The notes under the pieces were generated by a model, which was given only the letters and a program-made list of their open reading frames with translations, did not search any database and was not told the origin of the DNA. DNA of 64,000 bases from Mesorhizobium neociceri (GTDB taxonomy: Bacteria; Pseudomonadota; Alphaproteobacteria; Rhizobiales; Rhizobiaceae). The DNA lies in assembly GCF_013520985.1 (NCBI RefSeq), contig NZ_JACDTY010000003.1, forward strand, positions 1 to 64,000, read 5' to 3'. Positions within the stretch are counted from its first letter, which is position 1, and every line of letters begins with the position of its first letter. Both the position numbers and the translations under genes were made by a program. This document shows positions 1 through 64,000 of this stretch, one piece after another.

Positions 1-33
1 TCGCGAAGATCATTGGAAAGAGGTCGGGTCATC

Positions 34-63
34 AGATGCTGGCCTCCACTCCAGCCAGCATCT
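34..63. other. hairpin downstream of the first gene
   Basis: A perfect 10-bp inverted repeat (AGATGCTGGC ... GCCAGCATCT) encloses a 10-nt loop. It lies about 40 bp beyond the 3' end of the minus-strand membrane-protein gene ending at 106, so it could be that gene's terminator, but no T-run follows on either strand. Nothing else is visible in bases 1-105. Confidence 0.35.
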
Positions 64-105
64 TGAATCACAAAACCGACAAATCGGGAATCCCCTTCGA
101 TTCCA

Positions 106-411
106 TCAAGTCGTGAACCGCTCTAGCGTCGTTGCGCCGAACTCGCGCACGCGCAGCGTGTCGCGGATCGCCTTCGGCAGCGAATAGAGGCCAATGACCG
201 CGAACACGACGGGGACGAAGACGAGCGGATTGAATTCGCCGTCGGTGACATTGAAATTGAGCGGCAGTTCGAAATACCAGGGGATCAGGATCGCGATCAG
301 CAGCATGGCGCCGGCAAAGAAATAGCCGCTGGACGCAGTGGCCGCATTGGCGTCGACCGCCGGTTCCGGCGGCTGCGCCGCTGCTGGCTGCTGACTGCGC
401 CTTCGAGCCAT
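106..411 (-). CDS. small two-helix membrane protein of unknown function
   Basis: A 101-residue protein. I chose the ATG at 411 because a good ribosome site (GAGGCGG) lies just upstream; longer frames have none. The first 35 residues are basic, then rich in Ala, Pro and Gln, and probably cytosolic. Two hydrophobic segments follow (about residues 30-48 and 62-80), with a polar loop containing NVTDGEFNP between them. The C-terminus is charged (RDTLRVREFG). I recognise no named family; small two-helix proteins of this kind are common in rhizobia. It runs divergently from the dodecin gene at 557, so the roughly 145 bp between them should hold both promoters. Confidence 0.7.
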   Translation of the reverse strand: MARRRSQQPAAAQPPEPAVDANAATASSGYFFAGAMLLIAILIPWYFELPLNFNVTDGEFNPLVFVPVVFAVIGLYSLPKAIRDTLRVREFGATTLERFTT

Positions 412-556
412 TGCCGCCTCACCAAAGACCGGACGTTCTTTCAATGCCATGCCGGGCGGTGGCGTGACAATGCCCCTTTGGGCGCCGACGCTTGTGGAAG
501 GCATAAGCCGGCTGTAGGCTGCTCCTTGCAAATGAGCGTCTTGGCAGGAGGAAGCC

Positions 557-760
557 ATGTCTGTTGCCCGCGTTACCGAAATCACGTCGTCGTCGACGAA
601 GAGCTTTCAGGACGCCATCGAGCAGGGAATTGCGCGTGCCTCAAAGACGCTGAAGAACGTCGAAGGCGCTTGGATCCAGGACCAGAAGATCGTCGTCGAG
701 GACGGCAAGATCGCGGCCTATCGCGTCAATATGAAGGTGACTTTCATCCTCGCGGACTGA
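557..760 (+). CDS. dodecin, flavin-binding storage protein
   Basis: At 67 residues this has the usual dodecin length and layout: a strand (MSVARVTEIT), one helix (SFQDAIEQGIARASKTLKN), then two strands. Dodecins assemble into hollow dodecamers that bind pairs of flavins in the cytosol, thought to buffer free flavin or protect it from light. The conserved tryptophan that stacks on the isoalloxazine ring is W39 (EGAWIQD), and the downstream VEDGKIAAYRVNMKVTF segment matches the family. The ribosome site AGGAGG sits about 8 bp before the ATG. It appears to be a single-gene unit, followed by a palindromic repeat. Confidence 0.93.
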   Translation: MSVARVTEITSSSTKSFQDAIEQGIARASKTLKNVEGAWIQDQKIVVEDGKIAAYRVNMKVTFILAD

Positions 761-781
761 GCGCCTGGCAACTCCTTGTTG

Positions 782-852
782 GAGCATGATCTCCGGACAA
801 AACGGTCCCGTTTGTCCGAGAAAACCGGTTCCCACTTTTCGGGATCATGCTC
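782..852. repeat. rhizobial-type dispersed palindromic element
   Basis: An intergenic palindrome with outer arms GAGCATGATC ... GATCATGCTC and a nested inverted repeat CGGACAAA ... TTTGTCCG. From memory, elements ending in GATCATGCTC recur in noncoding DNA of Mesorhizobium and relatives. A second repeat of similar architecture but different sequence is at 11476-11521. Transcribed, it would fold into a two-part stem and might stabilise the dodecin transcript; that is inference. Confidence 0.7.
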
Positions 853-925
853 TGAAAAAAACGGGAACTTTCGCCCGCGCCCCTCATTGTCAAAGTACGA
901 TCAACGACAATGAGGAGCATCAGAC

Positions 926-1291
926 ATGACCACCCAGACAGGCCACACCGAAGCCATCGCGGCTTCGCGCGTCATCGGCACGTCGGTCTACAACACCGAA
1001 GGCAAGAGCATCGGCAGCATCGAGGACATCATGCTCGACAAGACGTCGAACGGCATCATGTTCGCTGTGATTGGCTTTGGCGGTTTTCTCGGCATTGGCG
1101 AGAAATATCACGCCATTCCTTGGGCGAGCCTCGACTATGACGAGGACAGAGGCGGCTATGTCGTGCCGTTCTCCAAGGATCAGTTGAAAGCGGCTCCATC
1201 CTATTCGATCAATGAACTGGCCGGCGCCGATGGCGAGGCCGCACGTGACGCTTCCTATGACTACTACAGGGTCACGCCTTATTGGCATTGA
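926..1291 (+). CDS. PRC-barrel domain protein
   Basis: A 121-residue soluble protein with one PRC-barrel domain at about residues 12-85. The segment SRVIGTSVYNTEGKSIGSIEDIMLDK is the typical PRC start, followed by a glycine-rich turn (GFGGFLGIGEKYHAIPW) and the strand YVVPFSKDQLKAAPSY. PRC barrels occur in photosynthetic reaction-centre subunit H and in RNA-processing proteins such as RimM. Free-standing rhizobial copies are often linked to envelope or stress functions, and the partner here is unknown. A ribosome site (GAGGAG) precedes the ATG, and a strong terminator follows at 1313-1346. Confidence 0.88.
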   Translation: MTTQTGHTEAIAASRVIGTSVYNTEGKSIGSIEDIMLDKTSNGIMFAVIGFGGFLGIGEKYHAIPWASLDYDEDRGGYVVPFSKDQLKAAPSYSINELAGADGEAARDASYDYYRVTPYWH

Positions 1292-1312
1292 TCCGGCGCG
1301 CTGACGCCTGAC

Positions 1313-1346
1313 GTGAAAGGGCCCCCGTAATCGGGGGCCCTTTCAC
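1313..1346 (+). terminator. strong intrinsic terminator, possibly bidirectional
   Basis: A perfect 14-bp inverted repeat (GTGAAAGGGCCCCC ... GGGGGCCCTTTCAC) with a 6-nt loop begins about 20 bp after the PRC-barrel stop. The convergent small lipoprotein gene ends at 1362, so one hairpin can end both transcripts. Confidence 0.85.
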
Positions 1347-1361
1347 CGCAATACACGGTTC

Positions 1362-1484
1362 CTATTCTGCGGCGTAAAGCGTCGACAACTGCGTTGCCGC
1401 CTTTGGCGGCTGCTGGGTGTCGCATGACGTCAGGAACGCCGCCGCGATGAGGAACAAACTCACAATACCGCTCAACTCAGACAT
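1362..1484 (-). CDS. 40-residue putative lipoprotein
   Basis: A short frame from the ATG at 1484, supported by a near-perfect ribosome site (AGGAGGAG, about 8 bp upstream). The peptide starts MSELSGIVSLFLIAAAFLTSC. That is a hydrophobic export segment ending in a lipobox (L-T-S-C), with Cys at about residue 21 as the predicted lipidation site; a 19-residue polar tail follows. It resembles small entericidin-like lipoproteins in size only. It converges with the PRC-barrel gene and shares its terminator. Function unknown. Confidence 0.6.
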   Translation of the reverse strand: MSELSGIVSLFLIAAAFLTSCDTQQPPKAATQLSTLYAAE

Positions 1485-1583
1485 GGCGAAACTCCTCCTG
1501 TTTCGCCCCGCGCGAATGCGACCATAAACCAGAAACGGCCACGCCATGCATGAATTATGATGACAGAAATTTGCGCTTCGTGA

Positions 1584-2957
<1,374 letters not shown>

Positions 2958-2983
2958 ATTCTGCCGCATTGGCTGACATGACG

Positions 2984-3010
2984 AGGGCGGGATTTTTCCC
3001 GCCCTTTTTC
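2984..3010 (+). terminator. intrinsic terminator after eno
   Basis: The stem AGGGCGGGA ... TCCCGCCCT is followed by TTTTTC, 27 bp after the enolase stop codon: a classic Rho-independent terminator. Confidence 0.9.
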
Positions 3011-3094
3011 ATGGCCGTTGTTGCCAAATCCGTCTGCCCGTAACCGTCCATTAAGCACAATCGGGCGACATAGGGCGGTCAAAGGATTGCGACC

Positions 3095-3418
3095 ATGTGG
3101 ACACGCCAGCACAAGCAGAGAAACACCGGCCGGCTGATCATCCCGTCGCTTTGCGTGGCGTTCCTCGCCTATTTCGGCTTTCATGCCTATCATGGCGAAT
3201 TCGGCATCTATTCCAAATACCAGCTCGAAGCACAGACCGTCGAACTGCAGGCCAAGTACGATGCCATCAAGGCGCGCCGGGTCGATCTGGAGCGTCGTGT
3301 CCAGCTCATGCATGAGGGCACACTTGAAAAGGATATGCTTGACGAGCAGGCGCGCAGAGCGCTCAATCTGTCCCAGGCCGATGAAATCACCATCATGCTG
3401 CCGACGAATCCGAAATAA
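3095..3418 (+). CDS. FtsB/DivIC-type septum formation initiator
   Basis: A 107-residue bitopic membrane protein. After a short basic cytosolic tail (MWTRQHKQRNTGR) comes one transmembrane helix (about residues 14-32), then a periplasmic coiled coil (about 40-75, YQLEAQTVELQAKYDAIKARRVDLERRVQLM). The C-terminal part (DMLDEQARRALNLSQADEI) matches the septum-initiator family. FtsB links FtsL and FtsQ in the divisome. Its place directly after eno is the usual one for ftsB. It is probably transcribed alone, since terminator-like structures lie on both sides. Confidence 0.88.
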   Translation: MWTRQHKQRNTGRLIIPSLCVAFLAYFGFHAYHGEFGIYSKYQLEAQTVELQAKYDAIKARRVDLERRVQLMHEGTLEKDMLDEQARRALNLSQADEITIMLPTNPK

Positions 3419-3532
3419 CTGAATTCCAGTTAATCGCTGTTATCACCAATGATTCTAAACGTTTAGACGCATGCCAGCCATGCATTTTTCTGCATGGCGA
3501 AACGCGTTCTCGCATGTTAGCTTCTTTTAAAT

Positions 3533-3580
3533 CGGTGGGGAGGAGCTGATCCTCCCCAGAGCAGACTTGATCTGCTTTAG
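3533..3580 (+). promoter_or_regulatory. tandem hairpins in the pdhA leader
   Basis: Two adjacent stems lie in the 195-bp gap before pdhA: GGGGAGGA ... TCCTCCCC and then GCAGA ... TCTGC followed by TTT. A third stem (CCATGCA ... TGCATGG) lies near 3478-3498. The last could end the ftsB transcript, and the first two could act as a leader attenuator for pdhA. I recognise no riboswitch or protein-binding motif here. Confidence 0.3.
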
Positions 3581-3613
3581 TGTCCGCAAAGAGACGCCAA
3601 CAGGGAGTGATGC

Positions 3614-4660
3614 ATGGCCACCGCCGCCAAAAAAGCGCCTGCCAAATCCGTCAAATCGACATCCGCCAAATCAACGGGGCTTGCCGCCCCCAAACCAGCC
3701 GAGTTCACCAAGGACGAGGAGCTTGCCGCCTACCGGCACATGCTGCTCATCCGCCGCTTCGAGGAAAAGGCCGGCCAGCTCTACGGCATGGGCTTCATCG
3801 GCGGCTTCTGCCACCTCTATATCGGCCAGGAAGCGGTCGTCACCGGCATGAAGATGGCGCTGATCCAGGGCGACCAGATGATTACCGCCTATCGCGACCA
3901 TGGCCACATGCTGGCGATGGAGCTTTCGCCGCGCGGCGTCATGGCCGAGCTGACCGGACGCCGCGGCGGCCTGTCGAGGGGCAAGGGCGGCTCCATGCAC
4001 ATGTTCTCGAAGGAGAAGCATTTTTACGGCGGCCACGGCATTGTCGGCGCGCAGGTTTCGCTCGGCACGGGCCTGGCCTTCGCCAACCGCTACCGCGACA
4101 ACAACAATGTGTCGCTGACCTATTTCGGTGACGGCGCGGCCAATCAGGGCCAGGTCTATGAAAGCTTCAACATGGCCTCGCTGTGGAAGCTGCCGGTGAT
4201 CTACATCATCGAAAACAACCGCTACGCCATGGGCACTTCGGTGTCGCGTTCGTCGGCCGAAACCAATTTTTCGCATCGCGGCGCATCATTCAAGATTCCC
4301 GGCATCCAGGTCGACGGCATGGATGTGCGTGCGGTCAAATCCGCCGGCGATCAGGCGACCGAATGGTGCCGTGCCGGCAATGGGCCGATTATCCTGGAAA
4401 TGCAGACCTACCGCTATCGCGGCCATTCCATGTCTGACCCGGCAAAATACCGCTCCAAGGAAGAAGTGCAGAAGATGCGCTCCGATCACGACCCGATCGA
4501 GCAGGTCAAGGCACGGCTGATCGGCAAGAAGTGGGCCGACGAAGACGAGCTCAAGAATATCGACAAGCAGGTCCGCGACATCGTCGCCGACGCCGCCGAA
4601 TTCGCCCAGCACGACGCCGAGCCGGATCCGTCCGAGCTCTGGACCGACATCGTATTGTAA
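3614..4660 (+). CDS. pdhA: pyruvate dehydrogenase E1 component, alpha subunit
   Basis: A 348-residue thiamine-diphosphate subunit of the E1 heterotetramer that decarboxylates pyruvate and acetylates the E2 lipoyl group. The first 30 residues are Ala/Lys-rich and probably flexible. The ThDP/Mg motif GDGAANQGQ...NN spans about residues 172-202 (GDGAANQGQVYESFNMASLW ... IIENNRYAMG). The phosphorylation-loop equivalent YRGHSMSDPAKYRSKEE is also present. It is followed at 16 bp by pdhB and then pdhC, so the three form one operon. The ATG at 3614 follows a modest ribosome site (GGGAG). Confidence 0.97.
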   Translation: MATAAKKAPAKSVKSTSAKSTGLAAPKPAEFTKDEELAAYRHMLLIRRFEEKAGQLYGMGFIGGFCHLYIGQEAVVTGMKMALIQGDQMITAYRDHGHMLAMELSPRGVMAELTGRRGGLSRGKGGSMHMFSKEKHFYGGHGIVGAQVSLGTGLAFANRYRDNNNVSLTYFGDGAANQGQVYESFNMASLWKLPVIYIIENNRYAMGTSVSRSSAETNFSHRGASFKIPGIQVDGMDVRAVKSAGDQATEWCRAGNGPIILEMQTYRYRGHSMSDPAKYRSKEEVQKMRSDHDPIEQVKARLIGKKWADEDELKNIDKQVRDIVADAAEFAQHDAEPDPSELWTDIVL

Positions 4661-4675
4661 CGGGAGGGCAAGGAC

Positions 4676-6067
4676 ATGCCGATCGAAATTCTCATGCCCG
4701 CTCTCTCGCCGACCATGGAAGAGGGCAATCTTTCCAAGTGGTTGAAGAACGAGGGCGACAAGGTCGTCGCCGGTGACGTGATCGCCGAGATAGAAACCGA
4801 CAAGGCGACGATGGAAGTCGAAGCCGTCGACGAAGGCACGATCGGCAAGATCGTGGTTCCCGCCGGCACCGAAGGCGTCAAGGTCAATGCGGTGATCGCC
4901 ATTTTGCTGCAGGACGGCGAAAGTGCCGCCGATGCCAGCAAGACCGCGGCGCCTGCCAAGGCCGAAGCGCCGGCAAAGGCTGAAGCCCCGGCCGAAGAGG
5001 CCACTCCGGCCGCCAAGCCAACTCCTGTTGCCGCCGCGCCGAAAACCGAAGTCGCCGCCGATCCCGACGTTCCGGCCGGCACCGAGATGGTCTCGACCAC
5101 GGTGCGCGAGGCACTGCGCGATGCCATGGCCGAAGAGATGCGCCGCGACGGTGACGTCTTCGTCATGGGCGAGGAAGTCGCCGAATACCAGGGCGCCTAC
5201 AAGATCACGCAAGGCCTGCTGCAGGAATTCGGCCCTCGCCGCGTCGTCGACACGCCGATCACCGAGCACGGCTTTGCCGGCGTCGGCGTTGGTGCGGCGA
5301 TGGCAGGCTTGAAGCCGATCGTCGAATTCATGACCTTCAACTTCGCCATGCAGGCGATCGACCAGATCATCAACTCGGCGGCCAAGACGCTTTACATGTC
5401 GGGCGGCCAGATGGGCGCGCCGATCGTATTCCGCGGACCGAACGGGGCCGCGGCCCGCGTCGGCGCCCAGCATTCGCAGTGCTACGCCGCCTGGTACAGC
5501 CACATTCCCGGCCTGAAGGTGGTGATGCCCTACACGGCCGCCGACGCCAAGGGTCTGCTCAAGGCGGCGATCCGCGACCCGAACCCGGTCATCTTCCTCG
5601 AAAACGAAATCCTCTACGGCCAATCCTTCGACGTGCCGAAGCTTGATGATTTCGTGCTGCCGATCGGCAAGGCGCGCATCCACAAGCAGGGCAAAGACGT
5701 CACCATCGTGTCGTTCGGCATCGGCATGACTTACGCCATCAAGGCGGAAGCCGAGCTGCGCGGCATGGGCATCGATGCCGAGATCATCGATCTCAGGACC
5801 ATCCGCCCGCTCGACCTCGACACCGTCATCGCCTCGGTGAAGAAGACCAACCGCCTGATCGTGGTGGAAGAAGGTTTCCCGCAAAGCTCGGTCGGCGACC
5901 ATATCGCCAACCAGGTGTCGCAGCGCGCCTTCGATTTCCTCGACGCGCCGGTCATCACCATTGCCGGCAAGGACGTTCCGATGCCCTATGCGGCCAACCT
6001 CGAAAAGCTGGCCTTGCCCAATGTCGGCGAGGTCATCGAGGCGGTCAAAGCCGTCACGTATCGCTGA
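4676..6067 (+). CDS. pdhB: pyruvate dehydrogenase E1 beta subunit with N-terminal lipoyl domain
   Basis: A 463-residue protein with an unusual but known alphaproteobacterial layout. Residues 1-80 form a complete lipoyl domain with the modifiable lysine K43 in [11 protein letters not shown]. An Ala/Pro/Lys linker runs from about 81 to 135. The transketolase-like pyrimidine-binding and C-terminal domains follow (about 140-463; [33 protein letters not shown]). It pairs with PdhA in E1. The extra lipoyl domain may increase acetyl-shuttling capacity or attach E1 to the core. Its lipoyl segment is almost the same as that of pdhC, both as protein and as DNA, pointing to duplication or gene conversion. 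Confidence 0.97.
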
Positions 6068-6085
6068 GCCGGTCGGGAGAACATC

Positions 6086-7453
6086 ATGCCAATCAACATC
6101 ACCATGCCGGCGCTCTCGCCAACGATGGAAGAGGGCAATCTTTCGAAGTGGCTCGTGAAAGAGGGCGACAAGGTTTCGCCGGGCGACGTCATCGCCGAGA
6201 TCGAGACCGACAAGGCGACGATGGAAGTCGAGGCCGTCGATGAAGGCACGGTCGCCAAGCTGGTGGTTCCGGCCGGCACCGAAGGCGTCAAGGTCAATGC
6301 GCTGATCGCCATTCTGGCCGGCGAAGGCGAGGATGCGGGTGCAGCGGCAAAGGGTGGCGGCGATGCTGCGCCTGCGAAAGCTGAGGCTCCGAAAGCTGAA
6401 GCGCCGAAGGCCGAGGCAGCAAAGCCGGAAGCCGCTGCCGCGGCGCCTGCGCCGGCCAAGGCCGCCCCGGTCGCCAATGGTCACGTCGATGGCGAGCGCA
6501 CCTTCGCTTCGCCGCTGGCTCGTCGCATCGCCAAGGATGCCGGCGTTGATGTGTCCGCCGTGACCGGCACCGGCCCGCATGGCCGCGTCGTCAAGGCCGA
6601 TGTCGAGGCGGCGATTGCCGGCGGCGGCGCAAAGGCGGCACCGGCCGCGAAAGCCGCACCTGCCAGCGCTCCAGCGCCTGCGCCGGCTGCGGCACCCAAG
6701 GCAATGTCCGACGAGCAGGTGCTGAAACTGTTCGCAGAAGGCTCCTACGAGCTCGTCCCGCACGACAATATGCGCAAGACCATTGCGCGCCGGCTGGTCG
6801 AGGCGAAGACAACCATCCCGCACTTCTACCTGACGCTCGATTGCGAGCTCGACGCGCTGCTGGCGCTGCGCACGCAGTTGAATGCCGCTGCTCCGACGAA
6901 GAAGACCGAGAAGGGCGAGGCGCCCGTCTACAAGCTGTCGGTCAACGACATGGTAATCAAGGCGATGGCGATGGCGCTGATGGCGGTGCCGGATGCCAAT
7001 GCATCGTGGACCGACACCGCCATGGTCAAGCACAAGCATGCCGATGTCGGCGTTGCCGTGTCGATCCCCGGCGGCCTGATCACGCCGATCATCCGCCATG
7101 CCGACGAAAAAACGCTGTCCACCATCTCCAACGAGATGAAGGATCTGGCTAGCCGCGCCCGCAGCCGCAAGCTGAAGCCCGAGGAATATCAGGGCGGCAC
7201 CACGGCGGTCTCCAATCTCGGCATGTTCGGCATCAAGGACTTTGCCGCCGTCATCAACCCGCCGCATGCGACGATCCTGGCGGTGGGTGCCGGTGAGCAG
7301 CGCCCGGTGGTCAAGAATGGTGAGATCAAGATCGCCAACGTCATGTCGGTGACGCTGTCGACCGATCATCGCGCCGTCGATGGTGCGCTCGGCGCCGAAC
7401 TTCTGGTCGCCTTCAAGCGCATGATCGAAAACCCGATGGGCATGCTGGTCTAG
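6086..7453 (+). CDS. pdhC: dihydrolipoamide acetyltransferase, PDH E2 component
   Basis: The 455-residue core of the pyruvate dehydrogenase complex, which transfers acetyl from lipoyl-lysine to CoA. Domains in order: one lipoyl domain (1-80, lipoyl lysine K43), an Ala/Pro linker, the peripheral-subunit-binding domain (about 138-175; FASPLARRIAKDAGVDV...GRVVKADVEAAI), a second linker, and the catalytic acetyltransferase domain (about 225-455) with the active-site motif DHRAVDG near the C-terminus. It lies 18 bp after pdhB. The binding domain recruits E1 and E3, whose genes flank it. Confidence 0.97.
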   Translation: MPINITMPALSPTMEEGNLSKWLVKEGDKVSPGDVIAEIETDKATMEVEAVDEGTVAKLVVPAGTEGVKVNALIAILAGEGEDAGAAAKGGGDAAPAKAEAPKAEAPKAEAAKPEAAAAAPAPAKAAPVANGHVDGERTFASPLARRIAKDAGVDVSAVTGTGPHGRVVKADVEAAIAGGGAKAAPAAKAAPASAPAPAPAAAPKAMSDEQVLKLFAEGSYELVPHDNMRKTIARRLVEAKTTIPHFYLTLDCELDALLALRTQLNAAAPTKKTEKGEAPVYKLSVNDMVIKAMAMALMAVPDANASWTDTAMVKHKHADVGVAVSIPGGLITPIIRHADEKTLSTISNEMKDLASRARSRKLKPEEYQGGTTAVSNLGMFGIKDFAAVINPPHATILAVGAGEQRPVVKNGEIKIANVMSVTLSTDHRAVDGALGAELLVAFKRMIENPMGMLV

Positions 7454-7465
7454 GGAAGGAAAAGG

Positions 7466-7894
7466 GTGGTGCGGACATTCTTCACCTCCTTCATGGCCTT
7501 CTTCCTGTCTTTGCTTGTCGGCGCCATCGTTGCAGTGGGGTTGGCGATAAACACAGATGCGCACGAGGAATACATTCTCGTGTTCATCGCGTGCGGGTTG
7601 GTCACCACTGTCGTGACAATGTTGTTTTTCATTGCGCAGTTTTTCCCCAATCCCCTCAATGCCATCAATTGGGTGGGGATCGGTACATTCGTGTTGTTCG
7701 TGCTGATCGGTTTCGGCTTGATCGGCTGGACTTTTTCCCAACCGCCCGAGGGACGCGATTGGGGAGGGAACCTGCCAATCATCGCGGGTTTGGTTCTGCC
7801 GAGCCTGGTTACGATCGCGGTGCATTGGCTGTTCGTACGCTGGCGGGTCATGCGCGGGCAGGCGGATTTTGGCAGAGGCGAGGCAAGTGCATGA
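7466..7894 (+). CDS. four-helix membrane protein in the pdh operon
   Basis: A 142-residue protein with four hydrophobic segments (about residues 4-24, 32-52, 64-86 and 96-118) and a short basic cytosolic tail. Two consecutive GTG codons (7466 and 7469) could start it; AGGAAAAGG lies just upstream. It begins 12 bp after pdhC and its stop overlaps the ATG of the next gene (ATGA at 7891), so it is translationally coupled within the operon. I recognise no family, and nothing links it mechanistically to pyruvate oxidation beyond position. Confidence 0.75.
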   Translation: MVRTFFTSFMAFFLSLLVGAIVAVGLAINTDAHEEYILVFIACGLVTTVVTMLFFIAQFFPNPLNAINWVGIGTFVLFVLIGFGLIGWTFSQPPEGRDWGGNLPIIAGLVLPSLVTIAVHWLFVRWRVMRGQADFGRGEASA

Positions 7895-8532
7895 AGACGA
7901 TTCTCTGCTATGGCGATTCCCTGACCTGGGGCTATGACGCGGCGAGCCTCGGGCGCCACGCTCTGGCAGACCGCTGGCCGAGCGTACTCAAGGCGGCGCT
8001 GGACGACGATGATATCGAGGTCATTGCCGAAGGCCTGAACGGCCGCACCACGGCCTTCGACGACCATCTGGCCGGAGCGGATCGTAACGGCGCCAGGCTT
8101 TTGCCGACAATCCTGACCAGCCATGCGCCAATCGACCTGATCGTCATCATGCTCGGCGCCAACGACATGAAGCCGTGGATCCATGGCAATCCGGTCGCGG
8201 CCAAGCAAGGCGTGCAGCGGCTGATCGACATCGTGCGCGGCCACGATTACCCGTTCGACTGGGCCGCGCCGCAGATCCTGATCGTGGCGCCGCCTGCGGT
8301 CAGCCGCACGGACAATGCCGAATTCAAGGAAATGTTTGCAGGCGGCGATGAGGCCTCGAAGCGGCTGGCGCCGCAATATTCGATCCTGGCCGACGAAGCA
8401 GGCTGCGGCTTTTTCGATGCCGGCACGGTGGCCACGACCACACCGCTCGACGGTGTCCATCTCGATGCGGAAAACACGCGCAACATAGGTGAGGCCTTGG
8501 CGCCGCTGGTGCGCGTGATGCTGGAACTCTAG
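7891..8532 (+). CDS. SGNH/GDSL-family hydrolase
   Basis: A 213-residue cytosolic esterase or lipase-like enzyme. Block I is YGDSLTWG with the catalytic serine S10, block III is the GAND motif (VIMLGANDMKPW), and block V is the Asp/His pair DGVHLD near the C-terminus. This pattern matches arylesterase-like SGNH hydrolases of rhizobia. The natural substrate cannot be read from sequence. It starts with ATGA overlapping the upstream membrane-protein gene and is followed 25 bp later by lpd, so it sits inside the pdh-lpd cluster. Confidence 0.9.
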   Translation: MKTILCYGDSLTWGYDAASLGRHALADRWPSVLKAALDDDDIEVIAEGLNGRTTAFDDHLAGADRNGARLLPTILTSHAPIDLIVIMLGANDMKPWIHGNPVAAKQGVQRLIDIVRGHDYPFDWAAPQILIVAPPAVSRTDNAEFKEMFAGGDEASKRLAPQYSILADEAGCGFFDAGTVATTTPLDGVHLDAENTRNIGEALAPLVRVMLEL

Positions 8533-8557
8533 ACAAAGACAATCAGGGAGAAACCCC

Positions 8558-10006
8558 GTGGCAGAATCCTACGACGTCATCATCATCGGCTCCGGCCCCG
8601 GCGGCTATGTCACGGCGGTACGTTCCGCCCAGCTCGGCTTCAAGACGGCGATCGTCGAGCGCGAGCATCTCGGTGGCATCTGCCTCAACTGGGGCTGCAT
8701 CCCCACCAAAGCGCTGCTGCGCTCGGCCGAGATCATGCACTACTCGGACCATCTCAAAGACTATGGCCTGAAGCTCGAAGGCGGCAAGGTCAGCGCTGAT
8801 ACCGCGGCCGTCGTCGACCGCTCGCGCAAGGTTTCGCTGCGGCTTAATGGCGGCGTCGCCTTCCTGATGAAGAAGAACAAGGTCGACGTCATCTGGGGCG
8901 AGGCCAAGCTCTCCAAGCCCGGCGAAATCGTCGTCTCCAAGACCGCCAAGAAGCCGATGGAGCCGCAGCCGCCGGTGCCGAAAGGCGTCAAGGGCGAGGG
9001 CACCTACACCGCCAAACACATCATTCTCGCCACCGGCGCGCGGCCGCGTGCGCTGCCCGGCATCGAACCGGACGGCAAGCTGATCTGGACCTATTTCGAG
9101 GCCATGGTGCCGAAGGAAATGCCGAAATCGCTGCTGGTGATGGGATCCGGCGCCATCGGCATCGAATTCGCCTCGTTCTACCGCACCATGGGCGCGGAGG
9201 TGACGGTAGTCGAACTGTTGCCGGCAGTGATGCCAGTCGAGGACGCCGAGGTCTCGAAATTCGCGCAGAAGCAGTTCGAGAAGCAAGGCATGAAAATCAT
9301 CCTTGAGGCCAAGGTGACCAAGGTCGAGAAGGGTGCGAATTCCGTTACGGCGCATGTCGAGATGAAGGACGGCAAGGTCGAGAAGATCACCGCCGACCGC
9401 ATGATTTCGGCCGTCGGCGTGCAGGGCAACATCGAGAATCTCGGCCTTGAGACGCTCGGCGTGAAGACCGACCGCGGCTGCGTAGTTGTTGACGGCTACG
9501 GCAAGACCAACGTGCCGGGCATCTACGCCATTGGCGATGTCGCCGGGCCGCCGATGCTCGCGCACAAAGCCGAGCATGAAGGCGTGGTGTGCATCGAAAA
9601 GATCGCCAACTTCCCCGGTGTGCATGCGACCGACAAGCTGAAGATCCCGGGCTGCACTTACTGCAATCCGCAGGTCGCTTCGGTCGGGTTGACCGAAGCC
9701 AAGGCGAAAGCCGAAGGCAAGGACATCCGCGTTGGCCGCTTCCAGTTCGGCGCCAACGGCAAGGCGATCGCGCTCGGCGAGGACCAGGGTTTCATCAAGA
9801 CCATCTTCGACAAGAAGACCGGTCAGTTGCTCGGTGCCCATATGGTCGGCGCCGAGGTGACGGAGCTGATCCAGGGCTTTGTCGTGGCGATGAACCTCGA
9901 AACGACCGAAGAAGAGCTGATGCACACCATCTTCCCGCATCCGACGCTGTCGGAGATGATGAAGGAAAGCGTGCTCGACGCCTATGGGCGCGCGCTCAAC
10001 GCATGA
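8558..10006 (+). CDS. lpd: dihydrolipoamide dehydrogenase (E3)
   Basis: A 482-residue FAD-dependent disulfide oxidoreductase that reoxidises dihydrolipoyl groups with NAD+. The N-terminal FAD motif is IIGSGPGGYVTAVRSAQLG, the redox-active pair is C42/C47 (GGICLNWGCIPTKAL), the NAD-binding motif is VMGSGAIGIEFASFY, and the C-terminal dimerisation domain has the active-site HPHPTLSE sequence. It starts with GTG at 8558, preceded by CAGGGAG. The region after about residue 125 (SKTAKKPMEPQPPVPKGVKGEGTY) is a short insertion typical of PDH-associated rhizobial E3 proteins. Gene order makes it the E3 of this PDH complex. Confidence 0.96.
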   Translation: MAESYDVIIIGSGPGGYVTAVRSAQLGFKTAIVEREHLGGICLNWGCIPTKALLRSAEIMHYSDHLKDYGLKLEGGKVSADTAAVVDRSRKVSLRLNGGVAFLMKKNKVDVIWGEAKLSKPGEIVVSKTAKKPMEPQPPVPKGVKGEGTYTAKHIILATGARPRALPGIEPDGKLIWTYFEAMVPKEMPKSLLVMGSGAIGIEFASFYRTMGAEVTVVELLPAVMPVEDAEVSKFAQKQFEKQGMKIILEAKVTKVEKGANSVTAHVEMKDGKVEKITADRMISAVGVQGNIENLGLETLGVKTDRGCVVVDGYGKTNVPGIYAIGDVAGPPMLAHKAEHEGVVCIEKIANFPGVHATDKLKIPGCTYCNPQVASVGLTEAKAKAEGKDIRVGRFQFGANGKAIALGEDQGFIKTIFDKKTGQLLGAHMVGAEVTELIQGFVVAMNLETTEEELMHTIFPHPTLSEMMKESVLDAYGRALNA

Positions 10007-10108
10007 TAGATTCGCCGCGCGAGACTCAGACGCATGCGCCGGAGAGCTCTGACGGCAAGGCAGTTCGTATCCGGTTGCATTTTCACCTGACACAGGAGGA
10101 GTTGGCAT

Positions 10109-10366
10109 ATGGACGTGAATGGCGTGGGCTGGATTGCAGCCATCATCATCGGCGGCTTGGCCGGGTGGCTGGCCGAAATGGTCATGAAGAGCAACACCGG
10201 CATCTTGATGAACATCATTATGGGCATTGTCGGCGCGGTGGTGCTCAACGCAATTCTCCGGGCGCTCAACATCGAGCCCTTCGGCGTCGGCTGGCTCGCC
10301 TATCTAATCACCGGCTTCATCGGCGCCTGCCTGCTCATCTTCGCCGGGCGGCTCATTCGCCGCTAG
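10109..10366 (+). CDS. GlsB/YeaQ/YmgE-family stress membrane protein
   Basis: An 85-residue hydrophobic protein with three transmembrane segments and glycine-rich helix packing (GGLAGWLAEMVMKSNTGILMNIIMGIVGAVV; GFIGACLLIFAGRLIRR). It matches the family once called transglycosylase-associated, now GlsB/YeaQ/YmgE. These are small inner-membrane proteins often induced by general stress; molecular role unknown. The ribosome site AGGAGGAG lies 8 bp before the ATG, and a clear terminator follows at 10381. Confidence 0.88.
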   Translation: MDVNGVGWIAAIIIGGLAGWLAEMVMKSNTGILMNIIMGIVGAVVLNAILRALNIEPFGVGWLAYLITGFIGACLLIFAGRLIRR

Positions 10367-10380
10367 AGCCCCGCTATGCG

Positions 10381-10422
10381 AAAAAGGCTGTGGCGGCATG
10401 CGCCGCCGCGGCCTTTTTCTTT
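10381..10422 (+). terminator. intrinsic terminator
   Basis: A long hairpin (AAAAAGGC ... GCCTTTTT outer arms, GGCGGC ... GCCGCC inner arms) followed by CTTT lies 15 bp after the GlsB-like gene and separates it from lipA. Confidence 0.85.
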
Positions 10423-10493
10423 ACTCCGAAAAGTCCTAGATGACGTCAGGAAGGCGAACGCCGACGGGCGGATGCCAACAAATCAGGTTTGAG

Positions 10494-11471
10494 ATGGTCA
10501 CTGTTCTCGACACGATCGCCAACGCGCCGCGCCTGCGGCACCCCGAGAAGGCGCACAAGCCCGACCAGGAGGTGCTGCGCAAACCCGACTGGATCCGCGT
10601 CAAGGCGCCAGTGTCCAAGGGCTATGCCGAAACGCGCGAGATCGTGAAGTCGCACAAGCTGGTGACGGTGTGCGAAGAGGCCGGCTGCCCCAATATCGGC
10701 GAATGCTGGGAGAAGAAGCACGCCACCTTCATGATCATGGGCGAGATCTGCACGCGCGCCTGCGCCTTCTGCAATGTCGCCACCGGCATCCCGAACGCGC
10801 TCGACGCCGATGAGCCGGCGCGCGTCGCGCACGCCGTCAAGCAGATGGGGCTGACCCATGTCGTCATCACCTCGGTCGACCGTGACGATCTTGCCGATGG
10901 CGGGGCGCAGCATTTCGCCGAGGTCATCCGCGCCATCCGTGCAGCGACGCCTTTGACGACGATCGAAATCCTGACGCCCGATTTCCTGCGCAAGGAAGGC
11001 GCCTTGGAGATCGTCGTGGCCGCCAAGCCCGACGTCTTCAACCACAATCTCGAAACAGTGCCGTCGAACTATCTGACGGTGCGTCCGGGCGCGCGCTATT
11101 TCCACTCGATCCGGCTGCTGCAGCGGGTCAAGGAGCTTGATCCGTCGATCTTCACCAAATCCGGCATCATGGTCGGCCTCGGCGAAGAGCGGAACGAGAT
11201 CCTGCAGCTTATGGACGACCTGCGTTCGGCCAATGTCGACTTCATGACCATCGGCCAGTATCTGCAGCCGTCGAAGAAGCACCATCCGGTGATCCGCTTC
11301 GTCACGCCGGAGGAGTTCAACTCCTTCGCGACGATCGGCAAGACCAAGGGTTTCCTGCTGGTGGCGTCGAGCCCGCTGACGCGCTCCTCGCATCACGCCG
11401 GCGACGATTTCGCCAGGCTGCGGGCGGCGCGCGAGGCGCAGCTCAAAAAAGCAGCCAACGCCCTGCTTTAA
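10494..11471 (+). CDS. lipA: lipoyl synthase
   Basis: A 325-residue radical-SAM enzyme that inserts two sulfurs into octanoyl groups on lipoyl domains such as those of PdhB and PdhC encoded nearby. The auxiliary Fe-S cluster cysteines are C60, C65 and C71 ([12 protein letters not shown]). The radical-SAM cluster cysteines are C86, C90 and C93 (CTRACAFC). The C-terminal [10 protein letters not shown] supplies the serine ligand. I chose the ATG at 10494 ([19 protein letters not shown]), the conserved rhizobial N-terminus; an upstream in-frame ATG adds 18 atypical residues. Confidence 0.96.
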
Positions 11472-11475
11472 GTGA

Positions 11476-11521
11476 TGCATGTCGTGTTCTCAAAACCGGG
11501 GCCACTTTTGAGCGACATGCA
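11476..11521. repeat. second dispersed palindromic element
   Basis: An intergenic palindrome with outer arms TGCATGTCG ... CGACATGCA and inner arms CTCAAAA ... TTTTGAG. It fills the whole 53-bp gap between lipA and the next gene. Its architecture matches the element at 782-852, and similar TGCATGTCG repeats are, from memory, scattered through Mesorhizobium genomes. The ribosome site of the following gene must lie inside or next to this stem. Confidence 0.65.
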
Positions 11522-11524
11522 TTA

Positions 11525-11986
11525 ATGCCGAAATTCGAAGCCACCCGCCGCGTTGCCCACACGCCGGAGCAGATGTTTGCGCTGGTCGCCGATATCGAGA
11601 CCTATCCTGAATTTCTGCCGCTTTGCGAGGCGCTGACGGTGCGCTCGCGCAAGGAGCGTGACGGCCGCACCATTCTCGTCGCCGATATGAGCATCGGCTA
11701 CAAGGCGATCCGCGAGACCTTTACGACGCAGGTGCTGTTGAAGCCGGACGAGAACACAATCGACGTCAAATACATCGATGGGCCGTTCAAATATCTGAGC
11801 AACATCTGGCGATTCGAGGCGGCCGATGGCGGTGGCTGCAGCGTCCGCTTCTTCATCGACTACGAGTTCAAGAGCCGCATCCTCGGCGCGCTGATGGGCA
11901 CCATGTTCGATCGCGCCTTCCGCATGTTTTCCGAAGCCTTCGAAAAGCGCGCCGACGTGATCTATGGAACGACGCCCATTTCTTGA
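11525..11986 (+). CDS. COQ10/RatA-family START-domain protein
   Basis: A 153-residue protein of the polyketide-cyclase/SRPBCC fold: MPKFEATRRVAHTPEQMFALVADIETYPEFLPLCEAL, then a beta-rich middle (VDVKYIDGPFKYLSNIWRFEA) and a C-terminal helix. Relatives include mitochondrial Coq10, which binds ubiquinone and assists respiration, and RatA, proposed to affect 70S assembly. In this lineage the Coq10-like role is more likely, but the sequence alone does not decide. It follows lipA through a palindromic repeat, and its last 25 bp overlap the convergent CinA-type gene. Confidence 0.88.
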   Translation: MPKFEATRRVAHTPEQMFALVADIETYPEFLPLCEALTVRSRKERDGRTILVADMSIGYKAIRETFTTQVLLKPDENTIDVKYIDGPFKYLSNIWRFEAADGGGCSVRFFIDYEFKSRILGALMGTMFDRAFRMFSEAFEKRADVIYGTTPIS

Positions 11987-12471
11987 GTGTCGCCGAGCGC
12001 GCGCAGGCCGATCTCCAGCGCATGCTTGACCGTCTCGCTGCGGATGAAGTCGCGGCCATTGTCGGCAAACAGATTGAGCTCGGCGGCTACAGGCCCACCC
12101 CGCAGCGCAACGCCGAACCAGACCAGGCCGACCGGCTTGTCCGGCGAGCCGCCGCCGGGGCCGGCAATGCCGGTGACGGCAAGCGCCAGACCGGCGTGCG
12201 AGCGGGCCAGTGCGCCTGCCGCCATCTCCAGAACCGTTTCGCGCGAGACGGCGCCATGCGCTTCGAGCGTGGCGGCAGAGACGCCGAGCATCTCCATCTT
12301 TGCTTCGTTGGAATAGGTGATGAGGCCGCGGTCGACGACGGCGGACGAGCCGGCAATGTCGGTGAGGGCGGCAATGATCATGCCGCCGGTGCAGCTTTCG
12401 GCGGTCGCCAGCATGATGCCGCGCTGCTGGCAGGCCTGGAGCAGGGCGTTTGCGAGGTCGCCGTTGCTCAT
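11962..12471 (-). CDS. pncC: CinA C-terminal-type nicotinamide-nucleotide amidohydrolase
   Basis: A 169-residue stand-alone CinA C-terminal domain. The motifs are [24 protein letters not shown] (nucleophile serine region), [16 protein letters not shown], and [26 protein letters not shown]. These enzymes deamidate nicotinamide mononucleotide to nicotinate mononucleotide in pyridine-nucleotide salvage. The N-terminal pyrophosphatase domain of full CinA is absent, as in E. coli YgaD/PncC. The ATG overlaps the end of ispDF (12468-12471), so the two are co-transcribed. Confidence 0.93.
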
Positions 12472-13691
12472 GCCGGGACCTCCCCAGGGAAGACGACGCT
12501 GGCGGTGGCGATGGCTGCTATGCCTTCCTCACGGCCGACAAAGCCGAGTTTTTCATTGGTCGTCGCCTTGATCGAGATGCGATCGCTGGAAATGCCCAGC
12601 ATCGCCGACAGCGCTTTCGTCATGGCGTCGCGATGCGGGCCGACGCGCGGCGCCTCGCAGATCAGCGTGATGTCGGCATTGGCGATGCGCCCGCCGCGTT
12701 CGCGCACCAGCCTGGCCGCATGTTCGACGAAGATTTTTGAAGCCGCGCCCTTCCATTGCGGATCGGAAGGCGGGAAATGCGTGCCGATGTCGCCGGCGCC
12801 GCAGGTGGCAAGCAGCGCGTCGGTCAGCGCGTGCAGGCCGACATCGGCATCCGAATGTCCCGACAGCTTTTTGCCGTGCGGAATGGCAACGCCGCACAGA
12901 GTGACATGGTCGCCGGGCTCGAAGGCATGCACGTCATAGCCATTGCCGGTGCGGATGTCGGGAAAACGCTCGCCGGTAAGCCGCTGATCCGCCATCGCAA
13001 TATCCTTTGCCCAGGTGAGTTTGACATTGTCCGGCGACCCCTGGACGATTTTGACCGGAATGTGCGCCCATTCGGCGATCGCGGCATCGTCGGTGAAATC
13101 CGTCTTGCCGAGGTGATGGGCCTTTTCGTGTGCGGCGAGCAGCGGCCAGAACGGAAAGCCTTGCGGTGTCTGAGCGGCATGAAGGCCGGCCCTCGGCACC
13201 GTCTCCTCGATCATTCCGCTGGCTGACTCGCGCTTCAGCGTGTCGGCGACGGGCAGCGCCGGCAGCGCGCCCTGGCGCTCGCCAATGGCCGCGATGGTGC
13301 GGTCGATCAGGGCCGTGTCGACAAAAGGCCGCACCGCATCGTGCACGAGGACACGGCCCGGCGCTTGGCCCCTCAGTTCGAGCAGTCCCAGCCGAACCGA
13401 AGCTTGGCGCGACTCGCCGCCGACCACGGTGGTGACCCGTTCGGCATTGGCGCCGGCTGCCTTGTCGAAAAGCGCGCGGTCATCGGCGTGGATGGCAACG
13501 ACGACTGGGCCAATCTCAGGGTGTGCCAGGAACGTCTCCAGCGTGCGGGCGATGACGGCGCGGCCGCCGATGCGCTGATATTGTTTCGGCCCGTCGGCCT
13601 GTCCGGCGCGCGCGCCGCGGCCGGCGGCGACGATCACCACGCCGACCTTGTCGGTCGCGAGCCCGACCAGTTTTTCGCTTGCTTCTGTCAT
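12468..13691 (-). CDS. ispDF: bifunctional MEP-pathway enzyme IspD/IspF
   Basis: A 407-residue fusion of two steps of non-mevalonate isoprenoid synthesis. The N-terminal half (about 1-235) is MEP cytidylyltransferase, with [21 protein letters not shown] binding CTP. The C-terminal half (about 247-407) is MECDP synthase, starting [13 protein letters not shown], with metal ligands in DVHAF and [17 protein letters not shown]. Fused ispDF genes are typical of alphaproteobacteria. It is transcribed away from dusB-ntrBC, with a promoter expected in 13692-13830, and is coupled to the downstream amidohydrolase gene by an ATGA-type overlap. Confidence 0.96.
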
Positions 13692-13746
13692 GCCGAGAGG
13701 CTTAGTCGCGGCTCATGGCTAAGGCCAGCATTTTCCCAAATGCGCC

Positions 13747-13778
13747 GCATTGTGACGTCATTGCGCGTTGCACAATGC
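13747..13778. promoter_or_regulatory. inverted repeat in the ispDF / dusB-ntrBC divergent promoter
   Basis: The half-sites GCATTGTG (13747-13754) and CACAATGC (13771-13778) form a perfect 8-bp inverted repeat with 16 bp between arms. A separate 8-bp palindrome, TGACGTCA, lies at 13753-13760. The position, between divergent ispDF and dusB-ntrB-ntrC, suits an operator. The arms do not match the NtrC consensus (TGCAC ... GTGCA) well, so the binding protein is unknown. Confidence 0.35.
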
Positions 13779-13830
13779 CTTTCTTATGGCTAGAGAATGT
13801 GCAGCAATCTGATATGCTTGGTTTTTGTGC

Positions 13831-14859
13831 ATGCCTGAAGTGACAAAATTGGCCTCGCCGCTCGATGTCGGCGGCGTAAGGATACGCAATCGCGTCTTCC
13901 TCGCGCCGATGTCTGGGATAACGGACGAGCCGTTCCGGCAGCGCGCCTACGCGCATGGCGCAGGCTTGGTCGTGTCGGAAATGGTGGCGAGCGGCGAGCT
14001 TGCCAAGGGCAGGGCCGGCTGCGACCTGCGCATCCGTCATTCCGGGCTGCCCGTCCACATGGTCCAGCTTGCCGGCCGCGAGGCCTCGCATATGGCCGAG
14101 GGTGCGCGCATCGCCGCCGGCGAGGGCGCCGACATCATCGACATCAATATGGGCTGCCCGGCCAAGAAGGTGACCGGGGGCTATGCCGGCTCGGCGCTGA
14201 TGCGCGATCTCGACCACGCGCTGTCGCTGATCGAGGCGGTGGTCGGTGCAGTCCAGGTGCCGGTTACGGTCAAGATGCGGCTCGGCTGGGACGAGAAAGC
14301 CCTCAATGCGCCGGCTCTGGCGCGTCGCGCTGAAGAGGCTGGCGTCAAAATGGTGACGGTGCATGGCCGCACGCGCTGCCAGTTCTACCAGGGCAAGGCC
14401 GACTGGGGCGCGATCGCCCGCATCAAGGATGCTGTTTCGATCCCGGTCGTTGCCAATGGCGATGTCGGCTCGCCTGAGGCTGCCGCAGAAATCCTCGAAC
14501 AGTCGGGCGCCGATGCGGTGATGATCGGCCGGGCGCATTACGGCGCGCCGTGGACGGCGGGCCGCGTTGCCGCGACGGCTGCCGGCGAGGCGCCCTCCGG
14601 CGTGCCGGACAGCCCGAAAGCCATGGCCGACTATATTGCCGCCCATTACGAGGACATGCTGGCGCTCTATGGCATCGAGAGCGGCCTGCGCCAGGCGCGC
14701 AAGCATCTCGGCTGGTATCTCGACCGCCATGCAGCCGACGTCTCCAACGAACGGCGCAAAGCCATCCTCACTTCGTTCGATCCCGCTCACGTCAACGCCG
14801 CGCTGCGTGAGGTGTTTTCCTGTGAAGGCGAGACCACGCCCATGCGGAGCGCTGCATGA
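13831..14859 (+). CDS. dusB: tRNA-dihydrouridine synthase, NifR3 type
   Basis: A 342-residue FMN-dependent enzyme that reduces uridines in the tRNA D-loop. It has a TIM-barrel N-terminus ([29 protein letters not shown]), the signature [24 protein letters not shown] with the catalytic cysteine, and the conserved loop [19 protein letters not shown]. It is the first gene of the classical nifR3-ntrB-ntrC operon; its stop overlaps the ntrB start by 4 bp. The ATG at 13831 is preferred over a TTG two codons earlier. Confidence 0.95.
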
Positions 14860-16001
14860 ACGCCTCCGTCGCACCGAGCACCGACATGGCGGATGCCGCC
14901 AGTATCGTGCTGAACACCATCCGCCGTCCGGTGATCATGGTCGACCTCGAAGGCTTCATCACCTACGCCAATGCCGATGCGGAAGACTTCTTCCGCTCGA
15001 GCGCCAACATGCTTGCCCGCAACACGCTTTCCAAGCTGATCCCGTTCGGCAGCCCGCTTTTACAGCTGGTCGACCAGGTGCGCGAGCGCCGCGCGCCGGT
15101 CAACGAGTACCGTGTCGACGTGTCGTCGCCGCGTCTCGGCATCGAAAAGGTCGTCGATCTCTATGTCGCCCCGGTGCCGGAATTTCCGGGCTCCGTCGTG
15201 GTGATGTTCCAGGAACGCTCGATGGCCGACAAGATCGACCGGCAGATGACGCATCGCGGTGCCGCGCGTTCGGTCACCGGCCTTGCCGCCATGCTGGCGC
15301 ACGAGATCAAGAACCCGCTGTCCGGCATACGCGGCGCAGCGCAGCTTCTCGAATTGTCGGCTTCCGACGAGGATCGCGCGCTGACCCGCCTGATCACCGA
15401 CGAGACCGACCGTATCGTCTCCCTGGTCGACCGCATGGAGGTGTTTTCCGACGAGCGGCCGATCGATCGCTATCCCGTCAACATCCATGTCGTGCTGGAC
15501 CATGTAAAGGCGATCGCCAAGAACGGTTTTGCCAAAAGAATCAGGATATTGGAGGACTATGATCCATCATTGCCTCCGGTTTTCGCCAACCGCGACCAGT
15601 TGATCCAGGTGTTTCTGAACCTGGTCAAGAACGCCGCCGAGGCCATCGGCGGCGATCCGCAAGGTGAGATCATTCTGTCGACCGCGTTCCGCCCGGGCAT
15701 CCGTGTCTCCGTTCCGGGAACGCAGGACCGTGTCTCGCTGCCGCTGGAATTCTGCGTGCGTGACAATGGGTCGGGCGTTTCGGAAGACATATTGCCGATC
15801 CTGTTCGACCCGTTCATCACCACCAAGCCCAACGGCTCGGGGCTCGGCCTGGCGCTGGTGGCGAAAATCGTCGGCGAGCATGGCGGCATTATCGAATGCG
15901 ATTCGACGCCCCGCGGCACCACCTTCCGCATCCTGATGCCGGCCTGGAAAGAAGCACCGATCGACACTTCTGATGATGAAGGCGAAGGAGACCGCAAATG
16001 A
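14856..16001 (+). CDS. ntrB: nitrogen regulation sensor kinase NtrB (NRII)
   Basis: A 381-residue cytosolic histidine kinase/phosphatase that controls NtrC in response to PII and nitrogen status. An N-terminal PAS domain (about 18-125; [24 protein letters not shown]) is followed by the dimerisation helix with phospho-acceptor H149 ([22 protein letters not shown]). Then come the HATPase N box ([12 protein letters not shown]), G1 (VRDNGSGV) and G2 ([16 protein letters not shown]). It has no transmembrane segment, as usual for NtrB. ATGA overlaps at both ends couple it to dusB and ntrC. Confidence 0.97.
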
Positions 16002-17455
16002 CGGTTCGCGGCAATATTCTCGTCGCCGACGACGATGCGGCCATCCGCACCGTGCTCAACCAAGCGCTGTCGCGCGTCGGCCATGAGGTGCGCGTGACCT
16101 CCAACGCCTCGACGCTGTGGCGCTGGGTGGCTGCCGGCGAGGGCGATCTGGTGATCACCGACGTGGTGATGCCTGATGAAAACGCCTTCGACATGCTGCC
16201 CCGCATCAAGAAGGCGCGGCCCGAACTGCCGGTCATCGTGATGAGCGCGCAGAACACCTTCATGACCGCGATTCGTGCTTCCGAAACAGGCGCTTACGAG
16301 TATCTGCCGAAGCCGTTCGACCTGACTGAACTGCTCAGCATCGTCAACCGCGCGCTATCCGAGCCGAGGCGGCCGAAAATCGACACCCGGCCGGAAGAGC
16401 AGCCTGACGCCATGCCGCTGGTCGGCCGCTCGGCCGCCATGCAGGACATCTACCGCATGCTGGCGCGCATGATGCAGACCGATCTGACGGTGATGATCTC
16501 GGGCGAGTCCGGGACCGGCAAGGAACTGGTGGCCCGCGCGCTGCACGAATATGGCCGCCGCCGCGGCGGTCCGTTCGTCGCCATCAACATGGCGGCGATC
16601 CCACGTGATTTGATCGAATCGGAGCTGTTCGGGCATGAGAAGGGCGCCTTCACCGGCGCACAGAACCGCTCGACCGGCCGTTTCGAGCAAGCCGAGGGTG
16701 GCACGCTGTTCCTCGACGAGATCGGCGACATGCCGATGGAAGCGCAGACGCGGCTGCTGCGCGTGCTGCAGCAGGGCGAATACACTACGGTTGGCGGGCG
16801 CACGCCGATCAAGACGGATGTGCGCATCGTCGCCGCCACCAACAAGGATCTGCGCACGCTGATCAACCAGGGGCTTTTCCGCGAGGATCTGTTCTATCGG
16901 CTGAATGTCGTGCCGCTGCGGCTGCCGGGCTTGCGTGAGAGGTCGGAAGACATTCCCGATCTGGTGCGGCATTTCTTCAAGATCGGCGCCAGCGAGGGTC
17001 TGCAGACCAAGCGCATTTCGACCGGCGGCATCGAATTGATGAAGCGCTATCCCTGGCCGGGCAATGTGCGCGAACTGGAAAACCTGGTGCGCCGGCTTGC
17101 CGCGCTCTATTCGCAGGACGAAATATCCGCCGAGATCATCGAAGCCGAGCTGAAGACAGGCGAAAGGCCGGTCGTTCCCGGCGGCGGCAATCTGATCCCG
17201 GACGATCTCTCCATCGGCCAGGCGGTGGAGCACTTCCTGCAGCGCTATTTTGCCTCTTTCGCCGGCGAATTGCCGCCGGCCGGCCTCTATCAGCGCATCC
17301 TGTCCGAGGTCGAATATCCGCTGGTGCTGGCTTCCATGACGGCAACGCGCGGCAACCAGATCAAGGCGGCCGAATTGCTGGGCTTGAACCGCAACACGCT
17401 GCGCAAGAAGATTCGCGAACTCGGCGTCAACGTCTACAAATCGTCGCGGTCGTGA
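15998..17455 (+). CDS. ntrC: nitrogen regulation response regulator NtrC (NRI)
   Basis: A 485-residue sigma-54 activator. Residues 1-120 are the receiver domain with phospho-acceptor D55 ([15 protein letters not shown]) and a conserved lysine in YLPKPFDL. The AAA+ domain (about 140-385) has Walker [14 protein letters not shown] and the sigma-54-contacting GAFTGA loop ([17 protein letters not shown]). A Fis-type helix-turn-helix ends the protein ([29 protein letters not shown]). It is phosphorylated by NtrB and turns on nitrogen-scavenging genes under nitrogen limitation. Confidence 0.97.
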
Positions 17456-17599
17456 GCGTGTACCGTTCGAAGTGACGTCGGGTTATCCCCTTTTCAGGGG
17501 ATCGGCCGCCGAAAGATTTCCGTCACGGCCACACTTGTTGCATAATCGCCACAATGCGTTGCATACATCCGACGCAATCACTGGCTCTTAGACGGCGAC

Positions 17600-19888
17600 A
17601 TGGCTTCGCAAGCTCTGACATCAAACGAACCGCTTTTCAGCAGGCCCGGCGGAAGGGATGGACGCCGGCTGCTTGCGCTGCCCGGCGTTGTCGCAATCGC
17701 CGGTGCGCTGGTTACAGCCGCAATCTCATTTGCGATCCTGGTCGGCGCGACGCCGATCACACCGGATGCAACCACGACGCTGACGCTGATTGCCGTCAAC
17801 GCCGTGTTCGTGCTGGCGCTGATCGCCCTGGTCGGCCGCGAGGTGCACCGCATCGTCATGGCGCGCCGGCACGGCAAGGCGGCGTCGCGGCTGCATGTGC
17901 GCATCGTGGCGATGTTTGCGCTAGTCGCCGCCATCCCCGCCATCATGGTGGCCATCATTGCCTCGATCACGCTCGATATTGGCCTCGACCGCTGGTTCGA
18001 GATCCGCACCAAGACGATCGTCAATTCGTCGCTGTCGATCGCTGACGCCTATGTGCAGGAAAATGCTCGCAATCTTCAGGGCACGACGCTGTCGATGGCC
18101 TACGACCTCGACGCCTCGCGCACGCTTTACGGCCTCGATCGAACCGGCTTTCTCGACCTGATGAACAAGGAGGCCGTGGGCAGGACCCTGGCGCATGCGG
18201 CGCTGATCAAGCCGGATGGCTCTTTCGTCATGAGCGCGAAGACCAATACGAATTTCGCCATGCCGGAGCCGCCGGAAGGGGCCGTGGCGAGTGCGGCGGA
18301 CGGCAAACCGGTGCTGATCGAGCCGAAGACGCGCAACATCATGGGTGCCATCGTCAAATTGCGCGAGATCGAAGGCCTCTACCTCTACACCATTCGCCTC
18401 GTCGATCCCGAGGTGATCAAGGCGCGGCAGATCGTCCAGTCCAACACAGCAGAATATCGCGGCCTGGAAGAGAACAGGCGGACCTCGCAGGTGGCGTTTG
18501 CGCTGCCTTATCTGTCGCTGACGCTGATCATCATCCTGTCGGCCATCTGGACCGGCATAGCGGTGGCCGACCGTCTGGTGCGGCCCATTCGCCAGCTCAT
18601 CGGCGCGGCCGACGAGGTTGCCACCGGCAATCTCGATGTCGCCGTGCCGGTGCGACCTTCCGACGGTGATGTCGCTTCGCTCGGCGATACGTTCAACAAG
18701 ATGCTGTTGGAACTCAAATCCCAGCGCAACGAGATCCTGTCAGCCAAGGATTTGATCGATGAGCGGCGGCGTTTCTCGGAAGCGGTGCTGGCCGGCGTCA
18801 CCGCAGGCGTCATCGGCGTCGATCCATACGGCATCGTCACCATCGTCAACAAGTCGGCCGAAACGATGTTGGCCATATCGGCCACGGCGGCGCTCGGGCA
18901 GAACCTGTCGGCCGTGCTGCCGCATGTCGGCCGGGTCTTCGAGATCGGCCGCAAATCCGGCAAGCCGGTCTATCGCGAGCAGGTCACCTTCTACCGCGCT
19001 GGGGCCGAGCGCACCTTCAATGTGCAGATCACCATCGAGGCTGGCGACGACGGCGAGGACGAAAAATCCTATGTGGTGACGGTCGACGACATCACCGATC
19101 TGGTCCAGGCGCAGCGCTCGTCGGCCTGGGCGGACGTGGCGCGGCGCATCGCCCATGAAATCAAGAACCCACTGACGCCGATCCAGCTCTCGGCCGAACG
19201 CATCAAACGCCGCTTCGGCAAGGTCATCACCGAGGACCGCGAGATTTTCGATCAGTGCACCGACACGATCATCCGGCAGGTCGAGGACATCGGCCGCATG
19301 GTCGACGAATTCTCCGCTTTCGCCCGCATGCCGAAACCCGAAATGAAGGCCATCGATCTGCGCGAATCGTTGCGCGAGGCCTCTTTCCTGGTCGAAGTCA
19401 GCCGTGCCGACATTGCCTTCGAGCGTGTTTTCGGCAGCGAGCCGCTCAAGGGTACCTTCGACAGCCGGCTGATGGCGCAAGCCTTCGGCAATGTCATCAA
19501 GAACGCCGCCGAGGCCATTGACGGACTTGATGCAAAGGACCGTTCGGACGGCACAATTCGGATTCAAGCCGGGCGCCAAGATGGCGCCATACGAATCGAC
19601 GTAATCGACAATGGCAAAGGCTTGCCGCGCGAGAATCGCCAAAGGCTGCTCGAGCCCTATATGACGACACGCGAGAAGGGGACCGGGCTCGGTCTCGCCA
19701 TCGTCAAGAAGATCGTGGAAGACCATGGTGGGCGCCTCGAACTGCACGATGCGCCGCCGGATTTCCATGGTGGGAGAGGCGCGATGGTCTCGATCATCCT
19801 GCCGCCAGCTGCCGTAACCGCGCCGCCACGCGGTCTAGGCGAAACGGAACGCGAAAGAGAAACTGAAAAGGTCGGTAATGGCGTCTGA
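17600..19888 (+). CDS. ntrY: membrane sensor kinase NtrY
   Basis: A 762-residue histidine kinase. The N-terminal membrane part contains hydrophobic segments at about residues 28-50, 56-78 and 96-120, a periplasmic sensor region to about 300, and a further helix (LPYLSLTLIIILSAIWTGIAVADRLV). Then follow HAMP (VRPIRQLIGAADEVATGNLDV), PAS (about 385-490), the HisKA helix with H519 ([21 protein letters not shown]) and HATPase boxes (NVIKNAAEAIDG, GTGLGLAIVKKIVEDHGG). It pairs with NtrX, whose gene overlaps it by 11 bp. The 144-bp gap after ntrC contains two direct GTTGCATA repeats that may belong to its promoter. Confidence 0.96.
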   Translation: MASQALTSNEPLFSRPGGRDGRRLLALPGVVAIAGALVTAAISFAILVGATPITPDATTTLTLIAVNAVFVLALIALVGREVHRIVMARRHGKAASRLHVRIVAMFALVAAIPAIMVAIIASITLDIGLDRWFEIRTKTIVNSSLSIADAYVQENARNLQGTTLSMAYDLDASRTLYGLDRTGFLDLMNKEAVGRTLAHAALIKPDGSFVMSAKTNTNFAMPEPPEGAVASAADGKPVLIEPKTRNIMGAIVKLREIEGLYLYTIRLVDPEVIKARQIVQSNTAEYRGLEENRRTSQVAFALPYLSLTLIIILSAIWTGIAVADRLVRPIRQLIGAADEVATGNLDVAVPVRPSDGDVASLGDTFNKMLLELKSQRNEILSAKDLIDERRRFSEAVLAGVTAGVIGVDPYGIVTIVNKSAETMLAISATAALGQNLSAVLPHVGRVFEIGRKSGKPVYREQVTFYRAGAERTFNVQITIEAGDDGEDEKSYVVTVDDITDLVQAQRSSAWADVARRIAHEIKNPLTPIQLSAERIKRRFGKVITEDREIFDQCTDTIIRQVEDIGRMVDEFSAFARMPKPEMKAIDLRESLREASFLVEVSRADIAFERVFGSEPLKGTFDSRLMAQAFGNVIKNAAEAIDGLDAKDRSDGTIRIQAGRQDGAIRIDVIDNGKGLPRENRQRLLEPYMTTREKGTGLGLAIVKKIVEDHGGRLELHDAPPDFHGGRGAMVSIILPPAAVTAPPRGLGETERERETEKVGNGV

Positions 19889-21239
19889 TATTCTCATCGT
19901 CGATGACGAGGAAGACATCCGTGAACTCGTCGCGGGCATATTGAGCGACGAGGGGCATGAAACCCGCACGGCGTTCGATGCCGACAGCGCGCTGGCGGCA
20001 ATTGCTGATCGTGCGCCGCGGTTGATTTTCCTCGACATCTGGCTGCAGGGCTCGCGCCTGGACGGGCTGGCGCTGCTCGACGAGATCAAGACCATGCATC
20101 CGAGCCTGCCGGTGGTGATGATCTCCGGCCACGGCAATATCGAGACAGCGGTGTCGGCCATCCGCCGTGGCGCCTATGATTTCATCGAGAAGCCGTTCAA
20201 GGCTGACCGGCTGATCCTGATTGCCGAGCGAGCGCTTGAGACGTCAAAACTGCGGCGTGAGGTTTCCGACCTGAAGCAGCGGAGCGGCGAAACCTTCGAT
20301 CTGATCGGCATGTCGTCGGCGATGAGCCAGCTGCGCCAGACCATCGAGCGCGTCGCGCCGACCAACAGCCGCGTCATGATCATCGGTCCGTCCGGTTCGG
20401 GCAAGGAACTCGCCGCGCGCGCCATCCACACGCTGTCGACGCGCAAGGGCGCGCCGTTCGTGACATTGAGTGCGGCCAACATCACGCCCGAGCGCATGGA
20501 AATCGAGCTGTTCGGTACCGAATCGAACGGCACGGAGCGCAAGGTCGGCGCGTTGGAGGAGGCGCACCGCGGTATTCTCTACATCGACGAAGTCGCCGAC
20601 ATGCCGCGCGAGACGCAAAACAAGATTTTGCGCGTACTGGTCGAGCAGCAATTTGAGCGGGTCGGCGGTACCAAGCGGGTCAAGGTCGACGTCCGCATCA
20701 TTTCCTCGACCTCGCAGAACCTCGAAGCGATGATCGCCGACGGCCGTTTCCGCGAAGACCTCTATCACCGTCTGGCGGTGGTTCCGGTCATGGTGCCGGG
20801 CCTGGCTGAGCGGCGCGAGGACATTCCCTATCTCGTCGACAATTTCATGAAGCAGATCGCACGCCAGGCCGGCATCAAGCCACGCCGCATCGGCGACGAT
20901 GCGCTGGCCGTGCTGCAGGCGCACAACTGGCCGGGCAATGTCCGCCAGCTGCGCAACAATGTCGAACGGCTGATGATCCTGGCGCGCGGCGACGATGTTG
21001 ATGCACCGATCACCGCCGACCTTCTGCCGTCGGAGATCGGCGACGTCATGCCACGCACGCCAAACCAGTCGGACCAGCACATCATGGCGCTGCCGCTGCG
21101 TGAAGCCCGCGAACAATTCGAGAAGGACTATCTGATCGCCCAGATCAACCGTTTCGGCGGCAACATCTCGAAGACGGCGGAGTTCATCGGCATGGAGCGT
21201 TCGGCGCTGCACCGCAAGCTGAAGTCGCTGGGGGTCTGA
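19878..21239 (+). CDS. ntrX: response regulator NtrX
   Basis: A 453-residue NtrC-family regulator: receiver domain with D53 (LIFLDIWLQGSRLDG), AAA+ domain with Walker A IGPSGSGKELAARA, and a Fis-type DNA-binding end (FGGNISKTAEFIGMERSALHRKLKSLGV). The GAFTGA loop is replaced by GTESNGTERKVGALEEAH. This agrees with the known inability of alphaproteobacterial NtrX to activate sigma-54 in the classical way. NtrYX influences nitrogen metabolism, envelope and redox responses in related species. It overlaps the ntrY 3' end and is likely the last gene of the unit. Confidence 0.96.
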   Translation: MASDILIVDDEEDIRELVAGILSDEGHETRTAFDADSALAAIADRAPRLIFLDIWLQGSRLDGLALLDEIKTMHPSLPVVMISGHGNIETAVSAIRRGAYDFIEKPFKADRLILIAERALETSKLRREVSDLKQRSGETFDLIGMSSAMSQLRQTIERVAPTNSRVMIIGPSGSGKELAARAIHTLSTRKGAPFVTLSAANITPERMEIELFGTESNGTERKVGALEEAHRGILYIDEVADMPRETQNKILRVLVEQQFERVGGTKRVKVDVRIISSTSQNLEAMIADGRFREDLYHRLAVVPVMVPGLAERREDIPYLVDNFMKQIARQAGIKPRRIGDDALAVLQAHNWPGNVRQLRNNVERLMILARGDDVDAPITADLLPSEIGDVMPRTPNQSDQHIMALPLREAREQFEKDYLIAQINRFGGNISKTAEFIGMERSALHRKLKSLGV

Positions 21240-21341
21240 TCCCCATTGTTGTTGGTCCAGCGGGCCGTGGCCGATGCAATTGCCGGTTACGGCAGCGGCG
21301 GAATCGCCTAGAAATGCCGGGATTTTTCTGAGGGATTGCCG

Positions 21342-22202
21342 ATGCCGCGCATTGCCTATGTGAACGGGCGCTATGTCGCCCATGCCGACGCCGCCGTGCA
21401 TATCGAGGATCGCGGCTATCAGTTCGCCGACGGCGTCTATGAGGTCTGCGAGGTGGCGCAAGGCTATATCGTCGACATGCCGCGCCATCTGGCCCGGCTG
21501 AACCGTTCGCTGAGCGAACTGTCGATCGACTGGCCGGTCACCAAGGGCGTGCTGCCGCTTCTCCTGCGCGAAGTCGTGCGCCGCAACCACGTCGTCAACG
21601 GCCTGGTCTATGTCCAGGTGACGCGCGGCGTTGCCAGCCGCGATTTCGTTTTCCCGGACGGTACGCTGTCGTCGCTGGTCATCACGGCCAGAAAAGCCGA
21701 CCCGGCGGCGGCCGCCAAGCGGGCCGAGACTGGGATCAAGGTCATCACCGTGCCGGAAAACCGCTGGGACCGGGTCGATATCAAGAGCACCGGCCTGCTG
21801 CCCAATGTGCTGGCCAAGCAGAAGGCCAAGGAAGCCGGCGCCCAGGAAGCCTGGTTCGTCGACACCGACGGCAACGTCAAGGAAGGCGGTTCGTCGAATG
21901 CCTGGATCGTCACCCGGGACGGCGTTCTGGTCACCCGGCCGGCCGAGCACGGCATCCTGCGCGGCATCACCCGCACCACCATGTTCGAGGTGGCGGCCAA
22001 GCTCGGTTTGAAGATCGAGGAACGGGTTTTTTCGGTCGCCGAGGCCAAGGCGGCGCGCGAAGCTTTCATCAGTTCGGCAACGACAATTGCCATGCCGGTG
22101 GTGGCAATTGACGGCGCCGCAGTCGCCAATGGCCATCCCGGCTCAATAACACTTTCATTGCGGCAAGCCTTTTTTGACGTTGCGGAAAAAAGTCCAGCCT
22201 GA
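21342..22202 (+). CDS. dat: D-amino acid aminotransferase
   Basis: A 286-residue PLP-dependent class IV transaminase. The N-terminus MPRIAYVNGRYVAHADAAVHIEDRGYQFADGVYEV, the PLP-lysine segment (RVDIKSTGLLPNVLAKQKAKEAG) and the EGGSSNAWIV motif match D-alanine transaminases, which make D-glutamate from D-alanine and 2-oxoglutarate for cell-wall synthesis. Branched-chain aminotransferases are the nearest alternative. I start at ATG 21342, supported by GAGGGAT, rather than a TTG two codons earlier. Its place between ntrX and hfq is the usual one in this group. Confidence 0.93.
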   Translation: MPRIAYVNGRYVAHADAAVHIEDRGYQFADGVYEVCEVAQGYIVDMPRHLARLNRSLSELSIDWPVTKGVLPLLLREVVRRNHVVNGLVYVQVTRGVASRDFVFPDGTLSSLVITARKADPAAAAKRAETGIKVITVPENRWDRVDIKSTGLLPNVLAKQKAKEAGAQEAWFVDTDGNVKEGGSSNAWIVTRDGVLVTRPAEHGILRGITRTTMFEVAAKLGLKIEERVFSVAEAKAAREAFISSATTIAMPVVAIDGAAVANGHPGSITLSLRQAFFDVAEKSPA

Positions 22203-22347
22203 TAACCGCACAGACGGACTGCACATCAATATATCTCGTTCTGGTTGTCGTTACTGACGGCAAGGGGGTGTTTGCAAGCTTGACATGTGCCCGCTAATTT
22301 GGCGCATTGGCCTGCAAACCGAAGGGGATCGGCGAAAGACAAGAACA

Positions 22348-22593
22348 ATGGCGGAACGATCGCAAAACCTTCAGGACCTGTTCCTGAATTCTGTTCGCAA
22401 GAGCAAAAATCCACTCACCATCTTTCTCATCAACGGCGTCAAGCTGACCGGCGTGGTCACTTCCTTCGACAATTTCTGTGTTCTGCTGCGCCGTGACGGC
22501 CACTCCCAGCTCGTCTACAAGCATGCCATTTCCACGATCATGCCGAGCCAGCCGGTTCAGATGTTCGATGGCGAGGAAAGCCAGGGCGCCTGA
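22348..22593 (+). CDS. hfq: RNA chaperone Hfq
   Basis: An 81-residue Sm-like protein that forms hexamers and helps small RNAs base-pair with mRNAs. The core is [43 protein letters not shown], with the Sm2 motif YKHAISTI close to the C-terminus and a short acidic tail (DGEESQGA). The start is the ATG at 22348; upstream in-frame sequence is not Hfq-like. A TTGACA element at 22280 may be the -35 of its promoter. It is adjacent to hflX (no gap), as in most proteobacteria. Confidence 0.98.
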
Positions 22594-23985
22594 TTGGCAC
22601 GTGAGAAAGACGCGGACCGAAGTGTTCGCGGGAAACCAGCGCATCACCCCGGGACGGAAGCCCAAGGTCCGACCCGGGCGGTTGTCATTGTGCCGGCGCT
22701 TACCCGGCATCAGCGCAACGATGACGAAACAAACCGGCCACGGCTGACGCGTTCGGCCGACGCGCGCCACGACGAAGCGGTCGGCCTTGCCCGCGCCATC
22801 AACCTCGATCTGATCCACACGGCGGTTGTGACCGTCAACGATCCACGCCCGGCAACCTTGCTCGGCAGCGGCAAGGTCGCGGAGTTCGCTGAGATCGTCA
22901 AAGAAGGGCACGCGGAGGTGGTCATCGTCGACCATCCGCTGACGCCGGTGCAGCAGCGCAATCTCGAGAAGGAATTCAACGCCAAGGTGCTCGACCGCAC
23001 CGGGCTGATCCTGGAGATTTTCGGCGAGCGCGCCCGGACCAAGGAAGGCACGCTGCAGGTCGAGCTTGCCCATCTCAACTACCAGAAGGGCCGCCTGGTG
23101 CGGAGCTGGACCCACCTTGAACGCCAGCGCGGCGGCGCCGGCTTCCTCGGCGGCCCCGGCGAAACCCAGATCGAATCCGACCGACGGCAGTTGCAGGAAA
23201 AGATCATCAAGCTCAAACACGAGCTGGAAACCGTGCGCCGCACCCGCGACCTGCACCGCGCCAAGCGCAAGAAGGTGCCGTTCCCGGTGGTGGCGATCGT
23301 CGGCTACACCAATGCCGGCAAGTCGACGCTATTCAACCGGCTGACCGGAGCAGACGTGCTGGCCGAAGACATGCTGTTTGCCACGCTCGATCCGACGCTG
23401 CGCCGGGTGCGCCTGCCGCACGGCACACCGATCATCCTGTCGGACACGGTGGGCTTCATTTCCGATCTGCCGACGCATCTGGTCGCCGCCTTCCGTGCCA
23501 CGCTGGAAGAGGTGGTCGAGGCGGACCTGGTCATCCATCTGCGCGATATTTCGGACCCGGACACCGCCGCCCAGGCTGAGGATGTCGAACGCATCCTGGC
23601 CGATCTCGGCGTCGATGCCGGCGATGCCAAGCGCGTCATCGAGGTATGGAACAAGGTCGACCTGCTCGACGATGGCAACCGGGAACGCCTGCTTGCCGAT
23701 GGCGTCGACGCCAACAAGGCGCCGCCGATCGCCATCTCGGCCGTCACCGGCGAAGGCATCGATGCGCTGAAGGCGCTGATCGAGACCAGGATGTCGGGCG
23801 AGCTGGAAGAGCTGACGGTGACGATCGAGCCGGCGCAGTTCGGCCTCGTCGACTGGCTCTACCGCAATGGCGACATCGTTTCGCGGTTAGACAATGAGGA
23901 TGGCAGCGCGACCATCGCGCTCAAGGCCACACACACAGCCCGGCAAGAGATCGAAAGCCGATTGCACCGCAAAAACAGGCAATAA
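22594..23985 (+). CDS. hflX: ribosome-associated GTPase HflX
   Basis: A 463-residue GTPase that splits or rescues stalled ribosomes. The N-terminal HflX domain (about 25-220) contains the glycine-rich QRGGAGFLGGPGETQIESDRR. The G domain has G1 GYTNAGKSTLFN, G3 DTVGFISDLP and G4 NKVD. The frame opens with TTG at 22594, directly after the hfq stop (TGATTG), an arrangement that favours translational coupling. The first 25 residues are poorly conserved, so a start further downstream is possible. Confidence 0.95.
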   Translation: MAREKDADRSVRGKPAHHPGTEAQGPTRAVVIVPALTRHQRNDDETNRPRLTRSADARHDEAVGLARAINLDLIHTAVVTVNDPRPATLLGSGKVAEFAEIVKEGHAEVVIVDHPLTPVQQRNLEKEFNAKVLDRTGLILEIFGERARTKEGTLQVELAHLNYQKGRLVRSWTHLERQRGGAGFLGGPGETQIESDRRQLQEKIIKLKHELETVRRTRDLHRAKRKKVPFPVVAIVGYTNAGKSTLFNRLTGADVLAEDMLFATLDPTLRRVRLPHGTPIILSDTVGFISDLPTHLVAAFRATLEEVVEADLVIHLRDISDPDTAAQAEDVERILADLGVDAGDAKRVIEVWNKVDLLDDGNRERLLADGVDANKAPPIAISAVTGEGIDALKALIETRMSGELEELTVTIEPAQFGLVDWLYRNGDIVSRLDNEDGSATIALKATHTARQEIESRLHRKNRQ

Positions 23986-23991
23986 GCCCGT

Positions 23992-24816
23992 TTATTTCGC
24001 GCCCTTGGCCTGCTGCCAGAGCGCTTCCATTTCGTCCAGCGTGGCTTTTTCCAGCGTGCTTCCCGACGCATCAATCGCGCGCTCGACATAGTGGAAGCGC
24101 GAGCGGAACTTTTCGTTGGTGCCGCTGAGGGCAGCTTCGGAATCGAGCTTGAGGTGACGGCCCAGATTGACGACGGCAAACAGCATGTCGCCGAATTCGT
24201 CCTTGATCTCGGCCGTTTCGCCCTTGGCCAGCGCTTCGCGCAATTCGCCGATCTCTTCCTCGATCTTGTCGAGTATGGGGGCTGCCTCGCTCCAGTCGAA
24301 GCCGACTCGGGCAGCCTTTTCCTGCAGCTTCAACGCTCGCGTCAAAGCGGGCAGGGCAACCGGCACGCTGTCCAGGAACCCCTTGCCATTGTCTTCCGGG
24401 TCGAGGCCTCGGGCGAGGCGAGCGCTTCGCTTTTCAGCCTTTTCCTCACCCTTGATCTTTTCCCACATGCCCTTGGCCATGCCGGCGCTGCGCGCCTCTT
24501 CGTCGCCGAAGACATGCGGATGGCGGCGGATCATCTTGGTGGTGATGGCCTCAACCACATCGCTGAAGGCGAAGTCGCCGGCCTCCTGCGCCATCTGCGC
24601 GTGGTAGACGACCTGCAGCAGGAGATCGCCAAGCTCGTCGCGCAGATCGTCGAGATTGCCGCGCGCAATGGCGTCCGCCACCTCATAGGCCTCCTCGATT
24701 GTGTAGGGAGCGATAGTCGAGAAATCCTGCTCGATATCCCAGGGACAGCCGGTCTTCGGCGCCCTGAGTGCTGCCATGATCTCGATCAGCCGGGAAATGT
24801 CGCGCGAAGGTTTCAT
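23992..24816 (-). CDS. mazG: nucleoside triphosphate pyrophosphohydrolase MazG
   Basis: A 274-residue all-alpha NTP pyrophosphatase that removes aberrant or excess nucleotides. It contains two MazG repeats: the first about residues 8-110 (CPWDIEQDFSTIAPYTIEEAYEVADAI ... DELGDLLLQVVYHAQMA), the second about 150-260 (IEEEIGELREAL ... DEFGDMLFAVVNLGRHL). Both hold the EExxE and DExxD metal-binding pattern. I chose MKPSRDISRLIEI (24816), the conserved start; an ATG seven codons upstream (24837) is possible, and neither has a clear ribosome site. It converges with hflX, leaving 6 bp between stops. Confidence 0.94.
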   Translation of the reverse strand: MKPSRDISRLIEIMAALRAPKTGCPWDIEQDFSTIAPYTIEEAYEVADAIARGNLDDLRDELGDLLLQVVYHAQMAQEAGDFAFSDVVEAITTKMIRRHPHVFGDEEARSAGMAKGMWEKIKGEEKAEKRSARLARGLDPEDNGKGFLDSVPVALPALTRALKLQEKAARVGFDWSEAAPILDKIEEEIGELREALAKGETAEIKDEFGDMLFAVVNLGRHLKLDSEAALSGTNEKFRSRFHYVERAIDASGSTLEKATLDEMEALWQQAKGAK

Positions 24817-24960
24817 GGCCGGGATGCTATCGTGCATGTGGCCGGCCGGCCAATGCCGTCGACCGGCGAGGGGAGATTGTCCACAGGTGGCGGCGCGGAA
24901 ACCAGCCACGCTGCGAAGGTCGGCTGACCAGAACGTCTCGCCGCCGGGGCGTGGTGAAGC

Positions 24961-26448
24961 TTATCCTTCGCTATCAACGCCCCGCAGGATCGCGAGATAA
25001 CGGCTGCACACGGCGGGATCCTCATAGAAGTCCACTTCCGTATCAACGATCTCGTCAAGGCTTAGTTCAAGGTAGTGGGCCTTGACCTTTGCCAGGACGT
25101 CTCGCGCTTGCGCGATTTCGCCGAGTTCAAAATGGCAGATGACAACACGAATGAGCGACCACGGTGTTACAGTCGCCATTTTCGCGTAGCACGCAGCCGC
25201 CTCGCGATATCGCCCAGCCGTCGTCAGCAAGACGCCGCGAAAGTCGTCATACCATCCCACGGCGTATGGGTCGCGGCGCTGGGCTTCGTTTATTTCATCA
25301 AGCCCTAGCTCCGGCCTGTCCGTGTGATTGAGGAAAATAGCGCGGATACTCAGGATCAACGGGTCGTTCGGATTGAGCGCAACCGCCCGGTCGAGGCTAA
25401 TTTCAGCTTGCCTGAACTGGCGCAAATACAAGTGAGCGAAGCCGGTGGCGAGATGGCCATAGGCCTCGTCGGGGTCAAGGCCCAATGCGGTTCTTGCGAT
25501 CTCCAGTCCGGAACGCAAATGACCGGGATTATTGTAGTCCCAATAGTACTTGAAGGACTCCACAAAGCTGAGCATGGCGTGGGCGGCAGCAAACCGCGGA
25601 TCGAGCTTTACCGCCTGGCGCAGAAACGGTTCTGCTTCGAGCACCGTGTCATAGACGGCCGCAAGTTGCAGCGCCCGCAGGTAAAACTCATAGGCCGACA
25701 TATTGTCCGTCGGCCGCGCCCTGGCGCGCGACGCAATCGCTGTTCTGGTCTGCCGGGCCAGACGCGCCGCAATCATCTGGGTGATTTCGTCCTGGATGGC
25801 GAAAATGTCGTCGAGTTGGCGGTCGTAATGCTCGCCCCAGATATGAGCCAACGAGACGGCGTCTGTCAGCTGCACGGTGATGCGGACCTGGTTGCCAATC
25901 TTTCGCACGCTGCCATCGACGACATACTGGATGCCAAGTTTCTTCGCTACGTCGGCCACGTCATTGGCCTTGCCGCGGAACTGGAAGGAGGAGTTCCGCG
26001 CGATAACCAGGAACTCCCGGAACTTGCCAAGCTCGGCGATGATGTCTTCCGTTATCCCGTCGCTGAAATAGTCCTGCTCCGGGTCGCCGCTCATATTGTC
26101 GAAGGGTAGAACGGCAATGGACGGCCTGGTCGGCGCCGCAGCTTCGGCCGTAGCCGCGATGGGCTTGGGGCCTGCATATTTATAGCCGCGGCCATGCACG
26201 GTTACGATCATTTCGGCGGGGAGCAGTTTTCGCAGTGCCGAAACGTGGACCTGCAGCGTGTTCTCCTCCACCACCAGGCCGGGCCAGACCGCATCGAAGA
26301 GTTCGGTCTTGCTGATCACGTCGTCCGGCCTCTCCAGCAACATGGAGAGGATTTCGAAGGACCGCCCCGAAAGCTCCACCGGCCCGTTAGGCGCCAGCAG
26401 CAGCCGTTCGGCGCGTTTCAAACGATAGTTCCCAAACTCCAAATCCAT
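24961..26448 (-). CDS. winged-helix regulator with TolB-like and TPR domains (paralog 1)
   Basis: A 495-residue one-component regulator-like protein. Residues 1-92 are an OmpR/CadC-type winged helix (DLEFGNYRLKRAERLLL ... LVVEENTLQVHVSALRKLL ... VHGRGYKYAGP). A TolB-N-like segment begins at IAVLPFDNMSGDPEQDYFSDGITEDIIAEL and runs to about 215. The rest (about 260-480) holds TPR-like helices. No transmembrane helix is evident, so it is probably cytosolic. It is paralogous to the protein encoded at 36101-37621; the winged helix is near-identical while the rest diverges. I start at ATG 26448, with GAGGGGTGG about 10 bp upstream; a GTG five codons earlier is the alternative. Confidence 0.85.
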   Translation of the reverse strand: MDLEFGNYRLKRAERLLLAPNGPVELSGRSFEILSMLLERPDDVISKTELFDAVWPGLVVEENTLQVHVSALRKLLPAEMIVTVHGRGYKYAGPKPIAATAEAAAPTRPSIAVLPFDNMSGDPEQDYFSDGITEDIIAELGKFREFLVIARNSSFQFRGKANDVADVAKKLGIQYVVDGSVRKIGNQVRITVQLTDAVSLAHIWGEHYDRQLDDIFAIQDEITQMIAARLARQTRTAIASRARARPTDNMSAYEFYLRALQLAAVYDTVLEAEPFLRQAVKLDPRFAAAHAMLSFVESFKYYWDYNNPGHLRSGLEIARTALGLDPDEAYGHLATGFAHLYLRQFRQAEISLDRAVALNPNDPLILSIRAIFLNHTDRPELGLDEINEAQRRDPYAVGWYDDFRGVLLTTAGRYREAAACYAKMATVTPWSLIRVVICHFELGEIAQARDVLAKVKAHYLELSLDEIVDTEVDFYEDPAVCSRYLAILRGVDSEG

Positions 26449-26521
26449 TGGCCAAGAACCCACCCCTCGCGGGCAGGATAATCCAAGATCACCTTGAAGG
26501 CGAACTTCAGGGCTGTTCAGG
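26449..26521 (-). promoter_or_regulatory. duplicated upstream region with TTCAGG repeats (copy 1)
   Basis: The 73 bp upstream of the paralog 1 start are identical to the 73 bp upstream of paralog 2 (37622-37694). They contain TTCAGG at 26506 and 26516 (one helical turn apart) and an imperfect inverted repeat TGAAG ... CTTCA. Tandem direct repeats about one turn apart are how OmpR/PhoB-type winged helices usually bind, so autoregulation is plausible. Confidence 0.55.
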
Positions 26522-26524
26522 GCC

Positions 26525-26571
26525 GGGTGCCGACCGATGGCCGAGCTTCATCGCCGAACAAGCGCGCCATG
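26525..26571. repeat. 47-bp fragment repeating the start of the methyltransferase gene
   Basis: From GGGTGCCGACCGATG through the 27-bp block ending GCGCGCCATG, this stretch repeats 28111-28162, which spans the start of the methyltransferase gene. Read in the matching frame it encodes FIAEQARH, the same residues as in that protein, and then diverges. It sits at the edge of the duplicated regulator upstream region and looks like a recombination scar. Confidence 0.6.
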
Positions 26572-26640
26572 GCGCTTTCCACTGGATCCTGAAATTTCCA
26601 ACGAACGTCAACGCGGCGGACTCGTGCTATCCCACTCTAC

Positions 26641-27732
26641 GTGGAAAACGCGGAGATTCTCGAATTATTGGCGCGTGGCGCGGCCGCAGGCGTTTTCCTC
26701 GGGCTCGCCATTGTCGTCGGCCGCGGTAGCTATTCCCCGGCACGCGTTACCGGTGTGCTCTTTTGCTTGGCCGCCGCGTCACACACGCTGACCCAACTTC
26801 CCGGCTTGGAGCAGTCGCTAGGTTGGGCGCGGCCGCCGATATGGACCCTGTCCGTTATGGGCGCGGGCCTTTTCTGGGCGTTCGCAACGGAACTCTTCGA
26901 AGATCGCCAGCGTCTCAAGGCCCACCGCTTCGCTCCTGCAATCGGCTTGCTTGCCCTCGGGATACTGGCGGCCGTGACGCCGCCCGGAGCAGCGAGGGCC
27001 TTTTGGCTTGCGCAGAATCTTTTCGGAGCGGCACTCATGGCGCATGTGCTGTTCGTCATCGTGGCGGGTTGGCGCAACGATCTGGTCGAGACACGGCGGC
27101 GCCTGCGCGGTCCGGTCCTCGCGGCAGCGGCACTCTATGCCGTGGCCGTAATTGCGGTGCAGATTTCCGAACTCCTCTGGCGGCCGGCCGGCGCGCTCTC
27201 GCCCCTTGCGGCCGCAGCTCTGCTCATGCTCAGCCTCGCTGCCATCGGCGCGCTGTTGCAGGCCAATCCAGATCTTTTCGCACGCCCCGTCAGGCCGCAG
27301 CCGGCAGAGGTATCCCTGCCGGACATGCAGGCGCCGTCAGGTGACGACGCCAAGATCGCTGCGAAACTCGATCGGCTGATGCGCGGCGAGCGCGCCTACC
27401 GCGCGGAAGATTTGTCGATCGCAGCGCTTGCGCTGAGAGTGGGCGTTCCAGAATACAAGTTGCGGCGCCTGATCAACCGGCAGCTCGGCCACCGCAATTT
27501 CAACGCCTATCTCAATCAATGGCGTCTCGCCGAGGTCACCCAGGCATTGGCGGACCCTGATCAGCGCGATGTGCCGATCTCCACGATTGCACTCGATGCC
27601 GGTTTTCAGTCTCTGGGCCCCTTCAACCGTGCCTTCAAGGCAGAAACCGGCCTGACGCCGACGGCGTTTCGCGCGCAGGCGCTTTCCGACGCGAAGAGAG
27701 ATCCATCGGCCGCTGCGAAGGCGGCGACATAG
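26641..27732 (+). CDS. AraC-family regulator with N-terminal membrane domain
   Basis: A 363-residue protein. The N-terminal two thirds contain about six or seven hydrophobic helices (from AAAGVFLGLAIVVG to LSPLAAAALLMLSLAAIGALLQ, residues 13-205). The C-terminal 110 residues are an AraC-type double helix-turn-helix (EDLSIAALALRVGVPEYKLRRLINRQLGHRNFNAYLNQWRL ... ISTIALDAGFQSLGPFNRAFKAETGLTPTAFR). This layout suggests a membrane-anchored one-component sensor, but the ligand is unknown. It starts with GTG at 26641 and has a weak ribosome site. It runs divergently from winged-helix paralog 1 and precedes the small membrane protein and methyltransferase genes it may regulate. Confidence 0.9.
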   Translation: MENAEILELLARGAAAGVFLGLAIVVGRGSYSPARVTGVLFCLAAASHTLTQLPGLEQSLGWARPPIWTLSVMGAGLFWAFATELFEDRQRLKAHRFAPAIGLLALGILAAVTPPGAARAFWLAQNLFGAALMAHVLFVIVAGWRNDLVETRRRLRGPVLAAAALYAVAVIAVQISELLWRPAGALSPLAAAALLMLSLAAIGALLQANPDLFARPVRPQPAEVSLPDMQAPSGDDAKIAAKLDRLMRGERAYRAEDLSIAALALRVGVPEYKLRRLINRQLGHRNFNAYLNQWRLAEVTQALADPDQRDVPISTIALDAGFQSLGPFNRAFKAETGLTPTAFRAQALSDAKRDPSAAAKAAT

Positions 27733-27902
27733 TCCAAGGGGTTTTGGAAACAGCCAGCTGGTTTCTGGAATGCGGCTAGTCGGATTTCGGATTCGGCGAG
27801 CCCACTTCCCGAACATGAGTCAATCTCTGCCCTCCGGAATGCTCCAGGCGGGGGTTTCTCCTTCGATCCGCCTGCCTAGCTCGATCACTCTTGGGGATTG
27901 TC

Positions 27903-28130
27903 ATGGTTGTTGCCTCTTACCTTCCGCGCGCTCGCGCGCTCGTTTTTGCGCCGCTGCTACTGCACGTTCTGCCAACTTTGGCGATCGGCCTCGGTATTGT
28001 CATTCCGGGAAACTGCATCGCCGGCATAAACCGGCTCACTGTCGGCTTCATGGCCACCGTGCTGGGTTTCATCCCGGCCTATGTTGCGGGGGTGCTGGTG
28101 GCGCAGCGTCGGGTGCCTACCGATGCGTAG
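27903..28130 (+). CDS. small two-helix membrane protein
   Basis: A 75-residue protein starting at ATG 27903 behind GGAT. Two hydrophobic segments (RALVFAPLLLHVLPTLAIGLGIVIP and LTVGFMATVLGFIPAYVAGVLVA) are joined by a short loop containing GNCIAGINR. Its last 8 bp overlap the start of the methyltransferase gene, so the two are co-translated. I recognise no family. The 170 bp between the AraC gene and this one show no other gene and no clear terminator. Confidence 0.65.
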   Translation: MVVASYLPRARALVFAPLLLHVLPTLAIGLGIVIPGNCIAGINRLTVGFMATVLGFIPAYVAGVLVAQRRVPTDA

Positions 28131-28764
28131 GCCGCGCTTCATCGCCGAACAAGCGCGCCATGCGAGAGGGCTGCTCGGGCGGCTCATCGCCTTCATCATG
28201 TCGCGCGAGACATGGACAGAGAACAAGCGCGCCATCGAGGCGCTGGGCATCGAAGAGAGCGACCATGTCCTCGACATCGGCTGTGGTCATGGGCGCAGCC
28301 TGGCCGCGCTGGCCGCGCACGCCGCGAACGGGCACGTTGTCGGCGTCGATCCGTCCGAACTCATGGCCGAGATTGCGATGCGACGAAACCGCATGCTCGT
28401 CAAAGCACAGCGGGTCGAGGTCTCCATCGCCGGGGTCGGTGCGTTGCCCTTTGCCGACGCCGTCTTTGACAAGGCGCTGTGCGTCCATGTCGTCTATTTC
28501 TGGAATGGCCTGGATGCCGCCCTTCGCGAGATCGCGCGGGTTCTAAAGCCAGGCGGACGCCTGGCTTTGGTCTTCAGAACGAATGAGGACGAAACTACCG
28601 TGCGGGCGTTTCCGGCCGACGTGTACCGCTTCCCGGCATTTGCAGATGTGACGTCGGCGCTCGTGGGCGCTGGCTTCACTTTGGATCACACGGGTGAGCG
28701 CGGCGGAGGGCCGACGCTGCTCCTAGCCACGAAGTCAGCCAATGCCGCTGAGCTTCCCGGATAG
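28123..28764 (+). CDS. class I SAM-dependent methyltransferase
   Basis: A 213-residue methyltransferase. Motif I is VLDIGCGHGRSLAAL, the SAM-ribose acidic residue lies in VVGVDPSELM, motif II is PFADAVFDKALCVHVVYFW, and motif III is LKPGGRLALVFRT. This is the Methyltransf_11 pattern, typical of enzymes acting on small molecules or lipids; the acceptor cannot be inferred. I start at MRRPRFIAEQARHARGLLG (28123), inside the end of the upstream gene. Its first codons are repeated at 26525-26571. Confidence 0.88.
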   Translation: MRRPRFIAEQARHARGLLGRLIAFIMSRETWTENKRAIEALGIEESDHVLDIGCGHGRSLAALAAHAANGHVVGVDPSELMAEIAMRRNRMLVKAQRVEVSIAGVGALPFADAVFDKALCVHVVYFWNGLDAALREIARVLKPGGRLALVFRTNEDETTVRAFPADVYRFPAFADVTSALVGAGFTLDHTGERGGGPTLLLATKSANAAELPG

Positions 28765-28959
28765 CTCTATTCGACCAGCGATGTGACCAAAGGATTCGTC
28801 TCGACCTGAAGCCCGTTGCCCGCCACTCCAGCAATCGGTCTTCCAGCCGCCGCACCGCAACCCCCTTGTGCGCAAAACTGCTACGGCTTCGAAAGGCATA
28901 TTGACAAAACTCGCGTTCGCTCGCTCTCCTAAAGCGTTCTCTAATATACGGAGGCAGCG

Positions 28960-29148
28960 ATGCCGCACACGTATCGGTGCAGGGACTATCCGGGGATGGA
29001 AGCGTGCCCGGCGAGCTTCACGGCAGAGAGCGCGTCAGAGGTAATGAAGCACGTCGAACTTCACGCTGAGGTCGCCCACGGTGAAGACCCGAAACAATGG
29101 TCGCAGGATGACCGGGAGCAACTCAAAAACCTGATTGTAGCCAGTTAG
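28960..29148 (+). CDS. DUF1059 small protein
   Basis: A 62-residue soluble protein with the DUF1059 pattern: RCRDYPGMEACPASFTAESASEVMKHVELHAEVAHG. Cysteines C7 and C16 and the two histidines (KHVELHAEVAH) could form a metal site, and relatives are sometimes called small metal-binding proteins. The ribosome site GGAGG precedes the ATG. Function unknown. The 195 bp before it, after the methyltransferase, contain no gene I can support. Confidence 0.85.
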   Translation: MPHTYRCRDYPGMEACPASFTAESASEVMKHVELHAEVAHGEDPKQWSQDDREQLKNLIVAS

Positions 29149-29233
29149 GCCCGCTTTCGCCGGAACTGCGAACGCTGATGTTATCAAGTTCTTAGTCGTG
29201 GATGCCAAGGGTCCGTCCTCTACGTTTCTGGGA

Positions 29234-29252
29234 CTCTAGGCGACGCCTAGAG
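29234..29252. other. perfect 19-bp palindrome
   Basis: The arms CTCTAGGCG and CGCCTAGAG flank a single central A. It lies in the 185-bp gap between the DUF1059 gene and the rhodanese remnant. No T-run follows. It could be an operator or a recombination site, with nothing to decide. Confidence 0.4.
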
Positions 29253-29333
29253 GATGGGCGCAATCCGCCTAGCGAGGCGCTCACTGGTTGCGACAGCTTC
29301 CTTGCAAGGACGGCAGGCGATGACACTGCGGGA

Positions 29334-29661
29334 CTAGGTGCCCGATGCCACCAAGAGTGCCCGTATCCTGGAGGGCTCGAAGGGCAATACCGGGAGGCGG
29401 TCTGAAAGCCAGCCCTGCATGCCACCCTCGACGTCAGTAACGTTGCTTAGACCAATGCGCACCAGGTTCGCGGCAGCAAAACTCGACTGATAGCCTTGGT
29501 TGCAGAGCACTAGAATGCGCTGCTTGTAGTCGTCTTTGTTGATCATTTCGTGGCGCCACGGAGCGCTCGGATCGCAGCGCCAATCAAATTCGTTGCGGCT
29601 GATAATCGCCGCGTTAGGAATCTCGCCGTCGCGGGCTCGTTGCTCGAGGTAGCGGATGTCG
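29334..29661 (-). pseudogene. rhodanese gene, C-terminal part cut off by an insertion
   Basis: This is the 3' three quarters of a single-domain rhodanese, reading in frame from the insertion junction: RDGEIPNAAIISRNEF, then the active-site loop VLCNQGYQSS with its catalytic cysteine, then the terminal GGMQGWLSDRLPV. The 5' quarter lies on the other side of the insertion element (33108-33221). Removing the element and one 8-bp target copy restores a continuous 429-bp frame of 142 residues. Translation from the internal ATG at 29546 would still yield a peptide containing the catalytic loop, but half the fold would be missing. Confidence 0.9.
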
Positions 29662-29685
29662 GGTAGTGGGTCAGTTTGAAATCTG
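29662..29685 (+). repeat. left terminal inverted repeat of the element
   Basis: The 24-bp end beginning GGTAGTGGGTCAG is identical, inverted, to the right end. The last codons of the transposase (Q-I-S-N-stop) are encoded inside it. Confidence 0.95.
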
Positions 29686-30561
29686 ACCCTGCTTTTTATA
29701 TGAGCCGCGAACTTTCGGCTGCTCGGCTTCCTTGGCTTCGATCAGCGCGACGATATCGCTGATTTCCCAAAGCTTGCCAGTCACACCAGCCGCCATCGCC
29801 GGGGTCATCCGCAAGGTCGTATGGATGCGAACGAAGTTGTAATACATGAAATGCAGAGCGACCGCGTTGGCGTGAGCCTCAACCTTCTTGGAAAAGCCAT
29901 TGGTCAGGCGCGTGAAGCGGCGCATGTGCATCCGCATGGTGAGGTTCTGGCGTTCGGCAAAGGACGTGCTGACGTGCTTGATGTCTGGATTGCCTTCGAT
30001 CCGCTCTTTCCGCGCACCAGTGCATTCGGCGGGGCTATAGCGGCCCTTGGCACTGTCAGGCGAAGCACCATAGAGCTTGATCAGCATGGCGTAGTCGATG
30101 TCGCCGCCGAAGGCACCTTCAACAGCCTCTAGATAAGCCCTGTGGCCATCGCTGGTCAGCTGGACGCGATTGGCGAGGCGACGGGAAAGATCGTCCATGA
30201 AGCCCATTGCGTATTCACTGTCGCGACCGCCGACCAGCCACGACATGACAAGCTTAGTGTCGGCATCGATAGCCGTCCAAGTCCATGTGTCGCCAGCGCC
30301 TTCCGGTGCAGCCTTTGCGGTCGCGACGTTCTTCTGCTTGGCGTAGGTGAACGACCAAATTTCATCGACCTGAATGCGCTTGCAGGTCAGGTTGCGAAGG
30401 GCTTCGTCCTGATAAGCGGCACACACCGCGCCCGCGTCCGACAGAAGCTTGGCAACGGTGTTCTTGCTCATGCCCATGACGCGCGTGATGGCACGGATCG
30501 ATTGGCCCTCGACCAGCAGGTGAAGGATTTTGGAACGGGTCGCGGTGTCGAGCTTGTTCAT
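29671..30561 (-). CDS. DDE transposase, IS1-family-like
   Basis: A 296-residue transposase that fills the left part of the element. An N-terminal helix-turn-helix ([34 protein letters not shown]) is followed by the catalytic domain. Candidate DDE residues are the aspartate in QVDEIWSF, the aspartate in [10 protein letters not shown] and the glutamate in [24 protein letters not shown]. This type, common in rhizobia and usually labelled IS1 family, is encoded in one frame without the programmed frameshift of classical IS1. The gene looks intact, and its 3' end lies in the left terminal repeat. It is divergent from the cargo operon. Confidence 0.9.
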
Positions 30562-30609
30562 GAGCAGACACTACGCTTTCCTGCCCGATAGTCAAGCATA
30601 AAGGTCAGT

Positions 30610-30638
30610 TTGCGATTTTGCGCGGGTTGGCCTATAAG
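30610..30638 (+). promoter_or_regulatory. predicted promoter of the cargo operon
   Basis: TTGCGA (30610-30615) and TATAAG (30633-30638) are separated by 17 bp and lie 34 bp before the ATG of the HTH/metalloprotease gene. Spacing and position fit a housekeeping-sigma promoter. Confidence 0.5.
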
Positions 30639-30672
30639 ACGGAATCAGAGTGTGGGGGCACAGGGACCAAGC

Positions 30673-31809
30673 ATGGAATACAAGACACCGGGCCAATTGA
30701 TTGAAGCGCTCTTGAATGAAAGGGGTTGGTCGCAACGTTCGCTTGCCGTCATTTTGGACAAGGGCGAAACGACCATCAACAAACTGATTTCCGGTCAAAG
30801 CCGCGTCAGCGCGGAAATGGCCCTCGGATTAGAAGAGGTTTTTGGAGTCAAAGCTGAACGCTTCCTCGAACTTCAGCACCAGTACGATCTTGCGAAAGCC
30901 AGGATTGAAGCCCGCCCCGATCCAGGCCGAGCAAACCGCGCCAAAATATACGGGGATCTCCCCGTCGCAAAAATGATTGAGCGCGGCTGGATTCAGGCTG
31001 AAGGCATCCGCGATACCGAAAATGTTGAGCGAGAGCTACGCCGATTTTTCGGGGTAAACCGCTTGGAGGACGCCGAGATTATGCCGCACGCCGCGCGGAA
31101 AACTCAAACCAGTATTGAGGCAACGCCAGCACAAATGGCTTGGCTCTACAGGGTAAAGTCCATTGCAGAGGGAATGCTGGTCGGGTCGTACTCGCCAAAA
31201 GCTGTCGAAATCGCCATCGCGAACATAAAGCCCCTTTTGGGCCATCCTGAGCATATGCGGCGCGTTCCACGCATCCTCGCTGAAGCCGGCATTAGGTTTG
31301 TAGTGGTTGAAGGGCTGCCCGGTGGCAAAATTGACGGTGTATGCCTTTGGCTCAACGAGCGATCTCCCGTTGTAGGAATGACCCTGAGATTTGACCGCAT
31401 CGACAACTTTATTTTCGTCCTTCGGCACGAATTGGAACACGTCAAAAATCGTGATGGCCAGAACGGTGCAGCAATGTTGGACGTTGACCTTGGGGGTGAT
31501 GTCCATGTGGAGTTGGAAATAACGGTAGCTCAGCAAGAGGCGATTGCGAATGCAGCAGCTGCCGAGTTCTGTATCCCATCAAAAATGATGGACGCTTTCA
31601 TAAAGCGAAAGGCGCCTTACTTTTCTGAGCGCGACCTCATTGGCTTTGCTCGAACAATGAAAGTCCACCCCGGTATTGTCGCCGGTCAGCTTCAACGAAG
31701 AACGGAGCAATACCATAAATTCCGCCAGCATCTGGTGAGTGTTCGTGAGTACATTATCCCAACAGCCGAAACGGATGGTTGGGGCGATATCCATCCAATC
31801 GAACCATAG
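30673..31809 (+). CDS. HigA-like HTH protein fused to ImmA/IrrE metallopeptidase domain
   Basis: A 378-residue cargo protein. Residues 1-75 are a HigA/XRE-type helix-turn-helix (SQRSLAVILDKGETTINKLISGQSRVSAEMALGLEEVFG). The C-terminal half is an ImmA/IrrE-type zinc peptidase with the HExxH motif at H252-H256 (FVLRHELEHVKNRDG). In ICEBs1 and Deinococcus such peptidases cleave repressors; HigA proteins are antitoxins. A fusion could therefore act as a self-cleaving regulator or as an addiction/defence component. I start at ATG 30673 (MEYKTPGQLIEALLNE). It is followed 13 bp later by the next gene. Codon use is AT-richer than the chromosome. Confidence 0.85.
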   Translation: MEYKTPGQLIEALLNERGWSQRSLAVILDKGETTINKLISGQSRVSAEMALGLEEVFGVKAERFLELQHQYDLAKARIEARPDPGRANRAKIYGDLPVAKMIERGWIQAEGIRDTENVERELRRFFGVNRLEDAEIMPHAARKTQTSIEATPAQMAWLYRVKSIAEGMLVGSYSPKAVEIAIANIKPLLGHPEHMRRVPRILAEAGIRFVVVEGLPGGKIDGVCLWLNERSPVVGMTLRFDRIDNFIFVLRHELEHVKNRDGQNGAAMLDVDLGGDVHVELEITVAQQEAIANAAAAEFCIPSKMMDAFIKRKAPYFSERDLIGFARTMKVHPGIVAGQLQRRTEQYHKFRQHLVSVREYIIPTAETDGWGDIHPIEP

Positions 31810-31822
31810 GAACCAATCAACG

Positions 31823-32299
31823 ATGGCCGGCCCAAAGACACTTCAAAAATTGATTGCTCTCTACCGGGTAAAGACCGGGGAGACGGAAATGGACCCTGCT
31901 AAGATTGCGGATTTTGCATTAGCAAATGGGGTAGCTCTTCCCACTCCTGCGGACCCGAAGAAATTGCTTGTGCAACAAATCAGCCAAGCAGCCCGGGAAG
32001 AAATGCGCGTTGATAGGACGACAGGACGTCCATATCGCGCCTACCACTCGCTGCCGGTTCCACAAGGTGGAGAGACTTTATTCTTCTGGATTGATATCGA
32101 GGACGCCTCGCGGGCTCAAATGGTTCGCTCCACCAATCGTCGCCGCGAGCATGTGGTTGGCGAGTTGGTACAGCTTAGCTTTGATCTCGATCATTGGGCC
32201 GCTTCCAACCCTAAGGAAGAGCCGATCGAAGCAGAACTTGATTTCAGTCTGGACGTTGAATGGAGGAAGGCTTCTGACGAAGAGGATGGGGCGGCTTAA
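31823..32299 (+). CDS. unknown cargo protein, second gene of the HTH/metallopeptidase operon
   Basis: A 158-residue soluble protein with no family I can name. The N-terminal third is helical (KTLQKLIALYRVKTGETEMDPAKIADFALANGVALPTP). The middle is mixed and contains TTGRPYRAYHSLPVPQGGETLFFWIDIEDA, and the end is acidic (ELDFSLDVEW...DEEDGAA). It begins 13 bp after the HTH/metallopeptidase gene, so the two should be co-expressed and may act together, for example as target and peptidase; that is inference from position only. Its 3' end overlaps the convergent 74-residue gene by 4 bp. Confidence 0.75.
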   Translation: MAGPKTLQKLIALYRVKTGETEMDPAKIADFALANGVALPTPADPKKLLVQQISQAAREEMRVDRTTGRPYRAYHSLPVPQGGETLFFWIDIEDASRAQMVRSTNRRREHVVGELVQLSFDLDHWAASNPKEEPIEAELDFSLDVEWRKASDEEDGAA

Positions 32300-32520
32300 T
32301 CGCCCTTTTTCCAGCGAGCTTGCGCGGCAACAGTCGCAATTTCTGACCTTTGTTCTGGCGTCAGTGTTTTAGCGCGAGCCTTGCCACCTTTGAGCCCGCC
32401 CTTGCGGGCACTGGCGAGCGGCTTCTTGTCCTCAGTCTCGCCTGTCGCCAGATCGACGATCGACTTCGCCAATTGGTTTGGGTCGCGCGGGCGCTTAGGG
32501 GCTTTAGGTCCAGTGGGCAT
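32296..32520 (-). CDS. small basic unknown protein in the element
   Basis: A 74-residue, very basic protein. The N-terminus (GPKAPKRPRDPNQLAKSIVDLATGE) is followed by ARKGGLKGGKARAKTLTPEQRSEIATVAAQARWKKG. Its lysine/glycine repeats resemble histone H1-like or KGG-motif proteins, suggesting nucleic-acid binding. I recall similar short proteins near HTH genes on rhizobial islands but cannot name a function. It runs opposite to the two preceding cargo genes and in the same direction as the cytochrome gene upstream of it, 6 bp apart. Confidence 0.7.
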   Translation of the reverse strand: MPTGPKAPKRPRDPNQLAKSIVDLATGETEDKKPLASARKGGLKGGKARAKTLTPEQRSEIATVAAQARWKKGD

Positions 32521-32526
32521 AGGTCG

Positions 32527-33009
32527 TTACTTCTTCGGCGTCTGAGGTGGCGCTAGGGTGACGTAAGGTGTCTTCGGCTCCTTGCCAATGGTCCGATAAC
32601 GCGGCGCCGCATCGCCGGGCGCGCCGAGCGATGTGATGTAGAGAAACAACGAACGTGAGTCGCTTTCGTTCATGGCTTGGACCTGGTACCAGGGCATTGG
32701 CGGCATTGTGAACCTGTTCTTCAGGTAGTCTACCCATTTGTCCACCGTATACACTCTTGCCGATTCCCTTAGATTTGATGCATAGGTCGTGCCCCAGGGA
32801 CCCCGCCAGCCCACGGAAGAGCCCTTCAACGCTTTCTCCGGATCGATTTTCCCATCGGCTTCACGGTATCCTTCCGTATGGCAGAAATGGCAGCCGCCGA
32901 TGATCGAAATATACAAACCGCGTTCGACGGAAACCTCATCGGCCGCCAGTAGTTGGCTGGATGGCACGATGCACAGAGCGACGGCGGCACAAAGATCGAT
33001 TGTTCGCAT
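32527..33009 (-). CDS. exported c-type cytochrome carried by the element
   Basis: A 160-residue periplasmic cytochrome c. The signal peptide is MRTIDLCAAVALCIVPSSQLLAADE, and one haem-attachment motif C40-HF-C43-H44 (GGCHFCHTEG) follows. The probable axial methionine lies in the MPPMPWYQVQAM segment. Such mono-haem cytochromes serve as electron acceptors for periplasmic dehydrogenases, including sulfite oxidases, but no dehydrogenase gene is in the element. I start at ATG 33009 behind GGGGGAGG. Both terminal repeats enclose it, so it is cargo rather than host DNA. Confidence 0.88.
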   Translation of the reverse strand: MRTIDLCAAVALCIVPSSQLLAADEVSVERGLYISIIGGCHFCHTEGYREADGKIDPEKALKGSSVGWRGPWGTTYASNLRESARVYTVDKWVDYLKNRFTMPPMPWYQVQAMNESDSRSLFLYITSLGAPGDAAPRYRTIGKEPKTPYVTLAPPQTPKK

Positions 33010-33088
33010 ATTCGCTGCCTCCCCCTGACTGATTGCCGCCATCATACGCTAATGATCAGCTACATTCGACGGGCATCGTCAAGGCGGG

Positions 33089-33112
33089 CAGATTTCAAAC
33101 TGACCCACTACC
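33089..33112 (-). repeat. right terminal inverted repeat of the element
   Basis: The exact reverse complement of the left end, followed directly by the second copy of the target duplication GGATGTCG at 33113-33120. Confidence 0.95.
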
Positions 33113-33221
33113 GGATGTCGACAAGCAGTGCACCTTGCTGCATTTCCTGATAGGCTGCAGCCGGCGAGCGGCGCGGTGTCAGCATGGCGCGAGCTTCACT
33201 GAGTATTTCATCAACTGTCAT
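33108..33221 (-). pseudogene. rhodanese gene, N-terminal part
   Basis: The 5' end of the disrupted rhodanese gene, from ATG 33221 behind a G-rich ribosome site. It encodes 37 residues ending GALLVDIR and then meets a TAG inside the element's terminal repeat. GALLVDIR is the conserved first strand of rhodanese domains, and the other half at 29334-29661 continues in frame. It starts 21 bp after the ArsR-rhodanese stop, so it was the second gene of that operon, and the insertion should abolish it. Confidence 0.9.
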
Positions 33222-33242
33222 TTGCAGCCCCCAAGGCGATCG

Positions 33243-33908
33243 CTACATCGTCACCTCAACAGGCAGTCCCGCTGCTTTCCATTCCGGCAGTCCGTCTTCC
33301 AAACGCCGAGCCTGGAAGCCGCATTTGCGAAGCGCCGCAACAGCTTCAAATGACATCACGCACCAAGGTCCGCGGCAGTAAGCAACAATTTCGCGATCCG
33401 GGTCGATTTCCGCGAGACGCGCTTGAAGATCGGTGAGCGGCACATTGATCGCGCCCGGCACGTGACCGAGCGCGAACTCGTCCGGTGGGCGGACGTCAAT
33501 CACGGTAACTAGCCCGTCGCGCATCCGAGCTGCCAGCCCCTCTCGGGTTACAGGCTCCATGCTGTCGCGAGATTCGAAATAGCCCTGCACGATACGGTCG
33601 ACCTCGGCGAGGTGGCGCTCCGCGACGGAGCGGATCGACGCGAACAGCGACAGCACGGTGTCGTCGGCGAGCCGATAGTTCACGAATTTTCCCTCGCGTT
33701 CGGCCTGGACCAGTCCAGCTCTGCGCAGGGTCTGCAGGTGCTGAGAGACATTGGCGATCGGAAGCCCGACCTTGGTAGCCAGCAGGTCAACGCTGCGTTC
33801 ACCCTGCGCCAGATGTTCGATCAGCTCCAGCCGCTGAGGGTTGCCGAGCGCCTTCGCTACAATCGCGAACTGCTCATAGAGTGCCTGTTTCGGTTTGCGG
33901 ATTGACAT
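33243..33908 (-). CDS. ArsR-type repressor fused to a rhodanese domain
   Basis: A 221-residue protein. Residues 10-95 are an ArsR winged helix (AKALGNPQRLELIEHLAQGERSVDLLATKVGLPIANVSQHLQTLRRAGLV). Residues 120-218 are a rhodanese domain with catalytic C178 in VAYCRGPWC and a second cysteine, C183, nearby. There are no metal-binding cysteines in the winged helix, so sensing probably occurs through persulfidation or disulfide formation at the rhodanese cysteines. That is inference, by analogy with sulfur-responsive ArsR regulators such as BigR and SqrR. It is divergent from the persulfide-dioxygenase-like gene, with an AT-rich inverted repeat between. Confidence 0.92.
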   Translation of the reverse strand: MSIRKPKQALYEQFAIVAKALGNPQRLELIEHLAQGERSVDLLATKVGLPIANVSQHLQTLRRAGLVQAEREGKFVNYRLADDTVLSLFASIRSVAERHLAEVDRIVQGYFESRDSMEPVTREGLAARMRDGLVTVIDVRPPDEFALGHVPGAINVPLTDLQARLAEIDPDREIVAYCRGPWCVMSFEAVAALRKCGFQARRLEDGLPEWKAAGLPVEVTM

Positions 33909-33929
33909 CAGCTTCGAGTCAACGTTAGA

Positions 33930-33953
33930 TCATTCAATATAGTTTTTGAATGA
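33930..33953. promoter_or_regulatory. probable operator of the ArsR-rhodanese regulator
   Basis: The arms TCATTCA (33930-33936) and TGAATGA (33947-33953) form a perfect inverted repeat with a 10-bp AT-rich spacer. It sits 22 bp upstream of the regulator ATG and 77 bp before the divergent hydrolase gene. Reported operators of sulfide-responsive ArsR proteins are also ATTC ... GAAT palindromes, though with different spacing. Confidence 0.6.
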
Positions 33954-34029
33954 CACGCATCGACCGCCCTGTCAAGGTTCGGCGCATTTCGCTGGGCCGT
34001 TGATGGCGGCCCATGAAGGACACATCCCC

Positions 34030-34761
34030 ATGATCCTGCGCCAGTTTCTTCATTCCGACCCCGTGGCCGTATCCTACCTCTTTGGCTGCGGCGGTAAGGC
34101 ATCCGCTGCGGTCGTTGATCCCGTTGGCGACGTTCAGCCCTATCTCGATGCGGCCAAGGCGACCGGCATGCGCATCCTCTACGTGATCGATACGCATATC
34201 CATGCAGATCATGTCTCGGCCGGCCGCGCCCTCGCGCAAGCCGCCGGTGCGGAATATGTGCTGCATGAGAGCGCCGCCGCCGATTTCGACTTCCACCGGG
34301 TCAAGGACGGCGAGGTGCTTGAACTTGGCAATGTCACCGCGCAGATCATGCACACGCCCGGCCATACGCCCGAGCACATTGCATTGCTGGTCACCGACCG
34401 TACACGCACCGTCGAACCCTGGTTCGTGCTGACGGGCCATACGCTGATGGTCGGCGATCTTGGCCGCACCGAGCTTGCCTCAAGCGCAGAAGAGGGCGCG
34501 CGCTCCCTGTTTGCCAGCGCCCAGCGCCTCAAGGACCTGCCCGACCATGTCGAGGTATTGCCCGGCGCCTTTTCCGGGTCGGTATGTGGCCGTTCGCTCA
34601 GCGGCAAGCCGACATCGACCATTGGTTTTGAGAAGCGATTCAACAAAGCTTTTCGCATCGCTGATGAGACCGAATTCGTCGCGGCCATGGTGGCCGATAT
34701 TCCTCCGCCACCGCCGGAGGCGGCGCGCACCCGCGCGCTGAATGCCGGAGCCGCACAGTGA
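34030..34761 (+). CDS. MBL-fold persulfide-dioxygenase-like hydrolase (ETHE1/Blh type)
   Basis: A 243-residue metallo-beta-lactamase-fold protein with the metal motif H56-x-H58-x-D60-H61 (DTHIHADH), a further histidine in MHTPGHTPEH, and an aspartate in LMVGDLGRTE. It belongs to the group containing ETHE1 and Blh, which oxidise glutathione persulfide to sulfite in sulfide detoxification. I start at ATG 34030 (MILRQFLHSDPVAVSYLFG). The GTG of the MFS gene overlaps its stop. Its pairing with rhodanese genes and an ArsR regulator supports a sulfane-sulfur role; the exact substrate is inferred. Confidence 0.88.
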   Translation: MILRQFLHSDPVAVSYLFGCGGKASAAVVDPVGDVQPYLDAAKATGMRILYVIDTHIHADHVSAGRALAQAAGAEYVLHESAAADFDFHRVKDGEVLELGNVTAQIMHTPGHTPEHIALLVTDRTRTVEPWFVLTGHTLMVGDLGRTELASSAEEGARSLFASAQRLKDLPDHVEVLPGAFSGSVCGRSLSGKPTSTIGFEKRFNKAFRIADETEFVAAMVADIPPPPPEAARTRALNAGAAQ

Positions 34762-36029
34762 GTGAAGCCGGCGTTTCGCCGCGTGTTGTCCTCGGGCTCA
34801 AAGCCAACTGGCAGCAGTTTTCGCTCCTGGTCCTGATCAACGCCTTTGTCGGCGGCATGGTGGGCATCGAGCGCACCGTCGTACCGCTGATCGGCTCGGA
34901 AGAGTTCGGGATCGCTTCGACGACGCTGGTCGTCTCCTTCATCGTCAGCTTTGGCGTGGTGAAGGCGTTCGCCAATCTCATCTCTGGGCAACTCGCCGAT
35001 ACATGGGGCCGCAAGCGCGTGCTCATTCTCGGCTGGCTGTTCGGGCTGCCGGTGCCGTTCATCATCATCTGGGCGCCGAGTTGGGGCTGGATCATCGCCG
35101 CCAACGCCCTGCTTGGCATCAGCCAGGGTTTTGCCTGGTCGATGACGGTGATCATGAAGGTCGACCTCGTCGGCCCCAAGGGGCGGGGCATGGCGGTCGG
35201 CCTCAACGAGTTCGCCGGCTATTTCGCCGTCGGCGTGACGGCCTTTCTCACCGGGTATCTCGCTGGGCAATACGGCCTACGTCCGGTGCCGATCTATCTC
35301 GGCGTGGCATATGCCCTGCTTGGCACCATCCTCTCGCTTGTGCTGGTGCGCGACACGCGGGCCCATGTTCGGGCGGAGATGGCCGGCCACGTCAAGCAAG
35401 TCTCGCCGATTTCCTTCCGCGAGGTGTTCGTCCTCACCACCTTCCGTGACCGCAATTTGTTCGCCGCCTGTCAGGCTGGGCTGGTCAACAATCTTAATGA
35501 CGGCATGAGCTGGGGCATATTCCCTCTGTTCTTCGCCGCCAACGGTCTGGGCGTTGAGCGCATCGGCATCCTGAAGGCCGTCTATCCGGCGGTGTGGGGA
35601 CTGCTGCAGGTCGCCACAGGCCCCTTGAGTGATCGCTGGGGGCGCAAAGGCCTGATCGCAGCGGGCATGTGGGTGCAAGCGACCGCGCTGTTCTTGACCG
35701 CTTTCACGAGTGACTTTCGCTGGTGGCTGTTGGCGAGCGTTCTGCTCGGGCTCGGCACGGCCATGGTTTATCCAAGCCTGATCTCGGCGGTGTCGGACGC
35801 TTCGCATCCCTCGTGGCGCGCCCGGTCGCTGAGCGTCTACCGCTTCTGGCGCGATCTTGGCTACGCAATCGGCGCGCTCTCGGCCGGCCTCATAGCCGAT
35901 TTCTTCGGCCTGGCCTCGGCGATCGCTGCGATTGCGGGTCTGACCTTCGCTTCGGGCGTGATCGTCGCCGCGCTGATGAAAGAGCGGCCCGCCGGCGCGC
36001 CGCTCGTCAACGGTTTTCATCCTCAATGA
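34758..36029 (+). CDS. MFS transporter coupled to the persulfide-dioxygenase-like gene
   Basis: A 423-residue major facilitator protein with about twelve membrane helices. The loop 2-3 motif is GQLADTWGRKRVLILGW, and the equivalent second-half loop is GPLSDRWGRKGLIAAG. It starts with GTG at 34758, overlapping the hydrolase stop (GTGA), so translation is coupled. Substrate is unknown; by context it may export a sulfur oxyanion or thiol compound, but that is inference only. The following winged-helix gene converges with it. Confidence 0.9.
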   Translation: MSEAGVSPRVVLGLKANWQQFSLLVLINAFVGGMVGIERTVVPLIGSEEFGIASTTLVVSFIVSFGVVKAFANLISGQLADTWGRKRVLILGWLFGLPVPFIIIWAPSWGWIIAANALLGISQGFAWSMTVIMKVDLVGPKGRGMAVGLNEFAGYFAVGVTAFLTGYLAGQYGLRPVPIYLGVAYALLGTILSLVLVRDTRAHVRAEMAGHVKQVSPISFREVFVLTTFRDRNLFAACQAGLVNNLNDGMSWGIFPLFFAANGLGVERIGILKAVYPAVWGLLQVATGPLSDRWGRKGLIAAGMWVQATALFLTAFTSDFRWWLLASVLLGLGTAMVYPSLISAVSDASHPSWRARSLSVYRFWRDLGYAIGALSAGLIADFFGLASAIAAIAGLTFASGVIVAALMKERPAGAPLVNGFHPQ

Positions 36030-36100
36030 CGCGCCGTGCCTAGCCACGGCTACGGCCGTCACTGAAACGTTGCCGGTGGTACTCTAGCGATGCGACGCAT

Positions 36101-37621
36101 CTACACGGCCCGCTCCGGGAGGCCAGCCTTGCGGAGATTCTTGCGAAAATGCTCAAGGTTCGCGGCATCACCATAGGGCGCTAGCTTCGGATCGGTCCAT
36201 TTTTCCAGCGTGGCGCCGGCATCGAGTTCGAGAGCGCGCTTCACCGATTTCTGAGCCTGCTGCTGGTACCCGGCGGCAGCGAAGCTGGCGGCCTGATAGA
36301 TGCGCATGATGGCGCTATCCAGCGAGCGCAGGCTGGCGAAGGTGGCGATGGCCTTGTCGTATTGGCGGGCATCGAAATAGATCTGGCCCAGTTGGGAAGT
36401 GTACCATTCATAGTGAAACGGATTGAGGCGCATGGCCTTTCGCGCGTACTCGATGCCCTCTTCGGCCCTGCCCGCGTAGCTTAGGCAAAGAGCGTAGTCG
36501 GTCGTCACGTCGGCGTCGTTGGGATTGCATTCGAGGGCTTTCCGGAAGGCCTCAAGTGCCACGCCATGATTCAATGTATACAAGTGATAGTTAGCGAAAG
36601 CCCAATAGGACCAGGAATCGCCGTCGTCGCAGGCAATCGCCTCCACTGCCCATTGGCGGGCCAGTTCCATCGAAACATCATGGTCGTCGGCCCAGCCGCA
36701 ACAGGCGTCGACCGTGTGACTCATCGCCATTTTACTATAGGCCTTGGCAAGTCGCGGATCACATTCGATTGCCCTGGTCAGATGTTCCCTGGCAAGGCTC
36801 TCTCCTTCCTTGGTCAAACGACAGGCATCAATGGCGCGTTGGAGATGGTCCAGGGCGACGAAACTCTCGAGTCCGGCGGACTTGCTTCGGTCACGCCAGG
36901 CCTTGCCGAGCCTGCCGCCATAGCCGGACGCAAGCGTGCCGATGATCGTCCCGGTGATTTCGTCCTGGACCGAGAAGATATCCGTCAGTTGCCGGTCATA
37001 GGTCTCGGTCCAAAGCTGCCGGCTCTCGGCGCCGTCGACAAGTTGGACCGAGACGCGGATGCGATCCCCAGCTTTCTGAACACTTCCCTCCAGAATGTAG
37101 CGAACCGAAAGTTCACGCGCAGCCTCAGCCGATGTCACCGGCCGGTTCCGGTAGGCCAGGGTGGAAAACCTGTCGATGACGAACAACTCGTGAAAGCGCC
37201 CGAGGCTGGCGACGATGTTGAGCGCCAATCCTTCGCAGAAAATATCCTGCGCCGCATCGCCGCTCATGTTGTCGAAGGGAAGAACGGCGATGGACGGTCT
37301 CGGCGGCACCGGAGCTTCTGCGGAGGCCCCGAAGGGCCTCGGGCCACCATATTTATAGCCGCGGCCATGCACGGTTACGATCATTTCGGCGGGCAGCAGT
37401 TTTCGCAGCGCCGAAATGTGGACCTGCAACGTGTTCTCCTCCACCACCACGCCGGGCCAGACCGCATCGAAGAGTTCGGTCTTGCCGATCACGTCGTCCG
37501 GCCGTTCCAGCAACACGGAGAGAATGTCGAACGATCGCGCCGAAAGCTCCACCGGCCCTTGCGGCCCCAGCAGCAGCCGTTCGGCGCGTTTCAAACGATA
37601 CTTCCCAAACTCCAAATCCAT
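36101..37621 (-). CDS. winged-helix regulator with TolB-like and TPR domains (paralog 2)
   Basis: A 506-residue paralog of the protein at 24961-26448. Residues 1-92 form the winged helix (DLEFGKYRLKRAERLLL ... VVVEENTLQVHISALRKLL ... VHGRGYKYGGP), almost identical to paralog 1. The TolB-N-like part starts IAVLPFDNMSGDAAQDIFCEG, and TPR-like repeats fill about 270-480 (SYWAFANYHLYTLNHGVALEAFRKALECNPNDADV). Downstream of IAVLPFDNMSGD the two proteins diverge strongly. The pattern suggests a shared DNA site but different signals or partners. Start chosen as for paralog 1 (ATG 37621). Confidence 0.85.
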   Translation of the reverse strand: MDLEFGKYRLKRAERLLLGPQGPVELSARSFDILSVLLERPDDVIGKTELFDAVWPGVVVEENTLQVHISALRKLLPAEMIVTVHGRGYKYGGPRPFGASAEAPVPPRPSIAVLPFDNMSGDAAQDIFCEGLALNIVASLGRFHELFVIDRFSTLAYRNRPVTSAEAARELSVRYILEGSVQKAGDRIRVSVQLVDGAESRQLWTETYDRQLTDIFSVQDEITGTIIGTLASGYGGRLGKAWRDRSKSAGLESFVALDHLQRAIDACRLTKEGESLAREHLTRAIECDPRLAKAYSKMAMSHTVDACCGWADDHDVSMELARQWAVEAIACDDGDSWSYWAFANYHLYTLNHGVALEAFRKALECNPNDADVTTDYALCLSYAGRAEEGIEYARKAMRLNPFHYEWYTSQLGQIYFDARQYDKAIATFASLRSLDSAIMRIYQAASFAAAGYQQQAQKSVKRALELDAGATLEKWTDPKLAPYGDAANLEHFRKNLRKAGLPERAV

Positions 37622-37704
37622 TGGCCAAGAACCCACCCCTCGCGGGCAGGATAATCCAAGATCACCTTGAAGGCGAACTTCAGGGCTGTTCAGGACTCTT
37701 CAGG
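37622..37704 (-). promoter_or_regulatory. duplicated upstream region with three TTCAGG repeats (copy 2)
   Basis: TTCAGG occurs at 37679, 37689 and 37699, exactly 10 bp apart, within sequence identical to 26449-26521 up to the second repeat. The phased triple repeat upstream of an OmpR-type winged-helix gene looks like a tandem binding site. Paralog 1 keeps only two of the three repeats. Confidence 0.6.
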
Positions 37705-37762
37705 CCCGGGCCAAGGACCTGAACGGCAACCGGTGTCACCCTCACCGTCACAGGAGGACACC

Positions 37763-37969
37763 ATGACTGACGTGCACATCCTCATCCGCCGCCTTAACCC
37801 GTTGCGGTTCAGCTTTGCGTGGCCGGAAATCGGCGCATCGCTTGCCGCCATATTCAGTTTGGTGGCCGAAGCGCTGACAATGGCCTACGCGGCCCCCTAC
37901 ACCAGTCGCCGTCGCCAGCCGCAGGTCATTCCGGATGATGATCTCGAGGGGCGGGACCCCAACTGGTGA
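37763..37969 (+). CDS. 68-residue unknown protein
   Basis: A short frame with a strong ribosome site (CAGGAGG, 6 bp before ATG 37763). The sequence starts MTDVHILIRRLNPLRFSFAW, then has a moderately hydrophobic helix (IGASLAAIFSLVAEALTMAYA) and a polar tail (SRRRQPQVIPDDDLEGRDPNW). It could be a peripheral or single-span membrane protein. It is divergent from winged-helix paralog 2 and so shares its duplicated upstream region; that regulator may control it. Confidence 0.6.
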   Translation: MTDVHILIRRLNPLRFSFAWPEIGASLAAIFSLVAEALTMAYAAPYTSRRRQPQVIPDDDLEGRDPNW

Positions 37970-37991
37970 GCTCCACCTTTCCTGGGATTGC

Positions 37992-39176
37992 TCAGTCGAG
38001 CACCGACACAACAGCCTTGGCGAGGTCATCCATGCCGTCGTCGGGCAGGCCGGCAACATTGATGCGGCTGTCGCCGACCATGTAGACGCCGTATTCGGCC
38101 CGCAGCCGTTCGACCTGCGCTTCGGTGAGGCCAAGCCTGGAAAACATGCCGCGATGGCTGGCGATGAAATCGAAGCGGTCGGAATTGGATTGCCGGCGCA
38201 GCGCATCGGCGAACTGGACGCGCAGCCTGAGCATGCGCAGCCGCATCTCCTCGAGCTCCGCCTCCCAGTCGGCGCGAAGGCCATCGTCTTCCAGCACCAT
38301 GCGCACTGCGGCGGCACCATGGTCCGGCGGCATCGAATACATGGCGCGCGCCGCCGCCAGCATCTGGCTCATCGCCACATCGGCTTGCGCGCTGTCCTTG
38401 GCCAGGATCATCGCCGCGCCGACGCGGTCACGATAGACGGCAAAGTTTTTCGAGCAACTCGAGGCAACGACCATTTCGGGAACCTTCGCCGCCAGCAGGC
38501 GCAAGCCGACAGCATCGGCATCGAGGCCTTCGCCAAAGCCCTGATAGGCAATGTCGACAAAGGGCAACAGCCCGCGCTCGACGACGAGATCGGTGATCCT
38601 GGCCCATTGCGCGGCATCGAGATTGGCGCCGGTCGGGTTGTGGCAGCAGCCATGCAGCAGCACGATGTCGCCGGCCTCGGCCGTACCCAGCGCCGCCATC
38701 ATGTCGTCGAAGCGCACAGCGCCGGAAACGGCATCGAAATAGGGATAGTCGCGCACCTTAAGGCCAGCGCCGCGCATCACTGGTGGATGGTTCGGCCATG
38801 TCGGGTCCGACAGCCAGACGGTCGTGTCGGGGCGGGTCCGCTTCAGCAGTTCCGCCACCAGCCGGAGTGCGCCGGAACCGCCGGGCGCTTGCGCCGCGCG
38901 GATACGCGTCATGTCTGCCGCCGGGCCGAAGGCCAGCTTGACCATCGCCGTGTTGAAGGCAGTATCGCCGGGAAGGCCGAGATAGGTCTTGGTGTCCTGG
39001 CCCTGCAGCAGCCGCTTCTCGGCCTCGCGCAGAGCGCGCATGACTGGCGTCCTACCGTCGCGATCCTTGTAGACGCCGACACCGAGGTCGATTTTGCCGG
39101 GGCGCGGATCGGCACGGTAGAGGCCGATCAAGGCAATGATCTTGTCAGCCGGGGCAGGTTGCAGGGTCTCGAACAT
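37992..39176 (-). CDS. aromatic/aspartate aminotransferase, class I
   Basis: A 394-residue PLP enzyme. It starts MFETLQPAPADKIIALIGLYRADPRPGKIDLGVGVYKD, the signature of the TyrB/AspC group. The PLP lysine lies in VASSCSKNFAVYRDRVGA, and LLHGCCHNPTGANLD holds the conserved Asn-Pro motif. TyrB-type enzymes make phenylalanine and tyrosine; AspC-type make aspartate; they are hard to tell apart from sequence. I start at ATG 39176 behind TTGGAGCC, trimming 21 upstream residues without similarity. Confidence 0.93.
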   Translation of the reverse strand: MFETLQPAPADKIIALIGLYRADPRPGKIDLGVGVYKDRDGRTPVMRALREAEKRLLQGQDTKTYLGLPGDTAFNTAMVKLAFGPAADMTRIRAAQAPGGSGALRLVAELLKRTRPDTTVWLSDPTWPNHPPVMRGAGLKVRDYPYFDAVSGAVRFDDMMAALGTAEAGDIVLLHGCCHNPTGANLDAAQWARITDLVVERGLLPFVDIAYQGFGEGLDADAVGLRLLAAKVPEMVVASSCSKNFAVYRDRVGAAMILAKDSAQADVAMSQMLAAARAMYSMPPDHGAAAVRMVLEDDGLRADWEAELEEMRLRMLRLRVQFADALRRQSNSDRFDFIASHRGMFSRLGLTEAQVERLRAEYGVYMVGDSRINVAGLPDDGMDDLAKAVVSVLD

Positions 39177-39351
39177 CAATACGGCTCCAATGGCGGCGGA
39201 GTGATACGCAAAGCGGCCGCGTTTCGCCAGTGCTTTCATTGCACCAGCCCGCGCCCTCTGTCTCCCCCTGGCCTACAGGTGGCTTGCCTACACGCTCCTG
39301 TCACATCGGCGTAGTCTGAATAGGCATCACAGACGCCAGAAAGATCGCCTG

Positions 39352-40164
39352 ATGACCACCCAGCATCTGCTTCGCGCCGTCGTTTTCGACTGGGCCGGCA
39401 CCGTCGTCGATCATGGCTCGCTGGCGCCGATGGGCGCCTTCGTCGAAGCTTTCCAGGAATTCGGGGTCGCCATCAGCATCGAGGAGGCGCGTGGGCCGAT
39501 GGGCATGGCCAAGCGCCAGCACATTGCCGCGCTGATGGCGCTGCCGAGGATCTCGACCGCCTGGGCCAGGCAGCATGGGCACGCCCCGACCGAGGCCGAC
39601 ATCGACACCGTCTATGACGTCTTCGTGCCGAAGAACCGGGCGGTGGCGGCTCGCTTTTCCGATGTCATTCCCGGCGTGGCCGACGTGGTCGCAACGCTGC
39701 GCGCGCACGGCCTCAAGATCGGCTCGACCACCGGCTACACACGCGACATCATGGCCGAGATCCTGCCTGGGGCGGCAGCGCACGGTTTTGCGCCGGATTG
39801 CCTGGTCTGCACCGGTGATACGCCGGACGGCAGGCCGACGCCGTTCATGCTGTGGAAGGCGCTGACCGAACTCGGCGTCTATCCGCCATGGCTCAGCGTC
39901 AAGGTCGACGACACCGAGGTCGGCATTGCAGAAGGCATCAATGCCGGCGCCTGGACGGTCGGCGTGTCGGTCACCGGCAATGTCTTCGGCCACACTCTGG
40001 CGGAAACCCAGGCAATGGCGCCCGAACTGTTCCGCACCAAGCGCGCCGAGGCGGCGGCCAAGCTCAGCGCCGCTGGTGCGCACTATGTCGTCAACGGGGT
40101 GGCCGATCTGCTGCCGGTGATTGCGGTAATCGAGGGCAGGCTTCGACGCGGCGAACGACCTTAG
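39352..40164 (+). CDS. phnX: phosphonoacetaldehyde hydrolase
   Basis: A 270-residue HAD-superfamily enzyme that cleaves the C-P bond of phosphonoacetaldehyde, giving acetaldehyde and phosphate. The nucleophile aspartate lies in VVFDWAGTVVDHGSLAP, the Schiff-base lysine in GPMGMAKRQHI, and the third motif (VKVDDTEVGIAEGINAG) binds Mg. These features separate PhnX from other HAD phosphatases. The partner transaminase PhnW, which would supply substrate from 2-aminoethylphosphonate, is not in this window. Confidence 0.94.
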   Translation: MTTQHLLRAVVFDWAGTVVDHGSLAPMGAFVEAFQEFGVAISIEEARGPMGMAKRQHIAALMALPRISTAWARQHGHAPTEADIDTVYDVFVPKNRAVAARFSDVIPGVADVVATLRAHGLKIGSTTGYTRDIMAEILPGAAAHGFAPDCLVCTGDTPDGRPTPFMLWKALTELGVYPPWLSVKVDDTEVGIAEGINAGAWTVGVSVTGNVFGHTLAETQAMAPELFRTKRAEAAAKLSAAGAHYVVNGVADLLPVIAVIEGRLRRGERP

Positions 40165-40276
40165 GACACCGCCGAGCGATCAATGCGTCGCCAGCTGCTT
40201 GATGCGAATGCCTTTTCCCGCGGCTCCGCCTCGATGCTGTGCGACGGGCGCGGTGCGCCCTCCGACAGCAAGGCGA

Positions 40277-40714
40277 CTATGGCCTTGAATTCGTGATGAC
40301 CCGCCGCATAAGCACCCGTCCAAGCACGATGAGCACAATGCCGGTCAGCAGGAAGAAACCACCGAGCATGCCGGCCAACCCGGCAAGGAACCAGCGGCCG
40401 GCGAAGCTGTCGACGGAGGCATTCTGCGGATTGGTTGGATCGTAGGCGACAGGGACGCTGTCGCCATCGCCCCAGAACGAGCTGTGGACGGCATTGTTGA
40501 AGCGGATGACGGTGCCGTCTGCTGTCGAGAATTCGATGCGGGGATTGTATTCGGCGGCGACAATCCTGCCCGTCGCCAAAGCGGTGCGGGGGCCGTACAT
40601 CTCGACGATGGCCAGCACGCCGGAAACGATCAGTCCGACAATGCCAAGGATTATGAACACCCGGCCGACGATCGGCAGCGCCGCGGCACCCGTCACCCGA
40701 TCCCCACCGACCAT
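40277..40714 (-). CDS. DUF3592 membrane protein
   Basis: A 145-residue protein with two transmembrane helices (about residues 14-36 and 112-136). Between them lies an extracytoplasmic beta-rich loop with the DUF3592 pattern (ATGRIVAAEYNPRIEFSTADGTVIRFNNAVHSSFWGDGDSVPVAYDPTNPQNASVDSF). I start at ATG 40714 behind GAGGAG. Role unknown. The 110 bp between phnX and this gene show no supported feature. Confidence 0.85.
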   Translation of the reverse strand: MVGGDRVTGAAALPIVGRVFIILGIVGLIVSGVLAIVEMYGPRTALATGRIVAAEYNPRIEFSTADGTVIRFNNAVHSSFWGDGDSVPVAYDPTNPQNASVDSFAGRWFLAGLAGMLGGFFLLTGIVLIVLGRVLMRRVITNSRP

Positions 40715-40842
40715 CTTTTGCTCCTCTGCAAAGACGGGAAGGCTAAACCACCAGCATAGTGCAAACATCTGCCGCGCGGGAGATGGGCGTTGAGAGGCAG
40801 ATTTCGCTCTTATTGCAGCAGTCAATCGGGCCTGAACGCTTC

Positions 40843-41337
40843 CTAGGGCTGTAATCTTGCCAGGCCATAGCCGGCAAGAGCCAAGGCTATGCCCGAGGTC
40901 AGGGTCCGAACCTGATTCCAGAATTGCCATCGGCCCGAATAGTCTTGCCAGACCTGTCGCGCCGTCGTGATATCGTCAGGAACGGCAGTTGCGGCCAGGG
41001 CCTCGTTCATAGGGACGTTCACCGATAAGGTCAGGATAAGGCCAAAGCCCAGATAGACGGCTCCTGCTGCAGCGAACCAGAAGGCAGGCACCTTGTGGCC
41101 GCCGTAGCGCGCGGCCGCAGCGGTGAGACCCAGAACCACCGGCGTCAGGAAGAATGCGGGAAAGAAAACCGCATTGCGAACCGAGGCATTCATCGCTTGC
41201 ATGGCCTTGATTGCCACGCGGGGATCGGCCTGGTCGAGCCCCCACATTGTCGAGCAGACCCAGGCGTAGAAAAATCCGAAAATTGCGCCGGCAAGGATGA
41301 TCGAAATGACCGATAGTCCCACCACCATTCTACGCAT
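40843..41337 (-). CDS. DUF1772 (anthrone-oxygenase-like) membrane protein
   Basis: A 164-residue protein with four predicted membrane helices (from VVGLSVISIILAGAIFGFFYAWV to LTSGIALALAGYGLARLQ). It carries the DUF1772 pattern: an early Trp-rich segment (YAWVCSTMWGLDQADPRVAIKAMQAMN) and NVPMNEALAA, with Arg, Trp and Asn in ITTARQVWQDYSGRWQFWNQVRT. Some fungal relatives oxidise anthrones; bacterial members are uncharacterised. It is divergent from the TetR gene, and paired palindromes between them suggest repression by it. Start at ATG 41337 behind GGAGG. Confidence 0.85.
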   Translation of the reverse strand: MRRMVVGLSVISIILAGAIFGFFYAWVCSTMWGLDQADPRVAIKAMQAMNASVRNAVFFPAFFLTPVVLGLTAAAARYGGHKVPAFWFAAAGAVYLGFGLILTLSVNVPMNEALAATAVPDDITTARQVWQDYSGRWQFWNQVRTLTSGIALALAGYGLARLQP

Positions 41338-41355
41338 CGCGGCCTCCGTCAAACC

Positions 41356-41397
41356 GTACACGTATGTACACCTTTACATAGGCGTACATATGTGTAC
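41356..41397. promoter_or_regulatory. paired TetR-type operators
   Basis: Two sites of the form GTACA-N4-TGTAC (41356-41369 and 41384-41397) have centres 28 bp apart, between the divergent DUF1772 and TetR genes. The two halves also mirror each other at 14 of 15 positions, so the whole block is one large palindrome. This is typical of a TetR dimer-pair operator. Confidence 0.75.
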
Positions 41398-41423
41398 GCT
41401 TCCGGTCAAGAGGTTTTCGGAGA

Positions 41424-42029
41424 GTGGAATTGCGCGAAGAGACCAAAGCGGAGCGTCAGGCTGAGATCGAGAAGGCGGCCTACAAGCTCCTCAACGAAAG
41501 AGGCTATGGCGGGGCTTCGATGCTCAGCATCGCCAAACAGGCGAGGGCATCCAACGAAACGCTCTATCGCTGGTATGGCGACAAGACAGGCCTGTTCAAG
41601 GCGATGGTCGAAAGCAATGCAAGGGCGACCAAAGTGGCACTGGAGCAGGCAATCAGGGACGAGGCGGAGCCTTTGACGAGCCTCGAAAATGTCGCCCCGA
41701 CCTTGCTGTCGATGTTGCTTGGCGAGCGAGCGATTTCTCTGAATCGCGCGGCTGCCGCCGACGAGAGCGGCGAACTGGGCGCCGCGATCGCCGGTGCAGG
41801 CCGCGACACCGTGTTTCCGCTGATCGAGGCCTTGATCCAGCGCGGGCTGGAGGGCAGGGCGCTGGCTGCGCCCTCCACCCGTATCGCGGCCGAATGGTTC
41901 CTGGCCCTGCTGATCAGCGACCTGCAGGTCCGGCGGGTCAATCGCACGCTGCCCGCTCCTTCAGACAAGGATGTCGACGCAAGGGTGGCCGCAGCGATCG
42001 GAGCGTTCAGAAAGCTGTGTGCCGCCTGA
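41424..42029 (+). CDS. TetR-family transcriptional regulator
   Basis: A 201-residue repressor. The N-terminal helix-turn-helix (KAERQAEIEKAAYKLLNERGYGGASMLSIAKQARASNETLYRWYGDKTGLFKAMVE) is complete. The C-terminal ligand domain belongs to a group with a TetR_C-type core (LLGERAISLNRAAAADESGELGAAIAGAGRD). It starts with GTG at 41424; AAGAGG lies about 9 bp upstream. It probably represses itself and the divergent DUF1772 gene through the paired GTACA-N4-TGTAC sites. Inducer unknown. Confidence 0.9.
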   Translation: MELREETKAERQAEIEKAAYKLLNERGYGGASMLSIAKQARASNETLYRWYGDKTGLFKAMVESNARATKVALEQAIRDEAEPLTSLENVAPTLLSMLLGERAISLNRAAAADESGELGAAIAGAGRDTVFPLIEALIQRGLEGRALAAPSTRIAAEWFLALLISDLQVRRVNRTLPAPSDKDVDARVAAAIGAFRKLCAA

Positions 42030-42070
42030 GGGCATAGGCGTCCGAGCCCGCAGAAAGTTTTGGCGTGCGA

Positions 42071-42084
42071 GGGATTAAAATCCC
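42071..42084. promoter_or_regulatory. palindrome before the ECF sigma gene
   Basis: A perfect 14-bp palindrome, GGGATTAAAATCCC, lies 22 bp before the probable start of the sigma factor gene, where an operator or promoter element would be expected. It leaves no room for a ribosome site for a start at 42088, which argues for the later ATG. Confidence 0.35.
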
Positions 42085-42105
42085 CACATGCTCCGTAAAC
42101 AGGGC

Positions 42106-42639
42106 ATGAAACGGTCGATGCCACGCTTCGATATAGTTGGACAGCTGGGTTCGTTGCGGCGCTACGCCCGCTCGCTGACGCGCGACAGCACTGACGCCGA
42201 GGATCTGGTGCATGATGCGCTGGTGCGCGCCTATGAGCGGCGCGGCACATTCCGTTCCGGCGGCAATCTGCGGGCATGGCTGCTGTCGATCGTCCACAAC
42301 GCTTTTATCGACAAGATGCGCTCGCGCCGTTCGGAAGCGGCGCGCGTCGAACAGGCCGGCTATCTCACTGATGCCAGCACGCCGGCGCCACAGGAACATT
42401 CCGTGCGCCTGGCGCAGGTGCGCGACGGCTTTTTCAGCCTGCCGGAAGAACAGCGCTCGGCGCTGCATCTGGTCGCCATCGAGGGCCTCTCCTATCAGGA
42501 GGCCGCCGACGCCAGCGGGGTACCGCTGGGCACGCTGATGTCGCGCATCGGCAGGGCGCGCGCGGCACTGCGCTCGATGGAGAGCGCTGCGCCTTCGCCG
42601 GCCAAGAACCATCTGAGGATCGTGGGAGACCCGTCATGA
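42106..42639 (+). CDS. ECF-type RNA polymerase sigma factor
   Basis: A 177-residue sigma-70-family factor with region 2 (LRRYARSLTRDSTDAEDLVHDALVRAYERRGTFRSGGNLRAWLLSIVHNAFIDKMR) and region 4 (LPEEQRSALHLVAIEGLSYQEAADASGVPLGTLMSRIGRARAALRSM). Regions 1 and 3 are missing, as in ECF factors. Starts at 42088, 42106 and 42118 are all possible; I take 42106. The next gene, overlapping by 4 bp, encodes a membrane anti-sigma factor, so this factor is probably held inactive until an envelope or stress signal. Target promoters unknown. Confidence 0.88.
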   Translation: MKRSMPRFDIVGQLGSLRRYARSLTRDSTDAEDLVHDALVRAYERRGTFRSGGNLRAWLLSIVHNAFIDKMRSRRSEAARVEQAGYLTDASTPAPQEHSVRLAQVRDGFFSLPEEQRSALHLVAIEGLSYQEAADASGVPLGTLMSRIGRARAALRSMESAAPSPAKNHLRIVGDPS

Positions 42640-43412
42640 CCGATCTGTTGCGGGACCCGGTGACCGATACCGATCTCGACGCCTATGTCGACGACCAACT
42701 GGATGTCGCGCGCCGCATCGAGGTCGAAGCGTTTCTGTCGGCGCGTCCGGAAGCAGCGGCGCGGGTGATGTCCGACTTGAGGACGCGCGACGAACTGCGC
42801 CTGGCGTTGGCTGCTTCCACAGGAATGGCGCGGCCGGCGACGACGGAAGTCGCGCGCCGGCTGGGCAGGGGACTGGTCAGTCGCCGCGCCTTCGCCGTGC
42901 TGCAGCGGGCGGCCGCGGTCGCCGTCTTTGTTGCCGCCGGCTGGCTGGCGAACGGCATGTTCGGGCCGCTGCTGGTGACCAAGGTGGTGGCTTCGCCGCC
43001 GCCGCCCGCCTATGTCGAAGAAGCGATCCGGGCGCACAGGACGACGCTTATGCGCGAGGCGATGCCCTCGCAGCTCGAGGCACCGAACTACAATGCCGAC
43101 GAAATCCGCGCCGCGACAGCCATCGTCATGCCGTCGCTGCCCAAAGACTGGACGATCCGCGACGTGCAGATCTATCCGTCGCGGTTCGGGCCGAGTGTCG
43201 AGGTGGCGCTGGAGACGAAGGATATGGGACTGGTCTCGCTGTTTGCGATCCGGCCCGGAACCTTCGACGTGGTCAAGCCTGCCATCGCACCTTCGGGCGA
43301 TATTTCCTCGGCCTATTTCCAGATCGGCGAGGTCGCTTACGCGGTCGTTGCGCGCAGCGACGTCCACGATCTCGATCGTGCCGCTGAGACGCTCGCCAAA
43401 ACGCTTTATTGA
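42636..43412 (+). CDS. membrane anti-sigma factor
   Basis: A 258-residue protein. The N-terminal about 85 residues are cytosolic and resemble anti-sigma binding domains (TDTDLDAYVDDQLDVARRIEVEAFLSARPEAAARV). One membrane helix follows (about 86-108, AFAVLQRAAAVAVFVAAGWLANGMFG), then a periplasmic domain of about 150 residues. There is no HxxxCxxC zinc motif, so it is not a ZAS-type anti-sigma. Its start overlaps the sigma gene stop (ATGA), which supports a stoichiometric pair. Confidence 0.88.
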   Translation: MTDLLRDPVTDTDLDAYVDDQLDVARRIEVEAFLSARPEAAARVMSDLRTRDELRLALAASTGMARPATTEVARRLGRGLVSRRAFAVLQRAAAVAVFVAAGWLANGMFGPLLVTKVVASPPPPAYVEEAIRAHRTTLMREAMPSQLEAPNYNADEIRAATAIVMPSLPKDWTIRDVQIYPSRFGPSVEVALETKDMGLVSLFAIRPGTFDVVKPAIAPSGDISSAYFQIGEVAYAVVARSDVHDLDRAAETLAKTLY

Positions 43413-43435
43413 GACCTCACATAAGGAGAACCCGC

Positions 43436-44152
43436 ATGAACACCCCTGACTTGGGATACCGAATCGGCACCGGCGCTCGCGCCGGCGCCGTCTATGACGA
43501 GGGCCTGCGCAGCCACATGCTGCGCGTCTACAACTATATGGGTGTCGGCCTCGTCGTCACCGGCGTCATCGCCTTCGTGGTCGCCTCGACGCCGGCTCTC
43601 TACGTGCCGATCTTTTCCAGCCCGTTGAAATGGGTGGTGATGCTGGCGCCGCTCGCTTTCGTGCTGTTGTTCTCGTTCAAGATGCAGACGATGTCGGCGG
43701 CGAGCGCCCAGACGATGTTCTGGGCCTTCTGTGCGGTGATGGGCCTGTCGCTGGCTTCGGTGTTCCTGGTCTTCACCGGCACCAGCATCGCGCGCACCTT
43801 CTTCATCGCCGCCACCATGTTCGGCGCGACCAGCCTTTACGGCTACACGACCAAGCGTGACCTGACCCAGTTCTCGTCCTTCCTGATCATGGGCCTGATC
43901 GGCGTGGTGATCGCCAGCGTCGTCAACATCTTCCTCGGCTCGACCGCGCTGCAATTCGCCATCTCGGTGATCGGCATCGCCGTGTTTGTCGGCCTGACCG
44001 CCTGGGACACGCAGACGATCAAGGAACAGTATGCCGAGAATTTCGACGCGGAATCGCAGCAGAAGCTCGCCGTCTTCGGCGCGCTGTCGCTCTACCTGAA
44101 CTTCGTCAACATCTTCCAGCTGCTGCTGAATTTCACCGGCGAACGCGAATAG
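43436..44152 (+). CDS. Bax inhibitor-1/YccA-family membrane protein
   Basis: A 238-residue protein with seven predicted membrane helices, from YNYMGVGLVVTGVIAFVVAS to LSLYLNFVNIFQLLLNF. The motifs include GVGLVVTG, YTTKRDLTQFSSFLIMGLIGVVIASVVNIF and GLTAWDTQTIKEQYAE, the conserved acidic pair region of the BI-1/TMBIM family. Members are pH-sensitive calcium-leak channels or FtsH-modulating proteins such as YccA. I start at ATG 43436 behind AAGGAG. It lies 23 bp after the anti-sigma gene, so it might be read from the same promoter. Confidence 0.92.
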   Translation: MNTPDLGYRIGTGARAGAVYDEGLRSHMLRVYNYMGVGLVVTGVIAFVVASTPALYVPIFSSPLKWVVMLAPLAFVLLFSFKMQTMSAASAQTMFWAFCAVMGLSLASVFLVFTGTSIARTFFIAATMFGATSLYGYTTKRDLTQFSSFLIMGLIGVVIASVVNIFLGSTALQFAISVIGIAVFVGLTAWDTQTIKEQYAENFDAESQQKLAVFGALSLYLNFVNIFQLLLNFTGERE

Positions 44153-44184
44153 TTGAACCGTAGCAGGCAACACTCTCGATCTCG

Positions 44185-44222
44185 CAGTGGCCGGAGCAAA
44201 CCTCCGGCCACTGTTGTTTTTG
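44185..44222 (+). terminator. intrinsic terminator after the BI-1 gene
   Basis: The stem CAGTGGCCGGAG ... CTCCGGCCACTG with a 5-nt loop is followed by TTGTTTTTG, 33 bp after the stop codon. Confidence 0.88.
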
Positions 44223-44329
44223 CCATGGGGTCATTCTCGCGGCTCTGTTAGGAGCGCGCTGTCTTGCCGCCCTTGAGTCCACGCCGGCCTTTGCTAACCT
44301 GCTGCTCGCACGCAGTTTCGCGAGGACGC

Positions 44330-45202
44330 ATGGAACAAGTGACGCTTCACGGCGACGGCATTTCGGCGACCATTGTCGGGCAGGGGGCTGAACTCATCTC
44401 CTTGCGCAACGCCGAAGGGCTGGAGATTCTGTGGCAAGCCGGGCCGGAATGGCGGCGGCATTCGCCGGTGCTGTTTCCGATCGTCGGCCGGCTGAAGGGC
44501 GACCAACTGCGCCATCGCGGCCAGGTCTATCCTTTGACCCAGCACGGATTTGCCCGCGACAAGCCGTTTGTGTGGGCTGAAACGGGTTCGCGATCCTGCA
44601 CACTGGTGTTGACCGACGACGCCGACACCCGCGCGCGCTATCCCTTCGCGTTTCGCCTGGCCATCACCTACACGCTGGAGTACCGGCAGCTCGGTGTGAG
44701 CTTCGCCATCACCAACACCGGCGATGAGACGCTGCCGGCCTCGATCGGGGCGCATCCAGCATTCAATTGGCCGTTGCTGCAAGGCCTCGCCAAGACCGAC
44801 TACCGCTTGACCTTTGTCGCTGACGAGCCGGCGCCGATCCGTCGGCTGAAGGACGGCTTGGTGCTGGCTGCGCCGCAGCCGACGCCCGTCGAAGGCAGAA
44901 CGCTGGCGCTCTCCGAAGGATTGTTCGACGCAGACGCTGTGATCCTCGACCGGCCGGCCAGCACCAGCGTGCGTTATGCCGCCGCGCACGGTCCGGCGAT
45001 CGAGATGTCGTGGCAGGGTTTCAAGGAATTGGGCGTCTGGTCGAAACCCGGTGGCGCGCCGTTCCTGTGCATCGAACCCTGGCACGGCCTTGCCAGCCCC
45101 GTCGATTTCGACGGCGAGTTCGCCGACAAGCCGGGCGTGATGCTGATCGCACCCGGTGAAAAGCGTGTGCTGAGCTATCAGGTAAAGCTGGCATCCACCT
45201 GA
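44330..45202 (+). CDS. aldose 1-epimerase-family protein
   Basis: A 290-residue galactose-mutarotase-like protein. It opens VTLHGDGISATIVGQGAELISLRN and has the conserved SPVLFPIVGRLKGDQ and THGF-type segment (LTQHGFARDKPF). The histidine in SIGAHPAFNWPL and the glutamate in LCIEPWHGLASPVD are the expected catalytic pair region. It belongs to the YihR/LacX-like subgroup rather than classical GalM. The sugar substrate is unknown. I start at ATG 44330 behind GAGGAC; an earlier in-frame start adds 22 atypical residues. Confidence 0.9.
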   Translation: MEQVTLHGDGISATIVGQGAELISLRNAEGLEILWQAGPEWRRHSPVLFPIVGRLKGDQLRHRGQVYPLTQHGFARDKPFVWAETGSRSCTLVLTDDADTRARYPFAFRLAITYTLEYRQLGVSFAITNTGDETLPASIGAHPAFNWPLLQGLAKTDYRLTFVADEPAPIRRLKDGLVLAAPQPTPVEGRTLALSEGLFDADAVILDRPASTSVRYAAAHGPAIEMSWQGFKELGVWSKPGGAPFLCIEPWHGLASPVDFDGEFADKPGVMLIAPGEKRVLSYQVKLAST

Positions 45203-45288
45203 CTGGTGCCGGGCCTCCAGCCGCTTGAAATTCCTGAAATGACCGGGAATATGGATCCGACGGATGTTCCGGTCGGGAGGGTCGGCGG

Positions 45289-46077
45289 ATGCCTGGATGC
45301 TTGAAATTCGGGTTTGTGGCAGCTGTGTTGGCTGCGCTGATTGCCTTTCCCGTCGCTGCCGCTGATATCGACCGGGCCAGCCTCTACCGCGCGCAATCGG
45401 TGACCAATGGCACTGGCGAGGAGAACCGGGCCTGGGGCCTGGCGCCGTGCCTTGAAGAGGTGCTGGTCAAGGTTTCCGGCGACCCGCGGCTGATCGGCGA
45501 TCCGCGCGTGGCAGAAATGAGCCGGCACGCAGCCGACTATGTCACGGATGTCAGCTACCGCGATCTGCTCAACAACCGCCCGCCGCATGACGAGCAGGGC
45601 ACGCACGACCGGCCGCAATACCTCACCGCTGATTTCGATCCAGACAGGATCGATGCCTTGCTGGCGTCGCTCGGGCGCAAACCGTGGCCGGTGCCGCGGC
45701 CCGCTATCGTAGCACTGCTCGACATAAAGCCGATGAAGGGTGACAGCTTCACGCTGGTGCGCGATGGCGGCGGCGAGCTTGTGGCGGATATGCGTGGCGC
45801 GTTAGCGGACGCCGCGCATCGGACCGGTTTGCCGCTGGAGCTCCCCAAACCGCAGGATGTCGCGCTTGCCGACGTGGCCGACACCCTGGGCGGCGATGCT
45901 TCGCTTTCCGGCACTTTAGCATGGCGCCAGGAAGCGCTGGGTTGGGTCGGCGACTGGCGGCTCGGCTTCAAGGGTAGGGAGTATCGCTGGCAGGTGCGTG
46001 GCGTCAGTTTCGACGATGCGTTCCGCAATGCCACGCGGGGAACGTTGCAGATCCTGTCGGGCAACGGGCAGCCCTAA
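45289..46077 (+). CDS. exported DUF2066 protein
   Basis: A 262-residue protein with an N-terminal signal peptide (KFGFVAAVLAALIAFPVAAAD, cleavage near residue 25). The early segment RAQSVTNGTGEENRAWGLAPCLEEVLVKVSGDPRL matches the DUF2066 family, which recurs next to inner-membrane or cell-cycle genes without known function. The rest is a mixed alpha/beta periplasmic domain. It starts 8 bp after a G-rich ribosome site and appears to be a single-gene unit. Confidence 0.85.
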   Translation: MPGCLKFGFVAAVLAALIAFPVAAADIDRASLYRAQSVTNGTGEENRAWGLAPCLEEVLVKVSGDPRLIGDPRVAEMSRHAADYVTDVSYRDLLNNRPPHDEQGTHDRPQYLTADFDPDRIDALLASLGRKPWPVPRPAIVALLDIKPMKGDSFTLVRDGGGELVADMRGALADAAHRTGLPLELPKPQDVALADVADTLGGDASLSGTLAWRQEALGWVGDWRLGFKGREYRWQVRGVSFDDAFRNATRGTLQILSGNGQP

Positions 46078-46230
46078 GCCGGCTATGCGGCATCCACCCA
46101 TAAAAGTCGCATAAGATAGATTATGGAACTTGCGCATTGGGCCGTAGCTGGGAATTGCTGCTGATTTTCATAGGCTTGGCACGGTCGACGCGTGTTGCCT
46201 TGAGCTGATGGCCAACGCTACGCTGCATGG

Positions 46231-46992
46231 ATGACAACAGCAAAGCGTGACATCGAAGTAGCGATCGACGTGTTCGTGCACGGCTTCAGTGCCGACAAGA
46301 GCCGCAGCTTTCCGTATGAGGCCAGCCGCGTCGGGCCTTTGTGGCTGATGCGCGATGCCGAGCGCAAGAATGCTCGCGACTATCGCGGCGAAGAATGGGT
46401 CGTCCATGACGTCACCGCCGAGGAAGCCGATGCGATCGTGCGGCAGCACGCGCGGCCGGGCTTTGCTGTTTCGGTCGTGATCGCCGACGGCGAACAAGAT
46501 CAGCTGGTGCGAACCGCCTACAAGGCTCTCGGCTACCGCCTGCTGCGGACGGAAGGTTTTTTCGTCCAGCCATTGCGCCAGATCCCGGATCCGCCAGCCG
46601 CTGTCTCGGTTGAGCGCGTGCAGACAGTCGAACGAGCGGCGCAGCTGGCAAAGATCATACGCAGGCGGCCAATCGCGGCCGATCTGCTCGGCGACGGCGC
46701 GCCGTTCCGCCAATATGTGGCGCTCGATGGCGACGCTATCGTCGGGCGTGTGCGCAGCATAGACGCTGTCGGCGCCACATGGTGCTCGGCAATGTATGTC
46801 GAACCTTCGCACCGGCGTCGCGGCATCGGCCAGGCGCTGATGTCTAAAATGCTGCAGGACGACCGGGCTTGTGGGTCGCGGTGCTCGGTGCTGATGGCGA
46901 CGCATGCCGGGGCGTTGCTTTATCCCCGCATGGGCTATGAGCGAATTGGGACGCTGCTGATATTCGGACCGAAGAGCCGAACACCCTTATGA
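46231..46992 (+). CDS. GNAT-family N-acetyltransferase
   Basis: A 253-residue protein whose C-terminal part (about 135-235) is a GNAT fold: WCSAMYVEPSHRRRGIGQALMSKMLQDD supplies the acetyl-CoA pyrophosphate-binding R-x-x-G-x-G/A signature, and LYPRMGYERIGTLLIF is the terminal strand pair. The N-terminal about 120 residues (DVFVHGFSADKSRSFPYEASRVGPLWLMRDAERK) are less typical and may recognise the acceptor, which is unknown. Confidence 0.87.
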   Translation: MTTAKRDIEVAIDVFVHGFSADKSRSFPYEASRVGPLWLMRDAERKNARDYRGEEWVVHDVTAEEADAIVRQHARPGFAVSVVIADGEQDQLVRTAYKALGYRLLRTEGFFVQPLRQIPDPPAAVSVERVQTVERAAQLAKIIRRRPIAADLLGDGAPFRQYVALDGDAIVGRVRSIDAVGATWCSAMYVEPSHRRRGIGQALMSKMLQDDRACGSRCSVLMATHAGALLYPRMGYERIGTLLIFGPKSRTPL

Positions 46993-47005
46993 GAGGTTTG
47001 CCGTA

Positions 47006-47824
47006 TCACGCTGATTCATAAGGAATTTCGATTACCATGCCGTCATAGGCTGGGACCACGGTGTCCGGCGTCTCGGCCATCACCGTGGCATAGTCGAGCG
47101 GCACGTGCATATGCGTCAGAACGGCGTGTTTCGGCGTCAGTTCTTCAATCCAGCCGAGCGCCTGGCCAAGCGACAGATGGCTGGGATGGGTGTTGTACTG
47201 CAAGGCATCGATGACCAGCATCTCCAGGCCGCGCAGCCGCTCGGCAGTGGCATCCGGGAAATCGCTGATATCAGGGCAATAGGCCAGGCCGCCGATGCGG
47301 AAACCGAGCGAAATGATGTCGCCATGGATCTGCGGCAGCGGCTCCAGGGTGAGGGCACCGCCCTCGCCTTCGATCGTCACCGGTCTTGCGTGATCGATGA
47401 TGTGCGGCCTGACAATCGGTGGGTAAGAGCTGCCCAGCGGCGTCTCGAAGCAATAGCCGAACGCTTCGCGCAACCTAAGCATGGTCGGCTGGTCGGCGTG
47501 GACATCGATCAGATGGCGTTGCTCCAGCACGTAGCCGCGCAGATCGTCGATGCCGTGGATGTGGTCGGCGTGCGGATGCGTATAGACGACGGCGTCGATG
47601 CGCCGTACCGCAGCCATCAGCATCTGCTCGCGGAAGTCAGGCCCGGTGTCGATGACGACGGTAGTCCTCAAGCCATTCGCCGCTATCCGCTCGACCAGTG
47701 CCGCGGAGCGCGTGCGCCGGTTCTTCGGATTGGCCGGGTCGCAATTGCCCCAGTCTCCGGTGATGCGCGGCGTGCCGGGCGACGAGCCGCAGCCGAGAAT
47801 GGTGAGGCGCAGCCGGTCACTCAT
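47006..47824 (-). CDS. PhnP-like MBL-fold hydrolase
   Basis: A 272-residue metallo-beta-lactamase-fold protein. The metal motif is THPHADHIHGIDDLRGY, with a further aspartate in FCPDISDFPD-type context (LAYCPDISDFPD) and a histidine in LTHMHVPLDY. It resembles PhnP/YycJ-like phosphodiesterases, and the N-terminal LTILGCGSSPGTPRITGDWGNCDPANPKNRRTRSA is characteristic of the group. It is last in the tmk-holB-metG-tatD run, 3 bp after the tatD gene. In that position it may have a nucleic-acid or nucleotide role; not proven. Confidence 0.9.
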   Translation of the reverse strand: MSDRLRLTILGCGSSPGTPRITGDWGNCDPANPKNRRTRSAALVERIAANGLRTTVVIDTGPDFREQMLMAAVRRIDAVVYTHPHADHIHGIDDLRGYVLEQRHLIDVHADQPTMLRLREAFGYCFETPLGSSYPPIVRPHIIDHARPVTIEGEGGALTLEPLPQIHGDIISLGFRIGGLAYCPDISDFPDATAERLRGLEMLVIDALQYNTHPSHLSLGQALGWIEELTPKHAVLTHMHVPLDYATVMAETPDTVVPAYDGMVIEIPYESA

Positions 47825-47827
47825 GCG

Positions 47828-48616
47828 TCAGAGCCCGGAGGGCCGCGGCATCTTGCCGAATAGCCGGAAGAAATTGGCCGTCGTCAGTGCCGCGATCTCG
47901 GCCTCGTCGACGCCGATCGTTTCGGCCAGCACCTTGGCCGTATGCGCGACATAGGCCGGCTCGTTGCGCTTGCCGCGGAACGGCACCGGCGCCAGATAGG
48001 GCGCGTCGGTCTCGACCAGCAGCCGGTCATGCGGCACATCGGCTGCGATAGCGCGCAACTCGGCGGAGTTCTTGAAGGTCAGTATGCCGGAGAACGACAC
48101 ATAGCCGCCAAGCGCCACGCCGACCTCGGCCAGCCGGCGCCCCGAGGAAAAACAGTGCAGGATGAAGGGGAAGGCGCCCTTTCCTGTTTCGTCTTCGAGG
48201 ATGGCAGCCATGTCGTCGTCGGCATCGCGCGAATGGATGACCAGCGGCAGGCCCGTCTCGCGCGCAGCTGATATGTGGGTGCGAAAGCCCTGCGCTTGCG
48301 CATCGCGCGGCGCCTTGTCGTAGTAATAGTCGAGCCCGGCCTCGCCGATCGCCACCACCTTTGGATGCGCGGAGAGGCGCACAAGCTCCGCAGCCGTTAC
48401 ATCCAGCTCTTCGCCGGCATTGTGCGGATGGGTGCCGACCGAGCAATAGACCTCGTCGAAACTCTCAGCGATCTCAAGCACTTGCTGAAACCGCTTCACA
48501 CGTGTCGAGATCGTCACCATGCGACCTATGCCGGCGGCCTTGGCGCGGGCGACGATGGCCGCCCGCTCCTCGGCGAAGTCCGGAAAGTCGAGATGGCAAT
48601 GGCTGTCGACGAGCAT
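47828..48616 (-). CDS. TatD-family metal-dependent deoxyribonuclease
   Basis: A 262-residue TIM-barrel hydrolase. It begins [22 protein letters not shown] with the H-x-H metal motif. GEAGLDYYYDKAPRDAQAQGF gives the conserved glutamate, and VIHSRDADDD and LVETDAPYLAPVPFRGKRNEPAYV hold the remaining ligands. TatD enzymes are 3'-5' DNases or RNases. Its start overlaps the metG stop by one base, so translation is coupled. Confidence 0.94.
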   Translation of the reverse strand: MLVDSHCHLDFPDFAEERAAIVARAKAAGIGRMVTISTRVKRFQQVLEIAESFDEVYCSVGTHPHNAGEELDVTAAELVRLSAHPKVVAIGEAGLDYYYDKAPRDAQAQGFRTHISAARETGLPLVIHSRDADDDMAAILEDETGKGAFPFILHCFSSGRRLAEVGVALGGYVSFSGILTFKNSAELRAIAADVPHDRLLVETDAPYLAPVPFRGKRNEPAYVAHTAKVLAETIGVDEAEIAALTTANFFRLFGKMPRPSGL

Positions 48617-50166
48617 CAGGCGCTCGCCTCCGGCTTTTCGACGTAGCGCGGAAAGACGCCCTCTGGCACAGGCAATGCCGTACCGGGCACGAGTGCATAA
48701 TCTGCGTGGACATGCGCAAAGTCACGATTGTCCGCCGGCACCGCCAGCAGGTCGAGCAGCTTCGCGGCCGACCCCGGAATGTAGGGCTGGCACAGCAACG
48801 CCACGCGCCGTACCAGCTCGGCGGTCGTCCACAGCACCGTTTCCATGCGCGCCGGATCGGTCTTCTTCAGCGCCCAGGGTGCCTGCGAGGCGAAGTAGCG
48901 GTCGGCTTCCGCCACCACTCCGAAGATCGCCGCCAGCGCCAGATGGATGCCCTGTTCCGCCATCGCCTTGCGCGCCGTGGCCAGCGCTTCCACCGCCTGG
49001 TCGAGGATCGCGCCATCGGCATCCAGGAGGTCGCCGCGCTGCGGCACCACACCGCCGCAGTTCTTGGCAATCATAGACAGCGAACGCTGCGCCAGATTGC
49101 CGAGGCCGTTGGCAAGGTCGGCATTGGTGCGGTTGACGATTGCGTCATGGCTGTAGCTGCCGTCCTGGCCGAACGGCACTTCGCGCAGGAAGAAATAGCG
49201 CACCTGGTCGAGGCCGTAATGCTCGACCATGGTGAAGGGGTCGACGACATTACCGACCGACTTCGACATTTTCTCGCCGCGGTTGAACAGGAAGCCATGT
49301 GCGAACACGCGCTTTGGCAGTTCGATGCCCGCCGACATCAGGAAAGCCGGCCAATAGACCGCATGAAAGCGGACGATGTCCTTGCCGATTATGTGCGTGG
49401 CCGGCCAGTAGCGCCATTGCTCGGCCTTGGTGTCGGGATAACCAGCGGCGGTGATGTAGTTGGTCAAGGCATCGACCCAGACATACATCACATGCTTGTC
49501 ATCACCAGGCACCGGCACGCCCCAATTGAAGGTCGTGCGCGAGATCGAGATATCCTTGAGGCCGGACCTGACGAAGCTCATCACCTCATTTCGGCGCTCG
49601 GCCGGACCGATGAAATCGGGCTGGTTTTCGTACAGCGCAAGCAATTTGTCCTGGTAGGCGGAAAGCCGGAAGAAATAACTTTCCTCCTCGTTCCACTCGA
49701 CGGGCGAGCCAAGCGGCTCGCGTCGCACACCGTCGTCGCCGAGCGTGGTTTCGCCCTCTTCGAAATAGGCTTCCTGGCGGACCGAATACCAGCCGCTATA
49801 GCGGTCGAGATAGATGTCGCCATTGGCGGCCATCGCCTTCCAGATCGCCTGGCAGGACGCGTAGTGGCGTGGTTCCGTCGTGCGGATGTAGTCATCATTC
49901 GAGCCGCCCATCGCCTCGGTCATCGAACGGAAGATCGCTGAATTGCGGTCGGCCAGCGCCAGAGGCGTGATGCCTTCCTTCTCAGCTGTCTGCTGCATCT
50001 TGAGGCCGTGTTCGTCGGTGCCGGTCAGGAAGAACACGTCCTTGCCGTCCAGGCGCTGGAAGCGGGCCAGCGCGTCGGTGGCAATTACGGTATAGGCGTG
50101 GCCGATATGCGGCTTGCCGTTCGGATAGAAAATCGGCGTCGTGATGTAGAATGTGTCGCGTGACAT
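48616..50166 (-). CDS. metG: methionyl-tRNA synthetase
   Basis: A 516-residue class I aminoacyl-tRNA synthetase. The HIGH motif appears as [12 protein letters not shown] and KMSKS as [14 protein letters not shown]. There is no four-cysteine zinc knuckle and no C-terminal EMAP-like domain, which fits the short bacterial MetG2 form. I start at ATG 50166 ([17 protein letters not shown]); upstream in-frame codons are not conserved. No T-box or other leader element is visible in the 92 bp before it. Confidence 0.96.
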
Positions 50167-50258
50167 GAATGAACCGTCATGAATGTCCGAATTGAATGTG
50201 AGGCGGTGGATATCGCATCGAGACGGCGATTGCCATCCCGACCCGAGGCCGGATCCGG

Positions 50259-51314
50259 TCACATTCGCATTGCGGAATTCAGGCGGTCGATCATGGTCAA
50301 GGCGTGCTGCTTCTTGTCGAGATTGTAGGTATCGGTCTCAGATATAGCGTTCAGCGCCTCGTGCCAAGTGTCCGACAGTGTTTTCGCCCGCTGGAGGTCG
50401 CCGGCCAGGGCTGCTTCGCTGGCGCCCGCCGAGAGCAGATCCAGCGCGCGGCGGTTGAAGATGTCGAACTGGATCGCCTGGTCGCGGCCGGCGACGGCCT
50501 CGGCAAGGCGATAGGCGCCGGCGACGTCGTTCTTGCCCGCCGTCACCAGCGCGTCGAGCGTGCCGGCAATCTCCAGCCCGCCATATTGGGTCAACAGGAT
50601 CGCATTGCGGGCGCTGCCCCCTGCCCGCTCTGCCAGAGCCGCGCGCGCCGCCGGATCGGCCGGCGGTGGCGGCTCGACGGTTTCCAGAACGCTCATCAGG
50701 CTGCCGGCATCAAGCGGTGCCAGCCGCACCATCTGGCAGCGCGAGCGGATCGTCGGCAACAGGCTGCCCGGCGCATGGACGATCAGGATAAACAGAGTGC
50801 GGGTCGGCGGCTCCTCAAGGTTTTTCAGCAAGGCATTGGCGGCGTTGATGTTCATGTCGTCGGCCGGATCGACGATCACCACCCGGTAGCTGCCGTCATG
50901 CGAGGTCAGCGACAGGAAGCGGTTGACCTTGCGGATCTCATCGACGGTGACGACGGTCTTGAAGCTCTTGGTCTTGTCGTTCAACGGCCGCGTCAGATGC
51001 AGCACGCCGGGATGCGCGCCGGTGGCGATCTGGCGAAACAGCGATGAGGCCGGATCAGGAACGGCAAACACGTCCGGCGCCTGTTCGAAGGCCGGATGCT
51101 TCAACAGATGATGCGCCAGATGAAAGGCGAGCGTTGCCTTGCCGATGCCGACCGGCCCGGCGAAGATCAGCGCATGCGGCAATTTTCCCGAGCGATAGGC
51201 GGCAGCGAGCATCGCGGCCGCCTGCTCATGGCCGACCAGACGCGGCGTTTCGGACGGCTCCGGTACACCGTCCAGCGTGTCGTGCTGTTCGGGGGCGATG
51301 CGTTCGAAGATCAT
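50259..51314 (-). CDS. holB: DNA polymerase III delta' subunit
   Basis: A 351-residue AAA+ clamp-loader subunit. The N-terminal segment ([47 protein letters not shown]) has a P-loop-like [35 protein letters not shown] is the conserved sensor/SRC-type region seen in bacterial delta' proteins. It overlaps the end of tmk by 4 bp (ATGA-type), the standard tmk-holB arrangement. Confidence 0.95.
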
Positions 51315-52021
51315 GCGGGCGCCGCCTGTCTGTTGCGCGCGGGCGCCCTCGCCTCGAGTGCGGCAAACACCGCCGCCGTGACGACGTCCTCCACCGTATC
51401 GGGAGACGCCGACGCGTCGATGACGATGCAGCGGTTCGGCTCGGCGGCGGCAATCGCCAGGAAGGCATCGCGGCGGCGCTGGTGGATGTCCAGCGTCTCT
51501 TTTTCGAAGCGGTCCGGACCGTCGTCGGCACCACGCCGCGCGGTGGCGCGTCGCAGGCCCTCGGCGGGGTCGATGTCGAGGATCAGCGTCATGTCAGGCA
51601 TCATGCCGTTGATGGCGACCTCTTCCAGCGCTTCCATGAAGGCCGGATCGAGGCCGCCGGTGACGCCCTGGTAGACGCGCGACGAGTCCAGGAAACGGTC
51701 GCACAGCACGATGGAGCCGCGCTCCACCGCCGGCCGGATGACCTGCTCGACATGGTCGGAACGCGCGGCGGCAAATAGCAGCGCCTCCATCTTCGGTCCG
51801 AACGGCTCGGCGGCGCCGGACAAGAGCACATGCCTGACCGCCTCGGCGCCGGGTGAGCCGCCAGGTTCGCGGGTGACGAGGACATCATACTTCTTGGCGC
51901 GCATCTTCCTGGCCAGCCGCTCGATCTGCGTCGACTTGCCGGCGCCCTCGCCGCCTTCGAAGGTGATGAAAAATCCGCTTGCCAATCGAAAGGCCTTTGT
52001 CCTGCTTTGCGCTGACGTCAT
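51311..52021 (-). CDS. tmk: thymidylate kinase
   Basis: A 236-residue nucleotide kinase that converts dTMP to dTDP. The P-loop is [17 protein letters not shown], and the DRX-type motif is [33 protein letters not shown] and the LID segment [15 protein letters not shown] are in place. About 14 extra residues precede the family core ([16 protein letters not shown]), so translation might start slightly later. It is the first gene of the tmk-holB-metG-tatD run, 35 bp after the carboxypeptidase gene. Confidence 0.95.
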
Positions 52022-52056
52022 AGTCCGCGCCTGAGAAAAGGTCCACGCCGCAGGAG

Positions 52057-53223
52057 TTAACGCAGCCAGCCTACCGCCAGTTCCTTGGCGGCATCCAGCG
52101 CGCGTTGCGGCAATGTGCCGACGCCGACCGATTCGGCTGCGAAAAGCGGTGTCTCCTGGCTCAGCGTGTCGCCGATCCAGATGCGCAGCGTACCGACGGG
52201 CTGGCCCTCCTCCACCGGCGCCGACACCGGCCCCTGATAGACAATCTTTGCGGTCAGCTTGTCGCGGTGGGCGATCGGCAGCAGCACGTTGATCGGCGCC
52301 TTTGCCTTCAGCGCGACGCCGGATTTGGCGCCGCCGAACACCTGGGCTTCGCCGACCACTTCATTGCTGGCGAAAATTTCGGTCTTCTCGAAAGAGCGGA
52401 CGCCCCATTCGAGCAGCTTTCGGGCCTCCTCGGCACGCTCGCGATCGTTCGCCAATCCGCTCATCGCCGCTATCACCCGCGTACCGTCATGGCTGACCGA
52501 GCCGACGATGCCGAAACCACTCGCCTCGCTTGAACCGACCGCCAGCCCATCGGCGCCGATCCCCATGGCCAGCAGCGGGTTGCGGTTCCTTTGCGAAATC
52601 TTGTTCCAGGTGAAATCGGCCCGGCCGTAATAGAGGTAGAGATCGGGGTATTCGCGCCACATATGCAGGCCAAGCTGCGCCAGTTCGCGCACTGTCGTCT
52701 GCTGTCCGTCGGCCGGCAGGCCGGTCGAATTGACGAATGTCGATTTCGCCAGCCCGATCTGGCGGGCGCGATCGTTCATCTGCGCGGCGAAATTCTCTTC
52801 GGAGCCCGCCATGCCCTCGGCCAGCACCATGCAGCCGTCATTGGCGGCCTGTATGGTGACGCCCTGGATCAGGTCCTCGACCCGGACCGCCGATTTGAGC
52901 TTGGCGAACATGGTCGACGTTCCTGACGGGGCGCCGCCCTTGCGCCAGGCATTCTCCGAGACCACGAAAGTGTCGTCCAGGGTCATGCGCTTCGACTTGA
53001 TGGCGTTGAAGACCATTTCCATGGTCATCAGCTTGGCCATTGAGGCCGGCGGTATAGGTTGGTCGGCATCCTTGGAAAACAGCACCGTGCCGGTTTCGGC
53101 ATCGATCATGAAAGCCTGTGTAGCCTTGGTCTCAAAAAGCTGCGCGTTCGCCGGGACCAGCGCGGCGAACAAGAGGCCAAGACCCAAAAGCCCGGCAAAA
53201 GGGTGGACAAGGCGAAATCGCAT
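52057..53223 (-). CDS. D-alanyl-D-alanine carboxypeptidase-like protein with altered motifs
   Basis: A 388-residue exported member of the PBP5/6 (peptidase S11) family, with a signal peptide to about residue 27. The SxxK motif is intact: S61-M-A-K64 ([11 protein letters not shown]). The second motif, normally S-x-N, reads A126-A-N128 (IQAANDG), and the third, normally K-T-G, reads A228-V-G230 ([10 protein letters not shown]). Loss of the KTG lysine should cripple substrate binding in a classical enzyme, so activity is doubtful. Related rhizobial proteins may share the change. A C-terminal beta domain (about 285-388) is present. Confidence 0.88.
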
Positions 53224-53321
53224 GAGAGGCTCGACCTGTTGGCCTGCAGGAAACTTGCTGCAAAGCTATCAGGCTTCTTCCCGGCGGATCAACCGCGCAA
53301 TGGCAAAGCCGGCCTTGTTGA

Positions 53322-54533
53322 TCAGTTGCGCACAGCCAGCGCGTCTGGCGCGCCATGCGACCATGCCGCGCGCAGGAGGTCATCGACATTGCCGTGGCCA
53401 TCCGGATAGAGATTGACCGCGTACCAGTCATTGCCGTCGAGTTCGGTGCTCTGGATTTCGGTCCTTCCGAAGGGCTCGAGGGCTTCAGCCACCCGCTTTG
53501 CCTCGGCGGCATCGTCGAAGGAGCCGGCCGCGACATAATCCGAGACAGCAGGCGCTGCCTGCGGGTTGGATGTCTTCCACGACCGCAGGATGTCGGCCGG
53601 CGACATGCCCTGGTCATCGAGGGCTGCAAACACGTCGGCCCGCTGCACGCGTTCATCCGCATAGGACAGCGAGGCCACGGCAAAGGGCGATTCCGGACGC
53701 TGAGGCACGATCGGCCCGAATTCAGGCAGTGTCACGTCGCTTGAAGCCGGTGCCTGCATCGACATTACCGGCTGCGCTTCGGTGCCAGAATTCGTCAGCT
53801 GGCCGGGAAACGGCACGGCGGCAGGTGGTGCGCCAACAGATAGGCTAGGCGATGGGCCGGCCATCGCCACCATAACGCCGGTCGGCAAGCCATCCGACGG
53901 GTCCGGTATCCGGTTGCCAGGATGGTAGGATGCCATCAGATACTGATCGTCGTCGCCATCGAGCGGAGCGCGGCCGACATATTCAACCTTCACCTTGGCG
54001 GTCCCAACCTTGGCGTAGTCGAGCATCTGCGCGGCACGCTCCGAGACGTCGATGATGCGGCCTTCATGGTACGGGCCACGGTCGTTCACGCGCACGATAA
54101 CCGAACTGCCGGTTTCGAGGTTGGTGACGCGGGCGTAGCTCGGCAGCGGCATGGTCGGGTGCGCTGCCGTCAGATGCGTCATGTCATAGACTTCGCCATT
54201 GGCGGTCAGCCGGCCGTGGAAGGCATCGCCGTACCAGGAGGCAAGACCGACCTTGGCGTAGCGCTTGTCTTCCTTGGGATAGTACCACTTGCCGCGCACC
54301 TGATAGGGCTTGCCCAACTGGTCGCGGCCGCCGCCGCGCCGCATGTATTGGACGCGCGGGCTGGCTTTCACGCCATACTCGGTCTCGGCAAAATATTCCT
54401 TCGAGCGCGGCTTGCGGGTGTCGACCATCGCCTTCGGTTGCGGCGACGCACAAGCGGCCAGCAACACCGCCGAAAGAGCGCACAAGACCAAAGCAGGAGC
54501 GCGACGAAGACGCCGATGCGTCGTGGTCTGCAT
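53322..54533 (-). CDS. RlpA-family septal lytic transglycosylase-like lipoprotein
   Basis: A 403-residue lipoprotein. The signal ends in a lipobox (LSAVLLAACASP, Cys at about residue 28). The RlpA double-psi barrel occupies about residues 88-180 (ASWYGDAFHGRLTANGEVYDMTHLTAAHPTMPLPSYARVTNLETGSSVIVRVNDRGPYHEGRIIDVSERAA), including the catalytic-type aspartate of NDRGP. A linker rich in Pro and Ser follows, and a SPOR domain ends the protein (about 325-400). RlpA proteins cut denuded glycan at the septum. The carboxypeptidase-like gene lies about 100 bp downstream. Confidence 0.92.
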   Translation of the reverse strand: MQTTTHRRLRRAPALVLCALSAVLLAACASPQPKAMVDTRKPRSKEYFAETEYGVKASPRVQYMRRGGGRDQLGKPYQVRGKWYYPKEDKRYAKVGLASWYGDAFHGRLTANGEVYDMTHLTAAHPTMPLPSYARVTNLETGSSVIVRVNDRGPYHEGRIIDVSERAAQMLDYAKVGTAKVKVEYVGRAPLDGDDDQYLMASYHPGNRIPDPSDGLPTGVMVAMAGPSPSLSVGAPPAAVPFPGQLTNSGTEAQPVMSMQAPASSDVTLPEFGPIVPQRPESPFAVASLSYADERVQRADVFAALDDQGMSPADILRSWKTSNPQAAPAVSDYVAAGSFDDAAEAKRVAEALEPFGRTEIQSTELDGNDWYAVNLYPDGHGNVDDLLRAAWSHGAPDALAVRN

Positions 54534-54739
54534 GTTTTCTGATGTCCCCTACCGTGTCGACACAGGCACCGCTTTTAGAATTTCGGCGGAGCCAGAGCAG
54601 CAATGCCTGCGACGCGCCAATCCCCATCCCCTTGTGCGCAGGAATTGCTTATCAGCGTATTAATCGATTGTGTCCGGAACCGGGCGAGATTGTGGCGTCG
54701 CGCCGGCGGCTGCACCGAGGCCTGTCGGCGTCAGACCTA

Positions 54740-54832
54740 TCATTGCGGCTCGACGGACGAGACTTCCTGCGCTGTCACTTGCGACAGCTTCTGGCGCTTT
54801 ACCAGGATCGGCTTCTCGTAGGTCCTCTTCAT
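54740..54832 (-). CDS. 30-residue RiPP-precursor-like peptide
   Basis: A very short gene starting at ATG 54832 with a strong ribosome site (GGAGGG, 5 bp upstream) and ending TGA at 54740. The peptide begins MKRTYEKPILVKRQ and continues LSQVTAQEVSSVEPQ. The Y-x-x-P-x-L pattern followed by a threonine nine residues on is the leader signature of lasso-type and related precursor peptides, and short proteins of this kind in mesorhizobia are often labelled putative RiPP precursors. After the threonine only about ten residues remain. No cyclase, protease or transporter gene is nearby, so it is either orphan or processed in trans. Confidence 0.65.
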   Translation of the reverse strand: MKRTYEKPILVKRQKLSQVTAQEVSSVEPQ

Positions 54833-54930
54833 CGTTTCCCTCCGTCTGCTCTTGTTTTAGGAAACACAGATTGGCCGGTGTTTCGCCGCATTGTCAATGT
54901 TCGGGGCAGAACGGTGGGATCGCCCGCAGC

Positions 54931-54967
54931 AAAAGCCCCCGGCCAGGACTCGATTGCCCTGACCGGG
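54931..54967 (-). terminator. intrinsic terminator of the cupin gene
   Basis: On the minus strand, CCCGGTCAGG pairs with CCTGGCCGGG, followed by GGCTTTTGC, starting 13 bp after the cupin stop codon. Confidence 0.6.
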
Positions 54968-54980
54968 AGAAGTATGGTTG

Positions 54981-55403
54981 TCAGGCAGGTATCAAGACGG
55001 CGATGCGATGTATGCCGACCACCTTGCTTGTATTGGTCGCTTCGTCGGTCTTGCCCTTGGAGCACGTGTATACGTCGCCTTCCTTGAGCTTGAATTCCTT
55101 GTCCGCTTTCTTGATCGTGAATGCACCTGCGGTGATCGTGCAGACCATGTCGTTGTCCATCATCATTGCGGGAGCGTGTGCCCCGGGCTGAAACACGACG
55201 TCAACGATTGAAATGCTCTTGTAAGCAGGAATGTCGGAGTTTCCTGTGCCGACCTCCACGACTCTGACGCCTGGGGCAATCTCCTTGCCTTCCTTCGGGC
55301 CATATTTCTTGGTCTTCGCAGACGCTACCAGGGTGAACAGAGGCGTTACCACAGCGGCCGTAACACCGAGCGCAATTGCAGACCTGCGATTCATGGTTTT
55401 CAT
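54981..55403 (-). CDS. exported cupin-fold protein
   Basis: A 140-residue protein with a possible Tat signal (MKTMNRRSAIALGVTAAVVTPLFTLVASA). The mature part is a small beta-barrel with cupin-like pattern (VVFQPGAHAPAMMMDNDMVCTITAGAFTIKKADKEFKLKEGDVYTCSKG); only one histidine of the usual metal set is evident, so it may not be an enzyme. I start at ATG 55403 behind GGAGGACG. Function unknown. A terminator follows at 54931. Confidence 0.75.
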   Translation of the reverse strand: MKTMNRRSAIALGVTAAVVTPLFTLVASAKTKKYGPKEGKEIAPGVRVVEVGTGNSDIPAYKSISIVDVVFQPGAHAPAMMMDNDMVCTITAGAFTIKKADKEFKLKEGDVYTCSKGKTDEATNTSKVVGIHRIAVLIPA

Positions 55404-55933
55404 CGCGTCCTCCCATATGTCGGTCACGCTTGAATGTGCGGGACGGCTCGTATTTTAGCAGATATGCATGTACTTGGCGCTGGCCATTTGTCACCCACCG
55501 TGCGCGCACTGCATGAAGCGAGCCTGAGCCGCACGAACCGATCGAGCTTGATAACTGCCACTTCCAATCACGACGGATACGCGCCTCGTGCCGGCCTCCC
55601 TCGTCGCCATTAAAGTCCAGTTCGTCGCCGTTCGGCTCGATCGAGGAGATCGGATCGCCTTCGCGCCAGCCGGTAGCAATGCCGGTCCAGCCAAGGTCAG
55701 GCTCGCCTTCCGGATCGTTCCACGTGTTCTGCTCGATCTTGCCAGCGAGGCGTTGATCTACATGCGAAGGAGAGAACGACCATGGACCGCGTTTCTTGAC
55801 GATCTGATGCGGCTGCATCAGACCCGAGCGAGATAGAATTGGCTTCGCTTGGCCATTGGGGTGGCAATCGGTGTCGGCATTGGTCTGGCCGTCGCTGGAT
55901 AAAGAAAGGCCCGGAAGCCAAAGCCGCCGTCAA
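55404..55933. other. 530-bp stretch without an intact gene; decayed coding traces
   Basis: No convincing complete gene here. On the minus strand, about 55550-55818 reads as protein-like sequence (KRGPWSFSPSHVDQRLAGK; WTGIATGWREGDPISSIEPNGDELDFNGDEGG) with chromosomal codon use, but it then runs into noncoding sequence and the divergent cupin frame. On the plus strand, 55849-55902 encodes a glycine-zipper-like helix (LAIGVAIGVGIGLAVAG) without a start codon. Both look like remnants of lost genes. Confidence 0.4.
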
Positions 55934-56203
55934 TTATTGCCAGTTCGAAAACCACGGACTGGTGTCATACCCTAAGCGCGGATTATAATGATCCAGGAAG
56001 TTTGCGCCCCCATTTGGCGGTCGCGCAGCGACGGTACGTGTCGATTTACAATCCGGTTTCGAGGTCCGCTTGCTGCCAGCCTTCATATGAGCTGCAGAAC
56101 ATGAGGTTGCAGCCTGAGCGGTGGCCACCTTTTTCTTCTCTTTCGCAACAGCCGCTCCGGTGGCTGCCAATACCATTGCTACGCCAAAGACAACGAGTTT
56201 CAT
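55934..56203 (-). CDS. small exported lysine-rich protein
   Basis: An 89-residue protein with a signal peptide (MKLVVFGVAMVLAATGAAVAKE). The mature chain is basic and has two cysteines (TSCSAAHMKAGSKRTSKPDCKS) and an aromatic C-terminus (FLDHYNPRLGYDTSPWFSNW). Start at ATG 56203 behind GTGAGGG. I know no family. It lies between decayed sequence and the integrase remnant, so it may belong to the accessory region. Confidence 0.6.
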   Translation of the reverse strand: MKLVVFGVAMVLAATGAAVAKEKKKVATAQAATSCSAAHMKAGSKRTSKPDCKSTRTVAARPPNGGANFLDHYNPRLGYDTSPWFSNWQ

Positions 56204-56349
56204 TGAAACGCCCTCACCCTGCACAATTCGAAATGATTGCGCCTAGTTAGCGTTACGTCAACGACATTTTGTCCGCAACGACGGCGAATAGTGCCAGTAA
56301 AAAGAGCCCGCCACCGTAAGGCAGCGGGTTTGGTCGAGCCACAAGTTGT

Positions 56350-56751
56350 GGCTTCACCATAGCTAGGCTTCGTTTCGCCGAACTGAAGGCGCACCGCGCG
56401 CGGCAGGCCGAGGAGCAGCTGCGCCAGGGCATTCGTCCGGACGCGGACAGCTTCGTTGTCGCTCAGGTCGACGGCCAGCCCCTCCAGCCCCGCTCCCTCA
56501 CGCATGAGTGGGTGCGCGTTCTCGGCAAGACCTCGCTCCCCCGCATCCGCTTCCATGACCTTGCCCATGCCACGCAAATGCTTTCAGCCGGCGTTCATCC
56601 GAAGATTGCGAGCGAGCGCCTGGGGCATTCGAACATCGGCATAACGCTAGACCTCTATTCGCATGTTATGCCAGGAATGCTGGCAGACGCGGCAGAGCAA
56701 GTTGACGTCGCGTTGCAGGCGGTTATAAGCGACAACCGAAAAGGCAAATAG
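56350..56751 (+). pseudogene. tyrosine-recombinase (phage-type integrase) C-terminal remnant
   Basis: An open frame without a start codon encodes the C-terminal part of a tyrosine integrase: AQVDGQPLQPRSLTHEWVRVLGKTSLPRIRFHDL, then ERLGHSNIGITLDLYSHVMPGM with the catalytic tyrosine region. The usual HDLRHTHAT box reads HDLAHAT, so the catalytic arginine is missing along with two codons. An ATG at 56512 could yield 79 residues, but not an active enzyme. It ends 73 bp before tRNA-Ser, the usual place for an island integrase, so it is probably the relic of the element that used this tRNA. Confidence 0.85.
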
Positions 56752-56824
56752 TTGCAAAGCGCGTAGCAGAAGGCTTTCCCTAGCCCTATGCTGATTACCA
56801 AAAGCGCAATGATTGCAATTAGTT

Positions 56825-56914
56825 GGAGGGATGGCCGAGCGGTTTAAGGCACCGGTCTTGAAAACCGGCGTGGGTGCAAGCCCACCGTGGGTTCGAATCC
56901 CACTCCCTCCGCCA
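56825..56914 (+). tRNA. tRNA-Ser(UGA)
   Basis: A complete 90-nt class II tRNA with encoded CCA. The acceptor arms are GGAGGGA ... TCCCTCC, the anticodon stem-loop CCGGTCTTGAAAACCGG has anticodon TGA, a long variable arm follows (GTGGGTGCAAGCCCAC), and the T-loop is GTTCGAATC. Sequence composition changes beyond its 3' end, consistent with use as an integration site. I found no second copy of the tRNA 3' end in the window. Confidence 0.97.
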
Positions 56915-57079
56915 GTCAATCTCTGAAAAGCCTAGAAAATACGGGGTTTGGCGATTTTCGGTTAGTGACCAACTAACCAATCTACTAATCATCGAACATA
57001 CGAATTGTTAAAATCGCTTCCGATTGTCACCATGGGTTTCGCGGTGTCTAATTCACGCTCGTGTTTGGGAAGGGTTCAT

Positions 57080-57655
57080 ATGTCTCAAGATGATGCGTGG
57101 GCGATTTGGCACGATCCCACCAACATGTTTAGCCAATACGTTGAGGGCACGATTGTGCCGAAGACGTTTCTCCCGGCTGTCGGCTACGTGATCGTCGCGT
57201 TTTCCCAGCTAGATAGGCAATTGGATTTATCAATCGCGCATCTGTTGGGAGCTGATAGGGAAACCGGCCGAGCGATCACAGCTTCAGCCATCCACTATCA
57301 ACCAAGGATCGATCTCCTAAAAAAGCTCATCGAATTGCGGGTTGCCGACGATGTGGATAAGCGGAAGCTCGAAAGGATCGCGGAAAAGATTTCGTCGGTG
57401 GCGCAAAAGCGGCATCGATTGATCCACGATTACGTCGGCAAGCTCACCCATGCGATTACAATTCCTCCGAGTAGTCCAACTTTGGATTTCAATCGGAAGG
57501 ACACGGCGAAAAGCACAGAATTCACCGAAGAATCGTTGCAAGAACTTGGCTTGCAGATGCTGGATTTGGCGTACCGTCTTCAACGGTTTACAAAGGCTGA
57601 TCCAAGCTGGAGTCTAGGTAATTCTTTCCCGTGGCGCGACAGATCGCGCAACTGA
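57080..57655 (+). CDS. HEPN-like unknown protein
   Basis: A 191-residue, probably all-helical cytosolic protein. It carries R111-H112-x-x-x-H116 (QKRHRLIHDYVG), the R-polar-x3-H signature of HEPN-superfamily ribonucleases. The preceding helices (FSQLDRQLDLSIAHLLGADRETGRAITASA; RIDLLKKLIELRVADDVDKRKLERIAEKI) match the general shape of the fold. I start at ATG 57080 behind GAAGGG. Many HEPN proteins act in toxin-antitoxin or antiphage systems, but family membership here rests on a short motif. It is the first gene after tRNA-Ser. Confidence 0.65.
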   Translation: MSQDDAWAIWHDPTNMFSQYVEGTIVPKTFLPAVGYVIVAFSQLDRQLDLSIAHLLGADRETGRAITASAIHYQPRIDLLKKLIELRVADDVDKRKLERIAEKISSVAQKRHRLIHDYVGKLTHAITIPPSSPTLDFNRKDTAKSTEFTEESLQELGLQMLDLAYRLQRFTKADPSWSLGNSFPWRDRSRN

Positions 57656-57676
57656 TCGAACGGCCGGTCGGCGATG

Positions 57677-58180
57677 TCAAAAATCCCAGCTTGTGCGCGT
57701 TTTGCCCGCTCGCAGGTCCGATGTGCTTTTGAACCTGAATGTGTGGTCACGGTTCCTCTGGCAGACCTTGAAGTCGCCTTCCCCGGATATAAAGCTGATC
57801 AACCTCTCGGCATTGAGACATACTGGGCATATGAAATGGATCGGCTGCCCGTTCGCCTGATCCTCCCTCAACTTGAAAACCACGTCCTGTTGGCCGGTCT
57901 GAAAAAGCTCATATCGAGCCTTTTCATTTTCGAAGTCGTCTTGCCTCTTCAACTCGCGGCTAAGGGCTTTGATCGCGTCGCTCAAATCGACATTCATCAT
58001 GTTCGCAGCGGTCAGTTGCGTTGCGAGCGTGTTAAGAAGCGCTTGGACCTCGCTGTTCTCTGGCTTTTTTTCAGACGCGAACAACTTCTTCACCGCCTCT
58101 GCGGTCGTGGCGGCTTTTTCAGTGGCACCCAGCGCCGTCGTCGCAAGTCCGATGACACTCGTAATCGAACTGAAATCCAT
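57677..58180 (-). CDS. unknown protein with C-terminal zinc-ribbon-like cysteines
   Basis: A 167-residue protein. The N-terminus is a hydrophobic/alanine-rich helix (SSITSVIGLATTALGATEKAATTAEAVKKLF), followed by a coiled-coil-like region (VQALLNTLATQLTAANMMNVDLSDAIKALSRELKRQDDFENEKARYELF). The C-terminal domain has CPVC plus a later C-x5-H (FICPVCLNAERLISFISGEGDFKVCQRNRDH), which could bind zinc. The layout recalls prophage or island-borne accessory proteins. I start at ATG 58180. It converges with the HEPN-like gene, 21 bp apart. Confidence 0.65.
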   Translation of the reverse strand: MDFSSITSVIGLATTALGATEKAATTAEAVKKLFASEKKPENSEVQALLNTLATQLTAANMMNVDLSDAIKALSRELKRQDDFENEKARYELFQTGQQDVVFKLREDQANGQPIHFICPVCLNAERLISFISGEGDFKVCQRNRDHTFRFKSTSDLRAGKTRTSWDF

Positions 58181-58327
58181 CTGATCAACCCCCGCTTGCA
58201 ATCAGCACATAACACGACCGCTGTCCTACTCAAAGGGACTGCTGCGCGGCACCTAAATTGTTCGGAGTCCGATGCGACGCGCGTAATTTCACCGCCCTAT
58301 CCAAAGATAGTTCTCGCCGGCCTGGAC

Positions 58328-58567
58328 GTGGCGCTTGGCGATCTGCGCGAATGGCACCGGCTGCGAGCTTGGTGCAAGAACTGTTCGCATCTTGCGGACG
58401 TAAAGTCTGCCGCCTTAATCAAGCGATACGGAAAGGATGCGCTTTTTAGCACGGTCGAGAGGGCACTATCCTGCACCAGCTGCGAGCGTGGCGGGCCAGT
58501 CCGTTTGGAAATTCACAAGGTCCGCCAAGCAACGCTTTCGGGCGCAAGGAAGTCGTGCTTTGATTGA
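58328..58567 (+). CDS. small four-cysteine zinc-ribbon protein
   Basis: About 79 residues containing ALGDLREWHRLRAWCKNCSHLADVKSAALIKRYGKDALF, then LSCTSCERGGPVRLEIHKVR. Two CxxC pairs about 40 residues apart are expected to hold one zinc, and I recall similar short proteins in alphaproteobacteria that begin near LGDLR. The start is uncertain: the frame is open far upstream with no good ATG, and I chose the GTG at 58328 by analogy. It may be a truncated gene. Confidence 0.45.
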   Translation: MALGDLREWHRLRAWCKNCSHLADVKSAALIKRYGKDALFSTVERALSCTSCERGGPVRLEIHKVRQATLSGARKSCFD

Positions 58568-58602
58568 AGGACATCAGATTGATGAACCCGGAAGAGAAGG
58601 TC

Positions 58603-59163
58603 ATGCGCTCGTATTTGGCCGGCATGCTTGCGGTGGGCATTTTCCTCGCGTTCACCGTGGCTCCCTCTGATGCAGGTGAAGATCATTCTTCACTAGATAG
58701 CGAATTCAACAAACTCGCAGGCGCCTATCTGTGTATGGGCGAAGCGGCAGGCGGTGTACGCTACGAACCTGCCACCAGGACATGGAGTGGCGCCGTCTTT
58801 AATGTTGAAGAAGATCGTTTCGTTGTCGAATTGAAATACGAAGGAGAGACCAAAGTTGACAATATTTTAGGTGGGCGACATTTAGTAGGAGAATTTGACG
58901 TTAAGATAAAGAAATTTGGAGAAGTGAGCGGTGAACCTTGTTTGCCAGAATCTCCTGTTGATTCCGATTTCTTTAAGCCAATTCGGATGAATTTCTTTGG
59001 AAAGCTTCGATGCAGCTTAGTTTCTCCGCACTACACAATCTATGACCTCAACCTGGAGTCACTGCGATATATGGAGATATACACCGGAGATTTTACCGAT
59101 GGTAAGGATAAGGAAGGAGAAACCCCCAACATGACGGTTGGAAAGTGTACCAAGATTGACTGA
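58603..59163 (+). CDS. exported protein of unknown function
   Basis: A 186-residue protein with a signal peptide (MRSYLAGMLAVGIFLAFTVAPSDAGED). The mature part is beta-rich and contains four cysteines (AYLCMGEAAGG, EPCLPES, LRCSLVS, VGKCTKID) that could form two disulfides. Low GC and AT-ending codons set it apart from the housekeeping genes. The start at 58603 follows AGAGAAGG; an ATG seven codons upstream is possible. No family recognised. Confidence 0.65.
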   Translation: MRSYLAGMLAVGIFLAFTVAPSDAGEDHSSLDSEFNKLAGAYLCMGEAAGGVRYEPATRTWSGAVFNVEEDRFVVELKYEGETKVDNILGGRHLVGEFDVKIKKFGEVSGEPCLPESPVDSDFFKPIRMNFFGKLRCSLVSPHYTIYDLNLESLRYMEIYTGDFTDGKDKEGETPNMTVGKCTKID

Positions 59164-59303
59164 AAAATCGTGCCAATGCACTTAAATGGGCCGCCCGCCA
59201 CAGTCAGTGCGGAGAACCCCTCCGCCCCCTATCTGACTTTCAAAGACAATCTAACCCGACCAACCAAATCGACTAACCAATTCGACGTTTTCGGAGCCAC
59301 AGT

Positions 59304-60293
59304 ATGGATGTTCATAAAATCCTTTCCGACAAGATTGAGCGTCTACCAATAGGCGACCACACGGAGGGGATTAAAGCAGTTCTTTTCCATATCGGGACCG
59401 CTGTGCGGCACCTCCAGCGTGGCCAGGCCGAGTCCGATGAAAGCTATTTCACGGATGCCATTTACCGTTGCAATCAAGCTTTTGAGGGCAGCATCAAGGA
59501 GGCTTACAGAGTGTTAGCGGCGGAAAATCCTGAAAAGAAGACGCCCGCCGAGATCGAAATATTTCTCCAAAATGGAAAATTGCTAAAGAAAAGAGTACTC
59601 GATCTGTTCTCGAATTATAGGAGAGAGTGGCGCAACCCGTCTACGCACGATTACAAGCTCCTATTTCATGAAGATGAATCTTTGCTAGCTATAGTGTCTG
59701 TCACCGTTTTCGCTATTGTTCTTTGCGATCAGATATTGACGAAGCTTACTTTTGAATCATCGAGGGCAGATGTAGTCGAGTCGAGCGTGCCAGAAGAGAT
59801 AAAAGGAGACCTGCTCAGTTTCGTGGCAGAGAAGATTCGGGCATTCGCGTCCAATTATGTCGTGAAGCCTGATGATGTCACTACGCTGTCAAGCAGCTAC
59901 GCGGAGATAGAGGGTGCTATTGGAGGGTTTCTTTCGGCCGAGTTCGCAAAAATCAGTGGGCTGTCAATCCTCCTAAGTCCGGTCTTGGATGACAGGTATG
60001 AAGCCGATCTATTGGTTTCTTTGGGTGGAGAGCATATCGCACTGGAGATAAGGTCTCTTCACGGCAGGGTGCCTATAAGCTCGATTTATGAGTTGTCGAC
60101 ATCTAAAGTAAGAAGCCTTTTGCAGAAGAATAGAAAGGTTACGGGCGTAGTTATGCTATTCTATAACGCTCAAGAAGCTGACTATATAATTGGTGGCGGG
60201 TCGGCAACGGGATTTGGTGCGAACGTTAGAGTTGTTATGGCTCGTGAGAGTTTTAAAGAGCTTGAACGTCTGTATCCTCCGAAAAAGAGCTGA
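59304..60293 (+). CDS. HEPN / PD-(D/E)XK-like two-domain protein
   Basis: A 329-residue cytosolic protein. The N-terminal half is helical and contains R110-N111-P-S-T-H115 (RREWRNPSTHDYKLLF), the R-N-x3-H signature of HEPN ribonucleases, in the typical long-helix context. After about residue 215 a second domain has the order of a PD-(D/E)XK nuclease core (SPVLDDRYEADLLVSLGGEHIALEIRSL): an acidic residue at the start of one strand and E-x-R, in place of E-x-K, at the next, followed by VTGVVMLFYN. HEPN plus nuclease-like folds are common in antiphage systems. Low GC indicates transfer. Both domain calls come from motifs only. Confidence 0.65.
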   Translation: MDVHKILSDKIERLPIGDHTEGIKAVLFHIGTAVRHLQRGQAESDESYFTDAIYRCNQAFEGSIKEAYRVLAAENPEKKTPAEIEIFLQNGKLLKKRVLDLFSNYRREWRNPSTHDYKLLFHEDESLLAIVSVTVFAIVLCDQILTKLTFESSRADVVESSVPEEIKGDLLSFVAEKIRAFASNYVVKPDDVTTLSSSYAEIEGAIGGFLSAEFAKISGLSILLSPVLDDRYEADLLVSLGGEHIALEIRSLHGRVPISSIYELSTSKVRSLLQKNRKVTGVVMLFYNAQEADYIIGGGSATGFGANVRVVMARESFKELERLYPPKKS

Positions 60294-60366
60294 CTCTCAA
60301 TCGATCCGGCCTTTGAGGTTGTGTCCGCTTGATATTTTCGCCAGCCACGGTTGTACCGCATCTATC

Positions 60367-60480
60367 GCTGTGCCGGGACAGAAATATTACAGCGTCACCA
60401 AAATCACTGAAGCCAAAGGCGAAAGGTGGTTCTGCACTGAAGCGGAAGCGCTTGCGGCCGGCTGGCGGCGATCGCGGAAA
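60367..60480 (+). pseudogene. C-terminal fragment of a nuclease-tail protein
   Basis: The plus strand encodes VPGQKYYSVTKITEAKGERW and FCTEAEALAAGWRRSRK without any start. This is the tail motif found at the end of thermonuclease-like and Excalibur-like proteins (a GQ-YY-x-T ... GERWFC-x-EAEA-x-AGWR pattern). The rest of the gene is missing, and the frame turns to non-protein-like sequence exactly where the McrA-like remnant on the other strand begins to look real. Confidence 0.55.
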
Positions 60481-60700
60481 GCAAATTTTGCATCTTCAAC
60501 GCGACGCCGTCTGCGTTTCGGAAATTGTCCTTGCGTCCTGCTCTCGGATAGATTCCTGCCACACGCAGCACGTTCGATAGCTCAATTGCGTCCGAATGGC
60601 GTCTATCGATTGGTTTGCCATTGCGGTAGAGTAAATCCAATGCCAGCAACGCTTCGTCGCGCGTCCAATCGGGATTACCAGAGCCTTGCGTTACAGGCAT
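60404..60700 (-). pseudogene. N-terminal remnant of a McrA-type HNH endonuclease
   Basis: From ATG 60700 the minus strand encodes MPVTQGSGNPDWTRDEALL, continuing ALDLLYRNGKPIDRRHSDAIELSNVLRVAGIYPRAGRKDNFRNADGVALKMQNLLSA. This is the N-terminal DNA-binding region of McrA-like 5-methylcytosine-dependent HNH endonucleases. The frame loses similarity at about 60480 and stops at 60404, so the middle and the HNH domain are absent. It abuts the nuclease-tail fragment on the opposite strand, a sign of illegitimate recombination. Confidence 0.6.
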
Positions 60701-60745
60701 CACAGCCTCCTCAGAGCGGCATTCGCGACTAGCGTAGCTGATATG

Positions 60746-61171
60746 TCAGGCTTTAGGGTAATCGACCTTCTGCCAACTTTTGTGTGTTTTGTCGTAGTAG
60801 GTATCTACAAACTTGAAAGAGTTACGAACCTGATCAAAAAGCCGATGTGCTCCTTCGTACCGCTCATTCGACTTTAGAGTGTCAATTACAGCTTTGGACA
60901 GATCGTGTATTTTCTCATGTGGAAAATAACAAGAATCAAGCTTCTTCGCCAATATCAATGAAAATCCTGTCTTCAAATGGAATCCGGCAAGCAGTTTCCT
61001 TTCGTCATCGTCGGCCTCAAGTTCGTAGATTTCTTTGTATATGTCATTAACTATTTCTGCTCGAAGGCGATCGAATTTTCCTATCGGAAGGGTAAGAGAT
61101 CCATTTCTTCTGCTGTCTCTGTAAATAAAGTATCCAATTGCCGTGAAAATAATTATGCTAATAAGACCCAT
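60746..61171 (-). CDS. membrane-anchored unknown protein
   Basis: A 141-residue protein. One N-terminal membrane helix (MGLISIIIFTAIGYFIYRDSRRNG) is followed by a helical, charged cytosolic region (RLRAEIVNDIYKEIYELEADDDERKLLAGFHLKTGFSLILAKKL ... HDLSKAVIDTLKSNERYEGAHRLFDQVRNSFKFVDTYYD). Very low GC. Start at ATG 61171 behind GGGATT. No family recognised. Confidence 0.55.
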   Translation of the reverse strand: MGLISIIIFTAIGYFIYRDSRRNGSLTLPIGKFDRLRAEIVNDIYKEIYELEADDDERKLLAGFHLKTGFSLILAKKLDSCYFPHEKIHDLSKAVIDTLKSNERYEGAHRLFDQVRNSFKFVDTYYDKTHKSWQKVDYPKA

Positions 61172-61214
61172 GGTATAATCCCGATATGATTTTGATTGGC
61201 GGAATGGGTAAAAC

Positions 61215-61787
61215 CTATTTCGTTTCATCCAGCTGGATGGCCTCTAGCGACGGAATTAGGCTGACCTTCGCAAGCCCTTCCTTGTCGAATCCCACGACGC
61301 CTAGCGCCGGTCCGCAGTCCTTCAGCTGAGATGCACTGTCAATTGTCGCAGCCATCTTCTTGGCGTCGAGCACGACTGAACCCAGTACCATCTCTCCAGG
61401 CTTCTGGAAAAACGTGGTCCCAATCGGACCATCATTTTTAATCGCTTGTGTGTACAGGGCGACATTCCAACCATTTAGTGCCTTGTCACAGCTTGCAACG
61501 AGAGGGTTCTCGTCGGTCGAAGGACTATCTGCGCATTTGTTGTTCGTAGAAATCAATCGCCTTCGATCAAGTTCAAACGAGTCACCGGTGCATGGCTTGA
61601 ACACCACCGTGTCGCCTGCCCTTGAGACAACCATTCCAATCACGCCGCTCTCGCCCTTGATCTCGTATGGGCCAGCGCTTTTAACAAGCGATATCTTGAA
61701 GATATCACTTTGATCCTGTGTCAGCGCAGGAGTAATCGCCACCGCAGCAAGCACGAAACTAACTAGTGCAGACCGTCTTGATAACAT
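61215..61787 (-). CDS. exported protein of unknown function, coupled to a membrane protein
   Basis: A 190-residue protein with a signal peptide (MLSRRSALVSFVLAAVAITPALTQDQ). The mature domain is beta-rich, with three or four cysteines (KPCTGDSFEL, NNKCADSPS, VASCDKALNG, LKDCGPALG) likely disulfide-bonded in the periplasm. It starts at ATG 61787 inside the end of the upstream membrane-protein gene (29-bp overlap), so the two products are made together and may form an envelope complex. No family recognised. Confidence 0.6.
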   Translation of the reverse strand: MLSRRSALVSFVLAAVAITPALTQDQSDIFKISLVKSAGPYEIKGESGVIGMVVSRAGDTVVFKPCTGDSFELDRRRLISTNNKCADSPSTDENPLVASCDKALNGWNVALYTQAIKNDGPIGTTFFQKPGEMVLGSVVLDAKKMAATIDSASQLKDCGPALGVVGFDKEGLAKVSLIPSLEAIQLDETK

Positions 61788-62463
61788 CGATATCTTCCCT
61801 GATCTTATCAGCTGTATAGACAATGCGACCGTCTTTGCTTACCGCAAATAGGGTGCCGCGATTGCATGGATCAGCCGCGCTTCGACACATCAAAAACATC
61901 TGGTCGGGTAGGCCGATAATCTGACGCAAGCGCCTCCCTTTCCGACAGACTTCGTAGAGCACGCTGGCGTCGTCCTCCGGCTTTGACGCGCTTAGCGTCA
62001 TCACACTTTGTGATTTCCTTCCTCCCCACACATCGTGAGCCATCTCCTGCCCTGCCGCAGTCGCTGCACCCTTGATGACGAAAAGCAAGCACACCAAAAG
62101 TATCATTGTTAAAACCACAAAACCGGATGCCCAAGTCTGTCCGGTTTTTGCTTTGTCGTCCGAATGCAACTCAATAAGGAAAGCTGCGAAACCTGAGGCG
62201 CCTACCGCTACGATCATCCACAAAACTTTGGAAGATTGAAGCGGGACGAAGGCGTAGACCAGCACCGTTGTAAAACTAATGTCGATTTGGGTCGCGTCGA
62301 TGCCGAATTCGCCTAGGTATGATGTCAGATAGGCCCAGCCACTGAAATAAACCAAGGCAACCGGAAGGGCTGCAACAACGGCATCAACCAACGCTGCACG
62401 GATTGCCCCCACCCCGTCCTCCTGCCCCACTTTAGTTAAGTATACGGGAGAAGGCGCGTCCAC
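61759..62463 (-). CDS. membrane protein of unknown function, partner of the exported protein
   Basis: A 234-residue protein with four hydrophobic segments (about residues 25-48, 60-80, 85-100 and 115-135) and a soluble C-terminal domain of about 95 residues (RLRQIIGLPDQMFLMCRSAADPCNRGTLFAVSKDGRIVYTADKI). It starts with GTG at 62463 without a clear ribosome site. The 3' end overlaps the exported-protein gene. The C-terminal domain may sense or bind something at the membrane; function unknown. Confidence 0.6.
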   Translation of the reverse strand: MDAPSPVYLTKVGQEDGVGAIRAALVDAVVAALPVALVYFSGWAYLTSYLGEFGIDATQIDISFTTVLVYAFVPLQSSKVLWMIVAVGASGFAAFLIELHSDDKAKTGQTWASGFVVLTMILLVCLLFVIKGAATAAGQEMAHDVWGGRKSQSVMTLSASKPEDDASVLYEVCRKGRRLRQIIGLPDQMFLMCRSAADPCNRGTLFAVSKDGRIVYTADKIREDIDVIKTVCTS

Positions 62464-62597
62464 AATAGCGGGCGGTCATCAATAAACCATAGTAACCGGC
62501 TTGACCTGGGGTGGGACCACATGCCCGGCGATTAACCTATGTAGGCCTATTTTTCTTCAGAGCCGTCAGGCGTGAGCCGCAGTTCGCTTGCCGACAA

Positions 62598-63314
62598 CTA
62601 TTCCTGCTGGAATTGACAGGGCCAATCTTCGGGCCTCGTCAAGCCAGAAGGCAACTCGGTCCGGGCGTCTCCGCATGCCATGTTGAGCTGCCATTGGGAC
62701 AGACCCGACGAATTGGAAAGATCGAGGCCCTCGATACGGGTCAGAAAGAAAAAAGCGCGGTCAAAGTCTATCGGCGCGGTGAACGTCGCTCCTCGGAAGT
62801 CCGCCCGCGCGAGATTGGCAAACGAAAAGCGGCTGCCGCTGATATCGGCGTCATGGAACTGCGCACGCCCCAATTCCGCCTTTGTGAAATCAACATTGGT
62901 CAGATTGGCGTCCTGGAAATTCGAGCGCTGCACTTCCGCGCCCGCAAACACAGCGCCCTGCGCGTCCATACGGCTGAAGTCGGTCCTGTAGGCCTCGATT
63001 TTGTCGAACCGGGCGCCTTTGGCGGTCGAGCCGGCCAGGGAAGCACGCACAAGCGTTGCCTTCTCAAAATTTGCCGCAAGGAGATTGCTGTTCCTGAGGT
63101 CGGTCGAAGTGAAATCAACACCGAATAGGTTCGCCCCGCTCAGGTCCTGTCCTTCTAGGATGAGAAGCTTTTTGTCACACTCCTGCCAATTGACGCCAGG
63201 CGCGGCGGCTGCGTCGCAATTTTGAGCGGCAGTGGCGTTCTGCCAAGCAAATACAATGCAAACCGCTAGAACCAAGCCGGATGCGCCGTAAGCTCTGGTT
63301 CGTCTCAAAGTCAT
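62598..63314 (-). CDS. exported pentapeptide-repeat protein
   Basis: A 238-residue protein. After a signal peptide (AYGASGLVLAVCIVFAWQNATAAQ) and a segment with two cysteines (NCDAAAAPGVNWQECDKKLLILEG), residues about 55-185 form a run of A(D/N)LxX pentapeptides (DLSGANLFGVDFTSTDLRNSNLLAANFEKATLVRASLAGS; NFQDANLTNVDFTKAELGRAQFHDADISGSRFSFANLARADF). They fold into a right-handed beta-helix. Gyrase-protecting QnrB-like proteins share the fold, but export to the periplasm makes that role unlikely here. GC is closer to chromosome than the preceding genes. Confidence 0.85.
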   Translation of the reverse strand: MTLRRTRAYGASGLVLAVCIVFAWQNATAAQNCDAAAAPGVNWQECDKKLLILEGQDLSGANLFGVDFTSTDLRNSNLLAANFEKATLVRASLAGSTAKGARFDKIEAYRTDFSRMDAQGAVFAGAEVQRSNFQDANLTNVDFTKAELGRAQFHDADISGSRFSFANLARADFRGATFTAPIDFDRAFFFLTRIEGLDLSNSSGLSQWQLNMACGDARTELPSGLTRPEDWPCQFQQE

Positions 63315-63352
63315 TGTTGCTGAACCTCTCTGCTACTCGCCGACAATCAACG

Positions 63353-63625
63353 TTACCACATCTGCTGACACTGGGAGCGACTTCGACCATGCATCCAGAG
63401 TGGGCTTCGGCCCCGCCAACCAGCCTTGACCGGCAACTGTGGTGAAGATTCGCCGCGCAGCGCGTCAACCAGTTCGTCGAAGCGCTGCCTCTGATCCTTG
63501 GTAAGTTTGATCTGGCCCTCTCCCCTCTGACTGCGATCGCTCTGCTTCTCTTCTTCTACCACCAGTGTAGCAGGAGGCGTGCCTTCTCCCATGCCTCTGC
63601 GCTCGCTGGGCCGCGGTCGGGCCAC
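63353..63625 (-). CDS. doubtful small protein
   Basis: An open frame of 90 residues in the 424-bp gap between two better genes. The central part (VVEEEKQSDRSQRGEGQIKLTKDQRQRFDELVDALRGESS) looks like a real protein with a DNA- or protein-binding helix, but the last 25 residues do not. Overlapping it, another minus frame (63556-63675, GTG start) encodes GYLGSKPGYEREWPDRGPAS with an equally protein-like look. The stretch is probably the remnant of one or two phage- or island-derived genes. Confidence 0.3.
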   Translation of the reverse strand: MARPRPSERRGMGEGTPPATLVVEEEKQSDRSQRGEGQIKLTKDQRQRFDELVDALRGESSPQLPVKAGWRGRSPLWMHGRSRSQCQQMW

Positions 63626-63682
63626 TCGCGCTCGTAACCCGGCTTCGAGCCGAGATAGCCGATCGCATTGTTCACTGAAATG

Positions 63683-63709
63683 AAAAAGCCCAGCGCGGTG
63701 GCTGGGCTC
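63683..63709 (-). terminator. intrinsic terminator, minus strand
   Basis: On the minus strand AGCCCAGC pairs with GCTGGGCT (6-nt loop) and is followed by TTTTCATTT. It lies 30 bp after the stop of the 72-residue gene and should end its transcript. Confidence 0.8.
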
Positions 63710-63738
63710 TCCAAAGTACTCCGAACCGGGAATAGTTT

Positions 63739-63957
63739 TCAGTTACGGTTCGGTGGCTTGTAGCTCTCCCACCGCGATAGATCGGTCTCGATGTCGAAGC
63801 GGGACGCCTCGAAGTTGGGGCCGCTGATGACCTTGTTTTTGCCGTCGATCAGCCGATACAGCTCGTCGTTCTCGACATCGTCGACAGGGCGGGTCGATCG
63901 CACCACCCGCAGCCATAGCGATCGTGCTCGATCGCAAACGTCCTTGACCCGGCTCAT
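63739..63957 (-). CDS. 72-residue unknown protein
   Basis: A short frame from ATG 63957 with a strong ribosome site (GGGAGGAAG, 4 bp upstream) and a clear terminator after it. The protein is polar and soluble: MSRVKDVCDRARSLWLRVVRS, then DVENDELYRLIDGKNKVISGPNFEASRFDIETDLSRWESYKPP. No membrane segment or known motif. The signals before and after make it credible despite its size. Confidence 0.6.
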   Translation of the reverse strand: MSRVKDVCDRARSLWLRVVRSTRPVDDVENDELYRLIDGKNKVISGPNFEASRFDIETDLSRWESYKPPNRN

Positions 63958-64000
63958 TTCTTCCTCCCGTCAGTCTCCGTGCTGGTCGAGGTTTTCACCG

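Follow-up and report, generated by a model that had tools for sequence, protein, structure and literature searches.

The window analysed here, a stretch of 64,000 nucleotides from Mesorhizobium neociceri, contains a rhodanese gene split by an insert of 3,451 bp (3.45 kb), which raises the question of whether this insert is a single mobile element and, if so, which of its genes belong to the element and which are only carried along. A preliminary description had proposed an insertion sequence of the transporter type moving several genes as a unit, and the genes it named are all present, namely the transposase, the HTH/IrrE gene, P0003, the basic P0004 and a cytochrome c with a CHFCH motif (Table 1). 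Our analyses point, with a probability of about 0.78, to a transposon of the IS1/transporter-IS kind having a two-gene core, an exchange slot filled mostly with toxin-antitoxin (TA) or anti-phage kinds of gene, and optional outer slots.

Boundaries of the element and its empty site

The insert is bounded by inverted repeats identical over 24 bp (26 of 27 positions when extended to 27 bp), and exact 8-bp direct repeats GGATGTCG lie directly outside both ends, in agreement with the preliminary description. Joining the flanks on one repeat copy restored a continuous rhodanese frame of 429 bp (142 aa) on the minus strand, as that description had stated. The joined flanks were then compared with related genomes. 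In the relative G248 (locus L135), which aligned at 94% over 1,594 columns, a single GGATGTCG was present, the insert was absent and the 142-aa rhodanese frame was intact, while a second relative, G357 (L136), aligned at 84% over 1,077 columns with no insert across the junction. A search of the element's own genome for the 24-bp end, allowing up to 3 mismatches, returned the two ends of the element and one lone copy with 3 mismatches; the reversed-pattern control in the same genome gave zero matches. A fairly recent arrival is supported. Movement as one unit is supported by the target duplication, by the two empty-site relatives and by 62 other loci with ends and duplication of the same kind.

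Table 1. Features of the element and of the interrupted gene (positions in the window).
Feature	Position	Strand	Remark
Left target duplication copy, GGATGTCG	29654..29661	.	single copy in the relative's empty site
Left terminal inverted repeat	29662..29685	+	overlaps 3' end of transposase frame
Transposase P0001, 296 aa, IS1 type, single frame	29671..30561	-	Pfam DDE_Tnp_IS1
TTGACT, putative -35 of transposase promoter	30590..30595	-	conservation
AAACTGACC, terminal-repeat core copy, putative operator	30603..30611	-	adjoins putative -35
P0002, 378 aa from ATG, HigA-like HTH and ImmA/IrrE-type peptidase domain (HELEH)	30673..31809	+	
P0003, 158 aa, follows peptidase gene	31823..32299	+	after it in elements and free modules
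P0004, 74 aa, small basic core protein, far side of slot	32296..32520	-	70/72 elements
P0005, 172 aa, c-type cytochrome (CHFCH), passenger in outer slot	32527..33045	-	
Right terminal inverted repeat	33089..33112	-	identical to left over 24 bp
Right target duplication copy, 8 bp	33113..33120	.	
Split rhodanese gene, 5' part	33113..33221	-	3' part at 29334-29661

A family of elements with a two-gene core

The transposase relatives were sampled as the best 80 of 196, so the collection leans to near kin. Since some elements carry genes beyond the transposase stop, the ends were located by a consensus search (family end consensus GGTAGTGGGTCAgTTTGAAAT), and both ends were found at 72 of the 81 transposase loci. 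A duplication matching at 7 or 8 of 8 bases flanked 63 of these 72 elements and was an exact 8 bp in 59; four of the nine elements without a duplication lacked one flank. The idea that loci without near ends represent transposases outside any element was not borne out on re-examination. A second collection showed exact 8-bp duplications at 43 of 80 loci, against 2 of 40,208 pairs in a shifted control, and one Tsuneonella genome harboured two copies of 2,047 bp, identical to each other and flanked by different duplications. The elements measure at least 1.3 kb, with a median of about 3.2 kb when cargo is present, and the gene order P0004, slot, transposase is fixed with few exceptions among the 72 and 43 elements of the two collections. 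None of the titles and abstract openings listed in literature searches covers this transposon group, of which ISfinder may have a named relative, and no paper was found on ISMhu11.

The assignment of P0001 to the IS1 type is supported by its match to Pfam DDE_Tnp_IS1 (32.2 bits, above the cut-off of 24.1). The best-scoring NCBIfam model, IS1 (NF033558), gave 61 bits, below its cut-off of 100, and we therefore refer to P0001 as an IS1-type relative and leave its rank open. Members of the IS1 family have ends beginning with GGnnnTG and produce duplications of 8-9 bp; the ends observed here begin with GGTAGTG and the duplications are those given above. Classical IS1 consists of insA/insB' with a frameshift, an arrangement absent from the single uninterrupted frame of P0001, and single-frame and longer subgroups exist within the family. 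The elements share with the IS1 family and the related IS1595 the IS1-type DDE domain, short ends starting with GG and an 8-bp duplication, but differ from the IS1 family in the single 296-aa frame, the second core gene P0004, the 1.3-kb minimum and the median of about 3.2 kb.

The preliminary description had treated the basic protein as cargo and had stated that IS1 members normally carry only a transposase. Neither statement holds for this branch, as P0004 is present in 70 of the 72 elements (from the best 80 of 196 relatives) and in 42 of the 43 elements of the second collection, and belongs to the mobile core. Two elements of the second collection, of 1,323 and 1,365 bp, have ends and a duplication and contain only P0004 and the transposase, which suggests that the other genes are dispensable for the element. 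In M. loti CP050295, a P0004 homologue (profile match 2.1e-31) bears the annotation 'histone H1', and the predicted model of P0004 comprises three helices (pLDDT 82). Two P0004 genes were located away from ends and transposase (L221 and L226); matches of the P0004 profile in three RhuM proteins were excluded from the gene count. A sequence search of the PDB with the P0003 and P0004 profiles gave no match up to E 1. P0004 may help or regulate transposition.

Carriage of passenger genes is known from transporter IS (tIS) such as ISNha5 (PMC11891212). IS-type ends, a transposase and genes not needed for transposition are common to both, the last point being consistent with the 1.3-kb relatives that hold P0004 and transposase only; here, however, the principal cargo site stays the same while its occupants, mostly of TA or defence types, are exchanged group-wide. 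Tn3-family transposons carry TA pairs, with TA modules as recurrent transposon parts that are gained and exchanged (PMC7157771), a likeness accompanied in our elements by another transposase family, a 1.3-kb core and many kinds of cassette, including multi-gene defence-like modules.

Contents of the slots and their exchange

The slot lies between P0004 and the transposase, and in the window it is occupied by P0002 and P0003. P0002, for which a longer alternative frame begins at TTG 30610, matched PADLOC PD-Lambda-2_B (PDLC03982) at 5e-40 over residues 6-358 and TIGR02607 HigA with 56.5 bits, above the cut-off of 47.7; Peptidase_M78 scored just 14.6 bits, below its cut-off of 22, and the HExxH motif was kept in all 38 homologues checked. 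P0003 had no match up to E 0.1 in Pfam, NCBIfam or PADLOC, and neither P0003 nor four homologues matched PD-lambda-2_C in PADLOC. Its predicted model (pLDDT 91) had no counterpart in the PDB or BFVD at E 0.001 (best Foldseek E 1.1 and 0.09) and VIA-align Z values were below 5, so that no fold was assigned; a missing match does not imply a new fold.

An operon of HigB, HigA/IrrE and P0003 was found in 21 of the 72 elements, and the two HigB proteins checked scored above the Pfam HigB-like_toxin cut-off; the HigB gene is absent from the window element. The abortive anti-phage defence system PD-lambda-2 (PMC9519451) likewise combines a HigB-like gene with a HigA-peptidase fusion and one further gene. 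In our elements the third gene is not recognisably PD-lambda-2C, and the window lineage retains component B and lacks component A, the HigB-like toxin. Judged from these genes, the window slot is a two-gene derivative of a PD-lambda-2-like HigB-HigA/IrrE-P0003 module. The HTH/IrrE operon does travel with the element as a passenger, as had been proposed, yet P0002 and P0003 represent one of many interchangeable cassettes. HigB-HigA/IrrE-P0003 modules without transposon ends occur in three genomes, a finding of the kind that the preliminary description had named as refuting its reading. It shows that this cargo also lives independently and leaves the case for the element intact.

Elsewhere the slot holds HigB-HigA/IrrE-P0003, RosmerTA-like, RhuM, Fic, HipA-like or OLD-type genes. 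Slot groups were defined by BLAST and profile clusters, and some of their members were compared with the Pfam and PADLOC models. Groups in which a member matches a TA or defence model account for 46 of 68 elements, and the slot contents of the other 22 of 68 carry no such assignment. Five elements, the window copy not among them, have in this slot an RmrA-like gene preceded by another gene; the PADLOC matches were to RmrA and RmrT for L032 and to RmrT for L073, the two components of RosmerTA (RmrT/RmrA; PMC10440598). A RES/Xre pair in Acidiphilium, placed by annotation beside the transposase, lies beyond the right end and was rejected as cargo. PADLOC matches at 1e-10 or better were found for 9 of 32 cargo ORFs, omitting P0001, P0004 and a misplaced L042 frame, whereas in the flanks 1 ORF of 20 had such a match (p 0.04, one-sided Fisher test). 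The contrast is modest; the cargo set was made up of chosen representatives, and the control set of ORFs not verified as genes.

On a transposase tree excluding L057, L058 and L060 (contig copies of L056) and the truncated L083, the slot label changed 42 times against a shuffled mean of 44.1, indicating that cassettes are exchanged, and transposase branches far from each other share cassette types. The HigB-less form changed once on the peptidase tree (support 86/92) versus 11 times on the transposase tree, at least eight of these being forced by well-supported branches. Some contents are partly inherited, namely the HigB form (14 changes against 18.2 shuffled, 9 of 500 shuffles as low), the DUF6941 set (22 of 500) and nSTAND (12 of 500).

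The outer slots vary from element to element (NYN, GNAT, RusA-like, DUF4760, Abi_2). The cytochrome c moves with the element in the window, as had been claimed; it was seen in none of the others among the 72 elements (best 80 of 196 relatives) and therefore looks like a private passenger. Its homologues at the seven loci read had no transposon ends, which leaves the evidence for the element standing, and their neighbourhoods gave no hint of function.

Transposase promoter, alternative readings and significance

A TTGAC motif lies 25-50 bp upstream of the transposase in 60 of 68 elements. A generic promoter scan of 30480-30720 found no site, and the putative -35 thus rests on conservation. A copy of the terminal-repeat core lies in the transposase promoter region of 34 of 68 elements, compared with 37 of 6,800 windows. 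This copy accompanied 28 of 33 PD-lambda-2-like cassettes and 12 of 35 elements without one (p 2e-5); among GG-type ends the figures were 28/33 and 12/23 (p 0.015), and independent pairs gave no significant association (median p 0.29). None of the 12 elements with another end type had the copy. As the copy goes with the cassette, the cassette's regulator could be its binder.

This observation bears on a reading in which P0002 and P0003 would be the element's own transposition regulators, of ImmR/ImmA kind, rather than a TA or defence cassette. In the window, P0002 and the transposase are divergent and their start codons lie 111 bp apart, the promoter copy is commoner beside the cassette, and in another system a mobile element is under the control of ImmA-type peptidases (PMC10440598). 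However, the peptidase gene is missing in 35 of 68 elements, 12 of which keep the promoter copy and five of which carry an RmrA-type peptidase; it moves between transposase lineages; and the HigB-P0002-P0003 module exists without a transposase, with no end-core copy upstream of HigB in 3 of 3 free modules. We hence regard this reading as quite unlikely. It is also unlikely that the element is an ordinary transporter IS with random passengers, the many TA and defence genes reflecting how common such small genes are in mobile DNA: the 22 unassigned slot contents, the varied outer slots including the cytochrome, and the passenger-carrying IS known from the cited work (PMC11891212) would fit, but the fixed gene order in both collections, the recurrence of cassette types on distant branches and the rarity of PADLOC matches in flanking ORFs argue against it. 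Nothing was found in favour of a chance structure or of two independent insertions resembling one element, which is hardly credible given the two empty-site relatives, the 62 further loci with ends and 7-8 bp duplications, and the exact duplications of the second collection against its control.

In the preferred reading, that of a two-gene transposon with an exchange slot, transposase and P0004 between GGTAGTGGGTCA-type ends would form the core that inserts with 8-bp target duplications, and an end-binding protein, either transposase or P0004, might also bind the transposase promoter and limit it. The slot module may pay for retention of the element through addiction or phage defence, and cassettes would be replaced when elements recombine at their conserved P0004 and transposase flanks. 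More tentatively, at somewhat short of even odds, the broad IS1-type group, mostly of Alphaproteobacteria, might be a dedicated TA/defence shuttle in which P0004 is a second DNA-binding transposition factor and the slot is fixed, the end copy limits the transposase and cassette exchange outpaces transposase divergence.

The element would be a small, concrete vehicle, other than phages and large islands, that takes TA and defence cassettes from one genome to another. It draws attention to an IS1-type core of two genes, one of them from the uncharacterised P0004 family, and to a cassette protein, P0003, without assignment. Close transposases with different cassettes, and cassettes found both inside elements and free, offer natural experiments, and the slot position may serve as a simple rule for finding new defence genes, the 22 unassigned contents of 68 being candidates.

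The element in the window and its empty site

The preliminary description had claimed an element with 24-bp inverted ends and an 8-bp duplication inside a rhodanese gene, and both kinds of repeat were confirmed, with the direct repeat GGATGTCG flanking the element on both sides and the joined flanks returning a rhodanese frame of 142 aa. The comparison with close relatives that it had proposed was carried out and recovered the empty site: in one relative (G248) the rhodanese gene is intact at 94% identity with a single copy of the 8-mer, and in a second (G357) the alignment spans the junction without an insert (84%). We infer that the element probably arrived after this lineage and G248 had diverged. 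Within its own genome (7.29 Mb, 72 contigs) the 24-bp end occurs as the window pair and one lone copy with 3 mismatches, with no others, and contig 28 carries a fragment of a transposase, apparently a further relic. The five transposases nearest to that of the window (P0001) on the tree all come from Mesorhizobium records. Beside the split gene, at 33243-34761, the ORFs look like a fusion of ArsR with rhodanese and a gene of the metallo-beta-lactamase fold; together with the split gene they may form a single sulfur cluster in which the first rhodanese has been disrupted.

Features of the element and of its transposase promoter region in the window
Feature	Position	Size	Description
Element	29662-33112	3,451 bp	24-bp perfect inverted repeats at both ends
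P0001		296 aa	Transposase; Pfam DDE_Tnp_IS1 above cut-off, NCBIfam IS1 below cut-off
P0002			HigA-like HTH/IrrE-peptidase gene; PD-Lambda-2_B match 5e-40; HigA antidote model above cut-off
P0004		74 aa	Basic protein
P0005			Small c-type cytochrome, CHFCH
Putative -35	30590-30595		Contains TTGAC
End-core copy	30603-30611		AAACTGAC

The peptidase domain of P0002 gave a weak Pfam match, yet HELEH is present, and P0003, the following gene, matched none of the known families. The cytochrome P0005 was found in the window element only among 72 elements; homologues with 30-53% identity were found in 15 of 150 further genomes from the family, and the seven loci read all lacked the ends.

A family of elements with a near-constant pair of genes

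A single scan of genome contigs for transposase relatives, of which the best 80 of 196 were kept, gave 81 loci including the window. In 72 of them a search with the end consensus located an end on either side of the transposase, and the duplication matched at 7 or 8 of its 8 bases in 63 of these elements (exactly in 59), the others being five without such a duplication and four Tsuneonella contig ends missing one flank. These four contigs hold one identical 2,047-bp element at two sites, flanked by CGGGGCCG and CCATTTCT. Seven of the nine loci lacking one or both ends run into a contig edge (L028, L041, L045, L059, L078, L080 and L096), L068 has a one-base deletion in the right end and L051 has no right end. 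Element size ranged from 1,947 to 4,106 bp, with a median of 3,231 (67 elements; window, copies and the truncated L083 left out). Plasmids of M. loti, Acidiphilium and Hoeflea also carry relatives of the element, each with its two ends and an exact duplication, and the flanks of a Methylocapsa relative agree at 4 of 8 bases.

A second collection, drawn from viral contigs and limited to the best 80 of 233 relatives, contained 43 loci where the ends are paired and the 8-bp duplication is exact, about 40 of them distinct since three pairs look like one element twice; the control returned 2 of 40,208 shifted pairs. Over 62 insertions (loci L020-L099 and the window) the target showed a symmetric preference, CAA-N7-[8 bp]-N7-TTG, with frequencies of 0.55, 0.44 and 0.53 for C, A and A at 10-8 bases ahead of the duplication and of 0.66, 0.48 and 0.65 for T, T and G at the mirrored places after it.

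P0004-like genes were present in 70 of 72 elements, being absent from L054 and the truncated L083, and in 42 of 43 elements of the second collection, two of which (1,323 and 1,365 bp) contain P0004 and the transposase alone. This near-constancy, including the two-gene elements, places P0004 in the mobile core. In 385 genomes from the class, a full P0004 match lay no more than 5 kb from 26 of 33 near-full-length transposases, and a transposase or fragment lay as close to 29 of 37 P0004 matches; several of the exceptions that were fetched stop at a contig edge. Two P0004 genes (L221, L226) with neither ends nor transposase nearby are possibly domesticated or relic copies. The RhuM-type cargo proteins of L034, L070 and L094 contain a stretch matching P0004, a piece common to core and cargo. 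The name histone H1 given to a P0004 homologue is the annotator's.

A decayed 1,342-bp copy (L143, G217:C1:722000-729000, at 2618-3959) has an end on each side and a perfect target duplication, CAAAATCG, and retains a P0004 match and transposase residues 162-290. An element with OLD-type ATPase and Abi_2 genes lies in a record labelled Anaerolineales (Chloroflexota; L079), a label that could be a binning error. The 321-kb genome of Brevundimonas phage vB_BpoS-Gurke (ON529850.1, 174791-175666) encodes a distant (34%), unannotated transposase relative.

Contents and exchange of the slot between P0004 and the transposase

Slot contents were counted over 68 elements by cluster, with some members scanned. 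Groups in which a member matches a toxin-antitoxin (TA) or defence model filled 46 slots: HigB-HigA/IrrE-P0003 in 21, HigA/IrrE-P0003 without HigB in 12 (the window among them), RosmerTA-like pairs in 5 and a related gene in 1, RhuM in 3, and Fic, HipA-like, OLD-type ATPase and Bro-N in 1 each. The other 22 held nSTAND/AAA (3), a DUF6941 three-gene set (4), a 180-aa group slightly below the Pfam HARE-HTH cut-off (5), a 429-aa group without assignment (3), ClpP-like genes (2) and singletons (5). PADLOC matches at 1e-10 or better were obtained for 9 of 32 cargo ORFs; of 20 ORFs of 160-511 aa in the flanks, 1 had such a match (one-sided p 0.04). Outer slots carry additional genes, including PemK and Abi_2.

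On the transposase tree (68 rows) the slot labels required 42 changes against a shuffled mean of 44.1, with 25 of 200 shuffles as low. When only branches with good support are considered, the HigB form must still have changed at least 11 times and the HigB-less form at least 8 times. Partial inheritance of slot content is visible in the HigB form, with 14 changes versus 18.2 shuffled (9 of 500 as low). The HigB-less form required 1 change on the peptidase tree (36 rows; support 86/92) versus 11 on the transposase tree. HigB therefore probably disappeared (or failed to be gained) a single time, after which the cassette of two genes passed between transposase lineages. Every one of the 38 peptidases examined retains HExxH, an argument that the two-gene form is still functional. 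HigB-containing modules without ends, transposase or P0004 occur in three genomes (L138, L249, L250).

In the defence system PD-lambda-2, as PMC9519451 describes it, B is toxic alone, A neutralises B and C is required for defence. As component A is missing in the window, the peptidase would, by analogy, be either tamed by P0003 or altered in role.

Transposase promoter region and proposed working

In 60 of 68 elements TTGAC lies 25-50 bp upstream of the transposase. A -10-like stretch is very near the ATG, which may make the message leaderless. At 30-70 bp upstream, 34 of 68 elements have a copy of the end core in reverse complement, AAACTGAC, versus 37 of 6,800 background windows, and 40 have one when both strands and 80 bp are allowed. 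Since the sequence of this copy is that of the ends, an end-binding protein is favoured as its putative binder over the cassette's HigA-like protein, for which the copy would be a control site. Some counts tell against a plain reading of the copy. It was present in 28 of 33 elements with a PD-lambda-2-like cassette and in 12 of 35 without, as cassette control would have it, a link that was not significant on independent tree pairs (median p 0.29), and in none of 12 elements with non-GG end types. It is absent upstream of HigB in all three free modules. Under the favoured binding by an end-binding protein, transposase expression would be self-limited. The whole unit most likely transposes in the IS1 manner, as the ends, the duplication and the empty site support, with P0004 as a presumed accessory factor and the slot module possibly giving a retention or defence benefit.

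Transporter IS with passenger genes are already known (PMC11891212, citing Siguier 2009), and the present elements share the passengers and differ in a fixed main slot whose contents, mostly of TA/defence types, are swapped within the group. TA pairs are likewise described as parts of Tn3 transposons in PMC7157771, whereas the present group is IS1-type. Our literature search found no description of an IS1-type group that combines a two-gene core with a TA/defence slot of exchanged content.
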